Below, one piece after another: positions 1 to 64,000 of a stretch of DNA of 64,000 bases. The position numbers and the translations under genes are program-made. The stretch comes from Phytoactinopolyspora limicola (GTDB taxonomy: Bacteria > Actinomycetota > Actinomycetes > Jiangellales > Jiangellaceae): NCBI RefSeq assembly GCF_011320225.1, contig NZ_JAAOEN010000019.1, positions 1 through 64,000 of the forward strand, read 5' to 3'. Every line of letters starts with the position of its first letter. The first letter of the stretch is position 1. The notes under the pieces were generated by a model, which saw nothing but the letters and a program-made list of their open reading frames with translations, was not told the origin of the DNA and searched no databases.

Positions 1-65
1 GCTACCAACCCAGCGCCCAACCCCGCTACGACCTACGCGGCCACCGCGAACCCCAACCCACATGA
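1..65 (+). mobile_element. C-terminal tail of an IS481-like transposase (cut by window edge)
   Basis: An open frame from base 3 ends at TGA 63-65 and reads YQPSAQPRYDLRGHREPQPT. Actinobacterial IS481-family transposases commonly end with a RDYQP-type motif, and the first residues here match the end of that motif. The frame is followed at once by a duplicated CGTCAGCGATGTCCCGAGAC-type sequence, which I recall as typical of IS481-type element ends. Only 20 residues are visible, so the identity is an inference; the neighbouring sequence to the left would settle it. Confidence 0.45.
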
Positions 66-75
66 CACACTCAAA

Positions 76-123
76 CCGTCAGCGATGTCCCGAGACACAC
101 CCGTCAGCGATGTCCCGAGACAC
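76..123. repeat. 23-bp direct repeat at a probable IS end
   Basis: The unit CCGTCAGCGATGTCCCGAGA followed by CAC occurs at 76-98 and again, identically, at 101-123 (period 25 bp). It lies just downstream of the transposase-like tail, so it probably contains the right terminal inverted repeat of that element, either duplicated or next to a remnant of a second element. Two copies with a 2-bp spacer are not a CRISPR. Confidence 0.6.
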
Positions 124-149
124 CACAGCGCTGTCACGCGCTTTCAGCA

Positions 150-201
150 CACCTGATCGCCCCGGAGTAAACGATCAGGCGTCAAAACGGAGATCAGGTG
201 C
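150..201. repeat. GATCAGG-type intergenic hairpin cluster
   Basis: CACCTGATC (150-158) pairs with GATCAGGTG (192-200), and CCTGATCG (152-159) can alternatively pair with CGATCAGG (172-179), so two mutually exclusive stems are possible. The stretch 172-201 matches 52608-52637 at about 25 of 30 positions, so this is a dispersed repeat and not an isolated terminator. It sits 3' of the leftward GntR gene and could terminate that transcript. Confidence 0.6.
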
Positions 202-222
202 ACACCGGGGGAGGGCGCTGGG

Positions 223-990
223 TCAAGGCGCTGGTAGTAGTCCGGAATTGACCCGAGTCAGGGCTAGGCCGATTCCGTAACCGGCCACGATGATCAGGCG
301 GTAACAGTTGATGGGAACCCGGTCGTTGTTGTACGCGGTCCCCGCCAGCGTCAGGGCAGGGGAGCCGGCGGCCACTCCGCATAGCTCGGCGGTCCGTTCG
401 TCCAGCAGCGCCGGCTCCACCCGTTGCAGGCTTTCCATGACCCGGTGACCGGCGGTAGCCATGGCGTCGCCGATGGTGGGGCTGGCGGCCAGGATCTCCG
501 GCGTGATGTCGTGTGCCACCCAGGCGGGTAGGACGTCGCTGGCCAGGCCATAGACGACTCCGTCCCGGCGCCGAACTGCGTCGTAGCGCACCAGTTCGGC
601 GCCTTCGGACACCCGCAGCGCGGTGGCGAGAGCGTCGTCGGCGGTGACGGACCGGTGGCTCCGGTGCGATTCGTCCACGTGCAGTGCTTCGTCGTCGAGA
701 TCGTCGAGGAAGCCCGAATAGACCGGGCCGGAGCGTGGGGTCAGCGGCTGAACCGGTAGGACGTCGGCGACGTAACTTCCCGAACCCGTTCGGCTCGTCA
801 CGTATCCGGAGTCACGCAGCGCCGCGATGGCCTGCCGGAGGGTACTCCGGCTGACGCCGAGGCTGGCGGCCAGCCGTTCCTCACCGGGCAGCCGGCTACC
901 GGGGGGCAGCGCACCAGACAGGATACGCCCCTTCAGCGATGCCGCGATCCTGCTGTATAGCGGGCGGTCCGGGCCCGGCGGCCGCGTCAT
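223..990 (-). CDS. GntR-family regulator (HutC/UTRA type)
   Basis: A 255-residue protein. Residues about 10-75 form a GntR winged helix-turn-helix with the recognition-helix motif SRSTLRQAIAALRDSGYV. The rest resembles the UTRA ligand-binding domain of the HutC subfamily (strand motif AELVRYDAVRRRDGVVYGLA near residues 130-150). Its ATG overlaps the stop of the upstream adenosine deaminase gene by 4 bp (ATGA), so the two are cotranscribed and probably translationally coupled. Regulator and enzyme in one operon suggest control by a purine nucleoside or a related metabolite. The ligand is not identifiable from sequence. The dyad over the deaminase start (2035-2058) is a candidate operator for it. 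Confidence 0.85.
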   Translation of the reverse strand: MTRPPGPDRPLYSRIAASLKGRILSGALPPGSRLPGEERLAASLGVSRSTLRQAIAALRDSGYVTSRTGSGSYVADVLPVQPLTPRSGPVYSGFLDDLDDEALHVDESHRSHRSVTADDALATALRVSEGAELVRYDAVRRRDGVVYGLASDVLPAWVAHDITPEILAASPTIGDAMATAGHRVMESLQRVEPALLDERTAELCGVAAGSPALTLAGTAYNNDRVPINCYRLIIVAGYGIGLALTRVNSGLLPAP

Positions 991-2036
991 CGGTGAGAGC
1001 CCGGTCCGGCTACCGGCGGCACCTCGGCGAGTTCGTGTCGGATCCGGGCCTTGGTGGCCTCAGGAGCGTAGGAGACGTCGAGCGCGTCCAGCTGCGTGGC
1101 GATCAGCGCCTCGGTGGTGAAGCCGTGTATTTGATGGGCAAGGAGCAGCTCGTCGACGAGTGTGGTCTGGAAGTAGGCGGGGTCGTCGGTGTTGATCGTG
1201 ATGCGCAGACCTTCCGCGGCCAGCTGCCCGAGTGGGTGTTCGCCCGGACTCGCTGCCAGCTTGAGTGCGACGTTCGACGTCGGCGCGACCTCGAGCGGAA
1301 TCCGATGCTGGCGTAGGTACGCGACGAGTTCCGGGTCGGCCAGGCATTGGACTCCATGCCCGATCCGGGACGCCTGCAGCGACCACAGCGCTCCCCAGAT
1401 GCTGGCCGGTCCGACGGTCTCACCGGCGTGTGGCAACGACGCCAGTCCGGCCGCCCGGGCGCGGGCGAACGACGTCTCGAACAGTTCCGGTGGATAGCCG
1501 TCCTCGATACCGCCGAGGCCGAGCCCGACGACGCCCTCCGGTGCGGTATGGCCGAGCAGGTATTCGATCGTCGCCTCTGACGCCGGGTCCTCGCTCTCCC
1601 GGGCGATATCGCAGACCCAGGCCAGTTCGACGCCATGGTCGGTGAATGCGCGCCGGCGCCCTTCGTTCAACCCGTCGCGGTACTCCTCCGCGGCGACGCC
1701 TCGTCGCTGGTGGGTTATTGGTGTGGAGGTGACCTCGGCGTAGCGCACGTTCTGGCGGGCAAGTTCGGCGCCGAGCGCGGCGGTGGCGTCGGCGAAGTCC
1801 TCGGCGCTGCGTAGTACCGCGAGACCGGTGAAGAACAGCCGGGCGAAGTCGTCGAAGCTGCCGAACTGGTACAGGCCGGTGAGCTCCTCGGCGGAGCTGG
1901 CGCCGACGTCGACACCATTGCGTTCGGCCAGGTGAAGCATGGTGGGTGGCCGTAGTGAACCCTCCAGGTGGAGGTGGAGCTCGACCTTCGGAAGTGTGGT
2001 GAGCCAAGGGATGAGCGCGGCAGGCGAATACGTCAC
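987..2036 (-). CDS. add: Adenosine deaminase
   Basis: 349 residues, the usual length for the family. It would hydrolyse adenosine (or a close analogue) to inosine and ammonia in the cytoplasm. The zinc site is visible: HLHLEG near the N-terminus (His21, His23), a HAGE motif near residue 205, a GHG motif about 25 residues later, and NTDDP near residue 285, which supplies the metal-binding and catalytic aspartates. Some family members act on adenine or aminodeoxyfutalosine, so the exact substrate is inferred. The start is GTG with a weak ribosome site. It is divergent from the ribose-type operon, which suggests nucleoside salvage with recovery of the ribose. Confidence 0.88.
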   Translation of the reverse strand: MTYSPAALIPWLTTLPKVELHLHLEGSLRPPTMLHLAERNGVDVGASSAEELTGLYQFGSFDDFARLFFTGLAVLRSAEDFADATAALGAELARQNVRYAEVTSTPITHQRRGVAAEEYRDGLNEGRRRAFTDHGVELAWVCDIARESEDPASEATIEYLLGHTAPEGVVGLGLGGIEDGYPPELFETSFARARAAGLASLPHAGETVGPASIWGALWSLQASRIGHGVQCLADPELVAYLRQHRIPLEVAPTSNVALKLAASPGEHPLGQLAAEGLRITINTDDPAYFQTTLVDELLLAHQIHGFTTEALIATQLDALDVSYAPEATKARIRHELAEVPPVAGPGSHR

Positions 2037-2058
2037 CTGTCTTGTTTACCATACAGGT
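2035..2058. promoter_or_regulatory. Dyad over the add promoter and start
   Basis: ACCTGT (2035-2040) and ACAGGT (2053-2058) form a perfect inverted repeat with a 12-bp spacer. On the minus strand TATGGT (2053-2048) is a possible -10 box, 11 nt before the GTG start. A repressor bound here would cover the -10 box and the start codon. The GntR protein of the same operon is the obvious candidate, but this is inference. Confidence 0.4.
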
Positions 2059-2121
2059 CGCGTCGGGGAAACGGTTGTTTCCGGGGGGTTGCGCTGCGGT
2101 GAACGAAGCGTCACTATGGGC

Positions 2122-2150
2122 ATCAACACGTATTGCCAACTCGTGTTGAT
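2122..2150. promoter_or_regulatory. Candidate RbsR operator/promoter
   Basis: ATCAACACG (2122-2130) and CGTGTTGAT (2142-2150) are perfect 9-bp arms around an 11-bp spacer that contains TTGCCA, a possible -35 element. The dyad lies 34 bp before the rbsR start and about 90 bp from the add start. The position fits autoregulation by the LacI-type RbsR of the operon it precedes. Confidence 0.5.
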
Positions 2151-2183
2151 AGGCCATATGCACTGGACTTAGGAGCTGCCGTC

Positions 2184-3275
2184 GTGGTTGTGCGCCGAGC
2201 CGACGTGGCGAAGATGGCCGGAACGTCGCCCGCGGTGGTGAGTTATGTGCTCAACGGCGGCCCACGCAGCGTGGCACCGGAGACCAGAGCCCGGGTGCTG
2301 GCGGCCGTCGAGGCTTTGGACTATCGGCCCAACGGCGTCGCGCGCTCGTTGCGCATGAACAAGACCATGACCCTCGGCCTTGTGGTCCCGGACACGTCCA
2401 ACCCCTACTTCGCCGAACTCGCCCGCTCCATCGAGGAGTCGGCCTTTGCGCACGGCTACACACTCCTGATCGGCAACGGCGCGGAGGACGACGAGCGGCA
2501 GACCGCCTACGTGCGCACCTTCCTCCAGCGCCAGGTGGACGGGCTGTTCCTCGTTCCGGCCCACGGTCCCGCCGGCTTCCTACCCGAACTGGAGCGGGCC
2601 CAGACACCGTGGATCGCACTCGACCGGCAGGTCGCGGGTGCGTCGGCGCCCGCCGTGCTCGTCGACAACCGCGGTGGTGCGCGGGCGGCCACCGAGCACC
2701 TGCTGGAGCACGGCCGTCGCGCCATCACCTGCATCGCTGGACCTGAGGACGTGCTGCCCGCCACCGACCGGGTGGCCGGCTGGCGAGACGCTATGCGCGC
2801 CGCCGGGTTACCCGTGGACGGTGACGCTCTGTGGCAGATCCCGTTCGGCCGCCAGCCCGGATACGCCGTCGCGCGTCGGGTGCTGGCCAGCGCATCGTCC
2901 GGTTCGATCGACGCGTTCTTTACGGCCAGCGACGAGCAGGCGCTCGGGGTGCTGCGGGCGGTCACCGAACTCGGCCTGCGGTGCCCAGAAGACGTCGCCA
3001 TCACCTCGTTCGACGGAATCGCGGCAGGGGCCTACGCCACACCCGCGCTGACCACCATGGCGCAGCCGTTCGCCGACCTGGGCAAGGCGGCGATGGCACA
3101 GCTATTAGAACGGATCGCGGACCCGGAAGCGGCCGTCAGCGCCGCGGTCCTGCCGGTTGAGCTGGTGGCCCGTGGTTCCTGCGGCTGCCCAGACCCGCCT
3201 GGCGGAGAACTCAGAGCGGGGCCACTAGCCGGTGAGAAGCGGCTGGCCGGTGAGAAACAGGAGGAGGAGCGGTGA
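2184..3275 (+). CDS. rbsR: LacI-family regulator of the ribose-type operon
   Basis: 363 residues from GTG 2184. I chose this start because AGGAG (2171-2175) lies 8 nt upstream and translation then begins right at the DNA-binding motif (RADVAKMAGTSPAVVSYVLN); an upstream in-frame ATG at 2133 lacks a ribosome site. The LacI helix-turn-helix occupies residues 1-50, followed by a periplasmic-binding-protein-like sensor domain. The C-terminus has a cysteine-containing tail and a short duplicated (R)LAGEK stretch. It overlaps rbsA by 4 bp (GTGA). It probably represses the operon until ribose or a nucleoside-derived sugar binds. Confidence 0.85.
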   Translation: MVVRRADVAKMAGTSPAVVSYVLNGGPRSVAPETRARVLAAVEALDYRPNGVARSLRMNKTMTLGLVVPDTSNPYFAELARSIEESAFAHGYTLLIGNGAEDDERQTAYVRTFLQRQVDGLFLVPAHGPAGFLPELERAQTPWIALDRQVAGASAPAVLVDNRGGARAATEHLLEHGRRAITCIAGPEDVLPATDRVAGWRDAMRAAGLPVDGDALWQIPFGRQPGYAVARRVLASASSGSIDAFFTASDEQALGVLRAVTELGLRCPEDVAITSFDGIAAGAYATPALTTMAQPFADLGKAAMAQLLERIADPEAAVSAAVLPVELVARGSCGCPDPPGGELRAGPLAGEKRLAGEKQEEER

Positions 3276-4783
3276 GCGTGTTGTCGGAGAGCCGGGCATC
3301 AGCCGCTGGTATCGGGTTGGTCTGCCGGGGGCTCACCAAGACCTTCCCTGGGGTGCGCGCCTTGGACGGCGTCGACCTCGAGGTCCGATACGGCCAGGTC
3401 GAGGTGGTGCTGGGAGAGAACGGCGCCGGTAAGTCCACCCTGATGAAGATCTTGTCCGGCGCACATGCCGCCGATGCCGGCTCGATGACACTCGACGGTG
3501 CGCCGTACCGGCCGGACACCCCACGTGCGGCCATCGCCTCCGGTGTTGTCATGATCCACCAGGAGATGAACCTCGTCCCGGATTTGTCGGTGGCGGAGAA
3601 CATCTTCCTCGGCCGTCAGCACCAGCGCAACGGGCGCATCCAGTACGGGGAGATGAATCGGGCGGCCGCTGAACTAACCCGCAGGGTCGGCCTGACCGCG
3701 GACGTCAGCACTCCGGTATCGCGGCTGTCGGTGGCGGCGCAGCAACAGGTCGAGATCGCCAAGGCGTTGTCCCTGGATGCGCGGATCCTGATCCTGGACG
3801 AACCCACCGCCGCACTGGGCGCCGCCGAGTCAGAGCGGCTGTTCGAAATCATCGACGAACTGCGGGCCGACGGTGTCGGCTTCGTGTACATCACTCACCG
3901 GCTGCGCGAGGTGGCCCGAGTGGGGGACCGCGTCGTCGTGATGCGCGACGGCCAGCGGGTGGCTGGTTGGGACCGGGCCGACGTCGAGATCGACGAGCTG
4001 GTCGAGGCCATGGTGGACCGCACCGTCGACCAGGTGTACCCGGAACCGCGCGAGCCGGACGACGGTGAACTGCTCCGGGTCGACGGTCTCGGCCGCGAGG
4101 GCGCGTTCAGCGACGTGTCGTTCACCGTACGTCCGGGGGAGATCTTGGGCATCGCCGGGCTGGTGGGCGCGGGCCGCACGGAGCTGGCGCGGGCACTGTT
4201 CGGTGCGGAACCGGCCGACCGCGGGCGGATCGTCGTCGACGGCCGGGAGATGCGCATCCGGGCGCCAGTCGATGCTATCTCGGCAGGGATCGTGCTGGTG
4301 CCGGAGGACCGCAAGGCCCAGGGCCTAGTGCTGGGTATGTCGGTGCAGGACAACATCGCCCTGCCGTCGCTGAAGGACGTGGCGCAGGGCGGGGTGGTAC
4401 GACGCTCAGGCGTCAAACGCCTGGTGGACGAGCTGGCTCGCCGCCTCGATCTGCGCGGCCAGCCGGGCCAGGCCGCCGGCACCCTGTCGGGCGGCAACCA
4501 GCAGAAGGCGGCCATCGCCAAATGGATCCCGAAGAATCCGCGGGTCGTGATCTTCGACGAGCCGACCCGTGGGGTGGACGTCGGGGCGAAGGTCTCGATC
4601 TATCGCCTCATCGACGAGCTCAGCCGGAATGGCGTGGGCGTCATCGTCATCTCCTCGGAGCTGTCCGAGGTACTCGGGCTGGCCCGCCGGGTGCTCGTGC
4701 TCTCGCACGGTCACCAGACCGGGCTGCTGGAACGTGAAGAAGCAACGGAGGAACGAGTCATGACATTGGCGGTGAGTGGCTGA
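3272..4783 (+). CDS. rbsA: Ribose-type sugar ABC transporter ATPase (two tandem ABC domains)
   Basis: 503 residues, the standard length for RbsA/MglA/XylG proteins, with two fused nucleotide-binding domains. The first has a full Walker A (GENGAGKST, residues 48-56) and Walker B (ILILDEPTAAL) but a degenerate signature (LSVAAQQQ). The second has a degenerate Walker A (GLVGAGRTE), a canonical LSGGNQQK signature and VVIFDEPTRGVD. This asymmetry is normal in the family. GGAGGAG lies just upstream of the GTG start. It powers uptake with the permease and binding protein that follow. Confidence 0.93.
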   Translation: MSVLSESRASAAGIGLVCRGLTKTFPGVRALDGVDLEVRYGQVEVVLGENGAGKSTLMKILSGAHAADAGSMTLDGAPYRPDTPRAAIASGVVMIHQEMNLVPDLSVAENIFLGRQHQRNGRIQYGEMNRAAAELTRRVGLTADVSTPVSRLSVAAQQQVEIAKALSLDARILILDEPTAALGAAESERLFEIIDELRADGVGFVYITHRLREVARVGDRVVVMRDGQRVAGWDRADVEIDELVEAMVDRTVDQVYPEPREPDDGELLRVDGLGREGAFSDVSFTVRPGEILGIAGLVGAGRTELARALFGAEPADRGRIVVDGREMRIRAPVDAISAGIVLVPEDRKAQGLVLGMSVQDNIALPSLKDVAQGGVVRRSGVKRLVDELARRLDLRGQPGQAAGTLSGGNQQKAAIAKWIPKNPRVVIFDEPTRGVDVGAKVSIYRLIDELSRNGVGVIVISSELSEVLGLARRVLVLSHGHQTGLLEREEATEERVMTLAVSG

Positions 4784-5784
4784 TGTCGGCCACAACACAG
4801 GAGCCGGAGGCACCGGCGCGAGACAACTCGGCTCCGGCCTGGCGGGCAGTGTTCGACCGCTTCGGGTCCAGCGGGCCGCTATTGGGCCTTTTGGTCCTGG
4901 TGGTTGTCCTGACCGTCATGTCGGACGCCTTCCTGACCGTGAACAACCTCGTCAACGTGTTCCAGCAGATCTCGGTCCTGGCCATCCTGGCGTTGGGTAT
5001 GACGGCAGTGATCATCACGGCCGGGATCGACCTGTCGGTCGGGTCGGTGGTGGGCCTGTCCGGAGTGGTGGCCGGCTGGACATTTGTTGAGGCTGAGCTG
5101 CCAATGGTGATCGCGTTTCTGGCGGGCCTCGCGGTTGGAGCACTGGCCGGGTTCATCAGCGGGCTCATGATCACCGTCGGGAAACTCCCGCCGTTCATCG
5201 CTACGCTGGCGATGCTGTCCATGGCGCGTGGCCTGGCGCTGGTTATCTCCGACGGCCGGCCGATCTCCGGGTATCCGGACTGGTTCCGCGACATCACCCG
5301 GTATCAGATCTTCGGCCTGGTGCCACCGTCGGTCCTCCTGGTGGTCGCGCTGTTCGTGCTCGGCTCCGCCTACCTGCGCTACCGGCCATCGGGGCGAGCG
5401 CTCTACGCCATCGGCGGCAACGAAGAGGTCGCCCGGCTGTCCGGCCTCAAGGTCAACCTGGAGAAACTGAAGGTCTACACCGCGGCCGGGGCTCTGGCCG
5501 GGCTGGGCGGACTGATCCTGATGTCCCGGCTCGACTCGGCGCAGCCGACCGCCGCGACCGGCATGGAGCTGGACGTGATCGCCGCCGTGGTGATCGGTGG
5601 CGCGAGCCTCGCCGGCGGGCGAGGGAGTATGTCCGGCACCCTTGTCGGCGCGCTGATCATCGGGGTGTTGCGCAACGGGCTCAATCTGCTCGACGTCTCC
5701 GCGTTCTGGCAACAAGTGATCATCGGTGCGGTGATCGCCATCGCGGTGATGACCGACACCCTCCGTCGCCGGTCGAAACGGTGA
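4783..5784 (+). CDS. rbsC: Ribose-type sugar ABC transporter permease
   Basis: 333 residues with about 8-10 hydrophobic segments typical of the BPD_transp_2 (RbsC/AraH) family. It contains the conserved GMTAVIITAGIDLSVGSVVGLS loop and the GRALYAIGGNEEVARLSGL motif that contacts the ATPase. The ATG shares one base with the rbsA stop (TGATG), so the genes are coupled. It forms the membrane channel, probably as a homodimer, for a pentose or a nucleoside-derived sugar. Confidence 0.92.
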   Translation: MSATTQEPEAPARDNSAPAWRAVFDRFGSSGPLLGLLVLVVVLTVMSDAFLTVNNLVNVFQQISVLAILALGMTAVIITAGIDLSVGSVVGLSGVVAGWTFVEAELPMVIAFLAGLAVGALAGFISGLMITVGKLPPFIATLAMLSMARGLALVISDGRPISGYPDWFRDITRYQIFGLVPPSVLLVVALFVLGSAYLRYRPSGRALYAIGGNEEVARLSGLKVNLEKLKVYTAAGALAGLGGLILMSRLDSAQPTAATGMELDVIAAVVIGGASLAGGRGSMSGTLVGALIIGVLRNGLNLLDVSAFWQQVIIGAVIAIAVMTDTLRRRSKR

Positions 5785-5873
5785 CCACGTCGTCGGTGAT
5801 CGTGGGCTGACTTACTCACACGTGCCGTTGTCAGCGGCAATTCATCGAGAACATCAACAAAGGAGTTTCGGAG

Positions 5874-6839
5874 ATGAGAAGAACCCTGATCCCAGTCCTG
5901 GCCGTCACCGCGATCGTGCTGGCGGCGTGCGGGGGCGACGACGGGAACGGCGGCAGCGACGACGGCAACGGTGGTGGCGACGGCGGGTCCGGTAGCGACG
6001 TGACGATCGGCCTGGCCGTCTCCACCCTCGAGAACCCGTTCTTCGTTACCCTGCGCGACGGCGCGGAGGACGTCGCCAGCGAAGCTGGAGCTGAGCTGCT
6101 GGTCTCCGACGCCCGCGACGACGCGCAATCGCAGGCCAACCACGTGCAGGACTTCATCACCCGCGACGTCGACGTCCTGATCGTCAACCCGGTCGACACC
6201 GCGGCGATCGTGCCGTCGATCGAAGCCGCCAACGATGCGGGTATCCCGGTGGTGACGGTGGACCGCGGCTCCGACGGAGGCGAGATCGCCGCCCACATCG
6301 CCAGCGACAACGTCCTGGGCGGCCGGCTGGCCGGGGAGTTCCTGTTCGAGCAGATCGGCGGCTCGGGTGACGTCGCACAGCTCGAGGGGATCGCGGGGAC
6401 GTCGGCCGCGCGGGACCGTGGTGCCGGGTTCCAGGAGGCACTCGACGCCGCCTCCGGGATCAGCCTGGCCAGCAGCCAGGCGGCGAACTTCAGCCGTGAC
6501 GAGGGGCTCACCGTGGCCGAGAACGTGTTGCAGGCCAACTCCGGTCTGGCCGGTGTCTTCGCGCAGAACGACGAGATGGCGCTGGGTGCCGTGGAGGCCG
6601 CCCGGTCGGCGGGGATCCTCGACGACCTGGTGATCGTCGGCTTCGACGCCACCGACGACGCGCTGGCCGCGATCCAGGCCGGTGAGATGGACGCGACCGT
6701 GGCGCAGCTTCCGGACGAGATGGGTGCGGCCGCCGTCGAGGTAGCGCTCACCATCGCCGACGGTGGTGACGTCGAGGCCGAACAGGGCGTCGACGTGCAG
6801 CTCGTGACCTCGGACAACGTCGCCGACTTCACCGGGTGA
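5874..6839 (+). CDS. rbsB: Ribose-type substrate-binding lipoprotein
   Basis: 321 residues. A lipoprotein signal peptide ends at VLAACGG with the lipidated Cys19, followed by a Gly/Asp-rich linker (residues 20-43) and a type-I periplasmic-binding fold (Peripla_BP_4). Motifs typical of ribose-binding proteins are VSTLENPFFVTLRDG, INPVDTAA-like VNPVDTAAI and VFAQNDEMALGAV. GGAG (5863-5866) precedes the ATG. There is an 89-bp gap from rbsC, room for a separate promoter, which is common for highly expressed binding proteins. It delivers the sugar to RbsC at the cell surface. Confidence 0.92.
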   Translation: MRRTLIPVLAVTAIVLAACGGDDGNGGSDDGNGGGDGGSGSDVTIGLAVSTLENPFFVTLRDGAEDVASEAGAELLVSDARDDAQSQANHVQDFITRDVDVLIVNPVDTAAIVPSIEAANDAGIPVVTVDRGSDGGEIAAHIASDNVLGGRLAGEFLFEQIGGSGDVAQLEGIAGTSAARDRGAGFQEALDAASGISLASSQAANFSRDEGLTVAENVLQANSGLAGVFAQNDEMALGAVEAARSAGILDDLVIVGFDATDDALAAIQAGEMDATVAQLPDEMGAAAVEVALTIADGGDVEAEQGVDVQLVTSDNVADFTG

Positions 6840-6868
6840 CCACCCCACCCCACCCGCCCCCGCCCCGC

Positions 6869-6918
6869 TGATCATTGGCTTTTGGCTACCGGATCCGGTA
6901 GCCAAAAGCCAATGATCA
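6869..6918. repeat. 50-bp perfect palindrome between rbsB and rbsD
   Basis: Every base of 6869-6918 pairs across the centre of the GGATCC at 6891-6896; the ends read TGATCA. Half-arm: TGATCATTGGCTTTTGGCTA followed by CCGGA. The same arm with one substitution forms the larger palindrome at 44105-44178. It lies 29 bp after the rbsB stop and 17 bp before the rbsD start, inside the operon, so as RNA it would make a 25-bp stem that could stabilise the upstream message or reduce read-through. There is no run of T after it. Confidence 0.9.
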
Positions 6919-6934
6919 TGGAAGGTACTGAGAT

Positions 6935-7342
6935 ATGAAGAAGACGGGGATCCTGCATCCGGCGCTGTCTGCGTTGGTTTCCTCAATGGGGCACGGCGAC
7001 ACCCTCTGTATCGCCGACGCCGGACTGCCGGTTCCGCCCGGCGTCGACCGGATCGATCTGGCCTTTGCCGCAGGCCAGCCCGCGTTTATCAACGTGGTTG
7101 ACGCGGTCTTGACCGAACTACGAGTGGAGGGCTACACCCTGGCCGACGAAGCACTGAAGCAGTGCCCGGAGTTGGTCGCCCACCTACGCGAGCGGATGTC
7201 TGGCGTGGAGGAGACCCGCGTGCCGCACGAGTTGCTCAAGGAGCAGACCCGACACGTGCGCGCAGTAGTCCGCACCGGCGAGTTCACCCCCTATGCGAAC
7301 GTGCTCCTACACAGCGGCGTCGCCTTCCCCGTCACCGCGTGA
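6935..7342 (+). CDS. rbsD: D-ribose pyranase
   Basis: 135 residues, matching RbsD/FucU-type mutarotases. It interconverts pyranose and furanose forms of ribose so that a kinase can use the sugar. The conserved catalytic histidine lies in SSMGHGDTLCIADAGLPVP (His20), and the C-terminus has the family's GEFTPYANVLLHSGV segment. GGAAGG (6920-6925) just beyond the 50-bp palindrome is the ribosome site. No ribokinase gene is present in the window, so phosphorylation must be encoded elsewhere. Confidence 0.92.
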   Translation: MKKTGILHPALSALVSSMGHGDTLCIADAGLPVPPGVDRIDLAFAAGQPAFINVVDAVLTELRVEGYTLADEALKQCPELVAHLRERMSGVEETRVPHELLKEQTRHVRAVVRTGEFTPYANVLLHSGVAFPVTA

Positions 7343-7360
7343 CTTCCCCTCTCACCCCGG

Positions 7361-7409
7361 TGATCATGAACAGTTTGGGTCGTATATGGATCGGTAGTGT
7401 TCATGATCA
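7361..7409. terminator. Bidirectional hairpin with TGATCATGAACA arms
   Basis: TGATCATGAACA (7361-7372) pairs perfectly with TGTTCATGATCA (7398-7409) around a 25-nt loop. It stands between the convergent rbsD and beta-glucosidase genes, the expected place for a shared terminator. The same arm sequence recurs at 18945-19002, so it belongs to a dispersed hairpin family. Confidence 0.7.
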
Positions 7410-7433
7410 TGGGGTTGGGGATGGTGCTGGTGG

Positions 7434-9959
7434 TTAGTGGAGGTGGATGTGGGTTTGGTGGGGTAGGTGGTTGATGTGGGTGCCGAGGTGGATGGTGTAG
7501 GTGCCGGGTTCGGTGTGCCAGCCGTTGTTCCAGTGCGCGAACGTCCGCGCGGGTACCGCGATCGTGGCCGACTCCTCGGTCCCGGCATCTGCTCGTATGA
7601 CGGCGTGTCCGGCCAACCATCTTCGTGGGCGGTCGATCGTGGTGTCCTCACGGGACAAATAGAGCTGAGCGACGTACTTGCCGTCCCGGTGCCCGGTATT
7701 GCGTACCGTGATGGCCACTTCCAAGTCCTGCCCAACGCTAGCCGTCTGCGGCACCTTCAGGTCCGTCACCTCCCAGGTGGTGTAGCCCAGGCCGTAGCCG
7801 AAGGGGTAGGCGGGTTTGGTGCCGGTTTTCAGCCAGGCGCGGTAGCCGACGTGGATGCCGGCGGTGTTGTAGTCTGCGGCGCCGTCGGCGGGGTTGGTGG
7901 ATAGTAGGGGGACGTCGGTTTCGGTGGCCGGCCAGGTGGTGGGTAGCCGCCCGCCGGGTTCAACGATGCCGAGCAGGACGTCGGCGAGGGCGTGGCCGAG
8001 TTCTTGCCCACCGAACCAGGCCAGCACGACCGCGGCGACCTCATTCCGCCAGGGCATCAGCACCGGCGCGCCGGTGTTGACGACGACCACGGTGTGGGGG
8101 TTGGCGGCCGCGACCGCGGACACGAGTTCGTCCTGGCCGTCGGCGAGCGCGAGGGTGCTGCGGTCATACCCTTCGCTTTCCTCGGCGTCGCTGGTCCCGA
8201 CCACGACAACCGCGACCTCGGCGTCGCGGGCGGTCTGGACCGCGTGAGCGAGTTCTTCTTCCGGTGTTCTGGTGGCTTGATCGATCCCGATGGTCAGCGA
8301 GTACGGCCCTGGCGCCGCACCACGGGCGGCAACGTCCATCCTGACCAGCAGTTCCACCGCCCGGCCGGCTACCACCTCGACCGGGGCGCTGACCGGCCGC
8401 GGCACCAACGGACGCCCCTGCTCCCCTTCCTCCCCGGCAGGGTGGGGTAGTCCGGCATCGATGACGGTGGCACCGTCCACCGCGACGGTGACCGGGTCCC
8501 TCGTCGCGACCCCCAACTGGACCGTGCCGGTGCTGGTGGGCAGGTAGCGGGTGCTGGCCTCGACCCTGACAACACCGGGCCGGGAGCGGATATCCAACGC
8601 CGCGATGTCCGTGCTGCGGCGGTTCTCACTGACCACCTCCTGGCCGTCAGCGTCCAGGAACCGCACCCGGACCCCCGGCCCACCCGTCACCGGATCAACC
8701 AACGACTCCGGGTCCACCGGCGCGATCCGGCCATGCCCGACCGCGGCACCCAGAGCCCACTCAACCCGCACCCCCGGCAACGCCGCACGAAACCCCTGCA
8801 ACGGCGACACCACCCGACCAGGCGCCACCCGCGCGCTCCCACCACCCTGAGTACGCGGCACCAACGCATGATTCCCGATCACCGCAACCGAAGCCAACCC
8901 TGAGGCGTCCCACGGCAGCTCACCCCCCTCGTTGCGGACCAGCACCATCCCATCAGCAGCAACCTCACGAGCCACCACCACACCATCCACACCCACCGAT
9001 GATGGTGCCCGCGATACCGCGTCTACCGGGGTCGCCGGCGATGTTCGGCCCGTTGGGGGTTGGGCGCCGTCCAGGGCCCCGACCCGTCCGGCCAGCCGCA
9101 GCAACCGGGTCACTTTCTCATCGATCACGTCCTCGTCGATCCGCCCGGCCCGCACCGCGTCCACCACCTGCGGCCCCCAGGTGCGATCCGGTCCCGGCAT
9201 CTTCAGATCCAGCCGAGCCCTGGCGGCCGGCTCGACGCTGTACACCGCGCCCCAATCAGACACCACCACACCATCGAAGCCCCACTCCCCACACAACGGC
9301 TCAGCCAGCAGCGCATTCTCCGTCATTGGTGCACCGTTCACCCCGTTATACCCAGCCATCACCAACCACGGCCGCTCGGTGACAACCGTGTCCTCGAACG
9401 CCGCCAGGTAGACCTCCCGCAACACCCGCTCACCCGCCACCACATCAACCGTCTTGCGATCGGTCTCAAACTCATTCGCCACGTAATGCTTCGGACACGC
9501 ACCCACCCCATGGTCCTGCACCCCCCGCACATACGCCGCAGACAACCACGACGTCAACACCGGATCCTCAGAAAACGCCTCAAAATGCCGCCCACCCAAC
9601 GGGCTACGATGCAGGTTGATCGTCGGACCCAGCACCACGTGCGCACCCTTCAACCGCGCCTCACCCGCCAACACCACCCCATACCGATACGCCAACCCCG
9701 CATCCCACGTCGCACCCAACGCCGACCCCGACGGCAAACTCACACTCGGATCACGCTCATCCCACCCCGACCCACGCACCCCCGACGGCCCATCAGACAA
9801 CACCACCTCGCCCAACCCCACCACCGGCTCGACATGCAACCGCCACTTATCGGCACCAACCAACAGCCGAACCTTCTGCTCCAAACTCAACCCCGCAACA
9901 CGATCACGCAGCTCCTTATCATCGACGCTCTCTGCTGGCGGTGTACCTAACTGCGTCAT
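7434..9959 (-). CDS. Beta-glucosidase, glycoside hydrolase family 3
   Basis: About 841 residues. The order is the GH3 N-terminal barrel (GPTINLHRSPLGGRHFEAFSED; nucleophile Asp in VVSDWGAVYS), the GH3 C-terminal domain split by an inserted PA14-like domain (about residues 400-520, RVRFLDADGQEV), the likely acid/base region SDAEESEGYDRST, and a fibronectin-III-like end (AITVRNTGHRDGKYVAQLYL). No signal peptide is visible, so it probably cleaves imported oligosaccharides or glycosides in the cytoplasm. ATG 9959 is preferred over the adjacent GTG 9962 because GGAG lies 8 nt before it. It is the last gene of the Lpl-type transport operon. The exact substrate is unknown. Confidence 0.9.
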   Translation of the reverse strand: MTQLGTPPAESVDDKELRDRVAGLSLEQKVRLLVGADKWRLHVEPVVGLGEVVLSDGPSGVRGSGWDERDPSVSLPSGSALGATWDAGLAYRYGVVLAGEARLKGAHVVLGPTINLHRSPLGGRHFEAFSEDPVLTSWLSAAYVRGVQDHGVGACPKHYVANEFETDRKTVDVVAGERVLREVYLAAFEDTVVTERPWLVMAGYNGVNGAPMTENALLAEPLCGEWGFDGVVVSDWGAVYSVEPAARARLDLKMPGPDRTWGPQVVDAVRAGRIDEDVIDEKVTRLLRLAGRVGALDGAQPPTGRTSPATPVDAVSRAPSSVGVDGVVVAREVAADGMVLVRNEGGELPWDASGLASVAVIGNHALVPRTQGGGSARVAPGRVVSPLQGFRAALPGVRVEWALGAAVGHGRIAPVDPESLVDPVTGGPGVRVRFLDADGQEVVSENRRSTDIAALDIRSRPGVVRVEASTRYLPTSTGTVQLGVATRDPVTVAVDGATVIDAGLPHPAGEEGEQGRPLVPRPVSAPVEVVAGRAVELLVRMDVAARGAAPGPYSLTIGIDQATRTPEEELAHAVQTARDAEVAVVVVGTSDAEESEGYDRSTLALADGQDELVSAVAAANPHTVVVVNTGAPVLMPWRNEVAAVVLAWFGGQELGHALADVLLGIVEPGGRLPTTWPATETDVPLLSTNPADGAADYNTAGIHVGYRAWLKTGTKPAYPFGYGLGYTTWEVTDLKVPQTASVGQDLEVAITVRNTGHRDGKYVAQLYLSREDTTIDRPRRWLAGHAVIRADAGTEESATIAVPARTFAHWNNGWHTEPGTYTIHLGTHINHLPHQTHIHLH

Positions 9960-9997
9960 CACTCAAACTCCAAACCCACTACGTGGTTGCGTAACCT

Positions 9998-11635
9998 CTA
10001 AGCCCGGTTCGCCTCGTCGAAGACGGAATCCGGCCAGGCGATCTCGACACCGAGGGTGTCGGTCAGCAACTGCTGGAAATCCGCTGTCCGATCAGGTGAG
10101 GAATAGACCTGCCGCGGTGTTGTGTCGTGACGCAGGCAGTACGCCGCGAGCGCGCCAGCTGCTTCGCCGATATTCCATTCGACGGGGTGCAGCCGGTAAC
10201 ACCCGTTGGTGATGTGTGTGGTGCCGATGTTCTTGTTCGCCGGGAGTAGGTTCTCGACCCGTTGAGGGATCAGGGCACCAAGCGGGATCTGAAACGGGTA
10301 GCTGCTGATATCCACGTACGTCCGTGGGCCGTTCTCACCACCGGTACTGGGGTGAAGGTCGATCCGGTATCGGCCTACTCCGACGGAGTCCCGATACCGC
10401 TCTGAACGCGCCGACAACCCCAGCTCGTGGCGGGCTTGGACGCCGACGTGTTGCTCGGTGACGGTGAACGCTGCCTGGATCCGTCGGGATTCTCGGATGT
10501 AGGGGCGCATCGCCAGTTCATGAGTTGTGCCAAGCACGTCACCACGGGGACGCAGCCCGGGATAACCCGTACCTCCGTCATAGCGCGGCGCCTCTGTCTG
10601 CATCCAGTACAGGAACGAAAGGCTCAACTGCCGGGAGGCTTCTATATGGTGGTTCTTTTCCTCCTCGCTTACTCCAACCAGCGGGCCGAGCCAGTAGTCA
10701 AGCTGCGGCCAATTCACGAGGGTGATGTCACTGCTGTAACGGCCGGGCTCAAAGTTCCGCACCGATAGGATCCGCCGGAACCGCCACAACAGTCCCTTCG
10801 TGTTACTGCCTAGGTGCGTGTCGACGTCGGTCAGAACACCACGGGTACGTTTCTCCAGAGTGGGCGGGACAACGTCGTCCCAGGACAGATGCCGGCCGGG
10901 CCAGAAGTCGGCCTGGTACTGCGACCAGAACTCGTACTGCTCCGGTTTGGTTATGGTGAAGTCCGCCTCGGGTTGATAGTCCATTGCGAAACACCACGAG
11001 AAAGCCTGTTGGTCCAGCGGCTGCGCGGTCCCAACCAACGCGTGCGGCTCCCCGGTGTCGGCCTGGCTCTCCGCGCCGGTGACGTGCTCAACTTTGCCAA
11101 GATCCAGCAAATCGCCTAACTCAGTCGCGTCCAGCACGTACGTGGCCTCGACCGTCACCTCGTCGCCGGTCTCATCATCAACGAAGGTCACCGCCCGAAC
11201 CGTGTCGCCGACACCCAGCTCTGTCGATACCGGACGATGTCGTATGAGCACCTGAAGCTCTCCGCCCGCGCGGTATGGAGCCAGCATCTCGTCAATCGCC
11301 GCCACCGCCACCCGAGGCTCGTGGCACAGTCGGCTCACGCCACCCTGGCCGGGATCCAACAAGGCGAGTGTCGCCGCGGTCTCATTCAACGGATAGTTTC
11401 GCCGGTAGTAGCTGCGGATTCCCTCCCGCAGCCGGCGATACGAGCGGGTGCAGCCGAATCGTTCAATCCACCCGTGCTCGTCGGGCGGCACTCCTTGGGA
11501 AGTCAGCTGGCCGCCCAGCCAGGGGCTCTCCTCCGTCACCACCACCCGGTTGCCTAGCCGGGCAATGGTCAGCGCTGCCGCAACACCCCCAAGACCGCCA
11601 CCTACCACGAGGACGTCGACGTTTTGCTCTCGCAC
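9998..11635 (-). CDS. FAD-dependent oxidoreductase
   Basis: 545 residues. An N-terminal Rossmann motif VLVVGGGLGGVAAAL (about residues 8-22) and TEESPWLGGQLTSQG mark the FAD-binding family in which the FAD domain covers most of the protein. The C-terminus has the family's LLPANKNIGTTHITNGCYRLHPVEWNIGEAAG motif. It lies between the sugar-binding protein and the GH3 glucosidase, with a 38-bp gap to the latter, so it is probably cotranscribed and may oxidise the imported sugar or aglycone. Members of this family turn up in polysaccharide-use operons but few have a known reaction. Confidence 0.8.
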   Translation of the reverse strand: MREQNVDVLVVGGGLGGVAAALTIARLGNRVVVTEESPWLGGQLTSQGVPPDEHGWIERFGCTRSYRRLREGIRSYYRRNYPLNETAATLALLDPGQGGVSRLCHEPRVAVAAIDEMLAPYRAGGELQVLIRHRPVSTELGVGDTVRAVTFVDDETGDEVTVEATYVLDATELGDLLDLGKVEHVTGAESQADTGEPHALVGTAQPLDQQAFSWCFAMDYQPEADFTITKPEQYEFWSQYQADFWPGRHLSWDDVVPPTLEKRTRGVLTDVDTHLGSNTKGLLWRFRRILSVRNFEPGRYSSDITLVNWPQLDYWLGPLVGVSEEEKNHHIEASRQLSLSFLYWMQTEAPRYDGGTGYPGLRPRGDVLGTTHELAMRPYIRESRRIQAAFTVTEQHVGVQARHELGLSARSERYRDSVGVGRYRIDLHPSTGGENGPRTYVDISSYPFQIPLGALIPQRVENLLPANKNIGTTHITNGCYRLHPVEWNIGEAAGALAAYCLRHDTTPRQVYSSPDRTADFQQLLTDTLGVEIAWPDSVFDEANRA

Positions 11636-11748
11636 GAAATTCCTTTCACCTGGATGCTGTCCGATGCATCAGCTTCGGAACGACGCCGTACCCGGCGGAT
11701 CGCCAACGTATGTGGATTACTGCCGGGTCGCGCTCCACAACCGATCGG

Positions 11749-13434
11749 TCAGCTGTTCACACGTTCCTCGAACGCCACTTCATATTCACCTCGGGCGTCA
11801 TCGCCTCCGGAGTTGCGCCAGGTGTCGATGACCTGGTCCCAGTCGGTGATTGGGCGGCGGCCTTGGATGATCTCGTTGATCGCGTCGCTGACTGGTGCGT
11901 TGAATGCTTGACCGCTGCGGTCTTCGGTTTCGCTGTAGAGTCCTGCCGTCGGGTTGGATATCCCGTTCGGGACGACCTGCTTTTGGTGGTGATAGAACCG
12001 CTCGGCCACCTGCGGGTATGCGGGATCGAAGACCGGGACGGGGGGACGCACCACCAAGTCCACGGGGGTGCGTTCGGTGCCCAGCTTGTCGGTCGGGTCA
12101 GGGACGCCCTGGTTGTCGTCCCAGGTGTGGTGTTCGTCTTCGACGCCGAAGTTGAGGTAGAGGTATTCCTCGGTGCCGAACGGCGCGGCGAGCCAGTTGA
12201 GGATGCGCAGCAGTTCCCGGGTCCGGTCCTCGTCGAGGCCCTGTTTGATCGCGGTGAGTCGATAGACTCCGGTGCCGTGAACCACGGGTGCGTACCCGCC
12301 GCCGTCGGCTAGTGGTGGTGCCATGAATGTGAGGTCCAGGCCGGGGACCTCGTCGGCGAGTACTGAGCGGTAATGCAGGCCACCTTCGGCCATCATCGCG
12401 ACGCCACCGCTGCGGAACAGTTGTGAATGGTTGGCACCGGCGAATGAGTCCGGGTGGAATATCCCGGCCTCCCACAACCGAGCTGTGTATTCCAACGCCG
12501 CCTTGAACTCTTCGGTTTCCCACGCGTTGACGAAAGCCCCACCATCCGCGCTCCATCCCACCGGAGCCTCGAACATGCGGGTAATGAAGTTGTTCAAGAT
12601 TGCTGTCGGTTGGGCTAACGCGTAGGTGTTCGCGCGGTCATCGGTTAGACCCTGGCACAGTTCGAAGAACTCTTCGGCGTCGGCTGGGTCGCCGTTGAGG
12701 GCTTTGGCGTCGACGATGTCCTGGCGCACGTGCATGTTGTTCGGCGCCCGCAGATTCAGCATCGGCACGGCGTAGATGCCGTTGTTGTAGATGCAGTGTT
12801 CCCAGGCGTAGGGGTGCAGGTTCGCCAGGTTCGGATATTCCAGTACCGCGTCACCGGACAGGTATTCGGTGAGGTCGGTGAAGGTGGCTTCGAGCATGTC
12901 GGGAAGCCTGGGTGTGGTCGGCGCCACCTGGACCAGGTCGGGCAGGTCACCACCGGCGATAGAGGACTGGAACGTGGTCGGGTAGTCGCTCATCGGCATC
13001 ATGTTCAACTGCAGCTCAACACCGAGGCGCTCGTTCAACCCTTGCCAATGTGCGTTACGTCCCATCGCCGGTGGGACCGTTGTGGTGATCCCGAACATCG
13101 CCCGGACCACACCCCCACTGCCGGGCGGGCCATCAGTTGACGGGTTCGCCGGGCGCGGGTAGGAGAAGTACGCATCCGGAACCCCGTGCTCATCACCCGG
13201 TAGATCCGGCTCGATCCCATCAAAACGCTGATACGTGGGCAACACCACCCGCCCACCACCGTCCGGTGTCTGACCATTCCCACCCGGACCACCAGTAGCC
13301 GAACCCGCATCGTCGCTTCCGGAGTCGCCACCACAGGCCACCAACCCCGTGCCGACCACCGCGGACAGCCCGATACCAGACCCGAGCTGGAGGAACCGCC
13401 GTCGTCCCATGTCACGCTGCATCATCATCGTCAA
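11749..13434 (-). CDS. Solute-binding lipoprotein, LplA type, Tat-exported
   Basis: About 561 residues. The N-terminus carries a twin-arginine motif (GRRRFLQL) and a lipobox (TGLVACGG), so the folded protein is exported by Tat and lipid-anchored. A Ser/Gly/Asp-rich linker follows, then a long family-1 extracellular binding fold like the LplA/YtcQ proteins that bind oligosaccharides. Several Met codons cluster at the start (MTMMMQRDM), so the exact first residue is uncertain. It is the third gene of the operon after its two permeases. No ATPase is encoded with them, which is usual where a shared MsmK-like ATPase serves. Confidence 0.85.
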   Translation of the reverse strand: MTMMMQRDMGRRRFLQLGSGIGLSAVVGTGLVACGGDSGSDDAGSATGGPGGNGQTPDGGGRVVLPTYQRFDGIEPDLPGDEHGVPDAYFSYPRPANPSTDGPPGSGGVVRAMFGITTTVPPAMGRNAHWQGLNERLGVELQLNMMPMSDYPTTFQSSIAGGDLPDLVQVAPTTPRLPDMLEATFTDLTEYLSGDAVLEYPNLANLHPYAWEHCIYNNGIYAVPMLNLRAPNNMHVRQDIVDAKALNGDPADAEEFFELCQGLTDDRANTYALAQPTAILNNFITRMFEAPVGWSADGGAFVNAWETEEFKAALEYTARLWEAGIFHPDSFAGANHSQLFRSGGVAMMAEGGLHYRSVLADEVPGLDLTFMAPPLADGGGYAPVVHGTGVYRLTAIKQGLDEDRTRELLRILNWLAAPFGTEEYLYLNFGVEDEHHTWDDNQGVPDPTDKLGTERTPVDLVVRPPVPVFDPAYPQVAERFYHHQKQVVPNGISNPTAGLYSETEDRSGQAFNAPVSDAINEIIQGRRPITDWDQVIDTWRNSGGDDARGEYEVAFEERVNS

Positions 13435-13666
13435 ACAACCCTTTCTACGAAAACAAACGAGTGAACTCAGATGTCGCGGATAGGGCCAGAGCCCTTATCC
13501 GTGCCACCTTCGCTGAATCAACACAATTAGCTACGAGATGAAGAACTGTTCAGGCAGGCAATCAATAGGGGATGAGAGATTACGTGAACTTGTTTTATGC
13601 GAGCTTCGGTTATGCCTCGGTTCCCAATCGGCAGGTGGGATGTGTTTCGAGGCGATCTTTGATCGT
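13435..13666. promoter_or_regulatory. Gap between permease and binding-protein genes with a hairpin
   Basis: This 232-bp stretch has no convincing gene. GGATAGGGC (13478-13486) pairs with GCCCTTATCC (13491-13500) with one bulge. On the transcript it lies downstream of the permease genes and 43 nt before the binding-protein start. It could be an mRNA-stabilising hairpin or a partial terminator giving the binding protein a different expression level. The rest is more AT-rich than its surroundings. Confidence 0.4.
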
Positions 13667-14677
13667 TTAGCCTTTGACGGCGCCGATGACGACGCCTTTG
13701 GCGAAGTGTTTTTGGAGGAATGGGTAGACGAGGCAGATCGGGACGAGGGAGACGACGAGGATGGCCATTTGGAGGGATTGTTGGGGTGGGACGACGTCGC
13801 CGGGGAGGTCGACGCCGATGGCGGTGTTGTCGACGACGTAGGTTCTGAGGACGAGTTGGAGGGGCCATTTTTCGGTGGAGTTGATGTAGAGGACGGCGTT
13901 GAAGAATGCGTTCCAGTAGGTGACGGCGTTGAACAGGGCGATGACCGCGATGGCTGCTTTGGACAGTGGCAGCATGATGGACACGAGGATGCGTAGTTCG
14001 GAGGCGCCGTCGATGCGGGCGGCTTCGACGATTTCTTTGGGTGTTTCGAGGAAGAACGCGCGCATGATGATGATCTGAAACGCGGAGGTGAGCGTGGGGA
14101 GGATGAGGGCCCAGTAGGAGTCGATGAGGCCGAGTTGGCGGATGAGGAGGTAGTTGGGGATCATGCCGGCGTTGAACAGCATGGTGAATAGCACCAGCAG
14201 CAGGATGGGTTTGTGGCCCCAGGTTCCTGGGCGGGATAGGGAGTAGGCGAGCAGCGCGACCACGGTGACCGACAGCCCGGACCCGACCAGGGTGATCCCG
14301 ATGGAGACCAGGGTGGCGCGGGTGACCACGCCGCCGCGGAAGATCGCTTCGTAGGCGTAGAAGGACGGGTTGTCCGGCCAGAGCACGTACCCTCCGGCGG
14401 CGCTGATCTGGGCCTGGTCGGCCAGGCTGGTGGAGATCACCGCGAGGAACGGGATGATCACCACCGCGCAGCACAGGAACAGCACGATCCCTTTGACGCC
14501 ACGCACAACCGGGTTGGGGGGTTTGGCGCCGTTGATCGCTTGCAGCCGTTTCTGCCGGGACACTCCCGGCAGCAGTTTCGCCGGCGCGCCGCTGCGGCGG
14601 CCGCGGCGGTTGCCGCCGCCACTGCTAGGGGTAGGGGTGTCTGGTCCGGGTGTGGTCGTCGTGGTGAGATCAGCCAT
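13667..14677 (-). CDS. Carbohydrate ABC transporter permease, LplC type
   Basis: 336 residues starting at ATG 14677; a longer upstream frame reads through the previous gene and is not credible. The N-terminal 60 residues are Thr/Pro/Gly/Arg-rich and cytoplasmic, followed by six hydrophobic segments. The ATPase-coupling loop is EAARIDGASELRILVSIMLPLSKAAI, a good EAA motif. Only 4 bp separate it from the lplB-like gene upstream. It pairs with that permease to carry the sugar bound by the 561-residue lipoprotein. Confidence 0.88.
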   Translation of the reverse strand: MADLTTTTTPGPDTPTPSSGGGNRRGRRSGAPAKLLPGVSRQKRLQAINGAKPPNPVVRGVKGIVLFLCCAVVIIPFLAVISTSLADQAQISAAGGYVLWPDNPSFYAYEAIFRGGVVTRATLVSIGITLVGSGLSVTVVALLAYSLSRPGTWGHKPILLLVLFTMLFNAGMIPNYLLIRQLGLIDSYWALILPTLTSAFQIIIMRAFFLETPKEIVEAARIDGASELRILVSIMLPLSKAAIAVIALFNAVTYWNAFFNAVLYINSTEKWPLQLVLRTYVVDNTAIGVDLPGDVVPPQQSLQMAILVVSLVPICLVYPFLQKHFAKGVVIGAVKG

Positions 14678-14681
14678 GGGG

Positions 14682-15662
14682 TTAGAGGTCCTTCTTCGAT
14701 GAGTAGATCCCGCGTTCACCGAACAGATGCGCCACTTTGTTCGCGCCCAGCACCAGAACGGTGCCGACCAGGCCTTTGACCAGGCCGACCGCGGCTGAGG
14801 TGCCCCAGTTGCCGCCCACGATCCCGCGGTTGTACACGTAGGTGTCCAACACTTCGGAGGCTTGCAGGCCGACGGGTCCTTGTTGCAGGAAGATCTGTTC
14901 GAACCCGACGGTGAGCACATCGCCGAGTTTCAGGATGAGCAGCAGGATGATCACCGGGCGGATCGCGGGCAGGGTGACATGCCAGAGCTGGCGTATCCGC
15001 CCGCCCCCGTCCACGGCGACCGACTCGAACAGTTCGATATCGACGCGGGAGATCGCGGCGAGGAAGATGATGGTGCCCCAGCCGGCGTCTTTCCAGATCA
15101 CCTGCGAGGTGATCAACGCGATGAACAGGTCCGGGTCACCGATGACGTTGACCTCGAAGAAATCGTTCGCCCTCGCCCAGGTGTTGTACAACCCGGCGTT
15201 GCCCAGCATGTGCTGGAACAACGCGACCACGATCACCCAGGACATGAAGTGCGGCAGATACAGGATCGATTGGACCGTGCGTTTGATCCGCTCGCTCAAC
15301 AACGAGTTCATCAACAACGCCAGCGCGATCGGGATCGGGAACACGAACACGATCTGCACAAACGAGATGATCAACGTGTTCGTCAACGCGTTCACGAACG
15401 CCGGATCACCATTAAAGATGATCGCGAAGTTGTCCAGCCCCACCCACGGAGACTCCACAATCCCCAGATACGGCTGATAATCCTTGAACGCGATCACATT
15501 CCCCAGCAACGGCACATACTGGAACAACAACACCAACAACACACCAGGGAGCCCCAGCAACAGCAGAAACCGATCACGCCGAAACCGCTGCCACCTCGAC
15601 ATCGGCCGCAACACCGGACGGCGATCTGGCTCGGCGAGGTCGACCTCGGTGTCTTGAGCCAT
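14682..15662 (-). CDS. Carbohydrate ABC transporter permease, LplB type
   Basis: 326 residues with six predicted membrane segments, starting after an Arg-rich cytoplasmic end (RWQRFRRDRFLLLLGLPGVLLVLLF). The coupling motif is ELFESVAVDGGGRIRQLWHVTLPAIRPV. It is the first gene of the leftward operon permease-permease-binding protein-oxidoreductase-glucosidase. Its start lies 52 bp from a 14-bp palindrome that probably binds the divergent LacI regulator. Confidence 0.88.
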   Translation of the reverse strand: MAQDTEVDLAEPDRRPVLRPMSRWQRFRRDRFLLLLGLPGVLLVLLFQYVPLLGNVIAFKDYQPYLGIVESPWVGLDNFAIIFNGDPAFVNALTNTLIISFVQIVFVFPIPIALALLMNSLLSERIKRTVQSILYLPHFMSWVIVVALFQHMLGNAGLYNTWARANDFFEVNVIGDPDLFIALITSQVIWKDAGWGTIIFLAAISRVDIELFESVAVDGGGRIRQLWHVTLPAIRPVIILLLILKLGDVLTVGFEQIFLQQGPVGLQASEVLDTYVYNRGIVGGNWGTSAAVGLVKGLVGTVLVLGANKVAHLFGERGIYSSKKDL

Positions 15663-15713
15663 ACGTGCTCCTGATCGGTAGTGGGCTTGAAAGTTGATTA
15701 TCTATTGCATTTA

Positions 15714-15727
15714 ATGACGCGCGTCAT
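15714..15727. promoter_or_regulatory. LacI-type operator O1
   Basis: ATGACGCGCGTCAT is a perfect 14-bp palindrome with the central CG step typical of LacI-family operators. It is 52 bp upstream of the first permease gene. A near-identical site lies at 15840-15853, next to the divergent LacI gene. Confidence 0.7.
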
Positions 15728-15839
15728 GGCGAGACGCTACTGGGTGGCGATGGTTGGCGTCAATACCCAAACTGCAACCATCCCTACTTGGGGTGAATGT
15801 CTTGGGGGTCGCCTGAACGTCTGGGTGGGGTCGTCCAAT

Positions 15840-15853
15840 ATGGCGCGCGTCAT
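15840..15853. promoter_or_regulatory. LacI-type operator O2
   Basis: ATGGCGCGCGTCAT differs from O1 by one base. It lies 38 bp upstream of the LacI gene start, and its centre is 126 bp from the centre of O1 (about 12 helical turns), compatible with autoregulation and looping between the divergent promoters. Confidence 0.65.
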
Positions 15854-15890
15854 GATGTGCCTCCGATGATCCCGGTGATATGGTGCTCAC

Positions 15891-16943
15891 GTGCCTGACG
15901 TTCCGCCCGGAAAACGTCGGCGTCGCGCCACCCAAGCCGACGTCGCAAAGTTGGCCGGGGTCTCCCGTAGTGTTGTCTCTACCGTCATTAACGGCCCCGC
16001 CGCGAAGGGCAGCACCGGCGTGGGCCCGGAAGCTGCTGCCCGGGTGTGGGCGGCGATCCGGGAGGTCGGTTATGTCCCCAACATCGCCGCTCAGAACCTG
16101 GCTCACGGCCGGAGCAAACTGGTCGGCGTATTCACCTACGAAGCCATCTTCCCGGTCGAGAGCATCAGCTTCTACCATCAGTTCCTGATCGGGATCGAGC
16201 AGGAGGCCGACGCGCTCGGCTACAACCTCCTGATGTTCACCTCGAGTCGTACGTCGGATGGCCGACGGGCGATCTACCTCGACGGCAGTAACTCCCTGCA
16301 GCTCGCCGATGGTGCCATCATCCTCGGTGGTCATAAGCGTCGAGACGAGCTCGCAAGGCTAGCTACTGATGGTTTCCCGTTCGTTATCGTCGGACGACGT
16401 GAGATCCCGGGCACGCAGGTTTCTTACGTGGCCGCGGACTACGCATCCGGCATCCACCGGGCGGTGCAGGCGCTTGTAGAGCGTGGACACCGGCGCATCG
16501 CGATGACCAACAGCAGATCACAGACCGAAGCGGCGCAGGATCGCCGTCGCGGTTTCGAGCGAGCCGTGCGGTCCTTCAAGCTGGCCCCGCCGGACACCCC
16601 AGTCTTGACCGAACGCAACCCCAACTTGCTCGGGGAAATCGAGAAACGCCAGATCACCGCGGTGCTCACCGAGTCAAGCGGCGAGGCTCGTAATGTGTGC
16701 TACCAAGCCCGGCAAGCAGGCTGGGACATTCCAGCTCAGCTCTCCGTCGTCAGCCTCGGCGGCTTGCCCGGGGGGACACATCACACTGATGTCGTCGCCG
16801 AACTCTCGATACCACGGCGCGACATGGGGCGTGAGTCCGTTCGCATACTGGCCGACGTTATCGCCGATCCTGATGGGCCGCCCATCCAGAAAACCCTCGA
16901 CTGCCACCTGGATCTCAGCCATACCGTTGCCCCAGCTCCCTAG
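15891..16943 (+). CDS. LacI-family regulator of the Lpl-type sugar operon
   Basis: 350 residues. The N-terminal helix-turn-helix reads RRATQADVAKLAGVSRSVVSTVINGP (about residues 10-35) and is followed by a hinge (NIAAQNLAHGRSKLVGVF) and a ligand-binding domain. The GTG start has no clear Shine-Dalgarno sequence, so the message may be leaderless. Divergent orientation and the matched palindromes at 15714 and 15840 make it the likely repressor of the permease, binding-protein, oxidoreductase and glucosidase operon. The inducer is presumably the imported glycoside. Confidence 0.87.
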   Translation: MPDVPPGKRRRRATQADVAKLAGVSRSVVSTVINGPAAKGSTGVGPEAAARVWAAIREVGYVPNIAAQNLAHGRSKLVGVFTYEAIFPVESISFYHQFLIGIEQEADALGYNLLMFTSSRTSDGRRAIYLDGSNSLQLADGAIILGGHKRRDELARLATDGFPFVIVGRREIPGTQVSYVAADYASGIHRAVQALVERGHRRIAMTNSRSQTEAAQDRRRGFERAVRSFKLAPPDTPVLTERNPNLLGEIEKRQITAVLTESSGEARNVCYQARQAGWDIPAQLSVVSLGGLPGGTHHTDVVAELSIPRRDMGRESVRILADVIADPDGPPIQKTLDCHLDLSHTVAPAP

Positions 16944-16980
16944 GGTGGTACGGGTGCGCAACGTGTCCACATCGTGGAGG

Positions 16981-17012
16981 CGATCAGGTGCGGAACGTGC
17001 GCACCCTGGTCA
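16981..17012. terminator. Hairpin between convergent genes, GATCAGGTGCG type
   Basis: GGTGCG (16987-16992) pairs with CGCACC (17000-17005); with a bulge the stem extends into GATCA and TGGTC on either side. It lies 40 bp after the LacI stop and touches the 3' end of the convergent PHP gene. It contains GATCAGGTGC, the core shared with the repeats at 192-201 and 52628-52637. Confidence 0.5.
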
Positions 17013-18227
17013 GGGGGTGATGGCGACCACTGCGGCGTCAGGGGTCTCCAGGCGGTAGGGGCCGTCGGCGGCGCGGAACCGCACCACGTCGCCGTGCACG
17101 GGGCGGCGGTGGCCGAACCGGTCGGTCAGGAGGGTGCCGTCGCCGCCGACGGCCACCAACTCGTCGTCCACACGCATAAGCACCGGGGCGTCGAAGGCCG
17201 ACGTGACCGCGACCCGGCCGTGCCGCAGCCCGTCCAGCACCAGCTCGCCCGGCGCAGGGCCTTCGGCGTCGAATCCGGACTCCACGGCTACCCAGGTGAC
17301 CGGAACCCCAAGCGGGCGACCATCGGCCGGGTTGTGGAAGTCGCTGCCGCTGATCGGCACGGTGTCCCAGCCCCAGGCGTTCCACCAGGCCAGCGGTCCG
17401 GTCCAGCGGGTATCGAGCCAGGACCAGTGCCAGATCTCGGCGAGCGGCGGGCGTCGGGTCAGCGGGTGGCTCCAGGCGAAGTCGCCCATCAGCGGGTGGT
17501 TGATGGACAGCAACCCGCCGGCCGATTCCACGTGTGACACCCAAAGCTCAGCGGGCTGACGGAAGTCGACCCAGGGAATCGAGCCGAAGGCGTTGGCATG
17601 CCCACGGTCGGTGGTGACCTCCTGACCGGGCAGCAAAGTCACGCCGAAGTTCCGGCCGATCTCCGCTAGGCCGGCGAAATGGCTGACGGTGTTGTGGTCG
17701 GTGACGGCCAGCACGTCGAGACCGACGTCAACGGCGAGCGCGGCCAGCTCGGCCCGACCGAAGGAGCCATCGGAATGCAGGGTGTGTGCATGGAAATCGC
17801 AGGCCAGCCACGTCAGGCCAGAGTCGGCGGGTAGGTCGCGCCGGGGCCGACGCTCGGGTACGGGCGGTGGTGCTGGCTCGGTCTCCGCGGGCCCCGTCGC
17901 TGGCAGGTCGATCTCGACGACGACGTCGATGCCGGCGGCGGGAACCCGGTGCAGCCCCAGCAGCACGGCCCAGACCCCGGCGTCCACCGGCCCCGGCAGG
18001 TAACCGGGGGTGGCTTCGGCAGAGCCGACGACGTACCGGGACCTCGCGCCACCGGACCAGCCGCGGAAGCCGTGCGGATCCAGACATCCGAGATCAACCA
18101 CCCCGTGATCGCGGTTATAGGAGAGCCTGACCTCGATCGACGGTGTCCCGGGCGGCACCTCGAACGGCAGCTCCAGGTACGGCGAGGCGGCACGGTCCTC
18201 AGGGGTCAGGGTTCGCGTGATACGCAT
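17010..18227 (-). CDS. PHP-domain hydrolase (CehA/McbA-like)
   Basis: 405 residues. Residues about 1-125 form a beta-rich N-terminal domain. The metal-binding PHP domain starts with DFHAHTLHSDGS (His146, His148) and continues with AVTDHNT (Asp177, His178), LLPGQEVTTDRGHANAFG, SINHPLMGDFAW and a C-terminal ISGSDFH. CehA/McbA relatives hydrolyse esters or phosphodiesters with two or three metal ions. No export signal is visible. GGAGG lies 3 nt before the ATG, and the first 22 bp overlap the HAD gene, so the two are coupled behind the ABC transporter. Phosphoester breakdown of an imported compound is a reasonable inference, not shown. Confidence 0.78.
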   Translation of the reverse strand: MRITRTLTPEDRAASPYLELPFEVPPGTPSIEVRLSYNRDHGVVDLGCLDPHGFRGWSGGARSRYVVGSAEATPGYLPGPVDAGVWAVLLGLHRVPAAGIDVVVEIDLPATGPAETEPAPPPVPERRPRRDLPADSGLTWLACDFHAHTLHSDGSFGRAELAALAVDVGLDVLAVTDHNTVSHFAGLAEIGRNFGVTLLPGQEVTTDRGHANAFGSIPWVDFRQPAELWVSHVESAGGLLSINHPLMGDFAWSHPLTRRPPLAEIWHWSWLDTRWTGPLAWWNAWGWDTVPISGSDFHNPADGRPLGVPVTWVAVESGFDAEGPAPGELVLDGLRHGRVAVTSAFDAPVLMRVDDELVAVGGDGTLLTDRFGHRRPVHGDVVRFRAADGPYRLETPDAAVVAITP

Positions 18228-18973
18228 GCACCCTCCATGATCGCGGGAAGATCCTGTAGATCGGACAGCACGGGTCGGCGGTTGTCGCGCAGCGTGGCGT
18301 CCGGCCTGTCGCCAGGCCCGTCGCGGTCGATCAGGTAGGCCCGCATGCCCAAGGCGGCCGCTGCCGCCACGTTCGCTGTCACGTCGTCCACGAATACCAC
18401 GTCAGCGGGGTCGAGTGCGGCCCGTTCGAGCGCGATCTCGTAGATCTCCTGGCCCGGCTTCTCCGACCCGACGACGGCGGAGATGACGAACGGGTCGAAC
18501 AGCTGGCGCAGCCCCATGTCGCGGTAGCGCAGCTCCAGCGACGGCCCAGCGTTGGAGACAATACCCATCCGAACACCGGAGGCGGCTAGCGTCCGCAGCA
18601 CGGCCCGGGTGTCGTCGTAGGGCTCCTGGTCCAGCTCGTACACCGCCGCCTCGGCGAGGGAGTACACCAGGTCTTCGGGAGCGTCGTCGTACAAGACCGC
18701 CAGGACGATCCGGTAGAAGCCGACGTACACCCCCACCTCGTCGTCGACGGTCGGGATGGCCTGATGGCTCGCGAGATGCCCGGCTCCGGCGTCGTGGGCG
18801 GACCGGATCTGATCGGCGCCGGGAAGCAGGCGGCCCGACGCCTCGATCAGTTCGGCGAAGCGAGGTTTGGGCCACCAGTCATCACCCAGCGGCCGGGCCA
18901 GGGTGCCGCCGGAGTCGAAGAACACCGCGGCGGCCGCCCCCCGCCCATGATCATGAACCATTTGCCGTGCCAT
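18206..18973 (-). CDS. HAD-family hydrolase
   Basis: 255 residues. HAD motif I is AVFFDSGGTL (nucleophile Asp20; the usual second Asp is Gly, as in the DxGGT variants), motif II is GIVSNAG, and motifs III/IV are GSEKPGQEIYEIA and DVVFVDDVTANVAAAAALGM. It is probably a small-molecule phosphatase. The assigned ATG 18973 lies inside the loop of the hairpin at 18945-19002, and the next Met codon lies in one of its arms, so the true start is uncertain and initiation may depend on that structure. The gene is coupled to the PHP gene downstream and lies 21 bp after the ABC ATPase stop. Confidence 0.78.
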   Translation of the reverse strand: MARQMVHDHGRGAAAAVFFDSGGTLARPLGDDWWPKPRFAELIEASGRLLPGADQIRSAHDAGAGHLASHQAIPTVDDEVGVYVGFYRIVLAVLYDDAPEDLVYSLAEAAVYELDQEPYDDTRAVLRTLAASGVRMGIVSNAGPSLELRYRDMGLRQLFDPFVISAVVGSEKPGQEIYEIALERAALDPADVVFVDDVTANVAAAAALGMRAYLIDRDGPGDRPDATLRDNRRPVLSDLQDLPAIMEGACVSREP

Positions 18974-19002
18974 AGCCCGGATAAGTGTTCATGATCATGG
19001 GG
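18945..19002. repeat. Hairpin with CCATGATCATGAAC arms at the ATPase/HAD junction
   Basis: CCCATGATCATGAAC (18945-18959) pairs perfectly with GTTCATGATCATGGG (18988-19002) around a 28-nt loop. The arms contain the same TGATCATGAAC sequence as the hairpin at 7361-7409. Here the element overlaps the last codons of the ATPase gene and the first codons of the HAD gene, so it is partly coding. Confidence 0.8.
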
Positions 19003-20116
19003 AGAGGGGGGAGCCGGTCACGGCCGCCGACGCCACTTCCAGCCGGGGCGATCCGACCAGCCCGCCGTCGCCGGCGCGGTACAGCAGCGTGTGCTCCTGC
19101 GGGGCGGCCAGCCGGATCCGGTCGCCCACCTGCGGGGGAGTCCGGGTAGTCGCCTGCACGGAGACACCGTCGCGTTCCACCGTGACGAGGTGTTCGATGC
19201 CGAGGAGCTCGACGACGGCGACCTCACCCTCGAACGACGCCCCGGGGTCGGTGGTGATCTCGGTGTGCTCGGGCCGGAACCCCAGCACCACCTCCTCGCC
19301 CTCGGTGACGTGTGGCGCGGCCGCGGCCGGCAGCGGGAACCGGGTTCCCTTGATGTCGATGTCGCCGTCGCGGACCACACCGGGCACCAGGTTCATCGGG
19401 GTCGATCCGATAAACGACGCCACGAACAGCGACGCCGGCCGCTCGTACACCACGGCCGGGGTGTCCAGCTGGCGGATGTGCCCCAACTCCATCACCGCGA
19501 TCCGGTCGGCCAGCGCGAGCGCCTCCGACTGGTCATGGGTGACGTAGATGGTGGTGATCCCGAGTTCCTTCTGCAGCCGTTTGAGGAACGTGCGGGCCTC
19601 CAGCCGCAGCCGGGCGTCCAGGTTGGACAACGGCTCGTCGAACAGGAACAGGTTCGCGTGATACGCCACGGCCCGGGCCAACGCGACCCGCTGCTGCTGA
19701 CCACCCGACAGCTGCCCCGGGCGCCGTTCCAGCAGCTTCTCCAACTGGAGGTTCGACGCCGCCTCGGCCGCTGTCTTGCGCCGCTCTTCCTTGCCGACCT
19801 TGCGGACTTTCAGCGGATAGGCGACGTTGTCGACGACGGTCATGTGCGGGTACAGGGCGTAGTCCTGGAACACCATGGCGACGTTGCGTTTGCCGGATGG
19901 CACCTTGGTGACGTCGCGGTCGTCGATCAGGATCTGTCCCGACGTCGCGTTCTCCAGACCGGCGATGGTCCGCAGCATGGTTGTCTTGCCACAACCGGAC
20001 GGGCCCAGCAGGGCGAAGAACTCGCCTGCCCCGATGGTCAGGTCGATCCCGTCGAGGGCGCGGACACCGCCGGGGAACTCCTTGACGAGGGAGCTGAGGG
20101 TGACACTCGCCGTCAT
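18995..20116 (-). CDS. Sugar ABC transporter ATPase, UgpC/MsmK type (cassette 1)
   Basis: 373 residues. Walker A is GPSGCGKTT (residues 38-46), the signature is LSGGQQQRVALARA, Walker B is LFLFDEPLSNLD, and a MalK-like regulatory TOBE domain follows from about residue 240. The ATG overlaps the stop of the upstream permease by 4 bp. It energises the cassette-1 importer. The protein closely parallels the ATPase of cassette 2 (23672-24748), pointing to an old tandem duplication. Confidence 0.92.
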   Translation of the reverse strand: MTASVTLSSLVKEFPGGVRALDGIDLTIGAGEFFALLGPSGCGKTTMLRTIAGLENATSGQILIDDRDVTKVPSGKRNVAMVFQDYALYPHMTVVDNVAYPLKVRKVGKEERRKTAAEAASNLQLEKLLERRPGQLSGGQQQRVALARAVAYHANLFLFDEPLSNLDARLRLEARTFLKRLQKELGITTIYVTHDQSEALALADRIAVMELGHIRQLDTPAVVYERPASLFVASFIGSTPMNLVPGVVRDGDIDIKGTRFPLPAAAAPHVTEGEEVVLGFRPEHTEITTDPGASFEGEVAVVELLGIEHLVTVERDGVSVQATTRTPPQVGDRIRLAAPQEHTLLYRAGDGGLVGSPRLEVASAAVTGSPLSP

Positions 20117-20979
20117 CGTTTGATTCCTCCGTGGAAGCGGAAGCCGTAGCGGGCATTCACGAACAGATACATCAGCACCACCGGGATCGAGTAGAGGAAG
20201 GCGAAGGCGGACACCAGGCTCAGATCCGGGCGGCCGGTCTCGTCGTAGAAGTTGTAGATCACCACCGCGGCGGGATACAGGTCGGCGCTGCGTAGCAGGA
20301 TGAACGGGGTGAGGAAGTCACCCCAGATGTTCACCAGCGCCCACACCGCGATCACGGCCAGGCCGGGCCGCACGACCGGTACGACGATGTCCTTGAGGAC
20401 TTGGATCGACGATGCCCCGGCCACCTGCGCCGACTCCTCGTAGCTGCGTGGCACCGAGTCCATGAAGTCTTTGAGGATGAACAGCGCCGTCGGGAGCATG
20501 CCGCCGGTCAGGATGAGCACCACACCGGTGTGGGTGTTGATCAGCCCGATCTCGTAGATGAGCAGGAACGTCGGCACCATGGTCGCCGTGCCGCTCACCA
20601 CGGCCGAGAACAACATCAACATGTACAGCAGCAGGTTGCGGCCCGGAATCCGCACCCTGGACAGCGCGTAGCCGGCGAACGCCGCCGACACCACCACACA
20701 CCCGGTGGCGACCACCGCCAGGACCAGCGAGTTGCGTAGCGACGTCACCGCCCGCGGGTTCTCGAACACACCCTTGAAGTTGTCGAGGGTGAACGACGGC
20801 CAGGCCACGTTCAGGCCGGGCGACGCGTCGAAGGGTGCGGTCAGCAGCCACAACATGGGCACCGCGAAGAACAACCCGATCAGCACGGCGAAGAGGTAGA
20901 GCCCGATCCGGGAGAGCAACGCCTTGACCGTGGCCATCGGGTCGGTTTCGTCGATCCGGATGGAGGACATGAGTCTCAT
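20113..20979 (-). CDS. Carbohydrate ABC transporter permease, UgpE/MalG type (cassette 1)
   Basis: 288 residues, six membrane segments. The coupling loop is SYEESAQVAGASSIQVLKDIVVPVVRPGLAV. The start overlaps the preceding permease (ATGA). The protein resembles its cassette-2 counterpart along its whole length, including the ending YGFRFHGGIKR against YGFRFYGGIKR. Confidence 0.9.
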   Translation of the reverse strand: MRLMSSIRIDETDPMATVKALLSRIGLYLFAVLIGLFFAVPMLWLLTAPFDASPGLNVAWPSFTLDNFKGVFENPRAVTSLRNSLVLAVVATGCVVVSAAFAGYALSRVRIPGRNLLLYMLMLFSAVVSGTATMVPTFLLIYEIGLINTHTGVVLILTGGMLPTALFILKDFMDSVPRSYEESAQVAGASSIQVLKDIVVPVVRPGLAVIAVWALVNIWGDFLTPFILLRSADLYPAAVVIYNFYDETGRPDLSLVSAFAFLYSIPVVLMYLFVNARYGFRFHGGIKR

Positions 20980-22034
20980 GACTTCTTCCTCCTGTCGCGC
21001 AGCACCCGGAAGTAGACCAGCGCGATGATCAGGTTGATCACCAGCATGACCGCCGATACCGCGGAGCCGAAGCCGAAGTCACCCTGGCCGAAACCGACCC
21101 GGTAGACGTAGATGGCCAGCACCTCGGTCTGGTAGTTGGGGCCGCCACCGGTCAGCAGGAACGGCGTGAACAGGTTGAACGTCCACATACTGACCAGCAG
21201 GGCGGTGGTCAGCATGTGACCCCGCACGGCCGGGAACACGATGTCGCGCAGCGTCTGCCAGGTGGACGCACCAGAAACCTTGGCGGTTTCCAGGTGCGAC
21301 GGCGGCAGGGTGTTGAGCGCGGCGTCGAAAAGCAACATGGCGAAGGCGGTGCCGCGCCAGATGTTGAAGACGATGATGGCCAGCAGCGGCTGCCGGAGCA
21401 GCCACTCGGTGGTCACGTCACCCGGGATAAGCGAGTTGAGCGTGCCGCCCTCGCCGTCGAGGAAGGCCCGCCACAGGAAGGCCACGACCGAGCCCGGGAT
21501 GATCCACGACATGATCACCAGGACTTCGATGGTCCGCCGGGTCCAGCCGCGCCACCGCCGGAACAGCCAGGCGAGGGTGAAACCGAGCCCCATTTGGCCG
21601 ACGACGCCGGAGAACGCCATGAAGATCAGCGTGATCCACAATGAGCTGGTGAACAGGGGATCTTCCAGGGCCCGCGTGAAGTTGTCGGTGCCGACGAACT
21701 CCGGCTCGCGGGCCGCGGTGCCGGTGACCCGGTAGTTCGTCAGGCCCAAGTACAGCGCCCACACCGCGGGGAACATCATGAAGACGCCGATGAGTCCCAG
21801 AGCGGGGGCGACGAAGCCGATCGCGGTCGGCTTGTTGATCACCGCTACCTCGGCTGTCGCGTCGGCTTTGGGGCGCGGTTCGGGTTCGGGAACGGACGTG
21901 GTGCCCTCGTCGGCGAGGACGGGCTGGACGCTGCCACCACCGGCAGGGCTTGGCTGTCCGCCGTCGCTGCCGGTGGGTACGTCATGTCCGGGCGCCGCCG
22001 CGTCGTCGCGGCGGCGCCCGTCGTCGGCCGTCAT
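20976..22034 (-). CDS. Carbohydrate ABC transporter permease, UgpA/MalF type (cassette 1)
   Basis: 352 residues. A long polar N-terminus (about residues 1-70, rich in Asp, Gly, Pro and Ser) precedes six membrane segments. The coupling loop is HLETAKVSGASTWQTLRDIVFPAVRGH. The extended N-terminal tail is about 30 residues longer than in the cassette-2 paralogue and low in complexity. It lies 65 bp downstream of its binding-protein gene. Confidence 0.9.
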   Translation of the reverse strand: MTADDGRRRDDAAAPGHDVPTGSDGGQPSPAGGGSVQPVLADEGTTSVPEPEPRPKADATAEVAVINKPTAIGFVAPALGLIGVFMMFPAVWALYLGLTNYRVTGTAAREPEFVGTDNFTRALEDPLFTSSLWITLIFMAFSGVVGQMGLGFTLAWLFRRWRGWTRRTIEVLVIMSWIIPGSVVAFLWRAFLDGEGGTLNSLIPGDVTTEWLLRQPLLAIIVFNIWRGTAFAMLLFDAALNTLPPSHLETAKVSGASTWQTLRDIVFPAVRGHMLTTALLVSMWTFNLFTPFLLTGGGPNYQTEVLAIYVYRVGFGQGDFGFGSAVSAVMLVINLIIALVYFRVLRDRRKKS

Positions 22035-22099
22035 ATGGCGGTCCTTCGCAGGACAGCCGGATCAGTTGGCGGAGTTCGCATGGTCGTCGGGATTGCCGT

Positions 22100-23515
22100 T
22101 CACTCGCCGGAGACGTTGTCGGCGCCGACGATTCCCTCGAGGTTGGAGTGGAACTCCTGCGCCGCCGAGTCGACGTCGGAGCGCCCAGCGATGACGTTCT
22201 CCACCATCCGCTGGATCGCCTCGGAGACCTGCGGGTACTCCTCGAAGCCGGGGCGGTACCAGGTGAGCGGCAGCACTTCCTCGGCGACGAAGGACTGCAT
22301 GGGGTCTTCGGCGATGCCGACCTCGTTGACGTCTTCTCGTGCGGTGATCCGGGGTTCACGTTCCACCCAGTCGAGCTGAGCTTCGTAGGAACCCATAAAC
22401 GACAGCAGCTCCCAGGCCTCCAGCGGGTGCTCGGTGTTCGGGTTAATGACCCGGCCGGTGCCGCCGGACGCCGAGACGAAGTCCTGGCCGTTGATGCCCG
22501 CGCCGGGCTGCTGCGCGGGGATCAGCGCCCAGCCGACGAGGTCTTCGCGGCCGTCGATCGGGAAACCGCCGTCGGGGTTGATGACACCACGCCAGAGGTA
22601 GTCGCTCTCGATCATGATGGCGAGGTTGCCGTCGGCGAACGCCTCGAACGAGCGGTCCCGGCCATCGGTGACCAGCTGCATGTCGGAGTCGGCGAGGCCC
22701 TCGTCGAAGACGGTGGAGTAGAACTCCAGGGTCTCGCGGAGCTGTGGGGTGTCGCCTTGCCAGCTGCCGTCGGCGTAGAGGTCGCCACCAGCGCCGAGCA
22801 GGATCGGGATGAAACCTTGCAGGGTGGTGGCTTCCTCCATGTTGACGCCGGCGTTGAGCTGCATCGGAATGACGTCGGGAAGCTCGGACTGGATGGTGCG
22901 GGCGGCGTCGAGGATCTCGTCCCACGATGTCGGCTGCCAGTCGGTGGGCAGACCGGCCTGCTCGAACAGGTCGGTGCGGAAGAACAGCACCCGCCCGTCG
23001 GTGCCGAGCGGGATGCCGTACTGCTGGCCGTCGACGGCCAGCGACCCACTGACTGCCTCGGGGATTTGATCCCAGCCTTCCCAGTCGTTGACGATGTCGC
23101 CGACGACGGTCTCCAGGGGTTCGATCAGGCCACCGGCGGCGAACTCGGCGGTCCAAAACTGGTCGAAGGACGTGATGTCCGGCCCTTCACCGACCGAGAG
23201 GTCGAGGGCGAGTTGGGTTTTGTAGTCGTCCACCCCGCCTTCGATGTGTTCGACGGTGACCTCACGGCCTTCCGCGGCCATCGCGGCCTCGAATTCAGGG
23301 ATGACGTAGTCCTCGATCCACACGGCGACGACGTCCGGGCGTACGGCATTGTGCGAGATGGTCAGGTGGACGGGATCGTCCGAGGGCTCGGGCGCCTCCT
23401 GGGCGGCGCCGTCGTCGTCGGACGGGTCGCTGTCATCACCGCCGCAAGCGGCGAGGACAAGTACGGAAGCGAAGATCGCAGCAGCAAATCGACTACCTCT
23501 GAGGTAGGTCTTCAT
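22100..23515 (-). CDS. Extracellular solute-binding lipoprotein (cassette 1)
   Basis: 471 residues. The signal peptide ends with the lipobox VLAACGG (Cys about 25), followed by an acidic linker (DDSDPSDDDGAAQEAPEPSDD) and a family-1 (MalE/UgpB-like) binding fold. It aligns well with the cassette-2 protein in motifs such as FIPILLGAGGDLY against FLPLMAGTGAAVY and SDYLWRGVINPDGGFP against GDYLWRAVINPGSD. The substrate is unknown. The HAD and PHP genes downstream make a phosphorylated or esterified sugar possible. Its promoter lies in the conserved 73-bp block at 23569-23641. Confidence 0.88.
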   Translation of the reverse strand: MKTYLRGSRFAAAIFASVLVLAACGGDDSDPSDDDGAAQEAPEPSDDPVHLTISHNAVRPDVVAVWIEDYVIPEFEAAMAAEGREVTVEHIEGGVDDYKTQLALDLSVGEGPDITSFDQFWTAEFAAGGLIEPLETVVGDIVNDWEGWDQIPEAVSGSLAVDGQQYGIPLGTDGRVLFFRTDLFEQAGLPTDWQPTSWDEILDAARTIQSELPDVIPMQLNAGVNMEEATTLQGFIPILLGAGGDLYADGSWQGDTPQLRETLEFYSTVFDEGLADSDMQLVTDGRDRSFEAFADGNLAIMIESDYLWRGVINPDGGFPIDGREDLVGWALIPAQQPGAGINGQDFVSASGGTGRVINPNTEHPLEAWELLSFMGSYEAQLDWVEREPRITAREDVNEVGIAEDPMQSFVAEEVLPLTWYRPGFEEYPQVSEAIQRMVENVIAGRSDVDSAAQEFHSNLEGIVGADNVSGE

Positions 23516-23568
23516 TCATCCTCCAGCCAGCACAGCGGGCCAACTACGGTCGGCCTACACCGGTCATG

Positions 23569-23641
23569 TGGCTGTCAGCATGTCATGACCTTTTAACTTG
23601 GTCTAGACCTCGAAGTAACTTTGGCGGAACTGTGATCGAAC
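23569..23641. promoter_or_regulatory. Conserved upstream block with a DasR-like site (cassette 1)
   Basis: This block aligns without gaps to 28149-28221 upstream of cassette 2. Shared pieces include TGGCTGTCAG, ATGTCA, GACCT, TTAACTT, CTAG and GAACTGTGATCGA at identical spacing. Inside it GGTCTAGACC (23600-23609) is a perfect 10-bp palindrome that equals the core of the Streptomyces DasR responsive element, a HutC-type GntR operator. It starts 54 bp upstream of the binding-protein start. The HutC-type regulator at 28343-29086 is the likely ligand-sensing protein. Confidence 0.65.
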
Positions 23642-23671
23642 ACAGGTGCGCTGCTGAGGACGACGGTGACC

Positions 23672-24748
23672 TTAGCCTTGGATCAGCTCGCCACCAGCGG
23701 CATCGAACAGCAACGTTCGGTTGTGTCGAGGCACCGCCCAGCCCCGCGTTCCGGGCGCCGGCTCGTCGTCCTCGTCGACGACGAGGTGCAGGAACACCCC
23801 GTCGGCCTCCATGGTGACCAGCGCAGCCGCACCGAGGTTCTCGACGACGGTGACCTCACCTTCGACCGCGTCGTCGGTCCGCGTCGGCGACCACCGGATG
23901 TACTCGGGCCGAGCACCCCAAATCACCTCGTCGTCGTCGACCACCTGACCTTCGGCGGATGGAGGCAGCGGCATCGAGGCACCGGCGACCTCTACCCGGC
24001 CGTCCTTGATGACCGCTGGGTTCAGGTTCATCGGTGTCGATCCGACGAACCCGGCGACGAACGTATTAGCCGGCTCCGCGAACACTTCACGCGGGCTGCC
24101 GATCTGCTGGATCTGGCCATCCTTCATAATGGCCATCCGGTCGGCCAGGGCCAACGCCTCGGCTTGGTCGTGGGTGACGAACACCGTCGTGACCCCGAGG
24201 TCCTGCTGGAGCCGCTTCAGAAAGGTGCGGGCCTCGAGGCGTAGCCGCGCGTCGAGGTTGGACAACGGCTCGTCGAAGAGGAACACCTGAGGATTGCTGG
24301 CCACCGCACGGGCCAGTGCGACCCGCTGCTGCTGGCCACCCGACAGCTGCCCCGGACGACGGCCGGTGAGCCCGTTGAGCGACAGCCCGTCGGCGGTCTC
24401 CTCCGCCGTGGCCAGCCGGCTGCCCTTCGACACCTTCTGGATCTTCAACGGATAGGCGATGTTGTCCGCCACCGACATGTGCGGGAACAGGGCATAGTCC
24501 TGGAACACCATGGCGACCTGGCGCTCACCCGGCGGCAGATCGGTGACGTCGCGTTCGCCGATGAACAGCCGGCCCTCGGTCGCGCCTTCCAAACCGGCGA
24601 TGGTCCGCAGCAACGTGGTCTTCCCGCAACCGGAGGGGCCGAGCAGTGCGAAGAACTCGCCATCCTCGATGGTGAGGTCGAGCCCGTCGACGGCGCGGAC
24701 CCCGCCGGTGAACTCCTTGACCAGCTGGTGGGTGGTGATGGCGGCCAT
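23672..24748 (-). CDS. Sugar ABC transporter ATPase, UgpC/MsmK type (cassette 2)
   Basis: 358 residues from ATG 24748, which shares one base with the preceding permease stop (TGATG). Walker A is GPSGCGKTT (residues 37-45), the signature LSGGQQQRVALARA, Walker B VFLFDEPLSNLD, followed by a TOBE domain. The frame stays open for another 297 codons upstream, but that stretch is the wrong frame of the permease gene. It is a close paralogue of the cassette-1 ATPase. Confidence 0.92.
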   Translation of the reverse strand: MAAITTHQLVKEFTGGVRAVDGLDLTIEDGEFFALLGPSGCGKTTLLRTIAGLEGATEGRLFIGERDVTDLPPGERQVAMVFQDYALFPHMSVADNIAYPLKIQKVSKGSRLATAEETADGLSLNGLTGRRPGQLSGGQQQRVALARAVASNPQVFLFDEPLSNLDARLRLEARTFLKRLQQDLGVTTVFVTHDQAEALALADRMAIMKDGQIQQIGSPREVFAEPANTFVAGFVGSTPMNLNPAVIKDGRVEVAGASMPLPPSAEGQVVDDDEVIWGARPEYIRWSPTRTDDAVEGEVTVVENLGAAALVTMEADGVFLHLVVDEDDEPAPGTRGWAVPRHNRTLLFDAAGGELIQG

Positions 24749-25614
24749 CAGCGCTTGATACCTCCGTAGAAGCGGAACCCGTAGCGGCGATTCACGAAGA
24801 GGTACAGCAGCACTACGGGGATGGAGAACAGCAGGGAAAATGCCGAGATCAGCGCCAGGTTGGGTTGCCCGCCTTCGGTGTAGAAGGTGAACATCACCAC
24901 TGCGGCCGGGAAGTTGTCCGGCGACCTGAGCAGGATGAACGGCACCAAGAAGTTCCCCCAGACCTGCACCACACTCCACACCGCGATGGTGGCCAGGCCG
25001 GGCCGGGCGATGGGGACGACGACGTGCCGCAGCACCTGCAGCGACGACGCCCCGTATACGCGCGCCGACTCCTCGTAGGACTTCGGGGTGTTGTCCATGA
25101 AGTCCTTGAGGATGAAGATCGCCGCGGGCAGCAGCCCGCCGGCCATCACCAGGACGACCGCGAGGTGGGTGTCGATCAGCCGCAGCTCGGTGATCAGCAC
25201 AAAGGTCGGCACCATGGCGGCAGTGCCGGTGACGATCGACGAGAGCAGCAGCAGCGAGTAGAGCAGCACGTCCCGGCCGGGGACCCGCACCCGCGACAGA
25301 GCGTACGACGCCAACGCGGCCAACACCAGCACGATCACCATCGTGGTGATCGAGATCAGCACCGAGTTCCACAACGAGCGCAGCGCATACGGATTGTCCA
25401 GCAGCGTCTGGAAGTTCTGGAGAGTGAACTCGGGGACGGAGAGCCGCAACGCCGGGGCCCGATCGAACGGCGCCGTGACCAGCCAGATCACCGGTAGGGC
25501 GAAGAAGACGATGACGAAACCGGTAAACACGTACCGGCCGATTCGGCCGAGCGCGGCCCGCACGAAGCGAGCGCTGTCGGTCCGGGGCGGGGCTGGGGTC
25601 TGCACGGTGGTCAT
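24748..25614 (-). CDS. Carbohydrate ABC transporter permease, UgpE/MalG type (cassette 2)
   Basis: 288 residues, the same length as its cassette-1 paralogue, with six membrane segments and the coupling loop SYEESARVYGASSLQVLRHVVVPIARPGLAT. It overlaps the upstream permease gene by 4 bp (ATGA) and the downstream ATPase gene by one base, so the cassette is tightly coupled. Confidence 0.9.
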   Translation of the reverse strand: MTTVQTPAPPRTDSARFVRAALGRIGRYVFTGFVIVFFALPVIWLVTAPFDRAPALRLSVPEFTLQNFQTLLDNPYALRSLWNSVLISITTMVIVLVLAALASYALSRVRVPGRDVLLYSLLLLSSIVTGTAAMVPTFVLITELRLIDTHLAVVLVMAGGLLPAAIFILKDFMDNTPKSYEESARVYGASSLQVLRHVVVPIARPGLATIAVWSVVQVWGNFLVPFILLRSPDNFPAAVVMFTFYTEGGQPNLALISAFSLLFSIPVVLLYLFVNRRYGFRFYGGIKR

Positions 25615-26570
25615 GACTGACGTCGCTCCCGGAGTACACGCAGGTAGACGAGGGCGATCACGAGGTTGATCACGATCATGATCAGCGAGAACGCCGCACC
25701 CCGGCCGAGTTCACCGGTCTGCAGGGCCATCCGGTAGATCAGTACCGGGAAGATCTCCGTCTGCTGCCCCGGGCCGCCGCCGGTGAGTAAGAACGGTGCG
25801 AAGACGTTGAACGTCCAGAGTGTCACCAGCAACAGCACGGTCAGGATGTGCCCGCGGATGTTGGGGAACACCACGTCGCGCAGCGTCGCCCAGGTGCCAG
25901 CGCCGACCATCCGGGCGGTCTCCATCTGCGACGGTGGGATCGACGCCAGCGCCGAGCTGAACAGCAGCATGGAGAACGCGGTGCCGTTGAAGATGTTGAA
26001 CGCGATGATCGACTGCATCGGATACTCGAGCAGCCACGCCGTGCCTTCGGTGCCCAGCAGCGCGTTCAGCGTGCCGCTGCGTCTGTCGAGCAAGACCAGC
26101 CACAACCAGGCGATCACCGACGCCGGAAGAATCCACGCGATCAGCACCAGCGTCTCGACGAAGCCGCGGACCAGCTTGTTGGTGCGACGCATTACCCAGG
26201 CGATGGTGAAGCCGAGCACCATCTGACCGAGGATCGCCGAGCCGATGACGAACACGAACGTGCGGTAGAGCGAGCTGAGGAAGCGGTCGTCGGTCAGCGC
26301 GTCGATGTAGTTGTCGAGGCCGACGAACTCCGGCTCCGCGGCGGCCAGCCCGGTCAGCCGCCAGTTGGTGACCCCCAGGTACAGCGTCCACAGCGCCGGG
26401 AAGATCAGGAAGACCCCGATGAGCACCAGGGCGGGTACAACGAACGCGGTGGCGCGCGCCCGGCCCAAGCCGGCGGCATCCGGGTCGGTCCGGCGCTTCT
26501 CGGGCCGCTGGGACCCGGCGTTCTCGCCAGGCCCCAGCGGCTCGTGGTCAGTCGTTGATGTTCTCGGCAC
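25611..26570 (-). CDS. Carbohydrate ABC transporter permease, UgpA/MalF type (cassette 2)
   Basis: About 319 residues. I chose GTG 26570 because GAGGGG (26578-26583) lies 7 nt upstream; the frame is open to a TTG at 26585 that has no ribosome site. The start overlaps the binding-protein gene by 23 bp. The polar N-terminus is shorter than in cassette 1. Six membrane segments follow, with the coupling loop QMETARMVGAGTWATLRDVVFPNIRGH. Confidence 0.88.
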   Translation of the reverse strand: MPRTSTTDHEPLGPGENAGSQRPEKRRTDPDAAGLGRARATAFVVPALVLIGVFLIFPALWTLYLGVTNWRLTGLAAAEPEFVGLDNYIDALTDDRFLSSLYRTFVFVIGSAILGQMVLGFTIAWVMRRTNKLVRGFVETLVLIAWILPASVIAWLWLVLLDRRSGTLNALLGTEGTAWLLEYPMQSIIAFNIFNGTAFSMLLFSSALASIPPSQMETARMVGAGTWATLRDVVFPNIRGHILTVLLLVTLWTFNVFAPFLLTGGGPGQQTEIFPVLIYRMALQTGELGRGAAFSLIMIVINLVIALVYLRVLRERRQS

Positions 26571-28005
26571 CAACGATCCCCTCAAGGGTGGACTGGTATT
26601 GCCCGGCCGCGTCCTCCGGCGACGTCCCGGTGACGACGGCTTCGGTGGCCTCTTGCAGCGCGATAGACACCTGCGGGTACTCCTCGAGCCCCGGCCGGTA
26701 GAAGGTGATGGGGAGCACCTCCTCCGCGATGAAGCTGATCATCTCGTCATCGATGATCTGCTCGTTGACGTCCGTGCGGGACGTGATCCGTGGGTCGTCG
26801 GCGTGCCTGGCGAGCAGCGCCTCCGGCGAGTCGAGGAACTCCATCAGGCGCCACGCCACCTCGGGGCTTTCGGTGTTCGGGTTCAGCACCCGGCCACCAC
26901 CGCCGGACATGCTGACGAAGTCTTGGCCGTCGATGCCGGCGCCGGGCTCCCGAGCCGGGATCTTGGCCCAGCCGATGACCTCGTCCCGGTTCTCCATGGG
27001 CGCCAGGTCCGACCCGGGGTTGATCACCGCCCGCCAGAGGTAGTCACCCTCGATCAGCATGCCGATCTCGCCTTCGGAGAACATGAGGAACGAGTTGTCC
27101 CGGCCCGCGGCCTCCTGTTGCAGCAACGGGTCACCCAGTTCCTCGTCGCCGTAGACGGCGGCGTAGAACTCCAGAACCTGCTCGACCTCGCCGGAGCCGC
27201 CCTGCCACAGTCCGGAGTCTTCGGAGTAGACGGCCGCTCCGGTTCCGGCCATCAGGGGAAGGAAGCCCTGCATCGTGGTGGCCTCACCCATGGAGACCCC
27301 GCCGTTGAGCTGGATCGGGACTACACCGTCGAGCTGTTTGAGGGCTCGGGCGGCATCCAGAATCTCCTCCCAGCTGGTGGGCTGCCAATCCTCTGGCAGG
27401 CCGGCGTCGGCGAAGAGTTCCTTGTTGAAATAGATGACCCGGCCGTCGGTACCACCCGGGATGCCGTAGCGCTGGTCGTTGAACGACATGTTCTGCTGGA
27501 CGGCGTCGGGGATCTGGTCCCAGCCGTCCCAGTTGGACGACTCCGGGTAGATGTCGTCGAGCGGCTGGATGTAGTTGGCCTGTGCGAACTCACCGACCCA
27601 GATGCCGTCGAAGCCGCCGATGACGTCGGGCCCGCCGCCGGTGGACAGGTCCAGCGCGATGGTGGTCTTGTAGTCTTCGTCGTCGGCGCCGCTGCCCTCG
27701 AAGGTGACGGTGATGTCGAAGCCCTCGTCGGCCATCATGCTCTCGAACTCCGGGATGGCCCAGTCTTCGATCCACTCGGCGGCTTCGGTGTTCTTTCCGC
27801 CTCGAATGGCGTTCTCGGCCAGCGTGATCGCGACCGGTGCGACGTCGTCGCCAGGTTCGGGATCGTCTTCGTCGTCGGGTGCTGCCTCGCCGTTGTCCGG
27901 TTCATCGGGTTCCGGGTCCGCGTCGTCGCCGCCGCATGCGGCGAGCACGAGTGCTGGCGCGAGTAGTGCGGCGGCCAGCCTGCCTCGTTTGGTGTGGGTT
28001 TTCAT
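26548..28005 (-). CDS. Extracellular solute-binding lipoprotein (cassette 2)
   Basis: 485 residues. The lipobox is ALVLAACGG (Cys about 24), followed by a very acidic linker (DDADPEPDEPDNGE and DDEDDPEPGDD). The rest is a family-1 binding fold similar in length and motifs to the cassette-1 lipoprotein but clearly diverged, so the two may bind different sugars. It is the first gene of its cassette. Its 5' leader is 143 nt longer than the distance to the conserved upstream block, against 53 nt in cassette 1. Confidence 0.88.
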   Translation of the reverse strand: MKTHTKRGRLAAALLAPALVLAACGGDDADPEPDEPDNGEAAPDDEDDPEPGDDVAPVAITLAENAIRGGKNTEAAEWIEDWAIPEFESMMADEGFDITVTFEGSGADDEDYKTTIALDLSTGGGPDVIGGFDGIWVGEFAQANYIQPLDDIYPESSNWDGWDQIPDAVQQNMSFNDQRYGIPGGTDGRVIYFNKELFADAGLPEDWQPTSWEEILDAARALKQLDGVVPIQLNGGVSMGEATTMQGFLPLMAGTGAAVYSEDSGLWQGGSGEVEQVLEFYAAVYGDEELGDPLLQQEAAGRDNSFLMFSEGEIGMLIEGDYLWRAVINPGSDLAPMENRDEVIGWAKIPAREPGAGIDGQDFVSMSGGGGRVLNPNTESPEVAWRLMEFLDSPEALLARHADDPRITSRTDVNEQIIDDEMISFIAEEVLPITFYRPGLEEYPQVSIALQEATEAVVTGTSPEDAAGQYQSTLEGIVGAENIND

Positions 28006-28342
28006 TGATCCTCCACCTGCCTCGTCGTCGAGTAGTGAGGGTTGTTGTTCGTGAGTGTCGCCGCTGTCGGTCGGCCCGCCGGGCGGCCGCTGCCAGGCCG
28101 GCAGACGACACGATCCACAAGACGTGCCCGAGAATCTCAGGAGACGTCTGGCTGTCAGAATGTCACGACCTCTTAACTTTGACTAGGCCTACGGCTAACA
28201 TCGACCGAACTGTGATCGACCGGTAGCCTCCCCGTGGACAGGGGCGCAGCGGGTTGGCTGAGGGGGCGCTGTGTCCAGTGTCCGTTTGGCGGAATCTCTT
28301 AACATGTTGTTGTCCGCACGCGATCGACCGTGAGGGGTTGGG
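28006..28342. promoter_or_regulatory. Divergent promoter region with conserved block (cassette 2 / GntR)
   Basis: This 337-bp gap has no gene. It contains 28149-28221, colinear with the cassette-1 block at 23569-23641. The palindrome equivalent here is decayed: TTTGACTAGGCCTA keeps CTAG and the flanking TTAACTT but not the full symmetry. The other 5' end of the region serves the GntR gene. A ribosome site for the binding protein (GGAGG at 28010-28014) is visible on the minus strand. Confidence 0.6.
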
Positions 28343-29086
28343 ATGGCCGAAGAGGTTCCGCAGTTGGTGGTCGATCGGAGTAGTCCGGTACCGCTGTACT
28401 TCCAGGTTGCCCAGCACCTGGAGCAGCTCATCGAGTCTGGGGCTTATCCACCCGGCACCCGCCTGGACAACGAGATCGTGCTGGCCGATCAGCTGGGCCT
28501 GTCGCGCCCGACCATGCGCCGCGCCATCGAATACCTCGTCGACCGCGGGCTGCTCGTGCGTAAACGAGGGGTGGGCACTCAGGTGGTTCAGCCAAAGGTG
28601 CGCCGTCCGGTGGAACTCTCCAGCCTGTTCGACGACTTGCGGGCGGCCGGCCGGGCCCCGCGTACCGAGGTGTTGCGCTTCGAGGTTGAGCACCCGTCCG
28701 AGGTCGTGGCCGAGACGCTTGGCATCGGGGTCGACGACGAGGTCTACGTGATCGAGCGGCTGCGGTTCACCGGCGACGAGCCGCTGTCCATCATGCACAA
28801 CTACATCCCGACGGCGCTGTTACGGCTCAGCCGCGAAGCGCTGGCCGAGCAGGGACTTTACGACATCATCCGGGCTGCCGGCGTGAACCTGAAGATCGCC
28901 ACCCAGTCCATCGGCGGACGGGCCGCCCGTGCCTCGGAGGCCCGGCTCCTCGAAGAGCGTCCGGGGGCGCCCCTGCTCACCATGAACCGGGTCGCCTACG
29001 ACGACACCGGCCGGGCTGTCGAGTACGGCTCGCACATCTACCGAGCATCGCGGTACACCTTCGAGCTGACCCTCACCACCGGCTGA
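28343..29086 (+). CDS. GntR-family regulator (HutC/UTRA type, DasR-like)
   Basis: 247 residues. A GntR winged helix occupies residues about 15-80 (PLYFQVAQHLEQLIESG; SRPTMRRAIEYLVDRGLL), then a UTRA effector domain with the typical DDEVYVIERLRFTGDEPLSIMHNYIP and VEYGSHIYRASRYTFEL motifs. This is the layout of DasR/NagR-type regulators that sense amino-sugar or sugar phosphates. It is divergent from cassette 2, and the DasR-like GGTCTAGACC site upstream of cassette 1 suggests it controls both cassettes. The effector is unknown. Confidence 0.87.
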   Translation: MAEEVPQLVVDRSSPVPLYFQVAQHLEQLIESGAYPPGTRLDNEIVLADQLGLSRPTMRRAIEYLVDRGLLVRKRGVGTQVVQPKVRRPVELSSLFDDLRAAGRAPRTEVLRFEVEHPSEVVAETLGIGVDDEVYVIERLRFTGDEPLSIMHNYIPTALLRLSREALAEQGLYDIIRAAGVNLKIATQSIGGRAARASEARLLEERPGAPLLTMNRVAYDDTGRAVEYGSHIYRASRYTFELTLTTG

Positions 29087-29154
29087 CAACGGTGTAGGTC
29101 ATGCCGGTGATAGCGAGGATGGTCCTCCACCGTCGCGCCGACATCCTTCCACCG

Positions 29155-30015
29155 CTATCGGTGTGAGTGGGGCGAGTGCAGTGAGGCGGAGAGGTCGGCC
29201 GCGACGCGGGTCATGACGGCCACGATGTCTTCCTCCCGGTGGGACTCCAGACGGGCCGCCGGCCCGGAGATCGACAGCGCCGCCACCGGACGTTCCGTCG
29301 CGGGTGGGTGGTCGCCGTCGGGTCCTGGGTGGGTGGTGCCGGGGCTGTCCGGTGATGGGTTCTGGTCGGGGTGGTGTCCGTTGAGGAAGACGGGGACGGC
29401 GAGACAGCGCACCGCGTCCTCCTCCTCGCCGGCGTCGACCGCGTAACCCTGCCGGGCCACGACGTCCAGTTCGGCGAGGAACCGGTCTCGGCTGGTGATG
29501 GTGGCCGGGGTGCGCTGCGGGAGGCCGGTGTGATCGATGACCCGTTCGGCCTCGGCACGTGGACCGAAGGCGAGTAGCACCTTCCCGACGGCACTGGCGT
29601 GGGGTAACACTCGGTTGCCGACGTGGGTGAACATCCGCAGCCGGCGCGGTCCGGCTACCTGGGCGATGTAGACCACGTGATGGCCATCGAGGACGGCGAG
29701 GTTGGCCGTTTCCTGACTTAGTTCAGCCAGTTCGGCCAGGTGCTGTTCGGCCCAGACCCCGAACAGCCGGGTGTATGGTTCGCGCAGCTTGAGCACGCTG
29801 GGGCCGATGACGTACCGGCGTGACTCCGGCTCCTGCCGGACATAGCCGCGACCGCCGAGGGTAGCGAGCAGACGGTGGACCGTGGCCAGCGGCAAGCCGG
29901 TCTCGCGGATGAGGGTGGTCAGCCCCATCGGCCCGTCGGCCTGGGCGAGCGACTCGAGGATGTCCAGCGCGCGTTCCACCGATTGCACACCGGACCCGTT
30001 CTTCGATTCGGCCAC
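29155..30015 (-). CDS. IclR-family regulator
   Basis: 286 residues from GTG 30015, selected because AGGAGG (30021-30026) lies 5 nt upstream. The N-terminal winged helix (VQSVERALDILESLAQ; GLPLATVHRLLATLGGRGYV) is followed by the IclR effector domain. Unusually, that domain is interrupted near residue 230 by about 25 residues rich in Pro, Asp, His and Gly, just before the conserved PVAALSISGPAARL motif. It is divergent from glcDEF-aceB, and glyoxylate is a known effector for several IclR proteins, so it probably controls that operon through the dyad at 30086-30102. Confidence 0.87.
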   Translation of the reverse strand: MAESKNGSGVQSVERALDILESLAQADGPMGLTTLIRETGLPLATVHRLLATLGGRGYVRQEPESRRYVIGPSVLKLREPYTRLFGVWAEQHLAELAELSQETANLAVLDGHHVVYIAQVAGPRRLRMFTHVGNRVLPHASAVGKVLLAFGPRAEAERVIDHTGLPQRTPATITSRDRFLAELDVVARQGYAVDAGEEEDAVRCLAVPVFLNGHHPDQNPSPDSPGTTHPGPDGDHPPATERPVAALSISGPAARLESHREEDIVAVMTRVAADLSASLHSPHSHR

Positions 30016-30085
30016 GTTCACCTCCTGATAGCGGGCAGGACACGTCGTTGCCTTGACGCGGGCAGGGCTGCGTCGTAGCATTATC

Positions 30086-30102
30086 CATATAGAGTCACTA
30101 TA
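30086..30102. promoter_or_regulatory. AT-rich 17-bp dyad between the IclR and glcD genes
   Basis: ATATAG (30086-30091) and CTATAT (30097-30102) flank AGTCA. It is one of the few AT-rich stretches in the window, 40 bp from the glcD start and 71 bp from the IclR gene start. Position, symmetry and length fit an IclR operator overlapping divergent promoters. Confidence 0.55.
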
Positions 30103-30141
30103 TATCCGTATCGCGGAAACATCGAACCTTGGAGATCGTTG

Positions 30142-31614
30142 ATGGTTGACGACGCGGATGCCGTGCCAACGGAGCTCCAGAGTGAACTCGCCGAAATCCT
30201 CGGGCCGGAAGGGCTGATCACCGAGCGGTCGCAGCGCCGCACCTACGAGTCCGACGGCCTCACCGCATACCGGGCGGTGCCGGCCCTGGTGGCATTACCT
30301 GTCTCCACCGAACAGGTATCCGGTGTGATGCGCGCCTGTGCCCGGCACGGCGTGCCGCTGGTGCCTCGGGGCGCCGGCACCGGGCTGTCCGGCGGTGCGC
30401 TCCCGCACCCGGACGGTGTGCTGATCGTGTTGTCCCGGATGCGCCGCATCGTCGACGTCGACGTGCTCAACCAGCGCATCACCGTCGAACCGGGCGTCAC
30501 CAACGCCGCTGTCAGCCGGGCCGTCGCGCCGCATCAGCTGTACTACGCACCGGACCCGTCCAGCCAGATCGTGTGCTCGATCGGTGGCAACGTCGCCGAG
30601 AACTCCGGCGGTGCCCACTGCCTGAAGTACGGCTTCACCACCCACCACGTCCTCGGTTGTGAGCTGGTACTGCCCGACGGCCAGGTGGTTCAGGTGGGTG
30701 CGGCCACCTTGGATCCACCTGGCTATGACCTGCGTGGTGTGCTGGTGGGCTCGGAAGGCACACTCGGCGTCGTTACCCAGGTGACGCTGCGGTTGCTGCG
30801 CCGTCCGGAGTCGGTTCGGACGCTGGTGGCCGACTTCACCGACCCGGCCTCGGCCGGTACCGCCGTCAGCGCCATCGTCGCGGCCGGTGTTGTGCCCGCG
30901 GCCGTAGAGATGATGGACAACCTCGCCATCCAAGCCTGCGAGTCCGACGCCGCGGCCGGGTTCGACGTCAACGCCGGCGCCGCCCTCATCGTCGAACTCG
31001 ATGGCCCCGAAGCCGAATGTGACGCATCGTTCGCCGAGGTGGTTGCGCTGTGCCAGGAGAGCGGGGCCACGGCCATCCGGATCGCCGACCAGCCCGACGA
31101 GCGCGCACGTGTCTGGCAGGGCCGCAAGGCCGCGTTCGCCGCCATGGGCCGGCTGGCCCCGGACTACCTGGTGCAGGACGGTGTTATCCCGCGCACCCGG
31201 CTGGGGGAGTGTCTGGCCCGCATCGCGGAGCTGGCCGCCGATGCCGAGTTGCGCGTCGCCAACGTCTTTCATGCCGGAGACGGCAATCTCCATCCGCTGG
31301 TGCTCTTCGACAGTTCCCGGCCGGGTGAAACCGAACGTGCCGAGGCGTTGTCGACGGCGATCGCCGAGCTGTGTGTGTCCTTCGGCGGGTCGCTCTCCGG
31401 TGAACACGGAATCGGCGCCGACAAGGCGTGCTCGATGCCGAAGATGTTCGGAGCCGAAGACCTCGCCATCATGGACCGGGTCCGGGCGGCGTTCGACCCC
31501 GACGGCCGGTGTAATCCAGACAAGGTGCTGCCGACACCCCGGCTGTGCGGCGAACGCCCCGGGCGGTATCGGCCGCACCCGCTGGAAACCGCCGGCGTCA
31601 TCGAGCGATGGTGA
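30142..31614 (+). CDS. glcD: Glycolate oxidase FAD-binding subunit
   Basis: About 490 residues from ATG 30142; GGAG (30131-30134) lies 7 nt before it. It would oxidise glycolate (or D-lactate or another 2-hydroxyacid) to glyoxylate with FAD. The FAD-binding_4 motif is VPRGAGTGLSGGALP, with IGGNVAENSGGAHCLKYG, and the C-terminal oxidase domain contains VFHAGDGNLHPLVLFD and SLSGEHGIGADK. GlcE and GlcF follow directly, so the three-subunit glycolate dehydrogenase reading is well supported. Confidence 0.9.
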   Translation: MVDDADAVPTELQSELAEILGPEGLITERSQRRTYESDGLTAYRAVPALVALPVSTEQVSGVMRACARHGVPLVPRGAGTGLSGGALPHPDGVLIVLSRMRRIVDVDVLNQRITVEPGVTNAAVSRAVAPHQLYYAPDPSSQIVCSIGGNVAENSGGAHCLKYGFTTHHVLGCELVLPDGQVVQVGAATLDPPGYDLRGVLVGSEGTLGVVTQVTLRLLRRPESVRTLVADFTDPASAGTAVSAIVAAGVVPAAVEMMDNLAIQACESDAAAGFDVNAGAALIVELDGPEAECDASFAEVVALCQESGATAIRIADQPDERARVWQGRKAAFAAMGRLAPDYLVQDGVIPRTRLGECLARIAELAADAELRVANVFHAGDGNLHPLVLFDSSRPGETERAEALSTAIAELCVSFGGSLSGEHGIGADKACSMPKMFGAEDLAIMDRVRAAFDPDGRCNPDKVLPTPRLCGERPGRYRPHPLETAGVIERW

Positions 31615-32900
31615 CCGCGATGCCCTCGCGCTCCGAAGCTGCCGGCCCGAACCCGCCCGACCTGGCGGCCGGGGCCGACGTCGTCACCGTGGCGCGGCCA
31701 ACCGACCTCGCAGGTGCGCGGGATGCCGTCGTCACCGCGGGAACCGCCGGCACCAGCGTTCTGATCCGTGGAGGTGGAACCAAACTCGGCTGGTGGGCTC
31801 GGCCCCGGGGCGGATCATCGCCGGTGGAGGCAGGGCCGTCGTCAGGGCGCGCGTCGTCGGTCGATAACCAGCGGCCGTCGACGGTGATCGACACCCGTGG
31901 CCTCGACCAACTGATCCACCACGAACCAGGCGACATGACCGCCACCGTGCAGGCCGGGATGCGGCTGGATCTGTTGCAGGCGGCGCTGGCCCCGGCCGGG
32001 CAGTGGCTGGCGATCGATCCGCCACGGCGCGGGGGAGTTGTCACCGTGGGTGGGGTGTTCGCGGCCAACGACGCCGGGCCGCGCCGGTTCGGCTACGGCG
32101 GGGTGCGCGATCTCGTCATCGGATCGACTACGGTGCTCGCCGACGGCGCGGTCAGCCGCAGCGGCGGCACGGTGATCAAGAACGTGGCCGGGTACGACCT
32201 CAACAAACTCTGGTGCGGCTCGCTGGGCACCCTGGGGCTCGTCGTCGAGCTGACCGTTCGGCTGCACCCACTGCCGGAGGCGACAAAAACGGTGCGGATC
32301 CCGGCCGCGGCAGCCAGCGCGTCGTCGTTCGTCACCGATCTGTTGGCCAGCCCGGTGGAGTGTGTCGCCGTCGAATGGTCGGGTGACGCCCTGGTGATTC
32401 AGCTCGAAGGGCGGGCCGCCGGCCTCGACGCGCGGCTGGATCAACTGGCCCGGCTGGCCGGTGAGCACGGCCTCGAACCGGAACTGGTGGACGACGACGT
32501 GTGGCCGGCGCTGCGCGAAGCCCACGGTGGTGCACCGGGCGCTACCGTCGTGCGCGCGTCGACGCTGCCCAGCCAGCTGGGGGCGGTATCCGACGCGCTC
32601 GCCGCGGCCGCCGGAACCGACGTCAGCGTCACACTGCACAGCCACGCCGGACTGGGGCTGCACGACGCCGTCCTGACCGGCGGCGACGCCTCGACGCAGG
32701 CCGCGGTGATCGGTACGTTGCGCACCGCGGTCGAGGCGCTGGGCGGGCACGTCGTGGTCCGCGATCGGCCACCCGAGCTGGACGACCACCTCGACCCGTG
32801 GGGTGTACCCGGATCGGCGATAGAGCTGATGCGGTCGGTCAAACGCGCTGTGGATCCCGAGTGGCGGTTCGCGCCCGGGCGATTCGTAGGAGGCATCTGA
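31608..32900 (+). CDS. glcE: Glycolate oxidase subunit GlcE
   Basis: 430 residues from ATG 31608 (GTG 31611 is an alternative; both overlap the glcD stop). It is a second FAD-binding_4 protein, with VLIRGGGTKLGWWARPRG and RFGYGGVRDLVIGSTTVLADG typical of GlcE. Compared with usual GlcE proteins (about 350 residues) it is longer, with a poorly conserved segment near residues 55-75. It forms the glycolate oxidase complex with GlcD and GlcF. Confidence 0.85.
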   Translation: MVTAMPSRSEAAGPNPPDLAAGADVVTVARPTDLAGARDAVVTAGTAGTSVLIRGGGTKLGWWARPRGGSSPVEAGPSSGRASSVDNQRPSTVIDTRGLDQLIHHEPGDMTATVQAGMRLDLLQAALAPAGQWLAIDPPRRGGVVTVGGVFAANDAGPRRFGYGGVRDLVIGSTTVLADGAVSRSGGTVIKNVAGYDLNKLWCGSLGTLGLVVELTVRLHPLPEATKTVRIPAAAASASSFVTDLLASPVECVAVEWSGDALVIQLEGRAAGLDARLDQLARLAGEHGLEPELVDDDVWPALREAHGGAPGATVVRASTLPSQLGAVSDALAAAAGTDVSVTLHSHAGLGLHDAVLTGGDASTQAAVIGTLRTAVEALGGHVVVRDRPPELDDHLDPWGVPGSAIELMRSVKRAVDPEWRFAPGRFVGGI

Positions 32901-32904
32901 GGTC

Positions 32905-34155
32905 ATGGACCGAGAGCTCATCGATGACTGCGTGCACTGTGGCTTCTGTCTACCGGCGTGCCCGACGTACACGTTGTGGGGAGAGGAGATGGACTCACCG
33001 CGCGGGCGTATCCACCTGATGAAGACCGCCCTGGAAGGTGACTCCCCGATCGACAGTACCTGGGTCGGTCACATGGACGCCTGCCTTGGCTGCATGGCGT
33101 GTGTGACGGCCTGCCCGTCCGGCGTCCGTTACGACGAGCTGATCGAGTCCGCGCGTGCCACCATCGAGCACGAGCACCGCCGGGCCTGGCCCGACCGGCT
33201 GTTCCGCGCGTTGCTGTTCCGGGCGTTCCCGGGCCGACGGAGGCTGCGCGTAGCCGCGCTGGCCGGCTGGCTGTATCAGCGCCTCGGCGTCGCGTGGCTG
33301 GTGCGCCGGCCATGGGTGAGCCGTCGACTGCCGCAGCGGATCCGGGCCGTCGAGTCGATCCTGCCACCGGTGACGCTGCGGTCGGTGACCCGTCGGACCG
33401 CGGCGAACACGCCGGCGGTTGGTCCGGCTCGGCTGCGGGTGGGTTTCCTCACCGGATGTGTGCAGGAGGTCTTCTTCGGCGCCGTGAACGAAGCGACGGT
33501 GCAGGTGCTGACCGCCGAGGGGTGCGAGGTGGTGGCTCCGGCGGCGCAGGGCTGTTGTGGCGCGCTCGAACTCCATGGTGGACGAGAGGCGTCGGCGCTG
33601 AACCGGGCCCGGCGGCTGGTGGATGTCTTCGCGCCGCTGGAGCTGGACGCGATCGTGGTGAACGCGGCCGGATGTGGTTCGGCGATGAAAGACTATGGCC
33701 GGTTGCTGGCCGATGATCCGCGATATGCCGAGCGCGCCTCCGCCGTGGCGGACAAGGTCCGAGACGTCACCGAGGTACTGGCCGGACTAGAGCCACGCGG
33801 TGGGTACGGGGCGTTGGATCTGACGGTGGCGTATCACGACGCCTGCCACCTGGCACACGCCCAGGGAGTGCGCAACGAGCCTCGGGTGTTGTTGTCGCGG
33901 ATCCCGGGTGTGGCCCTGCGGCCGGTGCTGGACGACGGACACTGCTGCGGCTCCGCGGGAATCTACAACCTCGTCGAGCCCGAGGCGGCGGCCGAGCTGG
34001 GCCGACGGAAGGCACAGGCGCTGGTGGCCACTGGGGCGGACGTGGTCGCCACCACCAACCCGGGGTGTGCGTTGCAGATCGGCCGCGAGCTGTCCTGCCG
34101 GGTGGTTCACCCGGTGGAGTTGCTCGCCGAGGCGTTGGGGCGGACTCCGGCCTGA
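32905..34155 (+). CDS. glcF: Glycolate oxidase iron-sulfur subunit
   Basis: 416 residues. Two [4Fe-4S] motifs lie at the N-terminus (DCVHCGFCLPACPTY and ACLGCMACVTACPSG). Two cysteine-rich CCG domains follow (GCVQEVFF with GCCGALELHGG; HDACHLAHAQG with HCCGSAGIYNL). It passes electrons from the flavin subunits to the membrane quinone pool or another acceptor. It starts 4 bp after glcE. Confidence 0.9.
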   Translation: MDRELIDDCVHCGFCLPACPTYTLWGEEMDSPRGRIHLMKTALEGDSPIDSTWVGHMDACLGCMACVTACPSGVRYDELIESARATIEHEHRRAWPDRLFRALLFRAFPGRRRLRVAALAGWLYQRLGVAWLVRRPWVSRRLPQRIRAVESILPPVTLRSVTRRTAANTPAVGPARLRVGFLTGCVQEVFFGAVNEATVQVLTAEGCEVVAPAAQGCCGALELHGGREASALNRARRLVDVFAPLELDAIVVNAAGCGSAMKDYGRLLADDPRYAERASAVADKVRDVTEVLAGLEPRGGYGALDLTVAYHDACHLAHAQGVRNEPRVLLSRIPGVALRPVLDDGHCCGSAGIYNLVEPEAAAELGRRKAQALVATGADVVATTNPGCALQIGRELSCRVVHPVELLAEALGRTPA

Positions 34156-34203
34156 CAATCGCGCATGGTGTGTGGAGCGAAAGTTCGACGACAGGAGAAT
34201 GTG

Positions 34204-35796
34204 ATGGCTGATATCTCGGTGACCGGAGCGTCCGTCGACCGCGGCGACGAGATGCTGACGCCGGAGGCGCTGGCCTTCGTCGCCCTACTGAACTGGCGCT
34301 TCCGCGCCCGCCGCGACGAACTCCTCGCCGCCCGCGCGGGTCGGCGCGCCGAAGTGGCGAGTGGAGCGACGCTGGACTTCCTCGCCGAGACCGCCGACGT
34401 CCGCGCCGGACAGTGGCGCGTCGCGCCCGCCCCGGACGACCTTCAGGACCGGCGCGTCGAGATCACTGGTCCGACCGAACGCAAGATGGCCATCAATGCG
34501 CTGAACTCCGGCGCGAAGGTCTGGCTGGCCGACCTCGAAGACGCCAACACACCCCACTGGGCCAACGTGGTCGGTGGTCAGGTGAACCTTTACGACGCCG
34601 TCCGAGGCACGCTGCGGTTCACCTCGCCCGAGGGTAAGGACTATCGGCTGCGCGACGACGTGCCCCGTCCGGCCATCGTGATGCGCCCACGCGGCTGGCA
34701 CCTCGACGAGCGGCACGTCGTCGTCGACGGCACGCCCGCGGTCGGAGCTCTCGTGGACTTCGGCCTGTACTTCTTTCACAACGCACGGGAGCTGCTGGAA
34801 CGCGGCAGCGGACCGTACTTCTACCTGCCCAAGATGGAGAGCCACCTAGAAGCCCGGTTATGGAACGACGTCTTCACCCTCGCGCAGGAACAGTTGGGGA
34901 TACCACATGGCATCATCCGGGCCACCGTGCTCATCGAGACCATTCCGGCGGCGTTCGAGATGGACGAGATCCTCTTCGAGCTGCGCGACCATGTGTCCGG
35001 CCTGAACGCCGGCCGATGGGACTACCTCTTCAGCATGATCAAATACTTTCGCGATGCCGGCTCCGACTTCGTGCTGCCGGACCGCAACGCGGTGACCATG
35101 ACCGCGCCGTTCATGCGCGCCTACACCGAGTTGCTGGTGCGCACCTGCCACGCCCGCGGTGCCTTCGCGATGGGCGGGATGGCCGCGTTCATCCCGAGCC
35201 GCCGAGACCCGCGGATCAACGAGCAAGCGCTGGCCAAGGTGCGGGCGGACAAGGAGCGTGAGGCAAGGGACGGGTTCGACGGTTCCTGGGTGGCCCACCC
35301 CGACCTGGTGCCGGTGTGCCAGGAGGTGTTCGACGACGTGCTCGGCGGCCGGCCCAACCAGTTGGATCGGATGCGCGACGACGTCTCGGTCGGCGCCGGC
35401 GACCTGCTGAACGTGTCGGCGACGCCAGGAGCGGTCACCGAGGCCGGAGTGCGCAGCAACGTGTCCGTCGCCCTCCAGTATCTGGCGTCCTGGCTGGGTG
35501 GCAACGGTGCGGCCGCCATCAACAACCTGATGGAGGACGCCGCGACGGCCGAGATCGCGCGGGCGCAACTCTGGCAGTGGATGCACAACTCAGTGCCGCT
35601 CGACGACGGAACGCTGATCACGCCTGAGCTGGTGCGCCGCATTCTCGACGAGGAAGTGGCGGCGATCCGCACGGCGCACGGCGCCACGTACGACGACGCC
35701 CGCTTCACCACGGCTCGCACACTCTTCGACCAGGTGACGCTCAACGACCACTTCGCCGACTTCCTTACGTTACCGGCGTACGAACTCATCGACTGA
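34204..35796 (+). CDS. aceB: Malate synthase A
   Basis: 530 residues from ATG 34204, chosen because AGGAG (34193-34197) lies 6 nt upstream. It condenses glyoxylate with acetyl-CoA to malate. Motifs include [28 protein letters not shown], the catalytic-region [33 protein letters not shown] and [12 protein letters not shown]. Length and motifs fit form A, not the larger GlcB form G that commonly accompanies glc genes. It is 48 bp downstream of glcF, so the operon converts glycolate through glyoxylate to malate. No isocitrate lyase gene is in the window. Confidence 0.93.
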
Positions 35797-35862
35797 CCCC
35801 GAGAATCACCGAGACGGGCGCACGTTACGATCTTGTGCCTTAAACGGTGACGAAAGGGAAGA

Positions 35863-36858
35863 ATGATGAGCCGGTATGAACGTCTCCGCCTCCGCGGCCG
35901 GAAACCGTTGCCGTCGGCGGGGACGGATCTGCCGGCGGGCGCGGATCTGCCGGCGGGCGCGGATCTGCCGGCCGGCACGGACATGGATCCGGACGGGGGC
36001 TGGATCGCGGACATCCTCGTCAAGTTCCCCCGCCCGGACGTTCCCCTGACCGAGGACTGGGAGATGTCCATCGCCGCGTTCCTGCGGATGACGCCACGAA
36101 TACCGGCGGTGGCGACCAAGCCGCTGGGTCTGCTGGATCGGTTTGGTGCGGTGCACCTCGGCACCCGAAAGGTGGGCTTCGACGGCAACGAGGTGCCGTG
36201 GGACAAGGTCGTCGAGATCCGCACCTATGACCCTCTGGTGGTCTTCCTCGACCAAGCCCTCGATCAGGAGGTCAAACGCTGGCGGCAATACCTGCCGCCG
36301 GTGCCGGGACGCACATGGGTGCTCGGCCGACTCGCCGAGCTGCTGGCGACGCTGACCCTTGCCGTGTACATCGCCCGGCAGGGCGGACGAAGAATGGCGA
36401 CAGCAGTGGCCGACGGCCTCGCCGACGCTGGCGTGGAGAGGGAGCGGGAGGCTGACACCGACCCGGACGAGTCGAGCGCTGGGGACCTGGTGTTGGGTAA
36501 TACGGCGGATGCCGCCGTCGCCTCGGACATCGCGGCAGCCTCCGGTCAGGCCCTCACCGTCCCGGCGCAGATTCGCTACCGGGCCAGGCTGGGGCGCACC
36601 CGCACGGTGGACCTGAGTCTGAGTTCGATGCTCATGTTGCAGGTTGTGCCGTCCGCGGTGGAAGCGTTGCTGGAGACGGCGCGGTCGAGGGAGATCCCGA
36701 TCGTCCACGTCCCGGCCGACGAGTCCGACATTGGGGTGGCGGCGCAACGTGCTGATGCCCTGGTCCGTCGGTTACAAGGGTTCAGGCGGGCCGGCGCGGC
36801 GGACGCGGAGGCGGCGGAGGGTGCAGAGGGTGCGCAGGACGGTGACGGGGCGCGCTGA
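35863..36858 (+). CDS. Unknown protein with N-terminal DLPAGA repeats
   Basis: 331 residues, not recognised. The first 45 residues contain three copies of DLPAGA/T encoded by an exact 18-bp DNA repeat (GCGGATCTGCCGGCGGGC type, period 18, 35924-35977), so the copy number may vary between strains. A conserved-looking core (about 50-155) contains ILVKFPRPDVPLTEDWEMSI and GFDGNEVPWDKVVEIRTYD, followed by a hydrophobic amphipathic stretch (about 148-172). The middle (195-215) is acidic and the end is Ala/Glu-rich. No signal peptide. GAAAGGGAAG precedes the ATG pair. It stands alone between the glyoxylate operon and convergent genes. Confidence 0.65.
   Translation: MMSRYERLRLRGRKPLPSAGTDLPAGADLPAGADLPAGTDMDPDGGWIADILVKFPRPDVPLTEDWEMSIAAFLRMTPRIPAVATKPLGLLDRFGAVHLGTRKVGFDGNEVPWDKVVEIRTYDPLVVFLDQALDQEVKRWRQYLPPVPGRTWVLGRLAELLATLTLAVYIARQGGRRMATAVADGLADAGVEREREADTDPDESSAGDLVLGNTADAAVASDIAAASGQALTVPAQIRYRARLGRTRTVDLSLSSMLMLQVVPSAVEALLETARSREIPIVHVPADESDIGVAAQRADALVRRLQGFRRAGAADAEAAEGAEGAQDGDGAR
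35924..35977 (+). repeat. Three 18-bp tandem repeats in a coding region
   Basis: GGATCT recurs at 35925, 35943 and 35961 within 18-bp units. Units 1 and 2 are identical and unit 3 has drifted at its 3' end. The repeats are in frame and encode the DLPAGA motif. Confidence 0.9.
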
Positions 36859-36894
36859 CTCGCCGCCCGAAGGTCCGCGACTGCCCGCGCCCCG
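36846..36894. terminator. Possible terminator between convergent genes
   Basis: CGGGGCGCG (36846-36854) pairs with CGCGCCCCG (36886-36894) around a 31-nt loop. It overlaps the last codons of the unknown protein gene and lies 70 bp from the end of the convergent aldo/keto reductase gene. The long loop keeps the call tentative. Confidence 0.35.
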
Positions 36895-36963
36895 CCCTCC
36901 ACCGTCACTCTGCCTGCATGACCCCGCCCCCTCACTCCCCGACGCCCCACACTGTGCGGCCTC

Positions 36964-37788
36964 CTACGCGCCGAACTCGTTCGGGTGGGGGCCCATACGA
37001 GTGTTGGAATCGAGGCGGGCGATGTCGGCGAGGTCGTCGTCGTTCAACTCGAAGTCGAACACGCTGATGTTCTCGTACATCCGCTCCGTAGTGACCGTCT
37101 TCGGGATGGTGACGTGGCCGGACTGGAGGTGCCAGCGCAGCACCACTTGTGCGGGTGTGCGTTGGTGCCGTTCGGCGATGTCGACGATGACGGGCTCCGC
37201 CAGGAGTTTGGCCTTGGCCAGCGGCGCCCAGGCCTCGAGGAGGATGCCGTAGGCATCGCAGAACTCGCGTAGCGGTGCCTGTTGGAGCCATGGGTGCAGC
37301 TCAACCTGGTTGATCGCCGGCGCGACGCCGGTGTCGTCCATGATGCGGGTCAAGTGGGCCGGCTCGAAGTTCGACACCCCGATGGAATACACCAGTCCGT
37401 CGTCGCGCAGCGTATTCAGCGCCCGCCAGGTGTCGGCGTAACGTTCCTGGCCCGGAGCCGGCCAATGGATGAGGTAGAGGTCGACGGCCTCGAGGCCCAG
37501 GCGGGCAAGGCTGGCCTGACAGGCCCGGATGGTCTCGTCGTAACCTTGGTCGGAGTTCCACACCTTGGTGGTGACGAACACTTCATCCCGGTCGAGGCCG
37601 CTGCCGGTGATGGCCCGGCCGACACCTTCTTCGTTGCCGTAGATCGCCGCGGTGTCGATGCTGCGGTAGCCGGCGTCGAGCGCATGGCGCACGATGGTTG
37701 CCGTCTCGTCCCGTGGAACCTGGAACACGCCGAATCCGAGCTGGGGGATCCGTCGGCTGTCATTGAGGGTGAGGGTCGGCACAGTCAT
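36964..37788 (-). CDS. Aldo/keto reductase
   Basis: 274 residues, a standard AKR5-like NADPH-dependent reductase. Catalytic tetrad positions are visible: DTAAIYGNEEGVGRA (Asp, Tyr), FVTTKVWNS (Lys) and DLYLIHWPAP (His). The C-terminus has the IPKTVTTERMYENISVFDFEL cofactor-binding stretch. It is close to 2,5-diketo-gluconate reductase-type proteins, but substrate cannot be assigned. It is the last gene of a loose leftward group. Confidence 0.9.
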   Translation of the reverse strand: MTVPTLTLNDSRRIPQLGFGVFQVPRDETATIVRHALDAGYRSIDTAAIYGNEEGVGRAITGSGLDRDEVFVTTKVWNSDQGYDETIRACQASLARLGLEAVDLYLIHWPAPGQERYADTWRALNTLRDDGLVYSIGVSNFEPAHLTRIMDDTGVAPAINQVELHPWLQQAPLREFCDAYGILLEAWAPLAKAKLLAEPVIVDIAERHQRTPAQVVLRWHLQSGHVTIPKTVTTERMYENISVFDFELNDDDLADIARLDSNTRMGPHPNEFGA

Positions 37789-37924
37789 CAGCGTCGTTCA
37801 ACTCCAGTCGTGGTCGCGGACCATACGTGGGCTCTGGTCATCGACCCTATGCATGGTGGATGGCTGGCTGCCACGCGGCCGGCCGCCGGGATCGGGTGGG
37901 TCCGCGAGCGACGGGCCGACCGAC

Positions 37925-38743
37925 TCAGCGTGCGCCGAGTTCGTCCACGACGGCGTCGCAGTACGGTGGCCAGGCGTCGATAGCCCATTCGCCGAAGTCG
38001 CGATCGGTCAAGGCGATACAGGCGGCTCCTAGGTCCGGATCCACCCAGACGAACGTGCCCGACTGCCCGAAGTGTCCGTACGTCCGGGGTGAGTTGCGGG
38101 CGCCGGTCCAGTGCGGGTCTTTGCCGTCGCGAATCTCGAAACCGAGCCCCCAATCGTTGGGATCCTGACGGCCGTAGCCAGGCAGGATCCCGGTCAGGCC
38201 GGAAAAGGCCACGGTTGTGGCGGCTTCGACGGTGCTGGCGTCCAGCAGCGTGGGCTGCTGCACTTCGGCGGCGAAGCGGGTCAGGTCGGCGACGGTGGAC
38301 GACGCCCCGTGGCCGGGTGATCCCTCGAACGTCGTCGCCGTCATACCCAGCGGACCAAGTAGACCGTCGCGCACGTAGTCCGCGAACGGGATTCCTGAGC
38401 GTTCGGCGAGTGCATCGGCCAACTGCTCGAAGCCGGCGCTGGAGTACACCCGTTTGGCGCCGACCCTGGCCACGGTGTTGTGGTCGTTGAGATTGAGCCC
38501 GGAGGCGTGGGCCAGCAGGTGTCGGATGGTCGACCCCGCGGGCCCGGCCGGATCGTCGAGTTCGGCTACCCCTTCCTCCACCGCGATCAGCGCCGCGTAG
38601 GCGGTGATGAGTTTGGTCACCGATGCCAGGCGGTAGACCCGGTGGGGATCGCCATGGGTGCCCAGGACCTCGCCGGTGGCCGACACGACGGCCGTGGCAG
38701 CGTTCTCGACCGGCCATTCCTCGACGAGGCGCACACTCTTCAT
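37925..38743 (-). CDS. Serine hydrolase, class C beta-lactamase / DD-peptidase-like
   Basis: About 272 residues. The nucleophile lies in the SxxK motif ASVTKLITAYAAL, the tyrosine motif is YSSAGFEQLADAL, and HFGQSGTF is in the position of the third box. Such proteins include esterases and D-alanyl-aminopeptidases, and most are not antibiotic-resistance enzymes. No signal peptide is visible, suggesting a cytoplasmic esterase-like role. GGAGG sits only 1-2 nt before ATG 38743, so GTG 38734 (10 nt spacing) may be the true start. Confidence 0.82.
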   Translation of the reverse strand: MKSVRLVEEWPVENAATAVVSATGEVLGTHGDPHRVYRLASVTKLITAYAALIAVEEGVAELDDPAGPAGSTIRHLLAHASGLNLNDHNTVARVGAKRVYSSAGFEQLADALAERSGIPFADYVRDGLLGPLGMTATTFEGSPGHGASSTVADLTRFAAEVQQPTLLDASTVEAATTVAFSGLTGILPGYGRQDPNDWGLGFEIRDGKDPHWTGARNSPRTYGHFGQSGTFVWVDPDLGAACIALTDRDFGEWAIDAWPPYCDAVVDELGAR

Positions 38744-38837
38744 ACCTCCGACGGTATGCCGTGCCCACCGGGAGATCACACCCGGCCCACCTGGTGCTGC
38801 ATCGCGCCATGGCCGCCGCTGGCGGCGGTACGGCTGG

Positions 38838-39686
38838 TCAGGGTTTGCGCCCAACCCCGCCGGCAGCGTGGACGTCGGCAACGGGTGCCGGTGCGTCGGG
38901 CTCGGGCCGCCACTCGGGACACCGGACGAGTCCAGGCTCCACCCATTCGAGGCCGTCGAAGAGCTCAGCGATCCACTCCATGCTGCGCAGGTGGTAGACG
39001 ACCCCACCATCCTGGTTCTGCTCGTTGTGCATCTGCTGAACGGCGTTGAGCGCCTCGCTGGTATTGGTTCCGTCGCACACCACCAGGTGGCTACCGGATG
39101 GTAGTGCGCTCATCAGCCGTCGGACGACCGAGCGGGCGTCGTGGTCGTCGAGGTGGCCGAGGATGCCGCTGAGGATGAGCGCGATGGGCTGCTGAAAGTC
39201 CAGCGACTCCTGTGCTGCGCGCACGATGGTGTCGGTGTCGTGGACGTCGGCATCGACGTAGGTGGTTGTACCTTCGGGCGTGCTGGTGAGCAGCGCGCGG
39301 GCGTGGACGAGCACGAGTGGATCGTCGTCGACGTACACGATCCTGGACTCGGGCGCTACTCGCTGAGCCACCTCGTGTGTGTTGTCGACGGTTGGGAGAC
39401 CGGTGCCGACGTCGAGGAACTGGCGGATCCCAGCGTCGGCGGCGAGGTACCGGACGGCACGGCCGAGGAACAGTCGGAACGCGCGGGCGTTGTCGACGAT
39501 CGCCGGGAAGTTCTCGCGGAACTGGTCGCCGACCATCCGGTCGACGGTGAAGTTGTCCTTGCCGCCCAGCCAGTAATTCCAGACCCGGGCCGAATGAGGA
39601 ACACTCGTGTCGATGCCGGGCGGCGGCTGGTTCGAATCGGCAGGCTCGGTTGGTGTCGGTTTCATCCAGCCAGGGGTGTCAGGCAT
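38838..39686 (-). CDS. SAM-dependent methyltransferase (DUF574/PF04672 type)
   Basis: 282 residues from ATG 39686; an upstream in-frame start would add 20 residues without family similarity. The N-terminus has the family hallmark PHSARVWNYWLGGKDNFTVDR, then FLDVGTGLPT for SAM binding, SRIVYVDDDPLVLVHARALL and ALILSGILGHL. This family is greatly expanded in actinomycetes, often many copies per genome, with no known substrate for most. Confidence 0.88.
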   Translation of the reverse strand: MPDTPGWMKPTPTEPADSNQPPPGIDTSVPHSARVWNYWLGGKDNFTVDRMVGDQFRENFPAIVDNARAFRLFLGRAVRYLAADAGIRQFLDVGTGLPTVDNTHEVAQRVAPESRIVYVDDDPLVLVHARALLTSTPEGTTTYVDADVHDTDTIVRAAQESLDFQQPIALILSGILGHLDDHDARSVVRRLMSALPSGSHLVVCDGTNTSEALNAVQQMHNEQNQDGGVVYHLRSMEWIAELFDGLEWVEPGLVRCPEWRPEPDAPAPVADVHAAGGVGRKP

Positions 39687-39795
39687 AGCGGCTCGTCCTG
39701 TGTTCGATCGATGGTGCGACACAGTGTAGGTGCGCCCACCGGCCATGAAGGAACGGCGGGTCGGTGCGTCGCGTCGGCCCCGTCACGCTACGACA

Positions 39796-40242
39796 TTAGG
39801 CGTCAGCTTGGCGGGTGGCGGCATGCTCGGCCAGTCCGTCGGCGCACCGTTGGATGAATCTGGTGAGGGTGCGACGGTACAGCCCGCCGAAACCGGGCAC
39901 CTTTGCCCTAAACGTTGAGCTCCAGCGAATGTTGGTGCCCGACGGGCCGGCGGTGAGCTCTACATCCGCGCGGTAGGCCCGGACGGCCAGGCCTTCCACC
40001 AGTTCATAGCTCAGCCCGCGGTCCGGCTGGCATCCGACGATGCGCTCGACGCTACGGATCCGGCCAGTCTTGAACGCTCGTACCGCTCCAACACTCTCAC
40101 CACCGTCGGAACCTGGCTGTACGAGCTCGAACGTCTCGACCGGTGACCACCGGGGCCAACTGGCACCATCGAGGAGCAGGGCGTAGACGGCACTTGGCGG
40201 GGCAGACGTGTGAGCGGTGACCTCGATGCGCTGGACAGCCAT
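39796..40242 (-). CDS. SRPBCC-family lipid-binding-fold protein
   Basis: 148 residues from ATG 40242 with GGAGGAG 4 nt upstream. The fold signature is IEVTAHTSAPPSAVYALLLDGASWPRWSPVETFEL, typical of polyketide cyclase/dehydrase-like START proteins, ending in a helix (YRRTLTRFIQRCADGLAEHA). It probably binds a small hydrophobic ligand. It is divergent from a TetR regulator with two operator sites between them, so it is probably induced by that ligand. Confidence 0.85.
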   Translation of the reverse strand: MAVQRIEVTAHTSAPPSAVYALLLDGASWPRWSPVETFELVQPGSDGGESVGAVRAFKTGRIRSVERIVGCQPDRGLSYELVEGLAVRAYRADVELTAGPSGTNIRWSSTFRAKVPGFGGLYRRTLTRFIQRCADGLAEHAATRQADA

Positions 40243-40254
40243 GGAACTCCTCCT

Positions 40255-40286
40255 TGTACCGATTGGTACATGTACCATACGGTACA
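40255..40286. promoter_or_regulatory. Tandem TetR operators TGTACC-N4-GGTACA
   Basis: Two abutting 16-bp dyads, TGTACCGATTGGTACA (40255-40270) and TGTACCATACGGTACA (40271-40286), lie between the divergent SRPBCC and TetR genes. The last base of the second dyad is the first base of the TetR ATG. Binding of two regulator dimers would block both promoters. Confidence 0.8.
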
Positions 40287-41041
40287 TGACGGGACGGAGT
40301 GCCGGCGGCGTCGCCGGCGTCGGCGGCCAGAGTGGGGGCGGCCAGAGTGGGGGCGGTCCGAGTGTGGCTGGCCGGGATGGCGGCCGTGACCACCTGCTGC
40401 GCGCGGTGATCGATGACTTCGCCGCCAACGGTGTGGGGGAGCGGAGCCTGCGGCAGATCGCGACCGCCGTCGGGACCAGCCACCGCATGCTGATCTACCA
40501 CTTCGGGTCCAGAGAGGGCCTGATGGTAGCCGTCGTCCGGGCCGTCGAGCAGCAGCAACGGGAGCTGCTAGCCGGCCTGGTCGCGGACGCTGGGATCGGT
40601 GGCGAGGGCCGCGGCAGTCCTGGAGGCGAAGGTCGTGGAGGCGACAGCGGTCAGGCTGTCGGCGAGGCTCGTGGCGGGGACAGCGGTCAGGCTGCGAGTG
40701 GCCAGATCGGGCCGGCCGATATCGCACGTCGATTCTGGGCGACGCTGGCCGATCCCGCGCTGAGACCCTACGAGCGGTTGTTCTTTGAGATGTGTGGGCG
40801 GGCACTGCAGGGCGACCAGGCAGCGGCGCCCCTACTGGACGAGTTCGTCGAGCCGTGGACACGGTCGCTTTCGGCAGCGCTGGTCGACGCGGGCGTGGCG
40901 CCGGCGCGTGCGCAGGCTCGAGCCAGGCTGGGGGTAGGTGTGGCGCGGGGCTTGCTGCTTGACCTCTTGGCCACCGGCGACCAGGCGGGGGTGGACGCCG
41001 CCATGGAGGAGTTCATCACTCTGGCCACCACCCCCACCTGA
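40286..41041 (+). CDS. TetR-family regulator
   Basis: 251 residues if read from ATG 40286, which lies at the edge of the operator with no ribosome site, so a leaderless message or a later start (a GTG near 40363) is possible. The TetR helix-turn-helix is VIDDFAANGVGERSLRQIATAVGTSHRMLIYHFGSREGLM (about 38-77). An extended Gly/Gln/Ser-rich N-terminus (GGQSGGGQSGGGPS) and a Gly-rich insertion (about 105-135, with repeated GEARGGDSGQA-like units) are unusual. It likely represses itself and the SRPBCC gene. Confidence 0.83.
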   Translation: MTGRSAGGVAGVGGQSGGGQSGGGPSVAGRDGGRDHLLRAVIDDFAANGVGERSLRQIATAVGTSHRMLIYHFGSREGLMVAVVRAVEQQQRELLAGLVADAGIGGEGRGSPGGEGRGGDSGQAVGEARGGDSGQAASGQIGPADIARRFWATLADPALRPYERLFFEMCGRALQGDQAAAPLLDEFVEPWTRSLSAALVDAGVAPARAQARARLGVGVARGLLLDLLATGDQAGVDAAMEEFITLATTPT

Positions 41042-41121
41042 CCCCACTGTGGCTGTTGTCAGGCCGGACACGTCGGTGCGCAGCATGGGCGTAGCGGGCG
41101 GCCCTGACAGGTGCCAGCCCG

Positions 41122-43152
41122 CTAGGAGCGATCCAGGCCGCGCCGTTGCAGCAGCGGCTCGATGCGGGGGTCGCGGCCACGGAAGTCACGGAAGGCGTCC
41201 AGCTCCTCAACCGAGCCACCACGAGAGAGCAGCGTCTGGCGGAAATGTTCCCCGTTCTCCCTGGTGAGTCCGCCGTTGTCAGTGAACCACTCAACCGTGT
41301 CGGCGTCGAGCACCTCGCTCCAGATGTACGAGTAATAGCCAGCGCTGTAACCGCCGGCGAAGATGTGCGCGAAGTACGTCGAGCGGTATCTCGGCGGGAC
41401 CTCGGCCATGGCCATACCCGCGGCCGCCAGGGCCGCCGTCTCGAAGCCGCCCACGTCGTCGACGGCCGTACCCGGGGCGATCTCGTGCCAGGCCAGATCG
41501 AGCAACGCGGCGCCGAGATACTCGGTCGTTTTGAACCCCTCACCCCAGATCCGCGAGTCGAGCAGCCGCCGCACGAGTTCCCGAGGGATCGGCTCGCCGG
41601 TCCGGTAGTGCCGCGCGTAGTTGGCCAGGACTTCGGGCCACACCGCCCACATCTCGTTGACTTGCGACGGGAACTCGACGAAGTCGCGGCGGACGTTGGC
41701 GCCGGAGAACGTTGGATAGCGCACATTGGACAACAGGCCATGCAAAGCGTGCCCGAACTCGTGGAAGAGGGTGTTGACCTCGTCGAAGGTCATCAACGTT
41801 GGTTCACCGACGGGCGGGCGGGTGATGTTCAGATTGTTGACGACGACGGGTTTGGTGCCGAGCAGCGTCGACTGCTCGACCAACGAATTCATCCACGCAC
41901 CGCCGCGCTTGGACGGCCGAGCATAGAAGTCGGCGACGAACAGGCCCACGGGGGAGCCGTTCGTTTCGGTGACCTCGAACACCCTGACCTCGGGGTGGTA
42001 GCCGACGAGATCGTCGCGTTCGGTGAAGACCAGCCCGTAGAGTGTGCCAGCCGCGTAGAAGACTCCGTCGTGCAGGACACGTTCGAGCTCGAAATACGGA
42101 CGCAACTCGGCGCCGTCGATCTCGTAGGTGGCCCGCCGTACCCGTTCGGAGTAGAACGACCAGTCCCACGGCTGAAGCTCGAAGTCCGTTCCGATAGCCT
42201 TCTGGAGTTCGGCCGCCTCGGCGCGGGCATTCTTCACCGCCACCGGAGCTAGCTTTCCGAGCATCTCGTGTACGGCGTCGGGTGAGCCGGCCGTGGAGTC
42301 TTCCAACACGTACGCCGCGTGGTTCGGGTAGCCGAGCAGCGCGGCACGTTCGGCGCGGAGGGTAGATATACGAGCGACGGTGGCGGTGGTGTTGTGCTCG
42401 TTGGCGTTGTTGCCCCGCTGCACCGACGCACGGTGGATGCGCTCGCGAACATCGCGGTTGGTCAACGACTCCAGCGCCGGTTGGCCGCTCGGCAGGATCA
42501 GCGTCAGCACATACTTGCCGTCGAGGCCGCGCTCACGGGCCGTCTCCGCCGCCGCGGCGATGGCGTCCTCGGACAGCCCGTCCAACTCGGCGGCATCGTC
42601 GACGACGATGGCCGACGCGTTGGTGTCTTCGTGCAGCTTCCGCTGGAACGTCGTCGACAGCGCCGACAGTTCCTCGTTGATCTCGCGCAACCTGGCTTGC
42701 TGGTCAGGCGCGAGGGCGGCGCCGGACCGAACGAAGTCGAGATGGTACCGCTCCAGCAGCCGGAGCGACTCGGCGTCGAGGTCCGGCCGGGCATCGCGGA
42801 CGGCTTGGGTGCGAGCGAACAGCGCCGCGTTGAGATGGATGGCGTCGCTGTGCGCGGCCAGCTTCGGGGCGATCTCGGCCTGAATGCCGTGGATTGTCTC
42901 GTTGGTGTCCGACGAGACCTGGTTGAAGAAGACCACACGGACCCGATCGAGCACCCGGCCAGCACGTTCCATAGCGACGATCGTGTTCTCGAAGGTCGGC
43001 GGTTCGGTATTGGTGGTGATCGAGTCGATCTCGGCCATGTGTTCGGCCATCCCGCGCTCGAAAGCGGGGAGATAATGCGACTCGTCGATCTGCCCGAACG
43101 GCGGTAGCGCGTAAGGCAGGTCGCTTGGCTGGAAGAAGGGGTTGTCGACCAT
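41122..43152 (-). CDS. M3-family metallopeptidase (oligopeptidase A / Dcp type)
   Basis: 676 residues from ATG 43152; the frame stays open upstream but without family similarity. The zinc motif is FHEFGHALHGL (HEFGH near residue 464), with the downstream family motifs SQVNEMWAVWPEVL and YYSYIWSEVLDADTVEWF. It would degrade short peptides in the cytoplasm. It lies alone, divergent from the DUF3145 gene. Confidence 0.92.
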   Translation of the reverse strand: MVDNPFFQPSDLPYALPPFGQIDESHYLPAFERGMAEHMAEIDSITTNTEPPTFENTIVAMERAGRVLDRVRVVFFNQVSSDTNETIHGIQAEIAPKLAAHSDAIHLNAALFARTQAVRDARPDLDAESLRLLERYHLDFVRSGAALAPDQQARLREINEELSALSTTFQRKLHEDTNASAIVVDDAAELDGLSEDAIAAAAETARERGLDGKYVLTLILPSGQPALESLTNRDVRERIHRASVQRGNNANEHNTTATVARISTLRAERAALLGYPNHAAYVLEDSTAGSPDAVHEMLGKLAPVAVKNARAEAAELQKAIGTDFELQPWDWSFYSERVRRATYEIDGAELRPYFELERVLHDGVFYAAGTLYGLVFTERDDLVGYHPEVRVFEVTETNGSPVGLFVADFYARPSKRGGAWMNSLVEQSTLLGTKPVVVNNLNITRPPVGEPTLMTFDEVNTLFHEFGHALHGLLSNVRYPTFSGANVRRDFVEFPSQVNEMWAVWPEVLANYARHYRTGEPIPRELVRRLLDSRIWGEGFKTTEYLGAALLDLAWHEIAPGTAVDDVGGFETAALAAAGMAMAEVPPRYRSTYFAHIFAGGYSAGYYSYIWSEVLDADTVEWFTDNGGLTRENGEHFRQTLLSRGGSVEELDAFRDFRGRDPRIEPLLQRRGLDRS

Positions 43153-43410
43153 TGAGAAACGATATCGATATTCACCCCTGTCGGTCACCTCCCGAGGCTG
43201 TGCGGATCTGTCGGCCGACCGGCGGACGTGTGTGGGGGAGGGGCGGGCGCGTGGCGCGAGGATACGGGCGAAGGACAGGAACAGGGACGCCACCGGCGGG
43301 GCGCGTGGCGGGAACTGGTCGTGTCATGCACAATAGGACGGTCGGACCGATCCGTGATGGATGGGTAGAGGCCGCAGGGGAAGGCGTCCCTCGACCCACA
43401 GGAGGATCCG

Positions 43411-43908
43411 GTGACGACGACACGTGGCGTGCTGTACGTCCACGCGAGTACGTCGGCGTTGTGCCCGCATGTTGAATGGGCAGTCGCCGGCGCTATAGGT
43501 GTGCGCGTGAGCCTGGAGTGGACACCTCAGCCTGCCCAGCCTGGCGCGTTCCGGGCCGAATTGTCGTGGCAGGGCGACGTCGGTACCGGCGCCAAGATCG
43601 CATCGGCGCTGCGCGGATGGTTGCACTTGCGGTTCGAGGTCACCGAAGAACCCGCGGCCGGCACGGAGGGGGCGCGTTATGCGTATACCCCCGCGCTCGG
43701 CATCTTCCATGCGGTAACCGGCGTGCACGGCGACATCATGATTCCGGAGGATCGCGTCAAGGCGGCGATGATCAAGGCCGCGGCCGGTGAGGTCGACCTT
43801 CAGGAAGAGCTGCGTAAGCTGGTCGGAAAGCCCTGGGATGACGAGCTGGAGCCGTTCCGATATGCGGGGGAAGGTGCCCCGGTGCGGTGGCTGCACCAGG
43901 TCGTCTGA
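43411..43908 (+). CDS. DUF3145 family protein
   Basis: 165 residues, GTG start with AGGAGG (43400-43405) 5 nt upstream. It matches the actinobacteria-restricted DUF3145 family from end to end: GVLYVHASTSALCPHVEWAV, GWLHLRFEVTEEP, YTPALGIFHAVTGVHGDIMIPEDR. The function is unknown. Its place beside the fatty-acid synthesis operon is conserved in related actinomycetes as I recall, which hints at a link to lipid or envelope metabolism. Confidence 0.88.
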   Translation: MTTTRGVLYVHASTSALCPHVEWAVAGAIGVRVSLEWTPQPAQPGAFRAELSWQGDVGTGAKIASALRGWLHLRFEVTEEPAAGTEGARYAYTPALGIFHAVTGVHGDIMIPEDRVKAAMIKAAAGEVDLQEELRKLVGKPWDDELEPFRYAGEGAPVRWLHQVV

Positions 43909-44053
43909 AAAAGGTCGACGTGAGGGGCTTCACAGGGCGGTGAGCCGCGTGTAAGGTCTCAGCCAGGTGAAAGGCCCCCTGTTCGTGGCCGCTCCGGCAT
44001 CGGTGTTTTCCCCGGCCCGGTGACCCGGGAACCACAGCGGCCTCACCACGTGA

Positions 44054-44090
44054 GCGGCCCGGCTCCCCCTCGTGGGTTGAGCCGGGCCGC
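44054..44090 (+). terminator. Terminator-like hairpin after DUF3145
   Basis: GCGGCCCGGCTC (44054-44065) pairs perfectly with GAGCCGGGCCGC (44079-44090) around a 13-nt loop. It stands 146 bp after the DUF3145 stop and just before the 74-bp palindrome. The stretch 43909-44053 has no gene; weaker hairpins there could be part of a long 3' untranslated region. Confidence 0.65.
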
Positions 44091-44104
44091 GCCACTATGT
44101 CCAC

Positions 44105-44178
44105 CCCCTGTCCCCATGATCATTGGCTTTTGACTACCGGATCCGGTAGTCAAAAGCCAATGATCATGGGGACAGGGG
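44105..44178. repeat. 74-bp perfect palindrome between convergent DUF3145 and accD
   Basis: All 37 base pairs match across the centre of GGATCC at 44139-44144. Arms run CCCCTGTCCCCATGATCATT, then GGCTTTTGACTACCGGA. The inner 50 bp are the 6869-6918 palindrome with one compensated change (G to A in one arm, C to T in the other), so selection or a copying process has kept the symmetry. It lies 14 bp from the accD stop and can act as a terminator in both directions. Confidence 0.92.
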
Positions 44179-44192
44179 CAGGACAGGGGGTG

Positions 44193-45638
44193 TTACAGCG
44201 GGATGTTGCTGTGGGAGCCCCTGCGGGCGGGCGCTTCGGCCAGAGCCCGGGCTAGCGCGGAACGCGTCGACTTCTGCTCGACGATCTCGTCCACCACGCC
44301 GATGTCCATCGCCCGGTCGAGGCCGCCGGCTACCCGCTCGTGTTCCTCGGCGAGTTCGACCTCCACTTGCGGACGGAGTTCGGGGTCTACTTCGGCCAGC
44401 TTGCGCCGATGCAGGATCCGCACCGCCGCCACCGCGCCCATGACGGCCACCTCCGCCGTCGGCCACGCCAGGACCCGGGTGGCCCCCAGCGCCCGCGAGT
44501 TCATCGCGATGTATGCGCCGCCGTACGCCTTCCGCGTCACGAGCGTCACCCTTGGGACGCTGGCCTCAGCGAAGGCGTGCAGTAGCTTCGCGCCGCGGCG
44601 CACGACGCCGTCCCACTCCTGGCCCACGCCGGGTAAGTAGCCCGGTACGTCGACCACCACGACCAACGGCACGCCCAGTGAGTCGCACATTCGGACGAAC
44701 CGGGCCGCCTTCTCCGCCGAGGTGGAGTCCAGGCACCCACCCAACCGCAGCGGATTGTTGGCGACGACGCCGACGGTGCGCCCGCCGAGGCGGCCAAGGG
44801 TGGTGACGATGTTGGGCGCCCATTTGGCATGCAACTCCACCGCGGTGGACTCGTCGAGGAGGTCGTCGACGATCGGGTGGACGTCGTAGGCGCGTTTGGC
44901 GGACTCCGGGAGATGTATGCCCAGGTCGACGTCGTTGACACCGGCTGTGTCGATCTCTCCTTGGCTGCCCAGCAGGGACGCCAGCATCCGGGCGCGGCCA
45001 AGGGCGTCCTGTTCGGTGGAGGTGAGGACGTGCACCACGCCGGAGCGCCGCCCGTGTGGTTCTGGTCCACCCAGCCGGAGCATATCGACGTCCTCCCCGG
45101 TGACCGAACGTACGACGTCCGGGCCGGTGACGAACACCCGTCCTTCCGGTCCGAGGATGACGATGTCGGTCAGCGCGGGGCCGTACGCGGCGCCCCCGGC
45201 AGCCGGACCGAGCACCACCGAGATTTGCGGGATTGTGCCCGACGCCCGCGTCATGATCGCGAAGATCTGCCCGACGGCGTGGAGAGACAACACTCCCTCC
45301 GGCAGCCTGGCGCCACCGGAATGCCACAAGCCGATGATCGGGACACCTTCGGCCAGCGCCCGTTCGTAGGCCTGCACCACTACGCGGCAGCCGTCGTCGC
45401 CCATGGCGCCGCCCATCACCGTCGCGTCGGAGCAGAATGCCACCACCGGCGTGCCGTCTACGGTGCCGGCCGCGGCTAGCATGCCACTGCGGTCGTCCGG
45501 GCTGACCAGCTCCATCGAGCCGGCGTCCAGGAGCGCCTCGAGTCGGTGACGGGGATGGCGTGGGTCTTCGTCCCTGGACAGCCTCTCCGCCCCCGCGGCC
45601 GCTTGGGCTGGGACGGGACGGCTGTCGAGGGCTGTCAT
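44193..45638 (-). CDS. accD: Acyl-CoA carboxylase carboxyltransferase (beta) subunit
   Basis: 481 residues with fused N- and C-terminal carboxyltransferase halves, as in actinobacterial AccD/PccB proteins. Motifs are MVSPDD-like start, SGGARLPEGVLSLHAVGQIF, GPAAGGAAYGPALTDIVI in the first half and VVVDVPGYLPGVGQEWDGVVRRGAKLL, TLVTRKAYGGAYIAMNSR in the second. It transfers carboxyl groups from biotin to acetyl- or propionyl-CoA. The start shares one base with the fabF stop. Its biotin carboxylase/carrier partner (AccA) is not in the window. Confidence 0.9.
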   Translation of the reverse strand: MTALDSRPVPAQAAAGAERLSRDEDPRHPRHRLEALLDAGSMELVSPDDRSGMLAAAGTVDGTPVVAFCSDATVMGGAMGDDGCRVVVQAYERALAEGVPIIGLWHSGGARLPEGVLSLHAVGQIFAIMTRASGTIPQISVVLGPAAGGAAYGPALTDIVILGPEGRVFVTGPDVVRSVTGEDVDMLRLGGPEPHGRRSGVVHVLTSTEQDALGRARMLASLLGSQGEIDTAGVNDVDLGIHLPESAKRAYDVHPIVDDLLDESTAVELHAKWAPNIVTTLGRLGGRTVGVVANNPLRLGGCLDSTSAEKAARFVRMCDSLGVPLVVVVDVPGYLPGVGQEWDGVVRRGAKLLHAFAEASVPRVTLVTRKAYGGAYIAMNSRALGATRVLAWPTAEVAVMGAVAAVRILHRRKLAEVDPELRPQVEVELAEEHERVAGGLDRAMDIGVVDEIVEQKSTRSALARALAEAPARRGSHSNIPL

Positions 45639-46897
45639 CAGGGTTTCCTGAAGGCGAGGACGACGTTGTGTCCCCCGAAGCCGAACGCGTTGTTCAGCGC
45701 GGCGACTGGACCGTCGCCGAGTTTGCGCGGCTCACCACGCACCACGTCGAGACCGATCACCTCGTCGAGATGATCGACGTTGATAGTGGGCGGGATCTGA
45801 CCGTGGTGGACGGTGAGAACCGTGGCCAGCGCCTCCACCGCGCCGGCCCCACCGAGCAAGTGTCCGATCATCGACTTCGGTGCGGTGACCGGGATGCCCG
45901 CTATGACCTCGCCGAAGACCTTACGCAGGGCTAACGCCTCGGCGGCGTCGCCGACCGGCGTAGAGGTGGCGTGGCAGTTGATGTGGTTGATGTCCGACGG
46001 CCGAAGTCCGCCGTCGTCCAGCGCCTTACGAGTGGCCGCCATGACACCGGCGCCGTCGGGCTCCGGCTGCGCGATGTGGTGGGCGTCGGAGGTGATGCCG
46101 GCGCCGGCGAGTTCGGCGTAGACCGTGGCACCGCGCGCCTCGGCGTGTTCGGCCGATTCGAGGACGAACAACGCGCCGCCCTCACCCAGCACGAAACCAT
46201 CGCGATCTTTGTCGAATGGCCGGCTGACGGCCGTGGGGTCGCCTTCACGCTTCGACATCGCCATCATGTTGGCGAACGCGGCGATCGGCAGTGGGTGGAT
46301 CACGGCCTCCGTGCCGCCGGCGACGACGATGTCGGCGCGGCCCGATCGGATCATGTCCAGCCCGTACGCGATTGCCTCGGCACCCGACGAGCACGCACTA
46401 ACGGGCGTGTGCACGCCGGCCCGGGCTTGCAGCGCCAGGCCGACGTTGGCGGCCGGGCTGTTCGGCATCAGCATGGGAATCGCTAGTGGAGACACCTTGC
46501 GTGGGCCGTGTGCGAGCAGTTGATCGTAGTTGCCGAGCAGGGTGTGCAGCCCACCGATACCGGACGCGCAGACCACGCCGAACCGGTCCGGATCTACCCC
46601 GGTCTCCGACGCCTTGCCCTCGAAGCCGGCGTCGGCCCATGCCTGCCGCGCGGCGATCAAGGCGATCTGCGCCGACCGGTCGAGCCTGCGGGCCTCGACC
46701 CGCGGCAGGACCTCGGAGGGGTCGACAGCCACCGGGGCGCCGATGCGCACCGGCGACTGCTCGACCCACTCTTCGGTCAGGTGGCGCACGCCGCTGCGGC
46801 CGCTCAGCAGCGCGTCCCAGGTCGACGCGACATCACCACCAAGGGGCGTGCTCGCGCCGAGCCCCGTGACGACGACAGGAACCTGGGAACGTGCCAT
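45638..46897 (-). CDS. fabF: 3-oxoacyl-[ACP] synthase II
   Basis: 419 residues. The thiolase-fold active site is complete: Cys169 in VSACSSGAEA, His in NCHATSTPVGD, and His in SMIGHLLGGAGAVEA. It elongates acyl-ACP with malonyl-ACP. It starts 5 bp after acpP. Gene order fabD-fabH-acpP-fabF is the classic actinomycete arrangement. Confidence 0.95.
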   Translation of the reverse strand: MARSQVPVVVTGLGASTPLGGDVASTWDALLSGRSGVRHLTEEWVEQSPVRIGAPVAVDPSEVLPRVEARRLDRSAQIALIAARQAWADAGFEGKASETGVDPDRFGVVCASGIGGLHTLLGNYDQLLAHGPRKVSPLAIPMLMPNSPAANVGLALQARAGVHTPVSACSSGAEAIAYGLDMIRSGRADIVVAGGTEAVIHPLPIAAFANMMAMSKREGDPTAVSRPFDKDRDGFVLGEGGALFVLESAEHAEARGATVYAELAGAGITSDAHHIAQPEPDGAGVMAATRKALDDGGLRPSDINHINCHATSTPVGDAAEALALRKVFGEVIAGIPVTAPKSMIGHLLGGAGAVEALATVLTVHHGQIPPTINVDHLDEVIGLDVVRGEPRKLGDGPVAALNNAFGFGGHNVVLAFRKP

Positions 46898-46902
46898 GGT
46901 GA

Positions 46903-47157
46903 TCAGGCCTCCGCGCTAGCGTTCTTGATGTACGACACGGCGTCACCGACGGTGGCGAGGTTCTTGACCTCGTCCTCGGGGATCTTCACCCCGAACTTCT
47001 CTTCGGCGCCGACCACTACCTCGATCATCGACAGCGAGTCGATGTCGAGGTCGTCGGTGAACGACTTGTCGAGTTGGACGTCCGCCGCGGGGACGCCGGT
47101 GATCTCGTTGACGATCTCGGCGAGACCCGTCAGGATCTCTTCTTCGTTGCTGGCCAT
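46903..47157 (-). CDS. acpP: Acyl carrier protein
   Basis: 84 residues from ATG 47157 with GGAG-like sequence upstream. The phosphopantetheine attachment serine is Ser41 in DDLDIDSLSMIEVV. The protein is acidic as expected. It carries growing acyl chains for the FabD, FabH and FabF enzymes encoded around it. It lies 76 bp after fabH, a gap that may hold a second promoter or processing site because ACP is needed in excess. Confidence 0.95.
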   Translation of the reverse strand: MASNEEEILTGLAEIVNEITGVPAADVQLDKSFTDDLDIDSLSMIEVVVGAEEKFGVKIPEDEVKNLATVGDAVSYIKNASAEA

Positions 47158-47233
47158 CTCTTCGTTTTCTCCTCGATCTAGGTGGTGCGTCAAGGGCCCC
47201 GTCACGCACGTCGTCGGGCGGGCGGGTGCTCGC

Positions 47234-48250
47234 TCAGGGTATGCGGACCACTTGGCCGGCGTAGACCAGCCCCGCCCCGAATCCGATGATGAGAGCGAGG
47301 TCACCACTCGTGGCCTCGCCGTTCTCCACCATCCGCTCCAGGGCCAGGGGGACCGACGCCGCCGACGTGTTGCCCTGGGTGGCGATGTCGCGGGCGATGG
47401 CCACCGAGTCTGGCAGTTTCAGCTGCCGCGCCATCGCGTCGGTGATGCGCATGTTGGCCTGGTGTGGGGCGAAGACGTCGAGGTCGGCCATGGTGATGCC
47501 GGCGGCGGCAACCGCCTCCTGCGCTACCTTCGCCATCTCGTACGATGCCCAGCGGAAGACGGGGTTGCCCTCCATGACCAGGTGGGGCATTTCTGGACCG
47601 TCCGCACCGAACAGCGCTTCGCGCCAGCCTTTCTTCTGCCGGATGTGGTCAAGGGCGGATCCGTCGGACCCCCACACCACTGGGCCGATGCCGGGCGGGT
47701 CGTCCGGGCCGCCCGGGCCGACTACCACGGCACCCGCGCCGTCGGCGAAGATGAACGCCGTCGAGCGGTCGTGCGGGTCGGTGAGGTCGGATAGCCGCTC
47801 GACGCCGATGACCAGCACGTGCCGGGACGTGCCGGCCCGGACCATATCCGAGGCCAGCGATAGTCCGTAGCAGAAGCCGGCGCACGCGGCGGAGATGTCG
47901 AACGCCGCCGCGCTGCCGGCGCCGAGTTTGTGGGCGATCTCCACTGCGGCCGACGGTGTCTGGTAGAGGTGGGTGACCGTGGCCACGACGACGCAGTCGA
48001 TCTGGTCGGGCTGGATGCCGGCGTGGGCGAGTGCTTTACCGGCCGCGGCCAGGCTCATCGATACCACTGTCTCGTCCGGGCCGGCCCAGCGGCGGGATTC
48101 GATACCCGACCGGGTCCGGATCCACTCGTCGGACGAGTCGATGTTCTTGACGATTTCGTCGTTGCCGACGACGCGGGTAGGCCGGTAGGCACCGAGGCCC
48201 AAGATTCGGCTGGTCCAGGCCGACGGGGGTAGCGCTATCTGGGCGCTCAT
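47234..48250 (-). CDS. fabH: 3-oxoacyl-[ACP] synthase III
   Basis: 338 residues. Active-site Cys123 lies in DISAACAGFCYGL, with His in FAPHQANMRITDAM and Asn in QGNTSAASVPLAL. It starts fatty-acid synthesis by joining an acyl-CoA (often branched in actinomycetes) to malonyl-ACP. The ATG overlaps the fabD stop by 4 bp. Confidence 0.95.
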   Translation of the reverse strand: MSAQIALPPSAWTSRILGLGAYRPTRVVGNDEIVKNIDSSDEWIRTRSGIESRRWAGPDETVVSMSLAAAGKALAHAGIQPDQIDCVVVATVTHLYQTPSAAVEIAHKLGAGSAAAFDISAACAGFCYGLSLASDMVRAGTSRHVLVIGVERLSDLTDPHDRSTAFIFADGAGAVVVGPGGPDDPPGIGPVVWGSDGSALDHIRQKKGWREALFGADGPEMPHLVMEGNPVFRWASYEMAKVAQEAVAAAGITMADLDVFAPHQANMRITDAMARQLKLPDSVAIARDIATQGNTSAASVPLALERMVENGEATSGDLALIIGFGAGLVYAGQVVRIP

Positions 48251-49431
48251 GGCGACACCGCCTCCGGATGCAGTCTAACGAGGGGTTGGCCGGGGGCGAC
48301 CGGATCGCCGTCCTCCACCAGCCATTCCAGCACGGTTCCGCCGTGGGCGGCTCGGATTTCCCGCGAGTCGCGTAACGACGTGACGGTACCAACGTGGTCA
48401 CCAGGTGCGAGCTGCGCACCGGCCTCTAGCGTCGCGGCGTTGAAGGTACCTTTCATGGGGGCGACGACCAGGCGCCACGTGGGGCTCGCCGTCATGGGAC
48501 TGGGTGCTCCGTGCCGCTCGACGAAGCGGCGCGCCTCGTCGAGCTGGTCGGGTGTCTTCAACGCGAACGTCTCGACGCCCGGAATGGCTCGTCGAGCCAA
48601 GCCGGTGAGAGTGCCGGCGGGCGGGACCTCCAGGATGCCGGTGATTCCCAGGTCGGCCATGGTGGCCTGACAGAGATCCCACCGGACCGGGTTGGACACC
48701 TGCTCGACGATGCGATCGAGAACCTCGCGACCGCTGTGCACCACGTGCCCGTCCCGGTTGGACAGCAGCCTGGTCCGGGGATCGTGAGTGCTGATGGCGC
48801 TGGCATAGCGGCGCAGTGTGTCTACGGCCGGTGCCATGTGGTGAGTGTGGAAGGCGCCGGCCACTGACAACGGGCGCAGCCGGGCTCCCTCGGGTGGGTC
48901 GGCTTTCAGCGCGTCGAGCTGCTCAAGCGTGCCGGCGGCGACGATCTGGCCGGCGCCGTTGACGTTGGCCGGGGTCAGTCCGTGTTTGTCCAGGACCTGG
49001 AGGACGTGGTCGGAGTCGCCCCCCAGCACCGCGGTCATGCCGGTCGGGGTGGCGTTGGAGGCGGCGGCCATAGCTCGGCCGCGCTCGCGGACGAACACCA
49101 TGGCCTGCTCGGCGGTGATGACGCGTGCACCGGCGGCGGCGGTGATCTCTCCGACGCTGTGTCCGGCCACAGCGGTCACCGCGTGGTAAGCGTCGGCAGG
49201 GTGTGGGAAGAGCTCGAGCGCGGCGACGAGGCCAGCGGCCACGAGTAGAGGCTGGGCGATGGCGGTGTCGCGGATGGTGTCGGCGTCGGCTTCGGTGCCG
49301 TAGTGCGCGAGGTCGAGCCCGGCGACGGCCGACAGCCACTCGATCCGGTTGGCGAAGGTGGGCTCTTCCAGCCACGGGGTGAGGAAGCCGGGGGTCTGAG
49401 AGCCCTGTCCGGGCGCGACGATGACCAACAC
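48247..49431 (-). CDS. fabD: Malonyl-CoA:ACP transacylase fused to a lysine-less biotinyl-like domain
   Basis: 394 residues from GTG 49431 (GGTGG-type site just upstream); ordinary FabD is about 300-320. Residues 1-305 are FabD: APGQGSQTPGF, catalytic Ser92 in GHSVGE, and AFHTHHM with the catalytic His. Residues 318-394 align with biotin-carrier domains from VVAPMKGTF to GGTVLEWLVEDGDPVAPGQPLVRL. Where the carrier motif EAMKMENEVRA is expected the sequence is TSLRDSREIRA, so the biotinylated lysine is Arg354 and the flanking Met residues are lost. The tail may dock onto the acyl-CoA carboxylase, whose AccD subunit is encoded in the same operon. Confidence 0.9.
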   Translation of the reverse strand: MLVIVAPGQGSQTPGFLTPWLEEPTFANRIEWLSAVAGLDLAHYGTEADADTIRDTAIAQPLLVAAGLVAALELFPHPADAYHAVTAVAGHSVGEITAAAGARVITAEQAMVFVRERGRAMAAASNATPTGMTAVLGGDSDHVLQVLDKHGLTPANVNGAGQIVAAGTLEQLDALKADPPEGARLRPLSVAGAFHTHHMAPAVDTLRRYASAISTHDPRTRLLSNRDGHVVHSGREVLDRIVEQVSNPVRWDLCQATMADLGITGILEVPPAGTLTGLARRAIPGVETFALKTPDQLDEARRFVERHGAPSPMTASPTWRLVVAPMKGTFNAATLEAGAQLAPGDHVGTVTSLRDSREIRAAHGGTVLEWLVEDGDPVAPGQPLVRLHPEAVSP

Positions 49432-49446
49432 CCTTCCACCCTGCTC

Positions 49447-49498
49447 GTTACTGGTCCGTAGAAGGGGGCGGCCCAACGAACAAGGTCGTCCCAGTAAC
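49447..49498. promoter_or_regulatory. Inverted repeat upstream of fabD (possible FasR site)
   Basis: GTTACTGG (49447-49454) and CCAGTAAC (49491-49498) are perfect 8-bp arms 36 bp apart, in the 272-bp gap between the PucR-type regulator and fabD. In Streptomyces the homologous FasR regulator activates the fab operon from this gap. Whether these arms are its site or a leader hairpin is not known. The rest of the gap (to 49703) shows no gene. Confidence 0.4.
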
Positions 49499-49703
49499 TT
49501 TGGGCAGTTCCCACAAACCGGCGTCGGCGGTGGATTCTCCGGTTCCGGGTGACGTGTCCGGGTTTCCAGCTATCCGGTGACCGATCGTCTCGCCGGACGT
49601 GCCGTCTGGGGGACCGTCCAGAGCAGTGATCATGGTTCTGACGAGCACAAACCCGACGGCGAAGGACGAGAGCGGCACGCGAGACGACGCCGCCGCGCCG
49701 GTG

Positions 49704-50879
49704 TCACTCCGGATGTGGCGGGTGTAGCCGTCCCAACGTCAACGCCAACCGCAGCGTGTACGAATCGCGGGCGTCGGTGGGTGTGAGTCCTACCACGTCC
49801 GTCACCCGGCGTAGCCGGTACCGCACCGTATTCGGGTGGACGAACAAGAACCTGGCCGCCGCCTCCACGGACGCACCCGTCTCCAGATAAGCCGCCAGTG
49901 TCTCCAGGACGACCGGACCCGCCTCAGCCACCGGGAAGTACACTTCCGCGACCAACTCGCGCACGGCGTCCTGATCTCCGGACAACGCCCGCTCGGGCAG
50001 GAGTGCCGACGCCGCCACCGGGCGAGGGGCATCCGGCCAGCCGTCCGCCGCGACAAGCCCCGAGACCGCGGCCCGCGCCGACTGCGCCGCCGAGACGAGG
50101 TCCGGTACCAGCGGCCCCACCACCACCGGCCCCGGGCCGAAGTGACTCACCAGGCTCTTCGCCGCCCGCACCGGATCCTCGACGCCACCGAGGATCGCGA
50201 CCAGTCGATCGCCCTGCATGCCGGTCAGCACGTCGTATCCGGCTTTGCGGGCGCTCCGGCGGATGTCGTCCACGGTGTTGTCGCGCACCGCGGGAGGCCG
50301 GCCGATGATGACGGTCACACCGCCCTCGGCCATCCATCCCAGCGCTGACGCCCGCGAGCGGACGCCCTCGTCGGCTTCACCTCGCAAGAGCGAATCGACG
50401 ACGGTCGCCTCCAGTCGCGCGTCCCACGACCCCCGTGCCTCGGCGTAGCGGGCGTAGACGTGTGCCGCCGAGAACGCCACCTCGCGTGAATACCGCAAGA
50501 CACCTTCGAGCACCGCGGGCGCGTCGTCATCACCCACGACGTCGGCGACGTTGTCCTCGACCACCTCGATGGCGACCCGCACGACCTCCACCGTCTGCTG
50601 CAGGCTGATCGCGCGGATCAGATCCCGGGGAGCGGTGCCGAAGATGTCCGCGGTGGGTGTCGGACGGGCGTGGCGCGGGTTGCGATACCAATCGACGAAG
50701 GCCGCGATGCCAGCCTGGATCACCAATCCCACCCATGATCGCTGCTCCGGCGGCATCGCTCGGTACCACGACAGCTTGTCTTCCATCTTGGCGATGGCCG
50801 CCGTGGCGAGCGGTCCCGTGGCACGCTCGAGCAGATGCACGGTGCGCTCGTGACGCTTGGTGTCGCGGCGTGGAGACAT
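49704..50879 (-). CDS. PucR-family regulator of fatty-acid synthesis (FasR-like)
   Basis: 391 residues from ATG 50879. The N-terminal half is an all-helical RsbRD/CdaR-like region, the middle a GGDEF-like regulatory fold, and the C-terminus a PucR helix-turn-helix (LETLAAYLETGASVEAAARFLFVHPNTVRYRLRRVTDVVGL). Position directly upstream of fabD in the same orientation is the arrangement of Streptomyces FasR, an activator of the fab operon. No clear ribosome site precedes the ATG. Confidence 0.87.
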   Translation of the reverse strand: MSPRRDTKRHERTVHLLERATGPLATAAIAKMEDKLSWYRAMPPEQRSWVGLVIQAGIAAFVDWYRNPRHARPTPTADIFGTAPRDLIRAISLQQTVEVVRVAIEVVEDNVADVVGDDDAPAVLEGVLRYSREVAFSAAHVYARYAEARGSWDARLEATVVDSLLRGEADEGVRSRASALGWMAEGGVTVIIGRPPAVRDNTVDDIRRSARKAGYDVLTGMQGDRLVAILGGVEDPVRAAKSLVSHFGPGPVVVGPLVPDLVSAAQSARAAVSGLVAADGWPDAPRPVAASALLPERALSGDQDAVRELVAEVYFPVAEAGPVVLETLAAYLETGASVEAAARFLFVHPNTVRYRLRRVTDVVGLTPTDARDSYTLRLALTLGRLHPPHPE

Positions 50880-51065
50880 ATTCGGCAGCGTACGCGGCCA
50901 CCTTCGTCGCCCGGACAACCGCGTGTTGTCGTGTTGGCACAATCGACGGGCTCCGGCGCCGTCACCCCGGCGTGGACTCCGCCGTCCTCGTGGTAGCTCA
51001 GGAGTAGCTCATGGCTGGCACAGGCACTAGGAACAACACCCCGTCCGGCGCTAGGCTGACGCCCT

Positions 51066-51554
51066 ATGTCCACCTCGGTGCCTTCCGGGCGGCCGCCGGG
51101 CCGGTTGTCGCTGGACTCGCTCGGCACTGACTTACGCCCGATCCTGCTGGCGATGGCCGGTGGCGCCGTGCTGCTCGTCGTCATCGTGCTCCTGGCCATC
51201 CCCGACACCGGCGACGGCGTGGGTGTCGCCATCGTGTTGGCGATCGGGCTGGCGCTTGCCGTTGCGGCGTGGTGGATGCCTGGTGCTCGGTTGACGCCGT
51301 TGGACCCCACCCAGCGGGCCGATCCAGCCGCCGCCGCCCAGCTCCTGCGGGGTACCGGCTTCCTCGCCATGGCGCTGGCGGAGACGCCGGTGCTGGTGGG
51401 GGTCGTGGTGAGTTTCGTGACAGGTGGTTGGCTGCCCGCCTTGGCCGGTGGCGTGATCGGGACAGCCGCACTGCTCAGCCTGGGGCCGACGCGGCCGCGG
51501 CTCGAACTGTGGAAGGAACGGCTCGAGGTGCGTGGCGCACGCACCGGACTGTGA
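51066..51554 (+). CDS. Small membrane protein, unknown function
   Basis: 162 residues, not recognised. After a polar N-terminus (about 30 residues) there are two adjacent hydrophobic segments (about 30-50, ILLAMAGGAVLLVVIVLLAI; 57-77), then a loop and two more (about 103-120 and 125-142), ending with a basic tail (PTRPRLELWKERLEVRGARTG). It is divergent from the FasR-like gene. The fold and length resemble actinobacterial four-helix membrane proteins of unknown role. Confidence 0.65.
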   Translation: MSTSVPSGRPPGRLSLDSLGTDLRPILLAMAGGAVLLVVIVLLAIPDTGDGVGVAIVLAIGLALAVAAWWMPGARLTPLDPTQRADPAAAAQLLRGTGFLAMALAETPVLVGVVVSFVTGGWLPALAGGVIGTAALLSLGPTRPRLELWKERLEVRGARTGL

Positions 51555-51662
51555 CCTCGTCACGCCATCACTGCCGCGCGTTGGTGGACGGTATCCCCAG
51601 CCGGGGTGATGGCCCGCCGGAGTCCGCTTCGCGCCCATCGGGAACCGCGCGACACTTGATCC

Positions 51663-52421
51663 GTGACGGATTACGTGATCATGCGGTCGGCCGACCGGTT
51701 CGAAAGCACCGAGCCGGGCCTGGTGTCGCGGCATTCGTTCTCGTTCGGGCGGCACTACGATCCGGGCAATGTCGGCTTCGGATTGCTGGTGATGAACAAC
51801 GACGACGTGCTGCGCCCCGGCGCCGGATACGCCACCCACCCGCACCGCGACGTAGAGATCGTCACCTGGGTGCTCGAAGGGGCGCTCGCCCACCGTGATT
51901 CGACCGGCGCCGGAGGAGTGATCCACCCCGGTCTCGCGCAACGCCTGAGCGCCGGGCGTGGGGTGCGGCACGCCGAGTTCAACGACGACGCCGGGGCCGC
52001 GCCGTTGCGATTCGTTCAGATGTGGGTACCGCCGGACGAACGAGGCATCGACCCGTCGTACGAACAATGTGACGTGGCTACCGACCTGGCCGGAGGTGGC
52101 CTGGTGACGGTCGCCAGTGGCATGCCGCGATATGCCGACCGCGCGGCCATCCGCCTCGGTCAGCGGGCCGCCGCGATGCACGTCGCCCAATGGGGCGCCG
52201 ACGGCGTTGCGGCGTCGGTCACCTTGCCCGGTGCGCCGTTCGTGCACCTCTACGTCGCAAGGGGTGTCGTGCACGTCGAAGGCGTCGGTTCGCTGGGGGA
52301 AGGTGACGCGGCTCGCCTGACCGACGAAGGAGGACGACGGGTGACGGCGATGTCCGGTGGCGACGTCGAGATCATCGTGTGGGAGATGCACACAACCGTG
52401 GCTGCCGCGCCGCCGGCGTGA
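51663..52421 (+). CDS. Pirin family protein
   Basis: 252 residues, GTG start. The bicupin signature is present: HPHRDVEIVTWVLEGALAHRDSTGAGGVIHPG supplies the metal-binding histidines and glutamate, and LSAGRGVRHAEFNDD follows. Bacterial pirins include quercetinases and regulators of pyruvate dehydrogenase or acyl-CoA dehydrogenase. The aceE gene is the next convergent neighbour, which makes a pyruvate-metabolism link attractive but unproven. The true start may lie slightly downstream. Confidence 0.87.
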   Translation: MTDYVIMRSADRFESTEPGLVSRHSFSFGRHYDPGNVGFGLLVMNNDDVLRPGAGYATHPHRDVEIVTWVLEGALAHRDSTGAGGVIHPGLAQRLSAGRGVRHAEFNDDAGAAPLRFVQMWVPPDERGIDPSYEQCDVATDLAGGGLVTVASGMPRYADRAAIRLGQRAAAMHVAQWGADGVAASVTLPGAPFVHLYVARGVVHVEGVGSLGEGDAARLTDEGGRRVTAMSGGDVEIIVWEMHTTVAAAPPA

Positions 52422-52473
52422 CCTGGTGCGCTTCGGCGCGGCCGGCGTGGCTGCCCGGGCTGGTGGGGCGGGG

Positions 52474-52522
52474 TGATCAGATGCGCTGTTCGACGTGTGG
52501 CGCGGGTTGTGGCATCTGATCA
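52474..52522. repeat. Hairpin with TGATCAGATGC arms
   Basis: TGATCAGATGC (52474-52484) pairs perfectly with GCATCTGATCA (52512-52522) around a 27-nt loop. It is the first of two GATC hairpins between the convergent pirin and aceE genes and probably terminates the pirin transcript. A third GATCAGATGC occurs a little further on. Confidence 0.7.
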
Positions 52523-52582
52523 TCGGGCGTCCACGTGTTGAGATGCGATCAGATGCGGTGCGGTCGGAATGTCGCGCGCTTC

Positions 52583-52637
52583 GTGCGCCTGATCGTTCCC
52601 GCGGGAGCGATCAGGCGCACAAACGACGATCAGGTGC
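52583..52637. repeat. 38-bp near-perfect palindrome plus GATCAGGTGC half-site
   Basis: GTGCGCCTGATCG (52583-52595) mirrors CGATCAGGCGCAC (52608-52620); the centre TTCCCGCGGGAG pairs except for one T-G position. The extension to 52637 matches the repeat at 172-201 near the left edge. It lies 18 bp from the aceE stop. Confidence 0.85.
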
Positions 52638-52654
52638 GAAAGCGGACGCGGCGG

Positions 52655-55408
<2,754 letters not shown>

Positions 55409-55731
55409 GACGATCCCTTCGAGGTCGGTAAGCGTCGACGCTGGGGTACAGGTCGGGCTTGAGCGTTACAGGGTCACTGGTATCTGTTCCTATCCTGCTC
55501 GCTTCACCGCCGTTCGTCATCATCGGGGTGCCCACCGAGCGCCTCCGGCGGCTCCGGCCGCGGTTTCTGCCGCCCGGTTCGGCTGAGAGGTAGGCGTCAT
55601 GCCACGCTATGTGCAAGCGTTGTGCTGAAGCTATCCGGCGGGTTTACTTGCGCAAACCAGCGTCCTTGGGTGGACTACTGGCGGTGAGGTGGTTCGCACG
55701 GGCGGATCACGTGAGGTAAGGAGGACGATCG
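55409..55731. promoter_or_regulatory. Divergent promoter region of aceE and DUF3052
   Basis: A 323-bp gap without a convincing gene. AAGGGA (minus strand, about 55417-55422) is a ribosome site for aceE. On the plus strand AAGGAGG (55718-55724) lies 7 nt before the DUF3052 start. TTGTGC followed 17 bp later by TTTACT (about 55619-55647) is a weak promoter candidate. I see no strong dyad or riboswitch. Confidence 0.4.
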
Positions 55732-56154
55732 GTGGGCCAGACCGCGGGCCAGTTGGCTCAGGGTGACGGGCCGGCCAGCAGGCTTGGGTTCCGTCCTGGG
55801 CAAATGGTTCAGGAGCTCGGTTGGGACGAGGATTGTGACGACGAGCTACGGATCGACATCGAGGATGCGACGGGCAACGAGCTCATCGACCAGGGTGGTG
55901 GCGATGTCGCCGACGCCGTCCTGCAATGGTGGCGCGAGCACGACGGCGATCTGACCGACGCGCTCGTCGATGCCATCACCGAGCTGGCACCGGGTGGCGT
56001 GGTGTGGCTGCTGACGCCTAAGGTCGGCCGGCCGGGGCACGTCGACCCCAGTGACATCGCCGACGCGGCCCTGACCGCCGGTCTGTCGACCACCTCGACG
56101 GTGTCGGTAACGGAGGAATGGTCGGGAACCAAGCTTGTCTCCCCGAAGGGCTAG
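55732..56154 (+). CDS. DUF3052 family protein
   Basis: 140 residues, GTG start with a strong AAGGAGG site. It matches the actinobacterial DUF3052 family: LGFRPGQMVQELGWDEDCDDELR, DAVLQWWREHDGDLTDALVDA and GGVVWLLTPKVGRPGHVDPSDIADAAL. The protein is acidic. It has no known function. It lies 9 bp before the peroxiredoxin gene and is divergent from aceE. Confidence 0.9.
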   Translation: MGQTAGQLAQGDGPASRLGFRPGQMVQELGWDEDCDDELRIDIEDATGNELIDQGGGDVADAVLQWWREHDGDLTDALVDAITELAPGGVVWLLTPKVGRPGHVDPSDIADAALTAGLSTTSTVSVTEEWSGTKLVSPKG

Positions 56155-56163
56155 TCTGACCGA

Positions 56164-56628
56164 ATGGAGATGATCGGCTCGCCGGCCCCCGGCTTTCACC
56201 TGCAAGATCAGCATGGGGTCGGTTGGCAGCTCAGCGAGTTGCGTGACCGGCCGGTGATCTTGGTTTTCTACCCGTTCGCGTTCACGGGTGTGTGCAGTGG
56301 TGAGTTGCGGGCACTACGGGACGAGTTCGTTCCGTCGGTTGGCGATGTCGCCGAAGTGCTGGCCATCTCCTGCGACTCCATGTTCTCGCTTCGGGTGTTC
56401 GGTGAAACCGAAGGCCTGATGTTCCCGTTGTTGTCCGATTTCTGGCCACATGGGGCGGTGGCGTCGGCGTACGGTGTATTCGACGAAGAGCGGGGCTGCG
56501 CCCGGCGCGGTACCTTCCTGATCGACACGGAGGGCATCGTTCGCTGGAGCGTAGTCAACGATCTCCCCGACGCCCGGCATGTCACGGACTACCGCCGGGC
56601 GTTGGACGAGATCATGGCCGCACCGTGA
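56164..56628 (+). CDS. Peroxiredoxin, AhpE type
   Basis: 154 residues, the size of Mycobacterium AhpE. The peroxidatic cysteine lies in YPFAFTGVCSGELRALRDEF (about residue 45) within the family motif PxxFTxxC. A second cysteine in AISCDSMFSLRVF and the conserved RRGTFLIDTEGIVRWSV are present. It reduces peroxides or peroxynitrite, probably as a one-cysteine enzyme using a mycothiol- or mycoredoxin-type reductant. Confidence 0.9.
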   Translation: MEMIGSPAPGFHLQDQHGVGWQLSELRDRPVILVFYPFAFTGVCSGELRALRDEFVPSVGDVAEVLAISCDSMFSLRVFGETEGLMFPLLSDFWPHGAVASAYGVFDEERGCARRGTFLIDTEGIVRWSVVNDLPDARHVTDYRRALDEIMAAP

Positions 56629-56643
56629 TGAAGGGAAGGTGTC

Positions 56644-57267
56644 ATGCCGTGCTACCGCTGCGGAGCCCGTGAGTCCGATCCTGCTCGCGGTGCGCGCCTC
56701 TGGGTGCGAGCGGTGCGATCCGACGCGCAGGTGTTGGTGTGCCCGGAGTGCCAGGAGTCGCATGGCTGGTCATCGGACGTCGATCACTGCCCCACCTGCA
56801 ATGGCACCAATCTGGTCCGACGGCTGGGCCAGACGGTGTGCCGGGCCTGTGAATCGTCGGCCACGGCCGAGTTTCTAGCGGTCGAGAGCACCACGGACCG
56901 CGGCGTCGCGGTGGGCGCGGCGGGCCGGCACCGCAGGCCCGACGACGGCCGGGACCTCACGGCGGAGGTCGCCTCCGCACTCGACCGGGTGTTGGGTAAA
57001 CATGCTCGACGAGAACCCACCGACGGCCCGCCTGACACCGATCACATCCCGGGGCCGCAGCGCGACGGTGCCGCACCTGGCCCGAGTGGCCAGTTGCCAG
57101 GGCCAGCGGGGGCCGGGCCGCAGCGTGGCCCCGTCCAGCCGGGTCCCGGTGCTGGCGGTGCAGGCCAGGCGCCCGGTGCTGGCGGCGCGGCAGGAGAAGG
57201 CCGTGGGCGGTCGGCCGCAGAGCCGCGCGGACGCGGCTCTCGGCTCCGGCGTGGCCGCCGCCGGTAG
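56644..57267 (+). CDS. Zinc-ribbon protein with low-complexity tail
   Basis: 207 residues, not recognised as a named family. Four CxxC pairs lie in the first 80 residues (CYRC, CPEC, CPTC, CRAC), enough for two zinc ribbons. Residues about 95-120 contain a basic helix. From about 125 the sequence is Gly/Pro/Ala/Gln/Arg-rich and looks disordered (GPAGAGPQRGPVQPGPGAGGAGQAPG-like), ending in an Arg-rich tail. It is 15 bp after the peroxiredoxin gene and so probably cotranscribed. A nucleic-acid or ribosome-associated role is a guess. Confidence 0.65.
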   Translation: MPCYRCGARESDPARGARLWVRAVRSDAQVLVCPECQESHGWSSDVDHCPTCNGTNLVRRLGQTVCRACESSATAEFLAVESTTDRGVAVGAAGRHRRPDDGRDLTAEVASALDRVLGKHARREPTDGPPDTDHIPGPQRDGAAPGPSGQLPGPAGAGPQRGPVQPGPGAGGAGQAPGAGGAAGEGRGRSAAEPRGRGSRLRRGRRR

Positions 57268-57284
57268 CGGGTCGGCCGCGAACG

Positions 57285-57310
57285 AGCCTGACCACCCATG
57301 TGGTCAGGCT
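57285..57310 (+). terminator. Terminator after the zinc-ribbon gene
   Basis: AGCCTGACCAC (57285-57295) pairs perfectly with GTGGTCAGGCT (57300-57310) around the loop CCAT. It lies 18 bp after the stop codon. There is no T-run, as is common in actinomycetes. Confidence 0.8.
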
Positions 57311-57373
57311 GGTGGCAGGGAATGGGTCGGACAGTAGGTATGGTGGTAGCGGCCCGGCGCGAGTTGCCGGGAG

Positions 57374-57448
57374 GGGCGCATAGCTCAGTGGAAGAGCACT
57401 GGTCTTACAAACCAGGGGTCGCTGGTTCGAACCCAGCTGCGCCCACCA
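57374..57448 (+). tRNA. tRNA-Val (anticodon TAC)
   Basis: A full cloverleaf is visible. The acceptor stem is GGGCGCA/TGCGCCC, the D arm GCTC-AGTGGAA-GAGC, the anticodon arm CTGGT-CTTACAA-ACCAG with anticodon TAC at 57406-57408, a 5-nt variable loop and the T arm GCTGG-TTCGAAC-CCAGC. Discriminator A is followed by an encoded CCA (57446-57448). A serine recombinase remnant starts on the other strand over its 3' half, suggesting it served as an integration site. Confidence 0.96.
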
Positions 57449-58430
57449 TGATGTCGTTGTTCAAACCGGCGACATCGCCGGTTTGAGTCCCAGACTCCGT
57501 GGCCCGCGACTGTCGGCGGGCCGCGGTTTCCTGCATCTGGGGGTTGAAGAACACGTTGAACGGGGTGCCGGGTTCACCGTCGACGCTGTCGTCGGTGACG
57601 ATGAGGCGCTCAAAAAAGGCTTGGTTGGCGATGCGGCGGAGCGAGTCGTCGATGCTCATGTAGACCGCGTGGCAGTCTGCTGCGAGGGCGAGGCAGTCGT
57701 CGAGGTGGGCTTGGGCTTGTTCGTACTCGATGTCTCCGGCGTTGATCTGGGCGTCGAGGAACGCGATCCGTGAGGCGATGCGGTCTTGTTCGGTCTTGAG
57801 AAGGTCGAGGGGGACGGCTCTGGCGTAGTGGGCTTGGAGCAGCTTGGTGCGCTCCTCGCGCAGATCGTCGCGCTCGGATGTGTAGGCGTGTCGTTCTTGT
57901 TTCGCGGTGGCGTGGAGCCGGTCGAATTCGGCGGTGATGAGCTCGCGGAGCGCAGTGACTGTGTGCTCGGGTACTTGGACGCGCCGAAAGTAGTTCTCGA
58001 CGGCGGCTTCCACGTCGGGCACGAACATTGAGCGCTGTTCGCAGTTGGTGCGTTTGGCATGCCGGCCGGCGCAGATGAAGTACGGGTAGATGACCCCGCG
58101 GCGGCTTTTGGCGTTGGTTAGGATCAGCCGTGACCTGCATTGCCCGCAGTAGAGCGTGCCTTTGAGGTAGTGATCGTGGGCTTGGGTCTTCTCCCCGGAG
58201 CTCTGATGGGCGGTGGGGACGGCCTGGACCCGGTACCAGATCTCGGGGCTGACCAGTGGTTCGTGGATGCCTTCGTAGGTCGCGCCGCGGAACCGGACGT
58301 CGCCTTTGTAGTACGGGCTGGTGAGCATATTCTGGATGGTGGACAACGCCGGCGGCTTCGAGGGTCGTTTCGGGGTCGGCACGGTCGTCAGTCCACGGTC
58401 GATCAGTTCCTCACGGCGGCTCCGGAACAT
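57405..58430 (-). pseudogene. Large serine recombinase lacking its catalytic domain
   Basis: 341 codons. What remains is the end of the Recombinase domain (ALSTIQNMLTSPYYKGDVRFRG and HEPLVSPEIWYRVQ), the zinc-ribbon domain (LYCGQCRSRL ... FICAGRHAKRTNC) and a long coiled coil (about 150-260). The N-terminal resolvase domain with the nucleophilic serine and the start of the Recombinase domain are gone. The 5' end abuts a PPOX fragment at 58420-58430. The last 14 residues (MVGAAGFEPATPGL) are simply the reverse complement of the tRNA, so the reading frame runs into tRNA-Val. It cannot catalyse recombination. Confidence 0.85.
57461..57486. other. 26-bp palindrome next to tRNA-Val (terminator or attachment site)
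   Basis: TCAAACCGGCGA (57461-57472) mirrors TCGCCGGTTTGA (57475-57486) around the dinucleotide CA. It is 12 bp beyond the tRNA 3' end and lies inside the recombinase frame. It could terminate the tRNA transcript. A dyad with a 2-bp centre is also the geometry of a serine-integrase attachment site, but no second copy is visible in the window. Confidence 0.5.
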
Positions 58431-58665
58431 TCACGAGAATCCGCGGGTCGCCCTCCTGTGCGATCACTACGACGACGACTGGACGCAGCTGTGGTGGGTC
58501 CGTGCCGACGGGGCAGCGTTGATCGCCGACGACGGGCCGGCCCGGGCCGCGGCCGTGGAGATGCTCGTCAACAAGTACGAGCAATACGCCGACGACGTGC
58601 CGTCCGGCCCGGTGATCGTCGTGGACATCGATTCCTGGTCTGGCTGGGCGTACTCCTCGGCATAG
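58420..58665 (+). pseudogene. 3' fragment of an F420/PPOX-type oxidoreductase gene
   Basis: About 81 codons in frame from CTC 58420: LRNIHENPRVALLCDHYDDDWTQLWWVRADGAALI continuing to SWSGWAYSSA. This matches the second half of the TIGR03668-type PPOX-class F420-dependent proteins (about 140 residues). The first half, with the N-terminal strands of the split barrel, is missing. In-frame codons upstream are antisense to the recombinase. The break coincides with the recombinase break, so one deletion or exchange probably removed both 5' parts. Confidence 0.75.
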
Positions 58666-58673
58666 CGAAGGGG

Positions 58674-58768
58674 CATCTGCACGATCGTGCAGATAGATGG
58701 TGAACTCGCATGGCGGCAGCAAGAAAAGGCAAGGATCTGCACGATCGTGCGGCCACTGGTGAACTCGC
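58674..58768. promoter_or_regulatory. Duplicated HipB operator, second copy inside hipB
   Basis: ATCTGCACGATCGTGCAGAT (58675-58694) is a perfect 20-bp palindrome 15 bp before the hipB ATG. A second copy, ATCTGCACGATCGTGC, lies at 58735-58750 inside hipB, with its centre 60 bp away. The flanks are repeated too (GGTGAACTCGC at 58699-58709 and 58758-58768), so about 36 bp were duplicated in tandem. It fits autorepression by HipB with cooperative binding. Confidence 0.75.
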
Positions 58769-58979
58769 CGCGCATGTCCGTCGTCGCCGGAAACATTTGG
58801 GCTTGCGGCAGGGTGAACTGGCCGACCTGGCCGGCTGCTCCGAGCGGTTCATCCACATGTTGGAGGCCGGTAAGCCGACGGTGCGACTGGACAAGGTGCT
58901 CGACGTCCTGCGGGTCCTTGGCTTGCACCTCGAGGTGCAACGCGGTGTCGCCGAGGGAATCACAGTGGACGAGGCGTGA
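58710..58979 (+). CDS. hipB: HipB-like XRE antitoxin/repressor
   Basis: 89 residues. An XRE helix-turn-helix fills residues about 15-75 (GELAAHVRRRRKHLGLRQGELADLAGCSERFIHMLEAG), followed by KVLDVLRVLGLHLEVQ as in HipB proteins. It overlaps the hipA start by 4 bp (GTGA), the usual toxin-antitoxin coupling. Codons 9-14 (KDLHDRA region) are written over the second operator copy, which constrains the protein sequence there. No strong ribosome site precedes the ATG. Confidence 0.85.
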   Translation: MAAARKGKDLHDRAATGELAAHVRRRRKHLGLRQGELADLAGCSERFIHMLEAGKPTVRLDKVLDVLRVLGLHLEVQRGVAEGITVDEA

Positions 58980-60227
58980 GTCCGAACCCCGGATACTCCC
59001 TGGATGAGCTGGTCGATGTCGGACGAGCCGATGTCTACAAGCAAGGCGCGCTGGCCGGCCACATTGAACGCGACGGCGACGACGTCGTGTTCCGGTATGA
59101 CGACGGTTGGATCGATCACGAGGCCGCGCCGATCGCCACGACGCTGCCGCTGACCGGCACGCCCCATCGGACAGCAGGAGGTGCGGTCCCGGCGTTCTTT
59201 GCCGGTTTGCTTCCCGAGGGGCGACGGCTAACGGCGCTATGGCGGGCCACCAAGACGTCGCCGGACGACGCTGACGCTTCTTCTAGGCGTCGGAAGCGAC
59301 GTCGTCGGCGATGTCCAGGTGGTCCCCGAGGGGATCACGCCAGACGAGGTCACTCCCGTTTTGGAGGTCGATCATGCTCGTGGCTGGGATGAGATCCGCT
59401 TCGCCGACATCATCCGCACGCTCGACACTCGGGTGGATCGCGTCGGGCTGGCCGGCGTTCAGGACAAAGTCAGCGCGGCCATCGTCAATCTGCCAGTTGC
59501 CCGCGCCGGACACCACTTCATCCTCAAGCTCGAACCACCGGAGTATCGGCACCTGGTCGACAACGAGGCGTTCTTCATCGATGTCGCGCGTAGGTCGGGG
59601 TTGGAAGTGGTCGACGCGGCGGTGGTGACCGACGCGGAAGGTGCTCGCGGCTTGCTGGTCCGCCGGTTCGACCGGTACGCCGTCGGCGGCGTCGAGAAGG
59701 CGTACGCCGTCGAAGACGGGTGCCAGGTGCTCGGCCGTCATCCAGCGGCGAAATACCGGATCTCTACCGAGGATGCTTTCATTGGGCTCGGCCGGGCATG
59801 CGGCGCGCCCGTCGTCGCCGCGCGGACGTTCCTGACCCAGCTGGCCTTCGCCTATCTGACGGCCAATGGGGACGCCCACGCGAAGAACTTTTCGATCGTC
59901 CAAGATGACCACGGCGAATGGCGTCCGGCCCCCATGTACGACGTGACCAGCTCGCAACCGTACGGCGATACCACCTTGGCGATGCCGATCGGTGGCCGCC
60001 GCGATGCCGGACTGCCGGCGTCGTCCTTCGTCGATCTAGGTCGAGCAGTCGGCGTGCCTGAACGGGCGAGCCGCAGGCTCTTCGCGGAGATAGCCGATAG
60101 GGTCGATGGCTGGCTGCCCGATCTAGATCAACTGCCGTTCGACGCTGGCGTCATCAAGAAACTTCGGCGGGTCGTCGAACGACGACGCGCCACCCTCGCA
60201 CATGCGGCAACGTCCACCGGGGCGTGA
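58976..60227 (+). pseudogene. hipA: HipA-like kinase toxin, frameshifted
   Basis: Two frames together make one full-length HipA of about 415 residues. Codons from GTG 58976 encode the N-terminal couple_hipA domain up to ATKTSPDD; the sequence then continues in another frame as LTLLLGVGSDVVGDVQVVPEG from CTG 59271. Two bases are missing, or one is extra, at 59270. The downstream part keeps the kinase core: VQDKVSAAIV, FILKLEPPEYRHLVDNEAFF, the catalytic loop TANGDAHAKNFSI and the metal-binding Asp in MYDVTSS. If the shift is real, full-length toxin is not made while HipB stays intact. A sequencing error cannot be excluded. Confidence 0.82.
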
Positions 60228-60230
60228 TGA

Positions 60231-61226
60231 TCACCGGGTGTGCTCGGCTCCCGCGCGGCTCTGCGTGGGGTTTGCGGCCGTCCATTTGGGGCGTTCGGCC
60301 AGTCGACGCAGCGCCCGGTAGAGCATGCTCCGGACGACGCGCGGGTGCACGCGCCGCACTATGGCCATGTAGAGCCGGCCACGCCGACTGTGGATCTTGG
60401 TCACCGTCGTGATCGTCACGGTCTCCGACTCGACCAGCACCGATGCGCGGAAGTCGAGGTGCGGCGCGTCGGCGCCGAGCATGACCTCGTCGTCGCTACG
60501 CTCCACCGGATCGAACGCGCTCTTGTCCGCGACCTCGATGCCGACCAGGCGCACGGCGCCGTTGCGCAGGCGGAGGAGCGCGGCCACCCAGCCCGGCGGC
60601 TCATGAAAGATCGCGTCGGCCCAGACCTGCGGATCAGTGGACGCGCCGGGCATCAACGGCACCTGCCAGGCGTCCGCGAAGTCCACCCGGTCGAAGGCAT
60701 TGAGAGCGAGGACGGCCGTGTCCGGGATCTCGACGGCCCGCGGCTTGGAGAACTCGGTCTGCCGGCGCCACAACCGCACCCACGGTGACCAGGGGGCTGC
60801 GCTTTCGAGCCGGCCGGTTGCGGCCAGTTCCGCGTTGTCGAACAGGTCCTCGACCAAGGCGTCGTGCAGCCACCGGACGATCAGCGGTGTCAGTACACGC
60901 ATCAGCCCGCGCGGCCGACCTTCGAGTACATGCCGGATGACGCATCGGTCTGCGTCGAGTGGCTCGACGCTGAGTTCGTGGTATCCATCGATGCCGGTCA
61001 CGGGGCGAAAGGTGAACTCCGCCCGGCGGCCGGGCTCGTAGGCGCTCACCCAGTATCGGACGTCGCCGTGTCCGCCGTCGGCGCCCACCTGGAGCGGGCG
61101 GTCGAACCGCATGGGCAACCACGCCGGCGAGGGAAACAGCGGATCGTCGTCGCTACCCAGCTGATCGAGTAAAGCGCCGACCTCCTCGGCCGGCGCGTTG
61201 ATAGTGCGGTCGTGCACGTTTCGCAT
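60231..61226 (-). CDS. SRPBCC-DUF2867 protein
   Basis: 331 residues from ATG 61226. The first about 150 residues look like a START/SRPBCC fold (RTINAPAEEVGALLDQLGSDDDPLFPSPAWLPMRF; RRAEFTFRPVTGIDGYHELSV). The rest matches the DUF2867 type (DFADAWQVPLMPGASTDPQVWADAIFHEPPGWVAALLRLRNGAVRLVGI; HLDFRASVLVE; RVVRSMLYRALRRLAER). Its function is unknown. It is divergent from a TetR regulator with twin operators in between, so probably ligand-induced. It ends 3 bp from the convergent hipA remnant. Confidence 0.8.
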   Translation of the reverse strand: MRNVHDRTINAPAEEVGALLDQLGSDDDPLFPSPAWLPMRFDRPLQVGADGGHGDVRYWVSAYEPGRRAEFTFRPVTGIDGYHELSVEPLDADRCVIRHVLEGRPRGLMRVLTPLIVRWLHDALVEDLFDNAELAATGRLESAAPWSPWVRLWRRQTEFSKPRAVEIPDTAVLALNAFDRVDFADAWQVPLMPGASTDPQVWADAIFHEPPGWVAALLRLRNGAVRLVGIEVADKSAFDPVERSDDEVMLGADAPHLDFRASVLVESETVTITTVTKIHSRRGRLYMAIVRRVHPRVVRSMLYRALRRLAERPKWTAANPTQSRAGAEHTR

Positions 61227-61240
61227 GGACCTCTCCTTCC

Positions 61241-61275
61241 ATACGGTTGCGTATTGTTTCCATACGGTACCGTAC
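61241..61275. promoter_or_regulatory. Twin TetR operators ATACG-N4-CGTAT
   Basis: ATACGGTTGCGTAT (61241-61254) and ATACGGTACCGTAC (61262-61275) are two 14-bp dyads with centres 21 bp apart, two helical turns. The second contains the perfect 12-bp palindrome TACGGTACCGTA. They lie between the divergent DUF2867 and TetR genes and end 5 bp before the TetR GTG. Confidence 0.75.
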
Positions 61276-61280
61276 GGAAG

Positions 61281-61889
61281 GTGGGATCGAAACATCAGGG
61301 CGACGGCACGAGCGCTCCGGAGCCGCAGCGGCGCCTCTCCGCGACAGACTGGGCGCAAGCCGCACTGGCCGCCATAGGTGAAGGCGGTCTGGCCGGAGTG
61401 GCGGTCGAGCCGTTGGCCGTCCAGCTCGGAACGACGAAGGGCAGCTTCTACTGGCATTTCCAGAATCGGAAGGCGCTGATCGAGGCGGCGATGCAGCTGT
61501 GGGAACACGAACACACCGAAAGGATCATCGCCCTGACCGACGCGGACCCCGATCCTGCGGTGCGGCTTCAGAATCTCTTCACGTTCGTCGTCGGCTACAG
61601 CCGGAATGATCGGATCGAGGTCGCGTTGCTGGCCACGGCCGACGACCCGCTCGTCGCGCCGGTGATGCGGCGCGTCACCGAGCGTCGCGTCGGCTACGTC
61701 GCGTCGTTGTTCGAAGAGCTGGGCCTGCCGGCCGACGAAGCCAGGCACCGGGCGCTGCACGCGGTCAGCGTCTACCTGGGCCATGTCCAGCTGGCGCATG
61801 CCGCACCGGACACGCTGGCCATGCAGCCGGAGCAATGGCAACGCCACATGGACGGCATGATGGACGCCCTGCTTCCCAAGCCCACCTAG
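61281..61889 (+). CDS. TetR-family regulator
   Basis: About 202 residues from GTG 61281; an upstream in-frame ATG at 61212 would put the operators inside the gene and is unlikely. The helix-turn-helix is AQAALAAIGEGGLAGVAVEPLAVQLGTTKGSFYWHFQNRKALIEAA. The C-terminal part resembles TetR_C-type effector domains. The start lies so close to the operator that the mRNA is probably leaderless. It likely represses itself and the DUF2867 gene. Confidence 0.85.
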   Translation: MGSKHQGDGTSAPEPQRRLSATDWAQAALAAIGEGGLAGVAVEPLAVQLGTTKGSFYWHFQNRKALIEAAMQLWEHEHTERIIALTDADPDPAVRLQNLFTFVVGYSRNDRIEVALLATADDPLVAPVMRRVTERRVGYVASLFEELGLPADEARHRALHAVSVYLGHVQLAHAAPDTLAMQPEQWQRHMDGMMDALLPKPT

Positions 61890-61941
61890 ATGGCGGCCGT
61901 CCACCTGCGCTGACCGGCTGTGGCCTGCTAGTTTCAGACCT

Positions 61942-62823
61942 ATGATCACAGGGCTGCCGCGCCGGGTCCTCTTCGGTCTCGCAACGAACTCCCAGTTCGA
62001 ATCGCTCGTCCGGTCCAACCGGTTCACCGAGGACCTTGCCTACCGTGCCGCCAAGCGCTACGTCGCCGGGATCACTCTGGACGAGGCCCTCGAAACCGTC
62101 CGGCACCTCATCGAGGTCGGCTTCGGAGTGACCCTTGATCTGTTCGGTGAAGGTGTCGAGGACGAGCTCGGCGCGGCCGCCGTCGTCGACGGATACCGCG
62201 AGGCCGTGTCCGCCGTGGCCGACATCAATGGGGACGTGTACCTGGAGATAGTCCCGTCCCATCTCGGACTGGACATCAGTCTGGACATGTGCCGCCGCCA
62301 CGTCGAGCAGCTCGTCGAACTTCTGCCTCCGGGTGCCCGGCTGGAGATCAGCGCCGAGGAGAGCTGGCGCACCCCGCACATCATGGACCTGACGGTTGCG
62401 CTGGTCGAGGCAGGAGCACCGGCCCTGGCCACCGTGCAGGCGAACCTGCGACGCAGCGCCAACGATGTCGACCGTCTTATCGCGGCGCAGGTCCCGATTC
62501 GGCTGGTCAAGGGCGCCTATCTGGAGGCGCCCGACGTCGCGTATCCGTGGGGTGAGCAGACCGATATCGCCTACGTCCGGCTGGCCCATCAGATTCACGC
62601 GGGTGGCGTCGGCCTCGCGTTGGCCACGCACGATCCGGTGATCCGGGAGGCGCTGCTCGGGGTCTTGGACAACGCGACGGTAGAGATGCTGCACGGCGTC
62701 CGGCGCGACGACGCGGTGCAACTCCTCGAGCGGGGCCATTCGGTGCGGATCTATGCCTGTTATGGCCAGAGCTGGTTCCGTTATTGGATGCGCCGGGTGG
62801 CAGAGGCCCAAGGCAGCCCGTGA
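61942..62823 (+). CDS. Proline dehydrogenase
   Basis: 293 residues, the size of monofunctional actinobacterial ProDH. The FAD barrel motifs are visible: GFGVTLDLFGEGVEDE, EIVPSHLGLDIS, RLEISAEESWRTPHIMDL, IRLVKGAYLEAPDVAYPWG, LALATHDPVI and the C-terminal RIYACYGQSWFRYWMRRVAE. It oxidises proline to pyrroline-5-carboxylate. The partner P5C dehydrogenase gene is not adjacent. A histidine kinase gene overlaps its end by 4 bp. Confidence 0.88.
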   Translation: MITGLPRRVLFGLATNSQFESLVRSNRFTEDLAYRAAKRYVAGITLDEALETVRHLIEVGFGVTLDLFGEGVEDELGAAAVVDGYREAVSAVADINGDVYLEIVPSHLGLDISLDMCRRHVEQLVELLPPGARLEISAEESWRTPHIMDLTVALVEAGAPALATVQANLRRSANDVDRLIAAQVPIRLVKGAYLEAPDVAYPWGEQTDIAYVRLAHQIHAGGVGLALATHDPVIREALLGVLDNATVEMLHGVRRDDAVQLLERGHSVRIYACYGQSWFRYWMRRVAEAQGSP

Positions 62824-64000
62824 GAATTCGGGGCCGGCGCGCCGATGTGCTCATCGCGGTGGCAGCCTGGGCGGTCGACACGGCCGACCTCCTGGTGCGC
62901 ACCCATGACGACGTGTCGGCGCCGCGGATTCTCGCGGCCGCCGCCGGCCTGGTGATCGCGGCTGCAGCACTGACGGCGCGTCGTCAGCGGCCGACGGCGG
63001 TCCTTGTCGTCGTCGTGGCCGCCGAGGCCGGGCTGGGGCTGGCGGCCGGACCGCAGACCGGTCTGGTCAGCACGGTGACCCTGGTCGCGCTGTACAGCGC
63101 CGGGCGATACCTGCCACTCACGACGGGCTGGGCGGCGGGCGCTGGTGCGATCCTGGTCCTGGCCGCGGCCACCATGGTGCGGACCGAGTCCTGGAGTATC
63201 GGCCTGGAGTTCGCCGTGAACTTCCTGGTGATCGTGGTCGGTCAGTTCATCCGGGCCCGCGCGGAATTGGTCGAGCAGCGGCGCGCTCAGGCGGCGCAGG
63301 CTGCGGTGCATGCCGAACGACGACGGATCGCGCGCGAGCTGCACGACGTCGTGGCGCACCACATCAGCGTGATGAACGTGCTGGTCGGTGCGGCTCGCAC
63401 GACAATGATCGACGATCCAGGCAAGGCGACCGAGGCCCTGAGCGCCGGGGAGCGAACCGGCCGGGAAGCCATGACGGAGATGCGCCAGCTGCTCGCGGTC
63501 CTGCGTGCCGACGACGCCGACGACGCCGACGACGGTCCTGACGGCACGGAGCCCACCCCGGGGTCGGGGACGGCCGGGCTGCCATCCTTGGTGGCGCTCA
63601 CCACCGAGACCGGCGTTGCGGCGACCCTGGAGGTCACGGGTGAGCCGCGTCCGTTGCCCGCGGCGGTGGATCTTGCCGTCTACCGCGTTGCGCAGGAGGC
63701 ATTGACCAATACCCGCAAGCACGCTGGGCGGGTGCGGGCGAGAGTCCGGTTGAACTACGAACCGGATGCGATCGAGATCGAGGTCGCCGACGACGGCCCG
63801 AACCCGCAGGCTGGAACGGACGGCGGCGGTTATGGCCTCACCGGCATGGCCGAGCGGGTCGCCCTGTGTGGGGGCCGACTGATGGCCGGTCCACGTCCCG
63901 AAGGGGGATTCATCGTGGCTGCCCGGATACCGCTGCCGGCAGCACCGCCGGATCCGGACCACGCCGGCCGGGTGGATCCACTCACGGAGGGCCGCACCGG
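62820..64000 (+). CDS. Sensor histidine kinase, HisKA_3 (NarL/DesK type), 3' end outside window
   Basis: At least 393 residues from GTG 62820 (GTGA overlap with the proline dehydrogenase stop), still open at the window edge. About four hydrophobic segments occupy residues 8-140. The phospho-acceptor is His175 in RRRIARELHDVVAHHISVMNVLV, followed by a DHp region, an acidic linker with DDADDADD, and an ATP-binding domain with EALTNTRKHA (N box), EVADDGPNP and GGGYGLTGMAERV. The last visible residues are Pro/Asp-rich. A LuxR-type response regulator would be expected next. Confidence 0.9.
   Translation, partial: MRIRGRRADVLIAVAAWAVDTADLLVRTHDDVSAPRILAAAAGLVIAAAALTARRQRPTAVLVVVVAAEAGLGLAAGPQTGLVSTVTLVALYSAGRYLPLTTGWAAGAGAILVLAAATMVRTESWSIGLEFAVNFLVIVVGQFIRARAELVEQRRAQAAQAAVHAERRRIARELHDVVAHHISVMNVLVGAARTTMIDDPGKATEALSAGERTGREAMTEMRQLLAVLRADDADDADDGPDGTEPTPGSGTAGLPSLVALTTETGVAATLEVTGEPRPLPAAVDLAVYRVAQEALTNTRKHAGRVRARVRLNYEPDAIEIEVADDGPNPQAGTDGGGYGLTGMAERVALCGGRLMAGPRPEGGFIVAARIPLPAAPPDPDHAGRVDPLTEGRT

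Follow-up and report, generated by a model that had tools for sequence, protein, structure and literature searches.

The FabD protein encoded in the window (the whole 64,000-nucleotide stretch of Phytoactinopolyspora limicola DNA that was analysed) ends in a C-terminal tail that is, to judge from profile matches and alignments, a biotinyl-type domain without the biotin lysine. Our leading reading, held with middling confidence, is that this dead biotin-carrier domain most likely acts to bind the AccD6-type carboxyltransferase encoded in the same operon, which would keep FabD near the source of its substrate.

The fabD gene was found at the head of a tightly packed cluster in the order fabD-fabH-acpP-fabF-accD, with accD in last place, as the earlier note had described for the operon. 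The last four bases of fabD overlap the start of fabH, and fabF and accD share one base. The names fabH, acpP and fabF are those that we take to fit the sequences and the gene order. The features were located as follows (window positions):

48247..49431, minus strand: fabD, 394 codons plus stop, an open reading frame of 394 amino acids
48517..49431, minus strand: FabD core, residues 1-305 (profile and structure matches)
48484..48516, minus strand: linker, residues 306-316, variable, pLDDT <50 at 315-317
48265..48483, minus strand: pseudo-biotinyl domain, residues 317-389 (profile matches, alignments and AlphaFold2 model)
48370..48372, minus strand: codon of Arg354, the residue aligned with the biotin lysine
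47234..48250, minus strand: fabH, presumed from sequence and gene order
46903..47157, minus strand: acpP, presumed likewise, start set at the ATG of MASNEEE
45638..46897, minus strand: fabF, presumed likewise
44193..45638, minus strand: accD, best PDB match AccD6 of Mycobacterium tuberculosis (4fb8)
45045..45089, minus strand: AccD segment 184-198 (VDML-R188-LGGPEPHGRR), with residues that vary along with the FabD tail

In a comparison of the operon AccD with PDB sequences, AccD6 (4fb8) was matched with an E value of 1.7e-193, and the next group began at 2.7e-120. Judged by sequence, the accD product is an AccD6-type carboxyltransferase, nearest to AccD6 among the solved carboxyltransferases. 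A gene for a PucR-like regulator (49704-50942, minus strand) was present upstream of fabD and in many relatives, sometimes on the opposite strand; its family and any role in fatty acid metabolism are our assumptions. A separate accB-accC pair with a true biotin motif (EVMKLMV) was identified elsewhere in the same genome (locus L207, contig C3).

Residues 1-305 are FabD by fold and by active-site residues. Ser92, His195 and Arg117, which we take to be the catalytic residues, were located in invariant columns of an alignment of 69 rows. The structural model of FabD superposed on 1nm2 with a Z score of 48.6 and an rmsd of 1.0 over 303 residues; this comparison was restricted to FabD residues 1-310, contained no biotinyl chain among the rows shown and is uninformative on the tail. 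The NCBIfam models of FabD and MdcH matched the protein far under their curated cut-offs (for TIGR00128, a score of 160.8 against a cut-off of 260.9).

The tail alone matched the biotin/lipoyl domain model PF00364 with 25.5 bits, above the cut-off of 22.1, and the whole FabD scored 21.0 bits, slightly below it. All 27 tails of an alignment of relatives (A2) matched PF00364 at E ≤ 0.01, and a PDB search with the profile built from this alignment matched, at 4e-12, the biotin subunit of methylmalonyl-CoA carboxyltransferase. These matches bear out the description of the protein in the earlier note as FabD with a biotinyl-like tail. The replacement of the biotin lysine by arginine, also claimed there, was confirmed in alignments with biotin carriers, in which Arg354 aligned onto the biotin lysine; on these alignments, the domain can no longer be biotinylated. 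The structure prediction proposed earlier for the tail was obtained with AlphaFold2, and residues 321-390 were modelled as beta strands with block-mean pLDDT of 85-94. The linker between core and tail is probably flexible according to the model, in which residues 315-317 had pLDDT <50; the pTM of the FabD model was 0.79. A frameshift, which had been named as a sign of an assembly artefact that would undo the idea, is not the origin of the tail, because FabDs of the same genus and family retain it in frame at whole-protein identities of 73-88%. One fabD copy of the same genus was excluded owing to a run of N inside the gene.

The tail was found to be widespread in the class, which answers the search for homologues that had been proposed. 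With a 27-row tail profile, it was detected in 105 of 296 genomes drawn from the class (tallied by hand from the listing), 22 of which belonged to the window's own family. The earlier statement that FabD normally has no such domain therefore fails in this class. The best matches fell into two groups: the 105 genomes scored at least 63 bits, and the highest match below them, in a 703-residue frame, had 52 bits. Among 296 genomes drawn from the phylum, only two scored above 60 bits, the window's own and that of one more member of the class, so the tail belongs, on this sampling, to the class. Tailed FabDs were found in Jiangella, Haloactinopolyspora, Nocardioides, Actinopolymorpha and Desertihabitans as well as in uncultured lineages, and the FabD locus of P. 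alkaliphila showed 88% identity to that of the window. All 80 retained named FabD loci were tailed, in a set biased towards best matches. Two contigs titled Bifidobacterium breve (MAG; L057 and L063) encode FabDs 71% identical to that of the window and are probably mislabelled bins. In locus L200 (genome G124), the middle of the tail including the hairpin was missing and both ends were present; L204, of the same genus, was tail-less.

Selection on the tail was compared with that on the core using the window and six relatives. For the tail, pN/pS ranged from 0.15 to 0.29 and the corrected dN/dS from 0.06 to 0.15; for the core, the ranges were 0.13-0.28 and 0.09-0.20. The corrected values are less certain because synonymous sites in the tail were near saturation. 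By these ratios, the tail is under strong purifying selection, as strong as that on the core. Conservation was further analysed in 116 distinct tails, obtained after removing five identical sequences (a separate 128-row tail alignment includes duplicate genomes). Mean top-residue frequencies were 0.80 for residues 317-330 and 0.86 for residues 363-389; the FabD core gave 0.77 and the hairpin region (345-362) 0.53. The maxima in the distinct tails were located in the N- and C-terminal strands, away from the Arg354 hairpin; in true carriers, the lysine hairpin is the most conserved part. W319, R320, E369, W370, D376, Q382 and R386 were present at frequencies of at least 0.97 in the distinct tails, and among 27 later tails W370 was kept in 21 and R386 in 24. 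These invariant residues near the linker suggest, from their positions in the alignment, a second surface besides the hairpin.

Repeated changes of tail state on the FabD tree (at least 10 among 97 rows and at least 12 among 132 rows), together with the L200 tail that has lost its middle, would be in line with an inert relic of a former FabD-BCCP fusion. This explanation is largely refuted by the conservation, as selection on the tail equals that on the core and several residues are near-invariant, and we regard it as very improbable.

Lysine at position 354 was found in none of the 116 distinct tails and in none of 27 further tails, 24 of which were new. Arginine occupied the position in 103 of the 116 and in 23 of the 27 later tails. 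As to whether Arg354 is conserved, a point raised in the earlier note, the residue is frequent but not essential, and its candidacy as the sole key residue was rejected: it accompanies accD yet is dispensable. By gene context, it was present in 91 of 98 distinct tails from accD-bearing operons, in 1 of 5 from accD-less operons, whose lineages are few, and in 11 of 13 with unresolved context. Because Arg354 can be replaced and the strongest conservation lies outside the hairpin, it is not evident that the domain works through its former carrier site.

To identify positions that vary together with the tail, 1945 alignable positions of the FabD core, FabH, AcpP, FabF, AccD and the PucR-like protein were screened in 93 accD-bearing operons, and the screen was repeated with the 91 non-identical operons; AceE gave no testable position in the 93-row run. 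The best tail-tracking positions were AccD 188, 184 and 196 (phi 0.87, 0.80 and 0.77), with equal ranks at 93 and 91 rows. Among 1858 windows of 15 residues, AccD 184-198 was at the top, and the next region was FabD 67-87. Among accD-bearing operons, 59 of the 62 with a tail and 2 of the 29 without one encode AccD Arg188; for the GRR motif (196-198), the corresponding numbers are 61 and 5. Across 25 family codes, the AccD of tailed operons read R-LGGPEPHGRR-SG with little variation, and that of tail-less operons mostly differed. The exceptions for Arg188 were L164 (K), L237 (S) and L238 (T) among tailed loci, and L201 and L200, the latter with the incomplete tail, among tail-less loci; L117, with K in AccD, was left uncounted because its FabD is partial. 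These data agree with the guess in the earlier note of a link between the tail and the AccD of the same operon; the seating of FabD on the carboxylase and the channelling of malonyl-CoA suggested there remain proposals.

Both states were found within family f25: AccD with R..GRR was present in 9 of 9 tailed operons examined, and among the tail-less operons, 6 had an AccD lacking Arg188 and 9 were counted as having no accD after fabF. A subset of loci from this family (L210-L229; genomes of 1.0-2.2 Mb) was also inspected. All 8 tailed loci fetched had accD with R..GRR; of the 12 tail-less loci fetched, the 10 with room for accD lacked it, one had an AccD with K and RKN, and one ended early.

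The 50 positions that reached a phi of 0.5 were put through a Pagel-type likelihood test on both a FabD tree and an AccD tree. AccD 188, 198, 184 and 197 led on the FabD tree, followed by FabH 271 and AcpP 17 (LR 16.4 and 15.6). On the AccD tree, AccD 188, 184 and 198 led, followed by FabD 32 and FabD 112 (20.6 and 20.1) and AccD 197. For AccD Arg188, the LR was 24.7 on the FabD tree (uncorrected p 6e-5) and 30.3 on the AccD tree (p 4e-6); after correction for 1945 positions, the AccD-tree value survives and the FabD-tree value fails. AccD 188 ranked first in every version of the screen and on both trees. The AccD sites were chosen and scored on one data set, the trees came from quick searches and have modest support, and the likelihood optimiser was rough (AccD 198 gave LR 17.5 in one run and 22.1 in another). 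Sign tests on independent pairs were non-significant in all versions (p 0.06 to 1); for Arg188, averaged counts held no pairs against the association, with only 1 to 6 supported pairs.

These analyses drew on overlapping locus sets. The 97-row set leaves out the partial FabD loci L114, L117, L122 and L128 as well as loci that appear accD-less with fewer than 1000 bases after fabF. The 132-row set drops the same loci plus L223, L229, L235, L248 and L249; L223 has 1663 bases after fabF and no accD, and its inclusion would add one tail-less, accD-less row. Two duplicate genomes are included in the 132-row set and its sign tests, and the final counts and the screen are free of duplicates. L200 was scored as tail-less in the 132-row set, the final counts and the screen, and as tailed in the 97-row set and an earlier sign test on Arg188. 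Of the 80 named loci, 11 are in the 97-row and 132-row sets and 12 in the AccD-segment set.

Presence of accD was examined separately. Among 130 non-identical loci with usable context, accD followed fabF in 62 tailed loci and was missing in 5, and the tail-less loci comprised 29 with and 34 without it. Mere presence of accD was rejected as what the tail tracks: the counts are suggestive, but independent pairs were non-significant and some ran in the opposite direction. In families f28 and f33, the tailed operons examined had accD (1 and 2) and the tail-less ones lacked it (4 and 3). The tailed operons without accD were L032, L146, L147, L148 and L150. The gene was then sought in ten genomes whose operons lack accD. 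In nine of them the best matches were paralogues with 45-49% identity; the remaining genome, G111, had a 59% AccD match elsewhere, with G in place of Arg188 and GRK in place of GRR. Faster divergence of the tail in accD-less operons was considered and dropped, the difference being non-significant (p 0.13).

In L032 (Phytoactinopolyspora halophila), neither an operon accD nor a close copy in the matching genome (G005) was found, and the FabD tail was intact and fully typical. The loss of accD in this lineage is perhaps recent.

A separate accB, encoding an E. coli-type carrier, was also considered as a confounder or third factor and rejected. Relatives of the accB of the window's genome were detected at E ≤ 1e-12 in 12 of the 79 genomes searched, the window's own included, namely in 5 of the 50 genomes with a tail and 7 of the 29 without, after two genomes had been omitted. 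On these counts, a separate accB does not explain the pattern of tail and AccD.

That the FabD tail and the AccD loop change together suggests, at the level of sequence comparison, a physical or functional link between the enzymes; such joint variation can arise from contact, from common regulation or from a third partner that both share. A possible but distinctly less probable explanation places the tail within FAS-II, where it would pack on the FabD core, AcpP, FabH or FabF and aid folding, assembly or ACP delivery, and the association with AccD would mostly reflect the shared ancestry of linked genes. The position of the most conserved tail residues in the terminal strands near the linker fits such a role, as does the retention of most of W319, R320, E369, W370, D376, Q382 and R386 where accD is gone; in addition, the FabD 67-87 windows came second, and FabD W32, FabH 271 and AcpP 17 also track the tail. 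Against it, AccD 188 came first in each version of the screen, and no firm packing of the tail on the core was predicted, given the low confidence of the linker and the pTM of 0.79. FabD core residues 32, 72, 75, 77 and 82 (49186-49338, minus strand, for residues 32-82) were likewise among the positions tracking the tail, and the tail might come to rest on residues 32-82 of the core. The second surface of the tail possibly faces the core around W32 and residues 67-87.

The tail may instead act as a brake, which we judge unlikely; it would sit on the carboxylase in place of the genuine biotin carrier and cut malonyl-CoA output to a degree set by the abundance or state of FabD. The analogy is with the plant BADC proteins, lysine-free carriers that the tail directly resembles. 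According to the excerpts of PMC11926652 and PMC7712654, BADC are 25-30% identical to BCCP subunits, have no biotinylation motif and exert their effect on acetyl-CoA carboxylase, and some authors have proposed that they are inhibitors. In the same excerpts, however, BADC are described on the BC/BCCP side, and inhibition versus assembly is disputed (PMC11926652), whereas the six-protein operon screen points to AccD.

In the preferred reading, binding to the carboxyltransferase, the dead carrier domain would still bind a carboxylase, as carriers do, and FabD would thereby be held there. Direct contact between the tail and AccD may speed or balance the handover of malonyl-CoA to FabD. As a guess, docking might occur at AccD segment 184-198, whose three arginines would meet the acidic turn EDGD of the tail (residues 373-376). 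In a bolder form of this reading, which we consider less likely than not, the tail domain would be old in the class and would tend to go when AccD6 is lost or the docking loop is altered. The LGG part of the AccD loop was also considered as an oxyanion hole and rejected. Gly193-194 of AccD5, assigned to substrate binding in the excerpt of PMC5311964, map near AccD 148-149 here, outside the loop (mapping by the offset at the alignment start, 51 to 96).

No report of a FabD-biotinyl fusion was found in the open-access literature among the matches listed, and none of channelling between acetyl-CoA carboxylase and FabD was found in that literature. Biotinyl domains and lysine-free carriers are already known; one borne on FabD across much of a class and varying with AccD6 is new as far as searched. 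To our knowledge, physical contact between bacterial acetyl-CoA carboxylase and type II fatty acid synthesis is an open question. If the tail binds AccD6, it would, in a large part of the actinomycetes, form a compact link from the committed step to the enzyme that first uses its product, and would offer a natural handle for malonyl-CoA engineering. We know of few lysine-free relatives of biotin carriers besides plant BADC, and the tail would join them.

Compared with known systems, the tail resembles the biotinyl domains of PF00364 in sequence profile, length and predicted strands, but differs in lacking the lysine of the biotin site, in being fused to FabD and in having its highest conservation in the terminal strands rather than in the hairpin. 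Plant BADC, as described in the excerpt of PMC11926652, likewise have a carrier-like domain without the biotinylation motif and are linked to acetyl-CoA carboxylase. In that description, BADC is a separate subunit found with BC and BCCP, whereas the tail is the C-terminal part of FabD, which consumes malonyl-CoA, and the joint variation here points to the carboxyltransferase subunit. Ordinary FabDs (1nm2, and 2qc3 from M. tuberculosis) share the core fold, over residues 1-308 and 1-302, respectively, but they are 305 and 302 residues long and tail-less. The mycobacterial operon has the order fabD-acpM-kasA-kasB-accD6. There too, an AccD6 orthologue is encoded close to fabD (two loci of family f4); unlike in the tailed operons, FabD is tail-less, and AccD6 has S or T in place of Arg188 and HKK or GKK in place of GRR.
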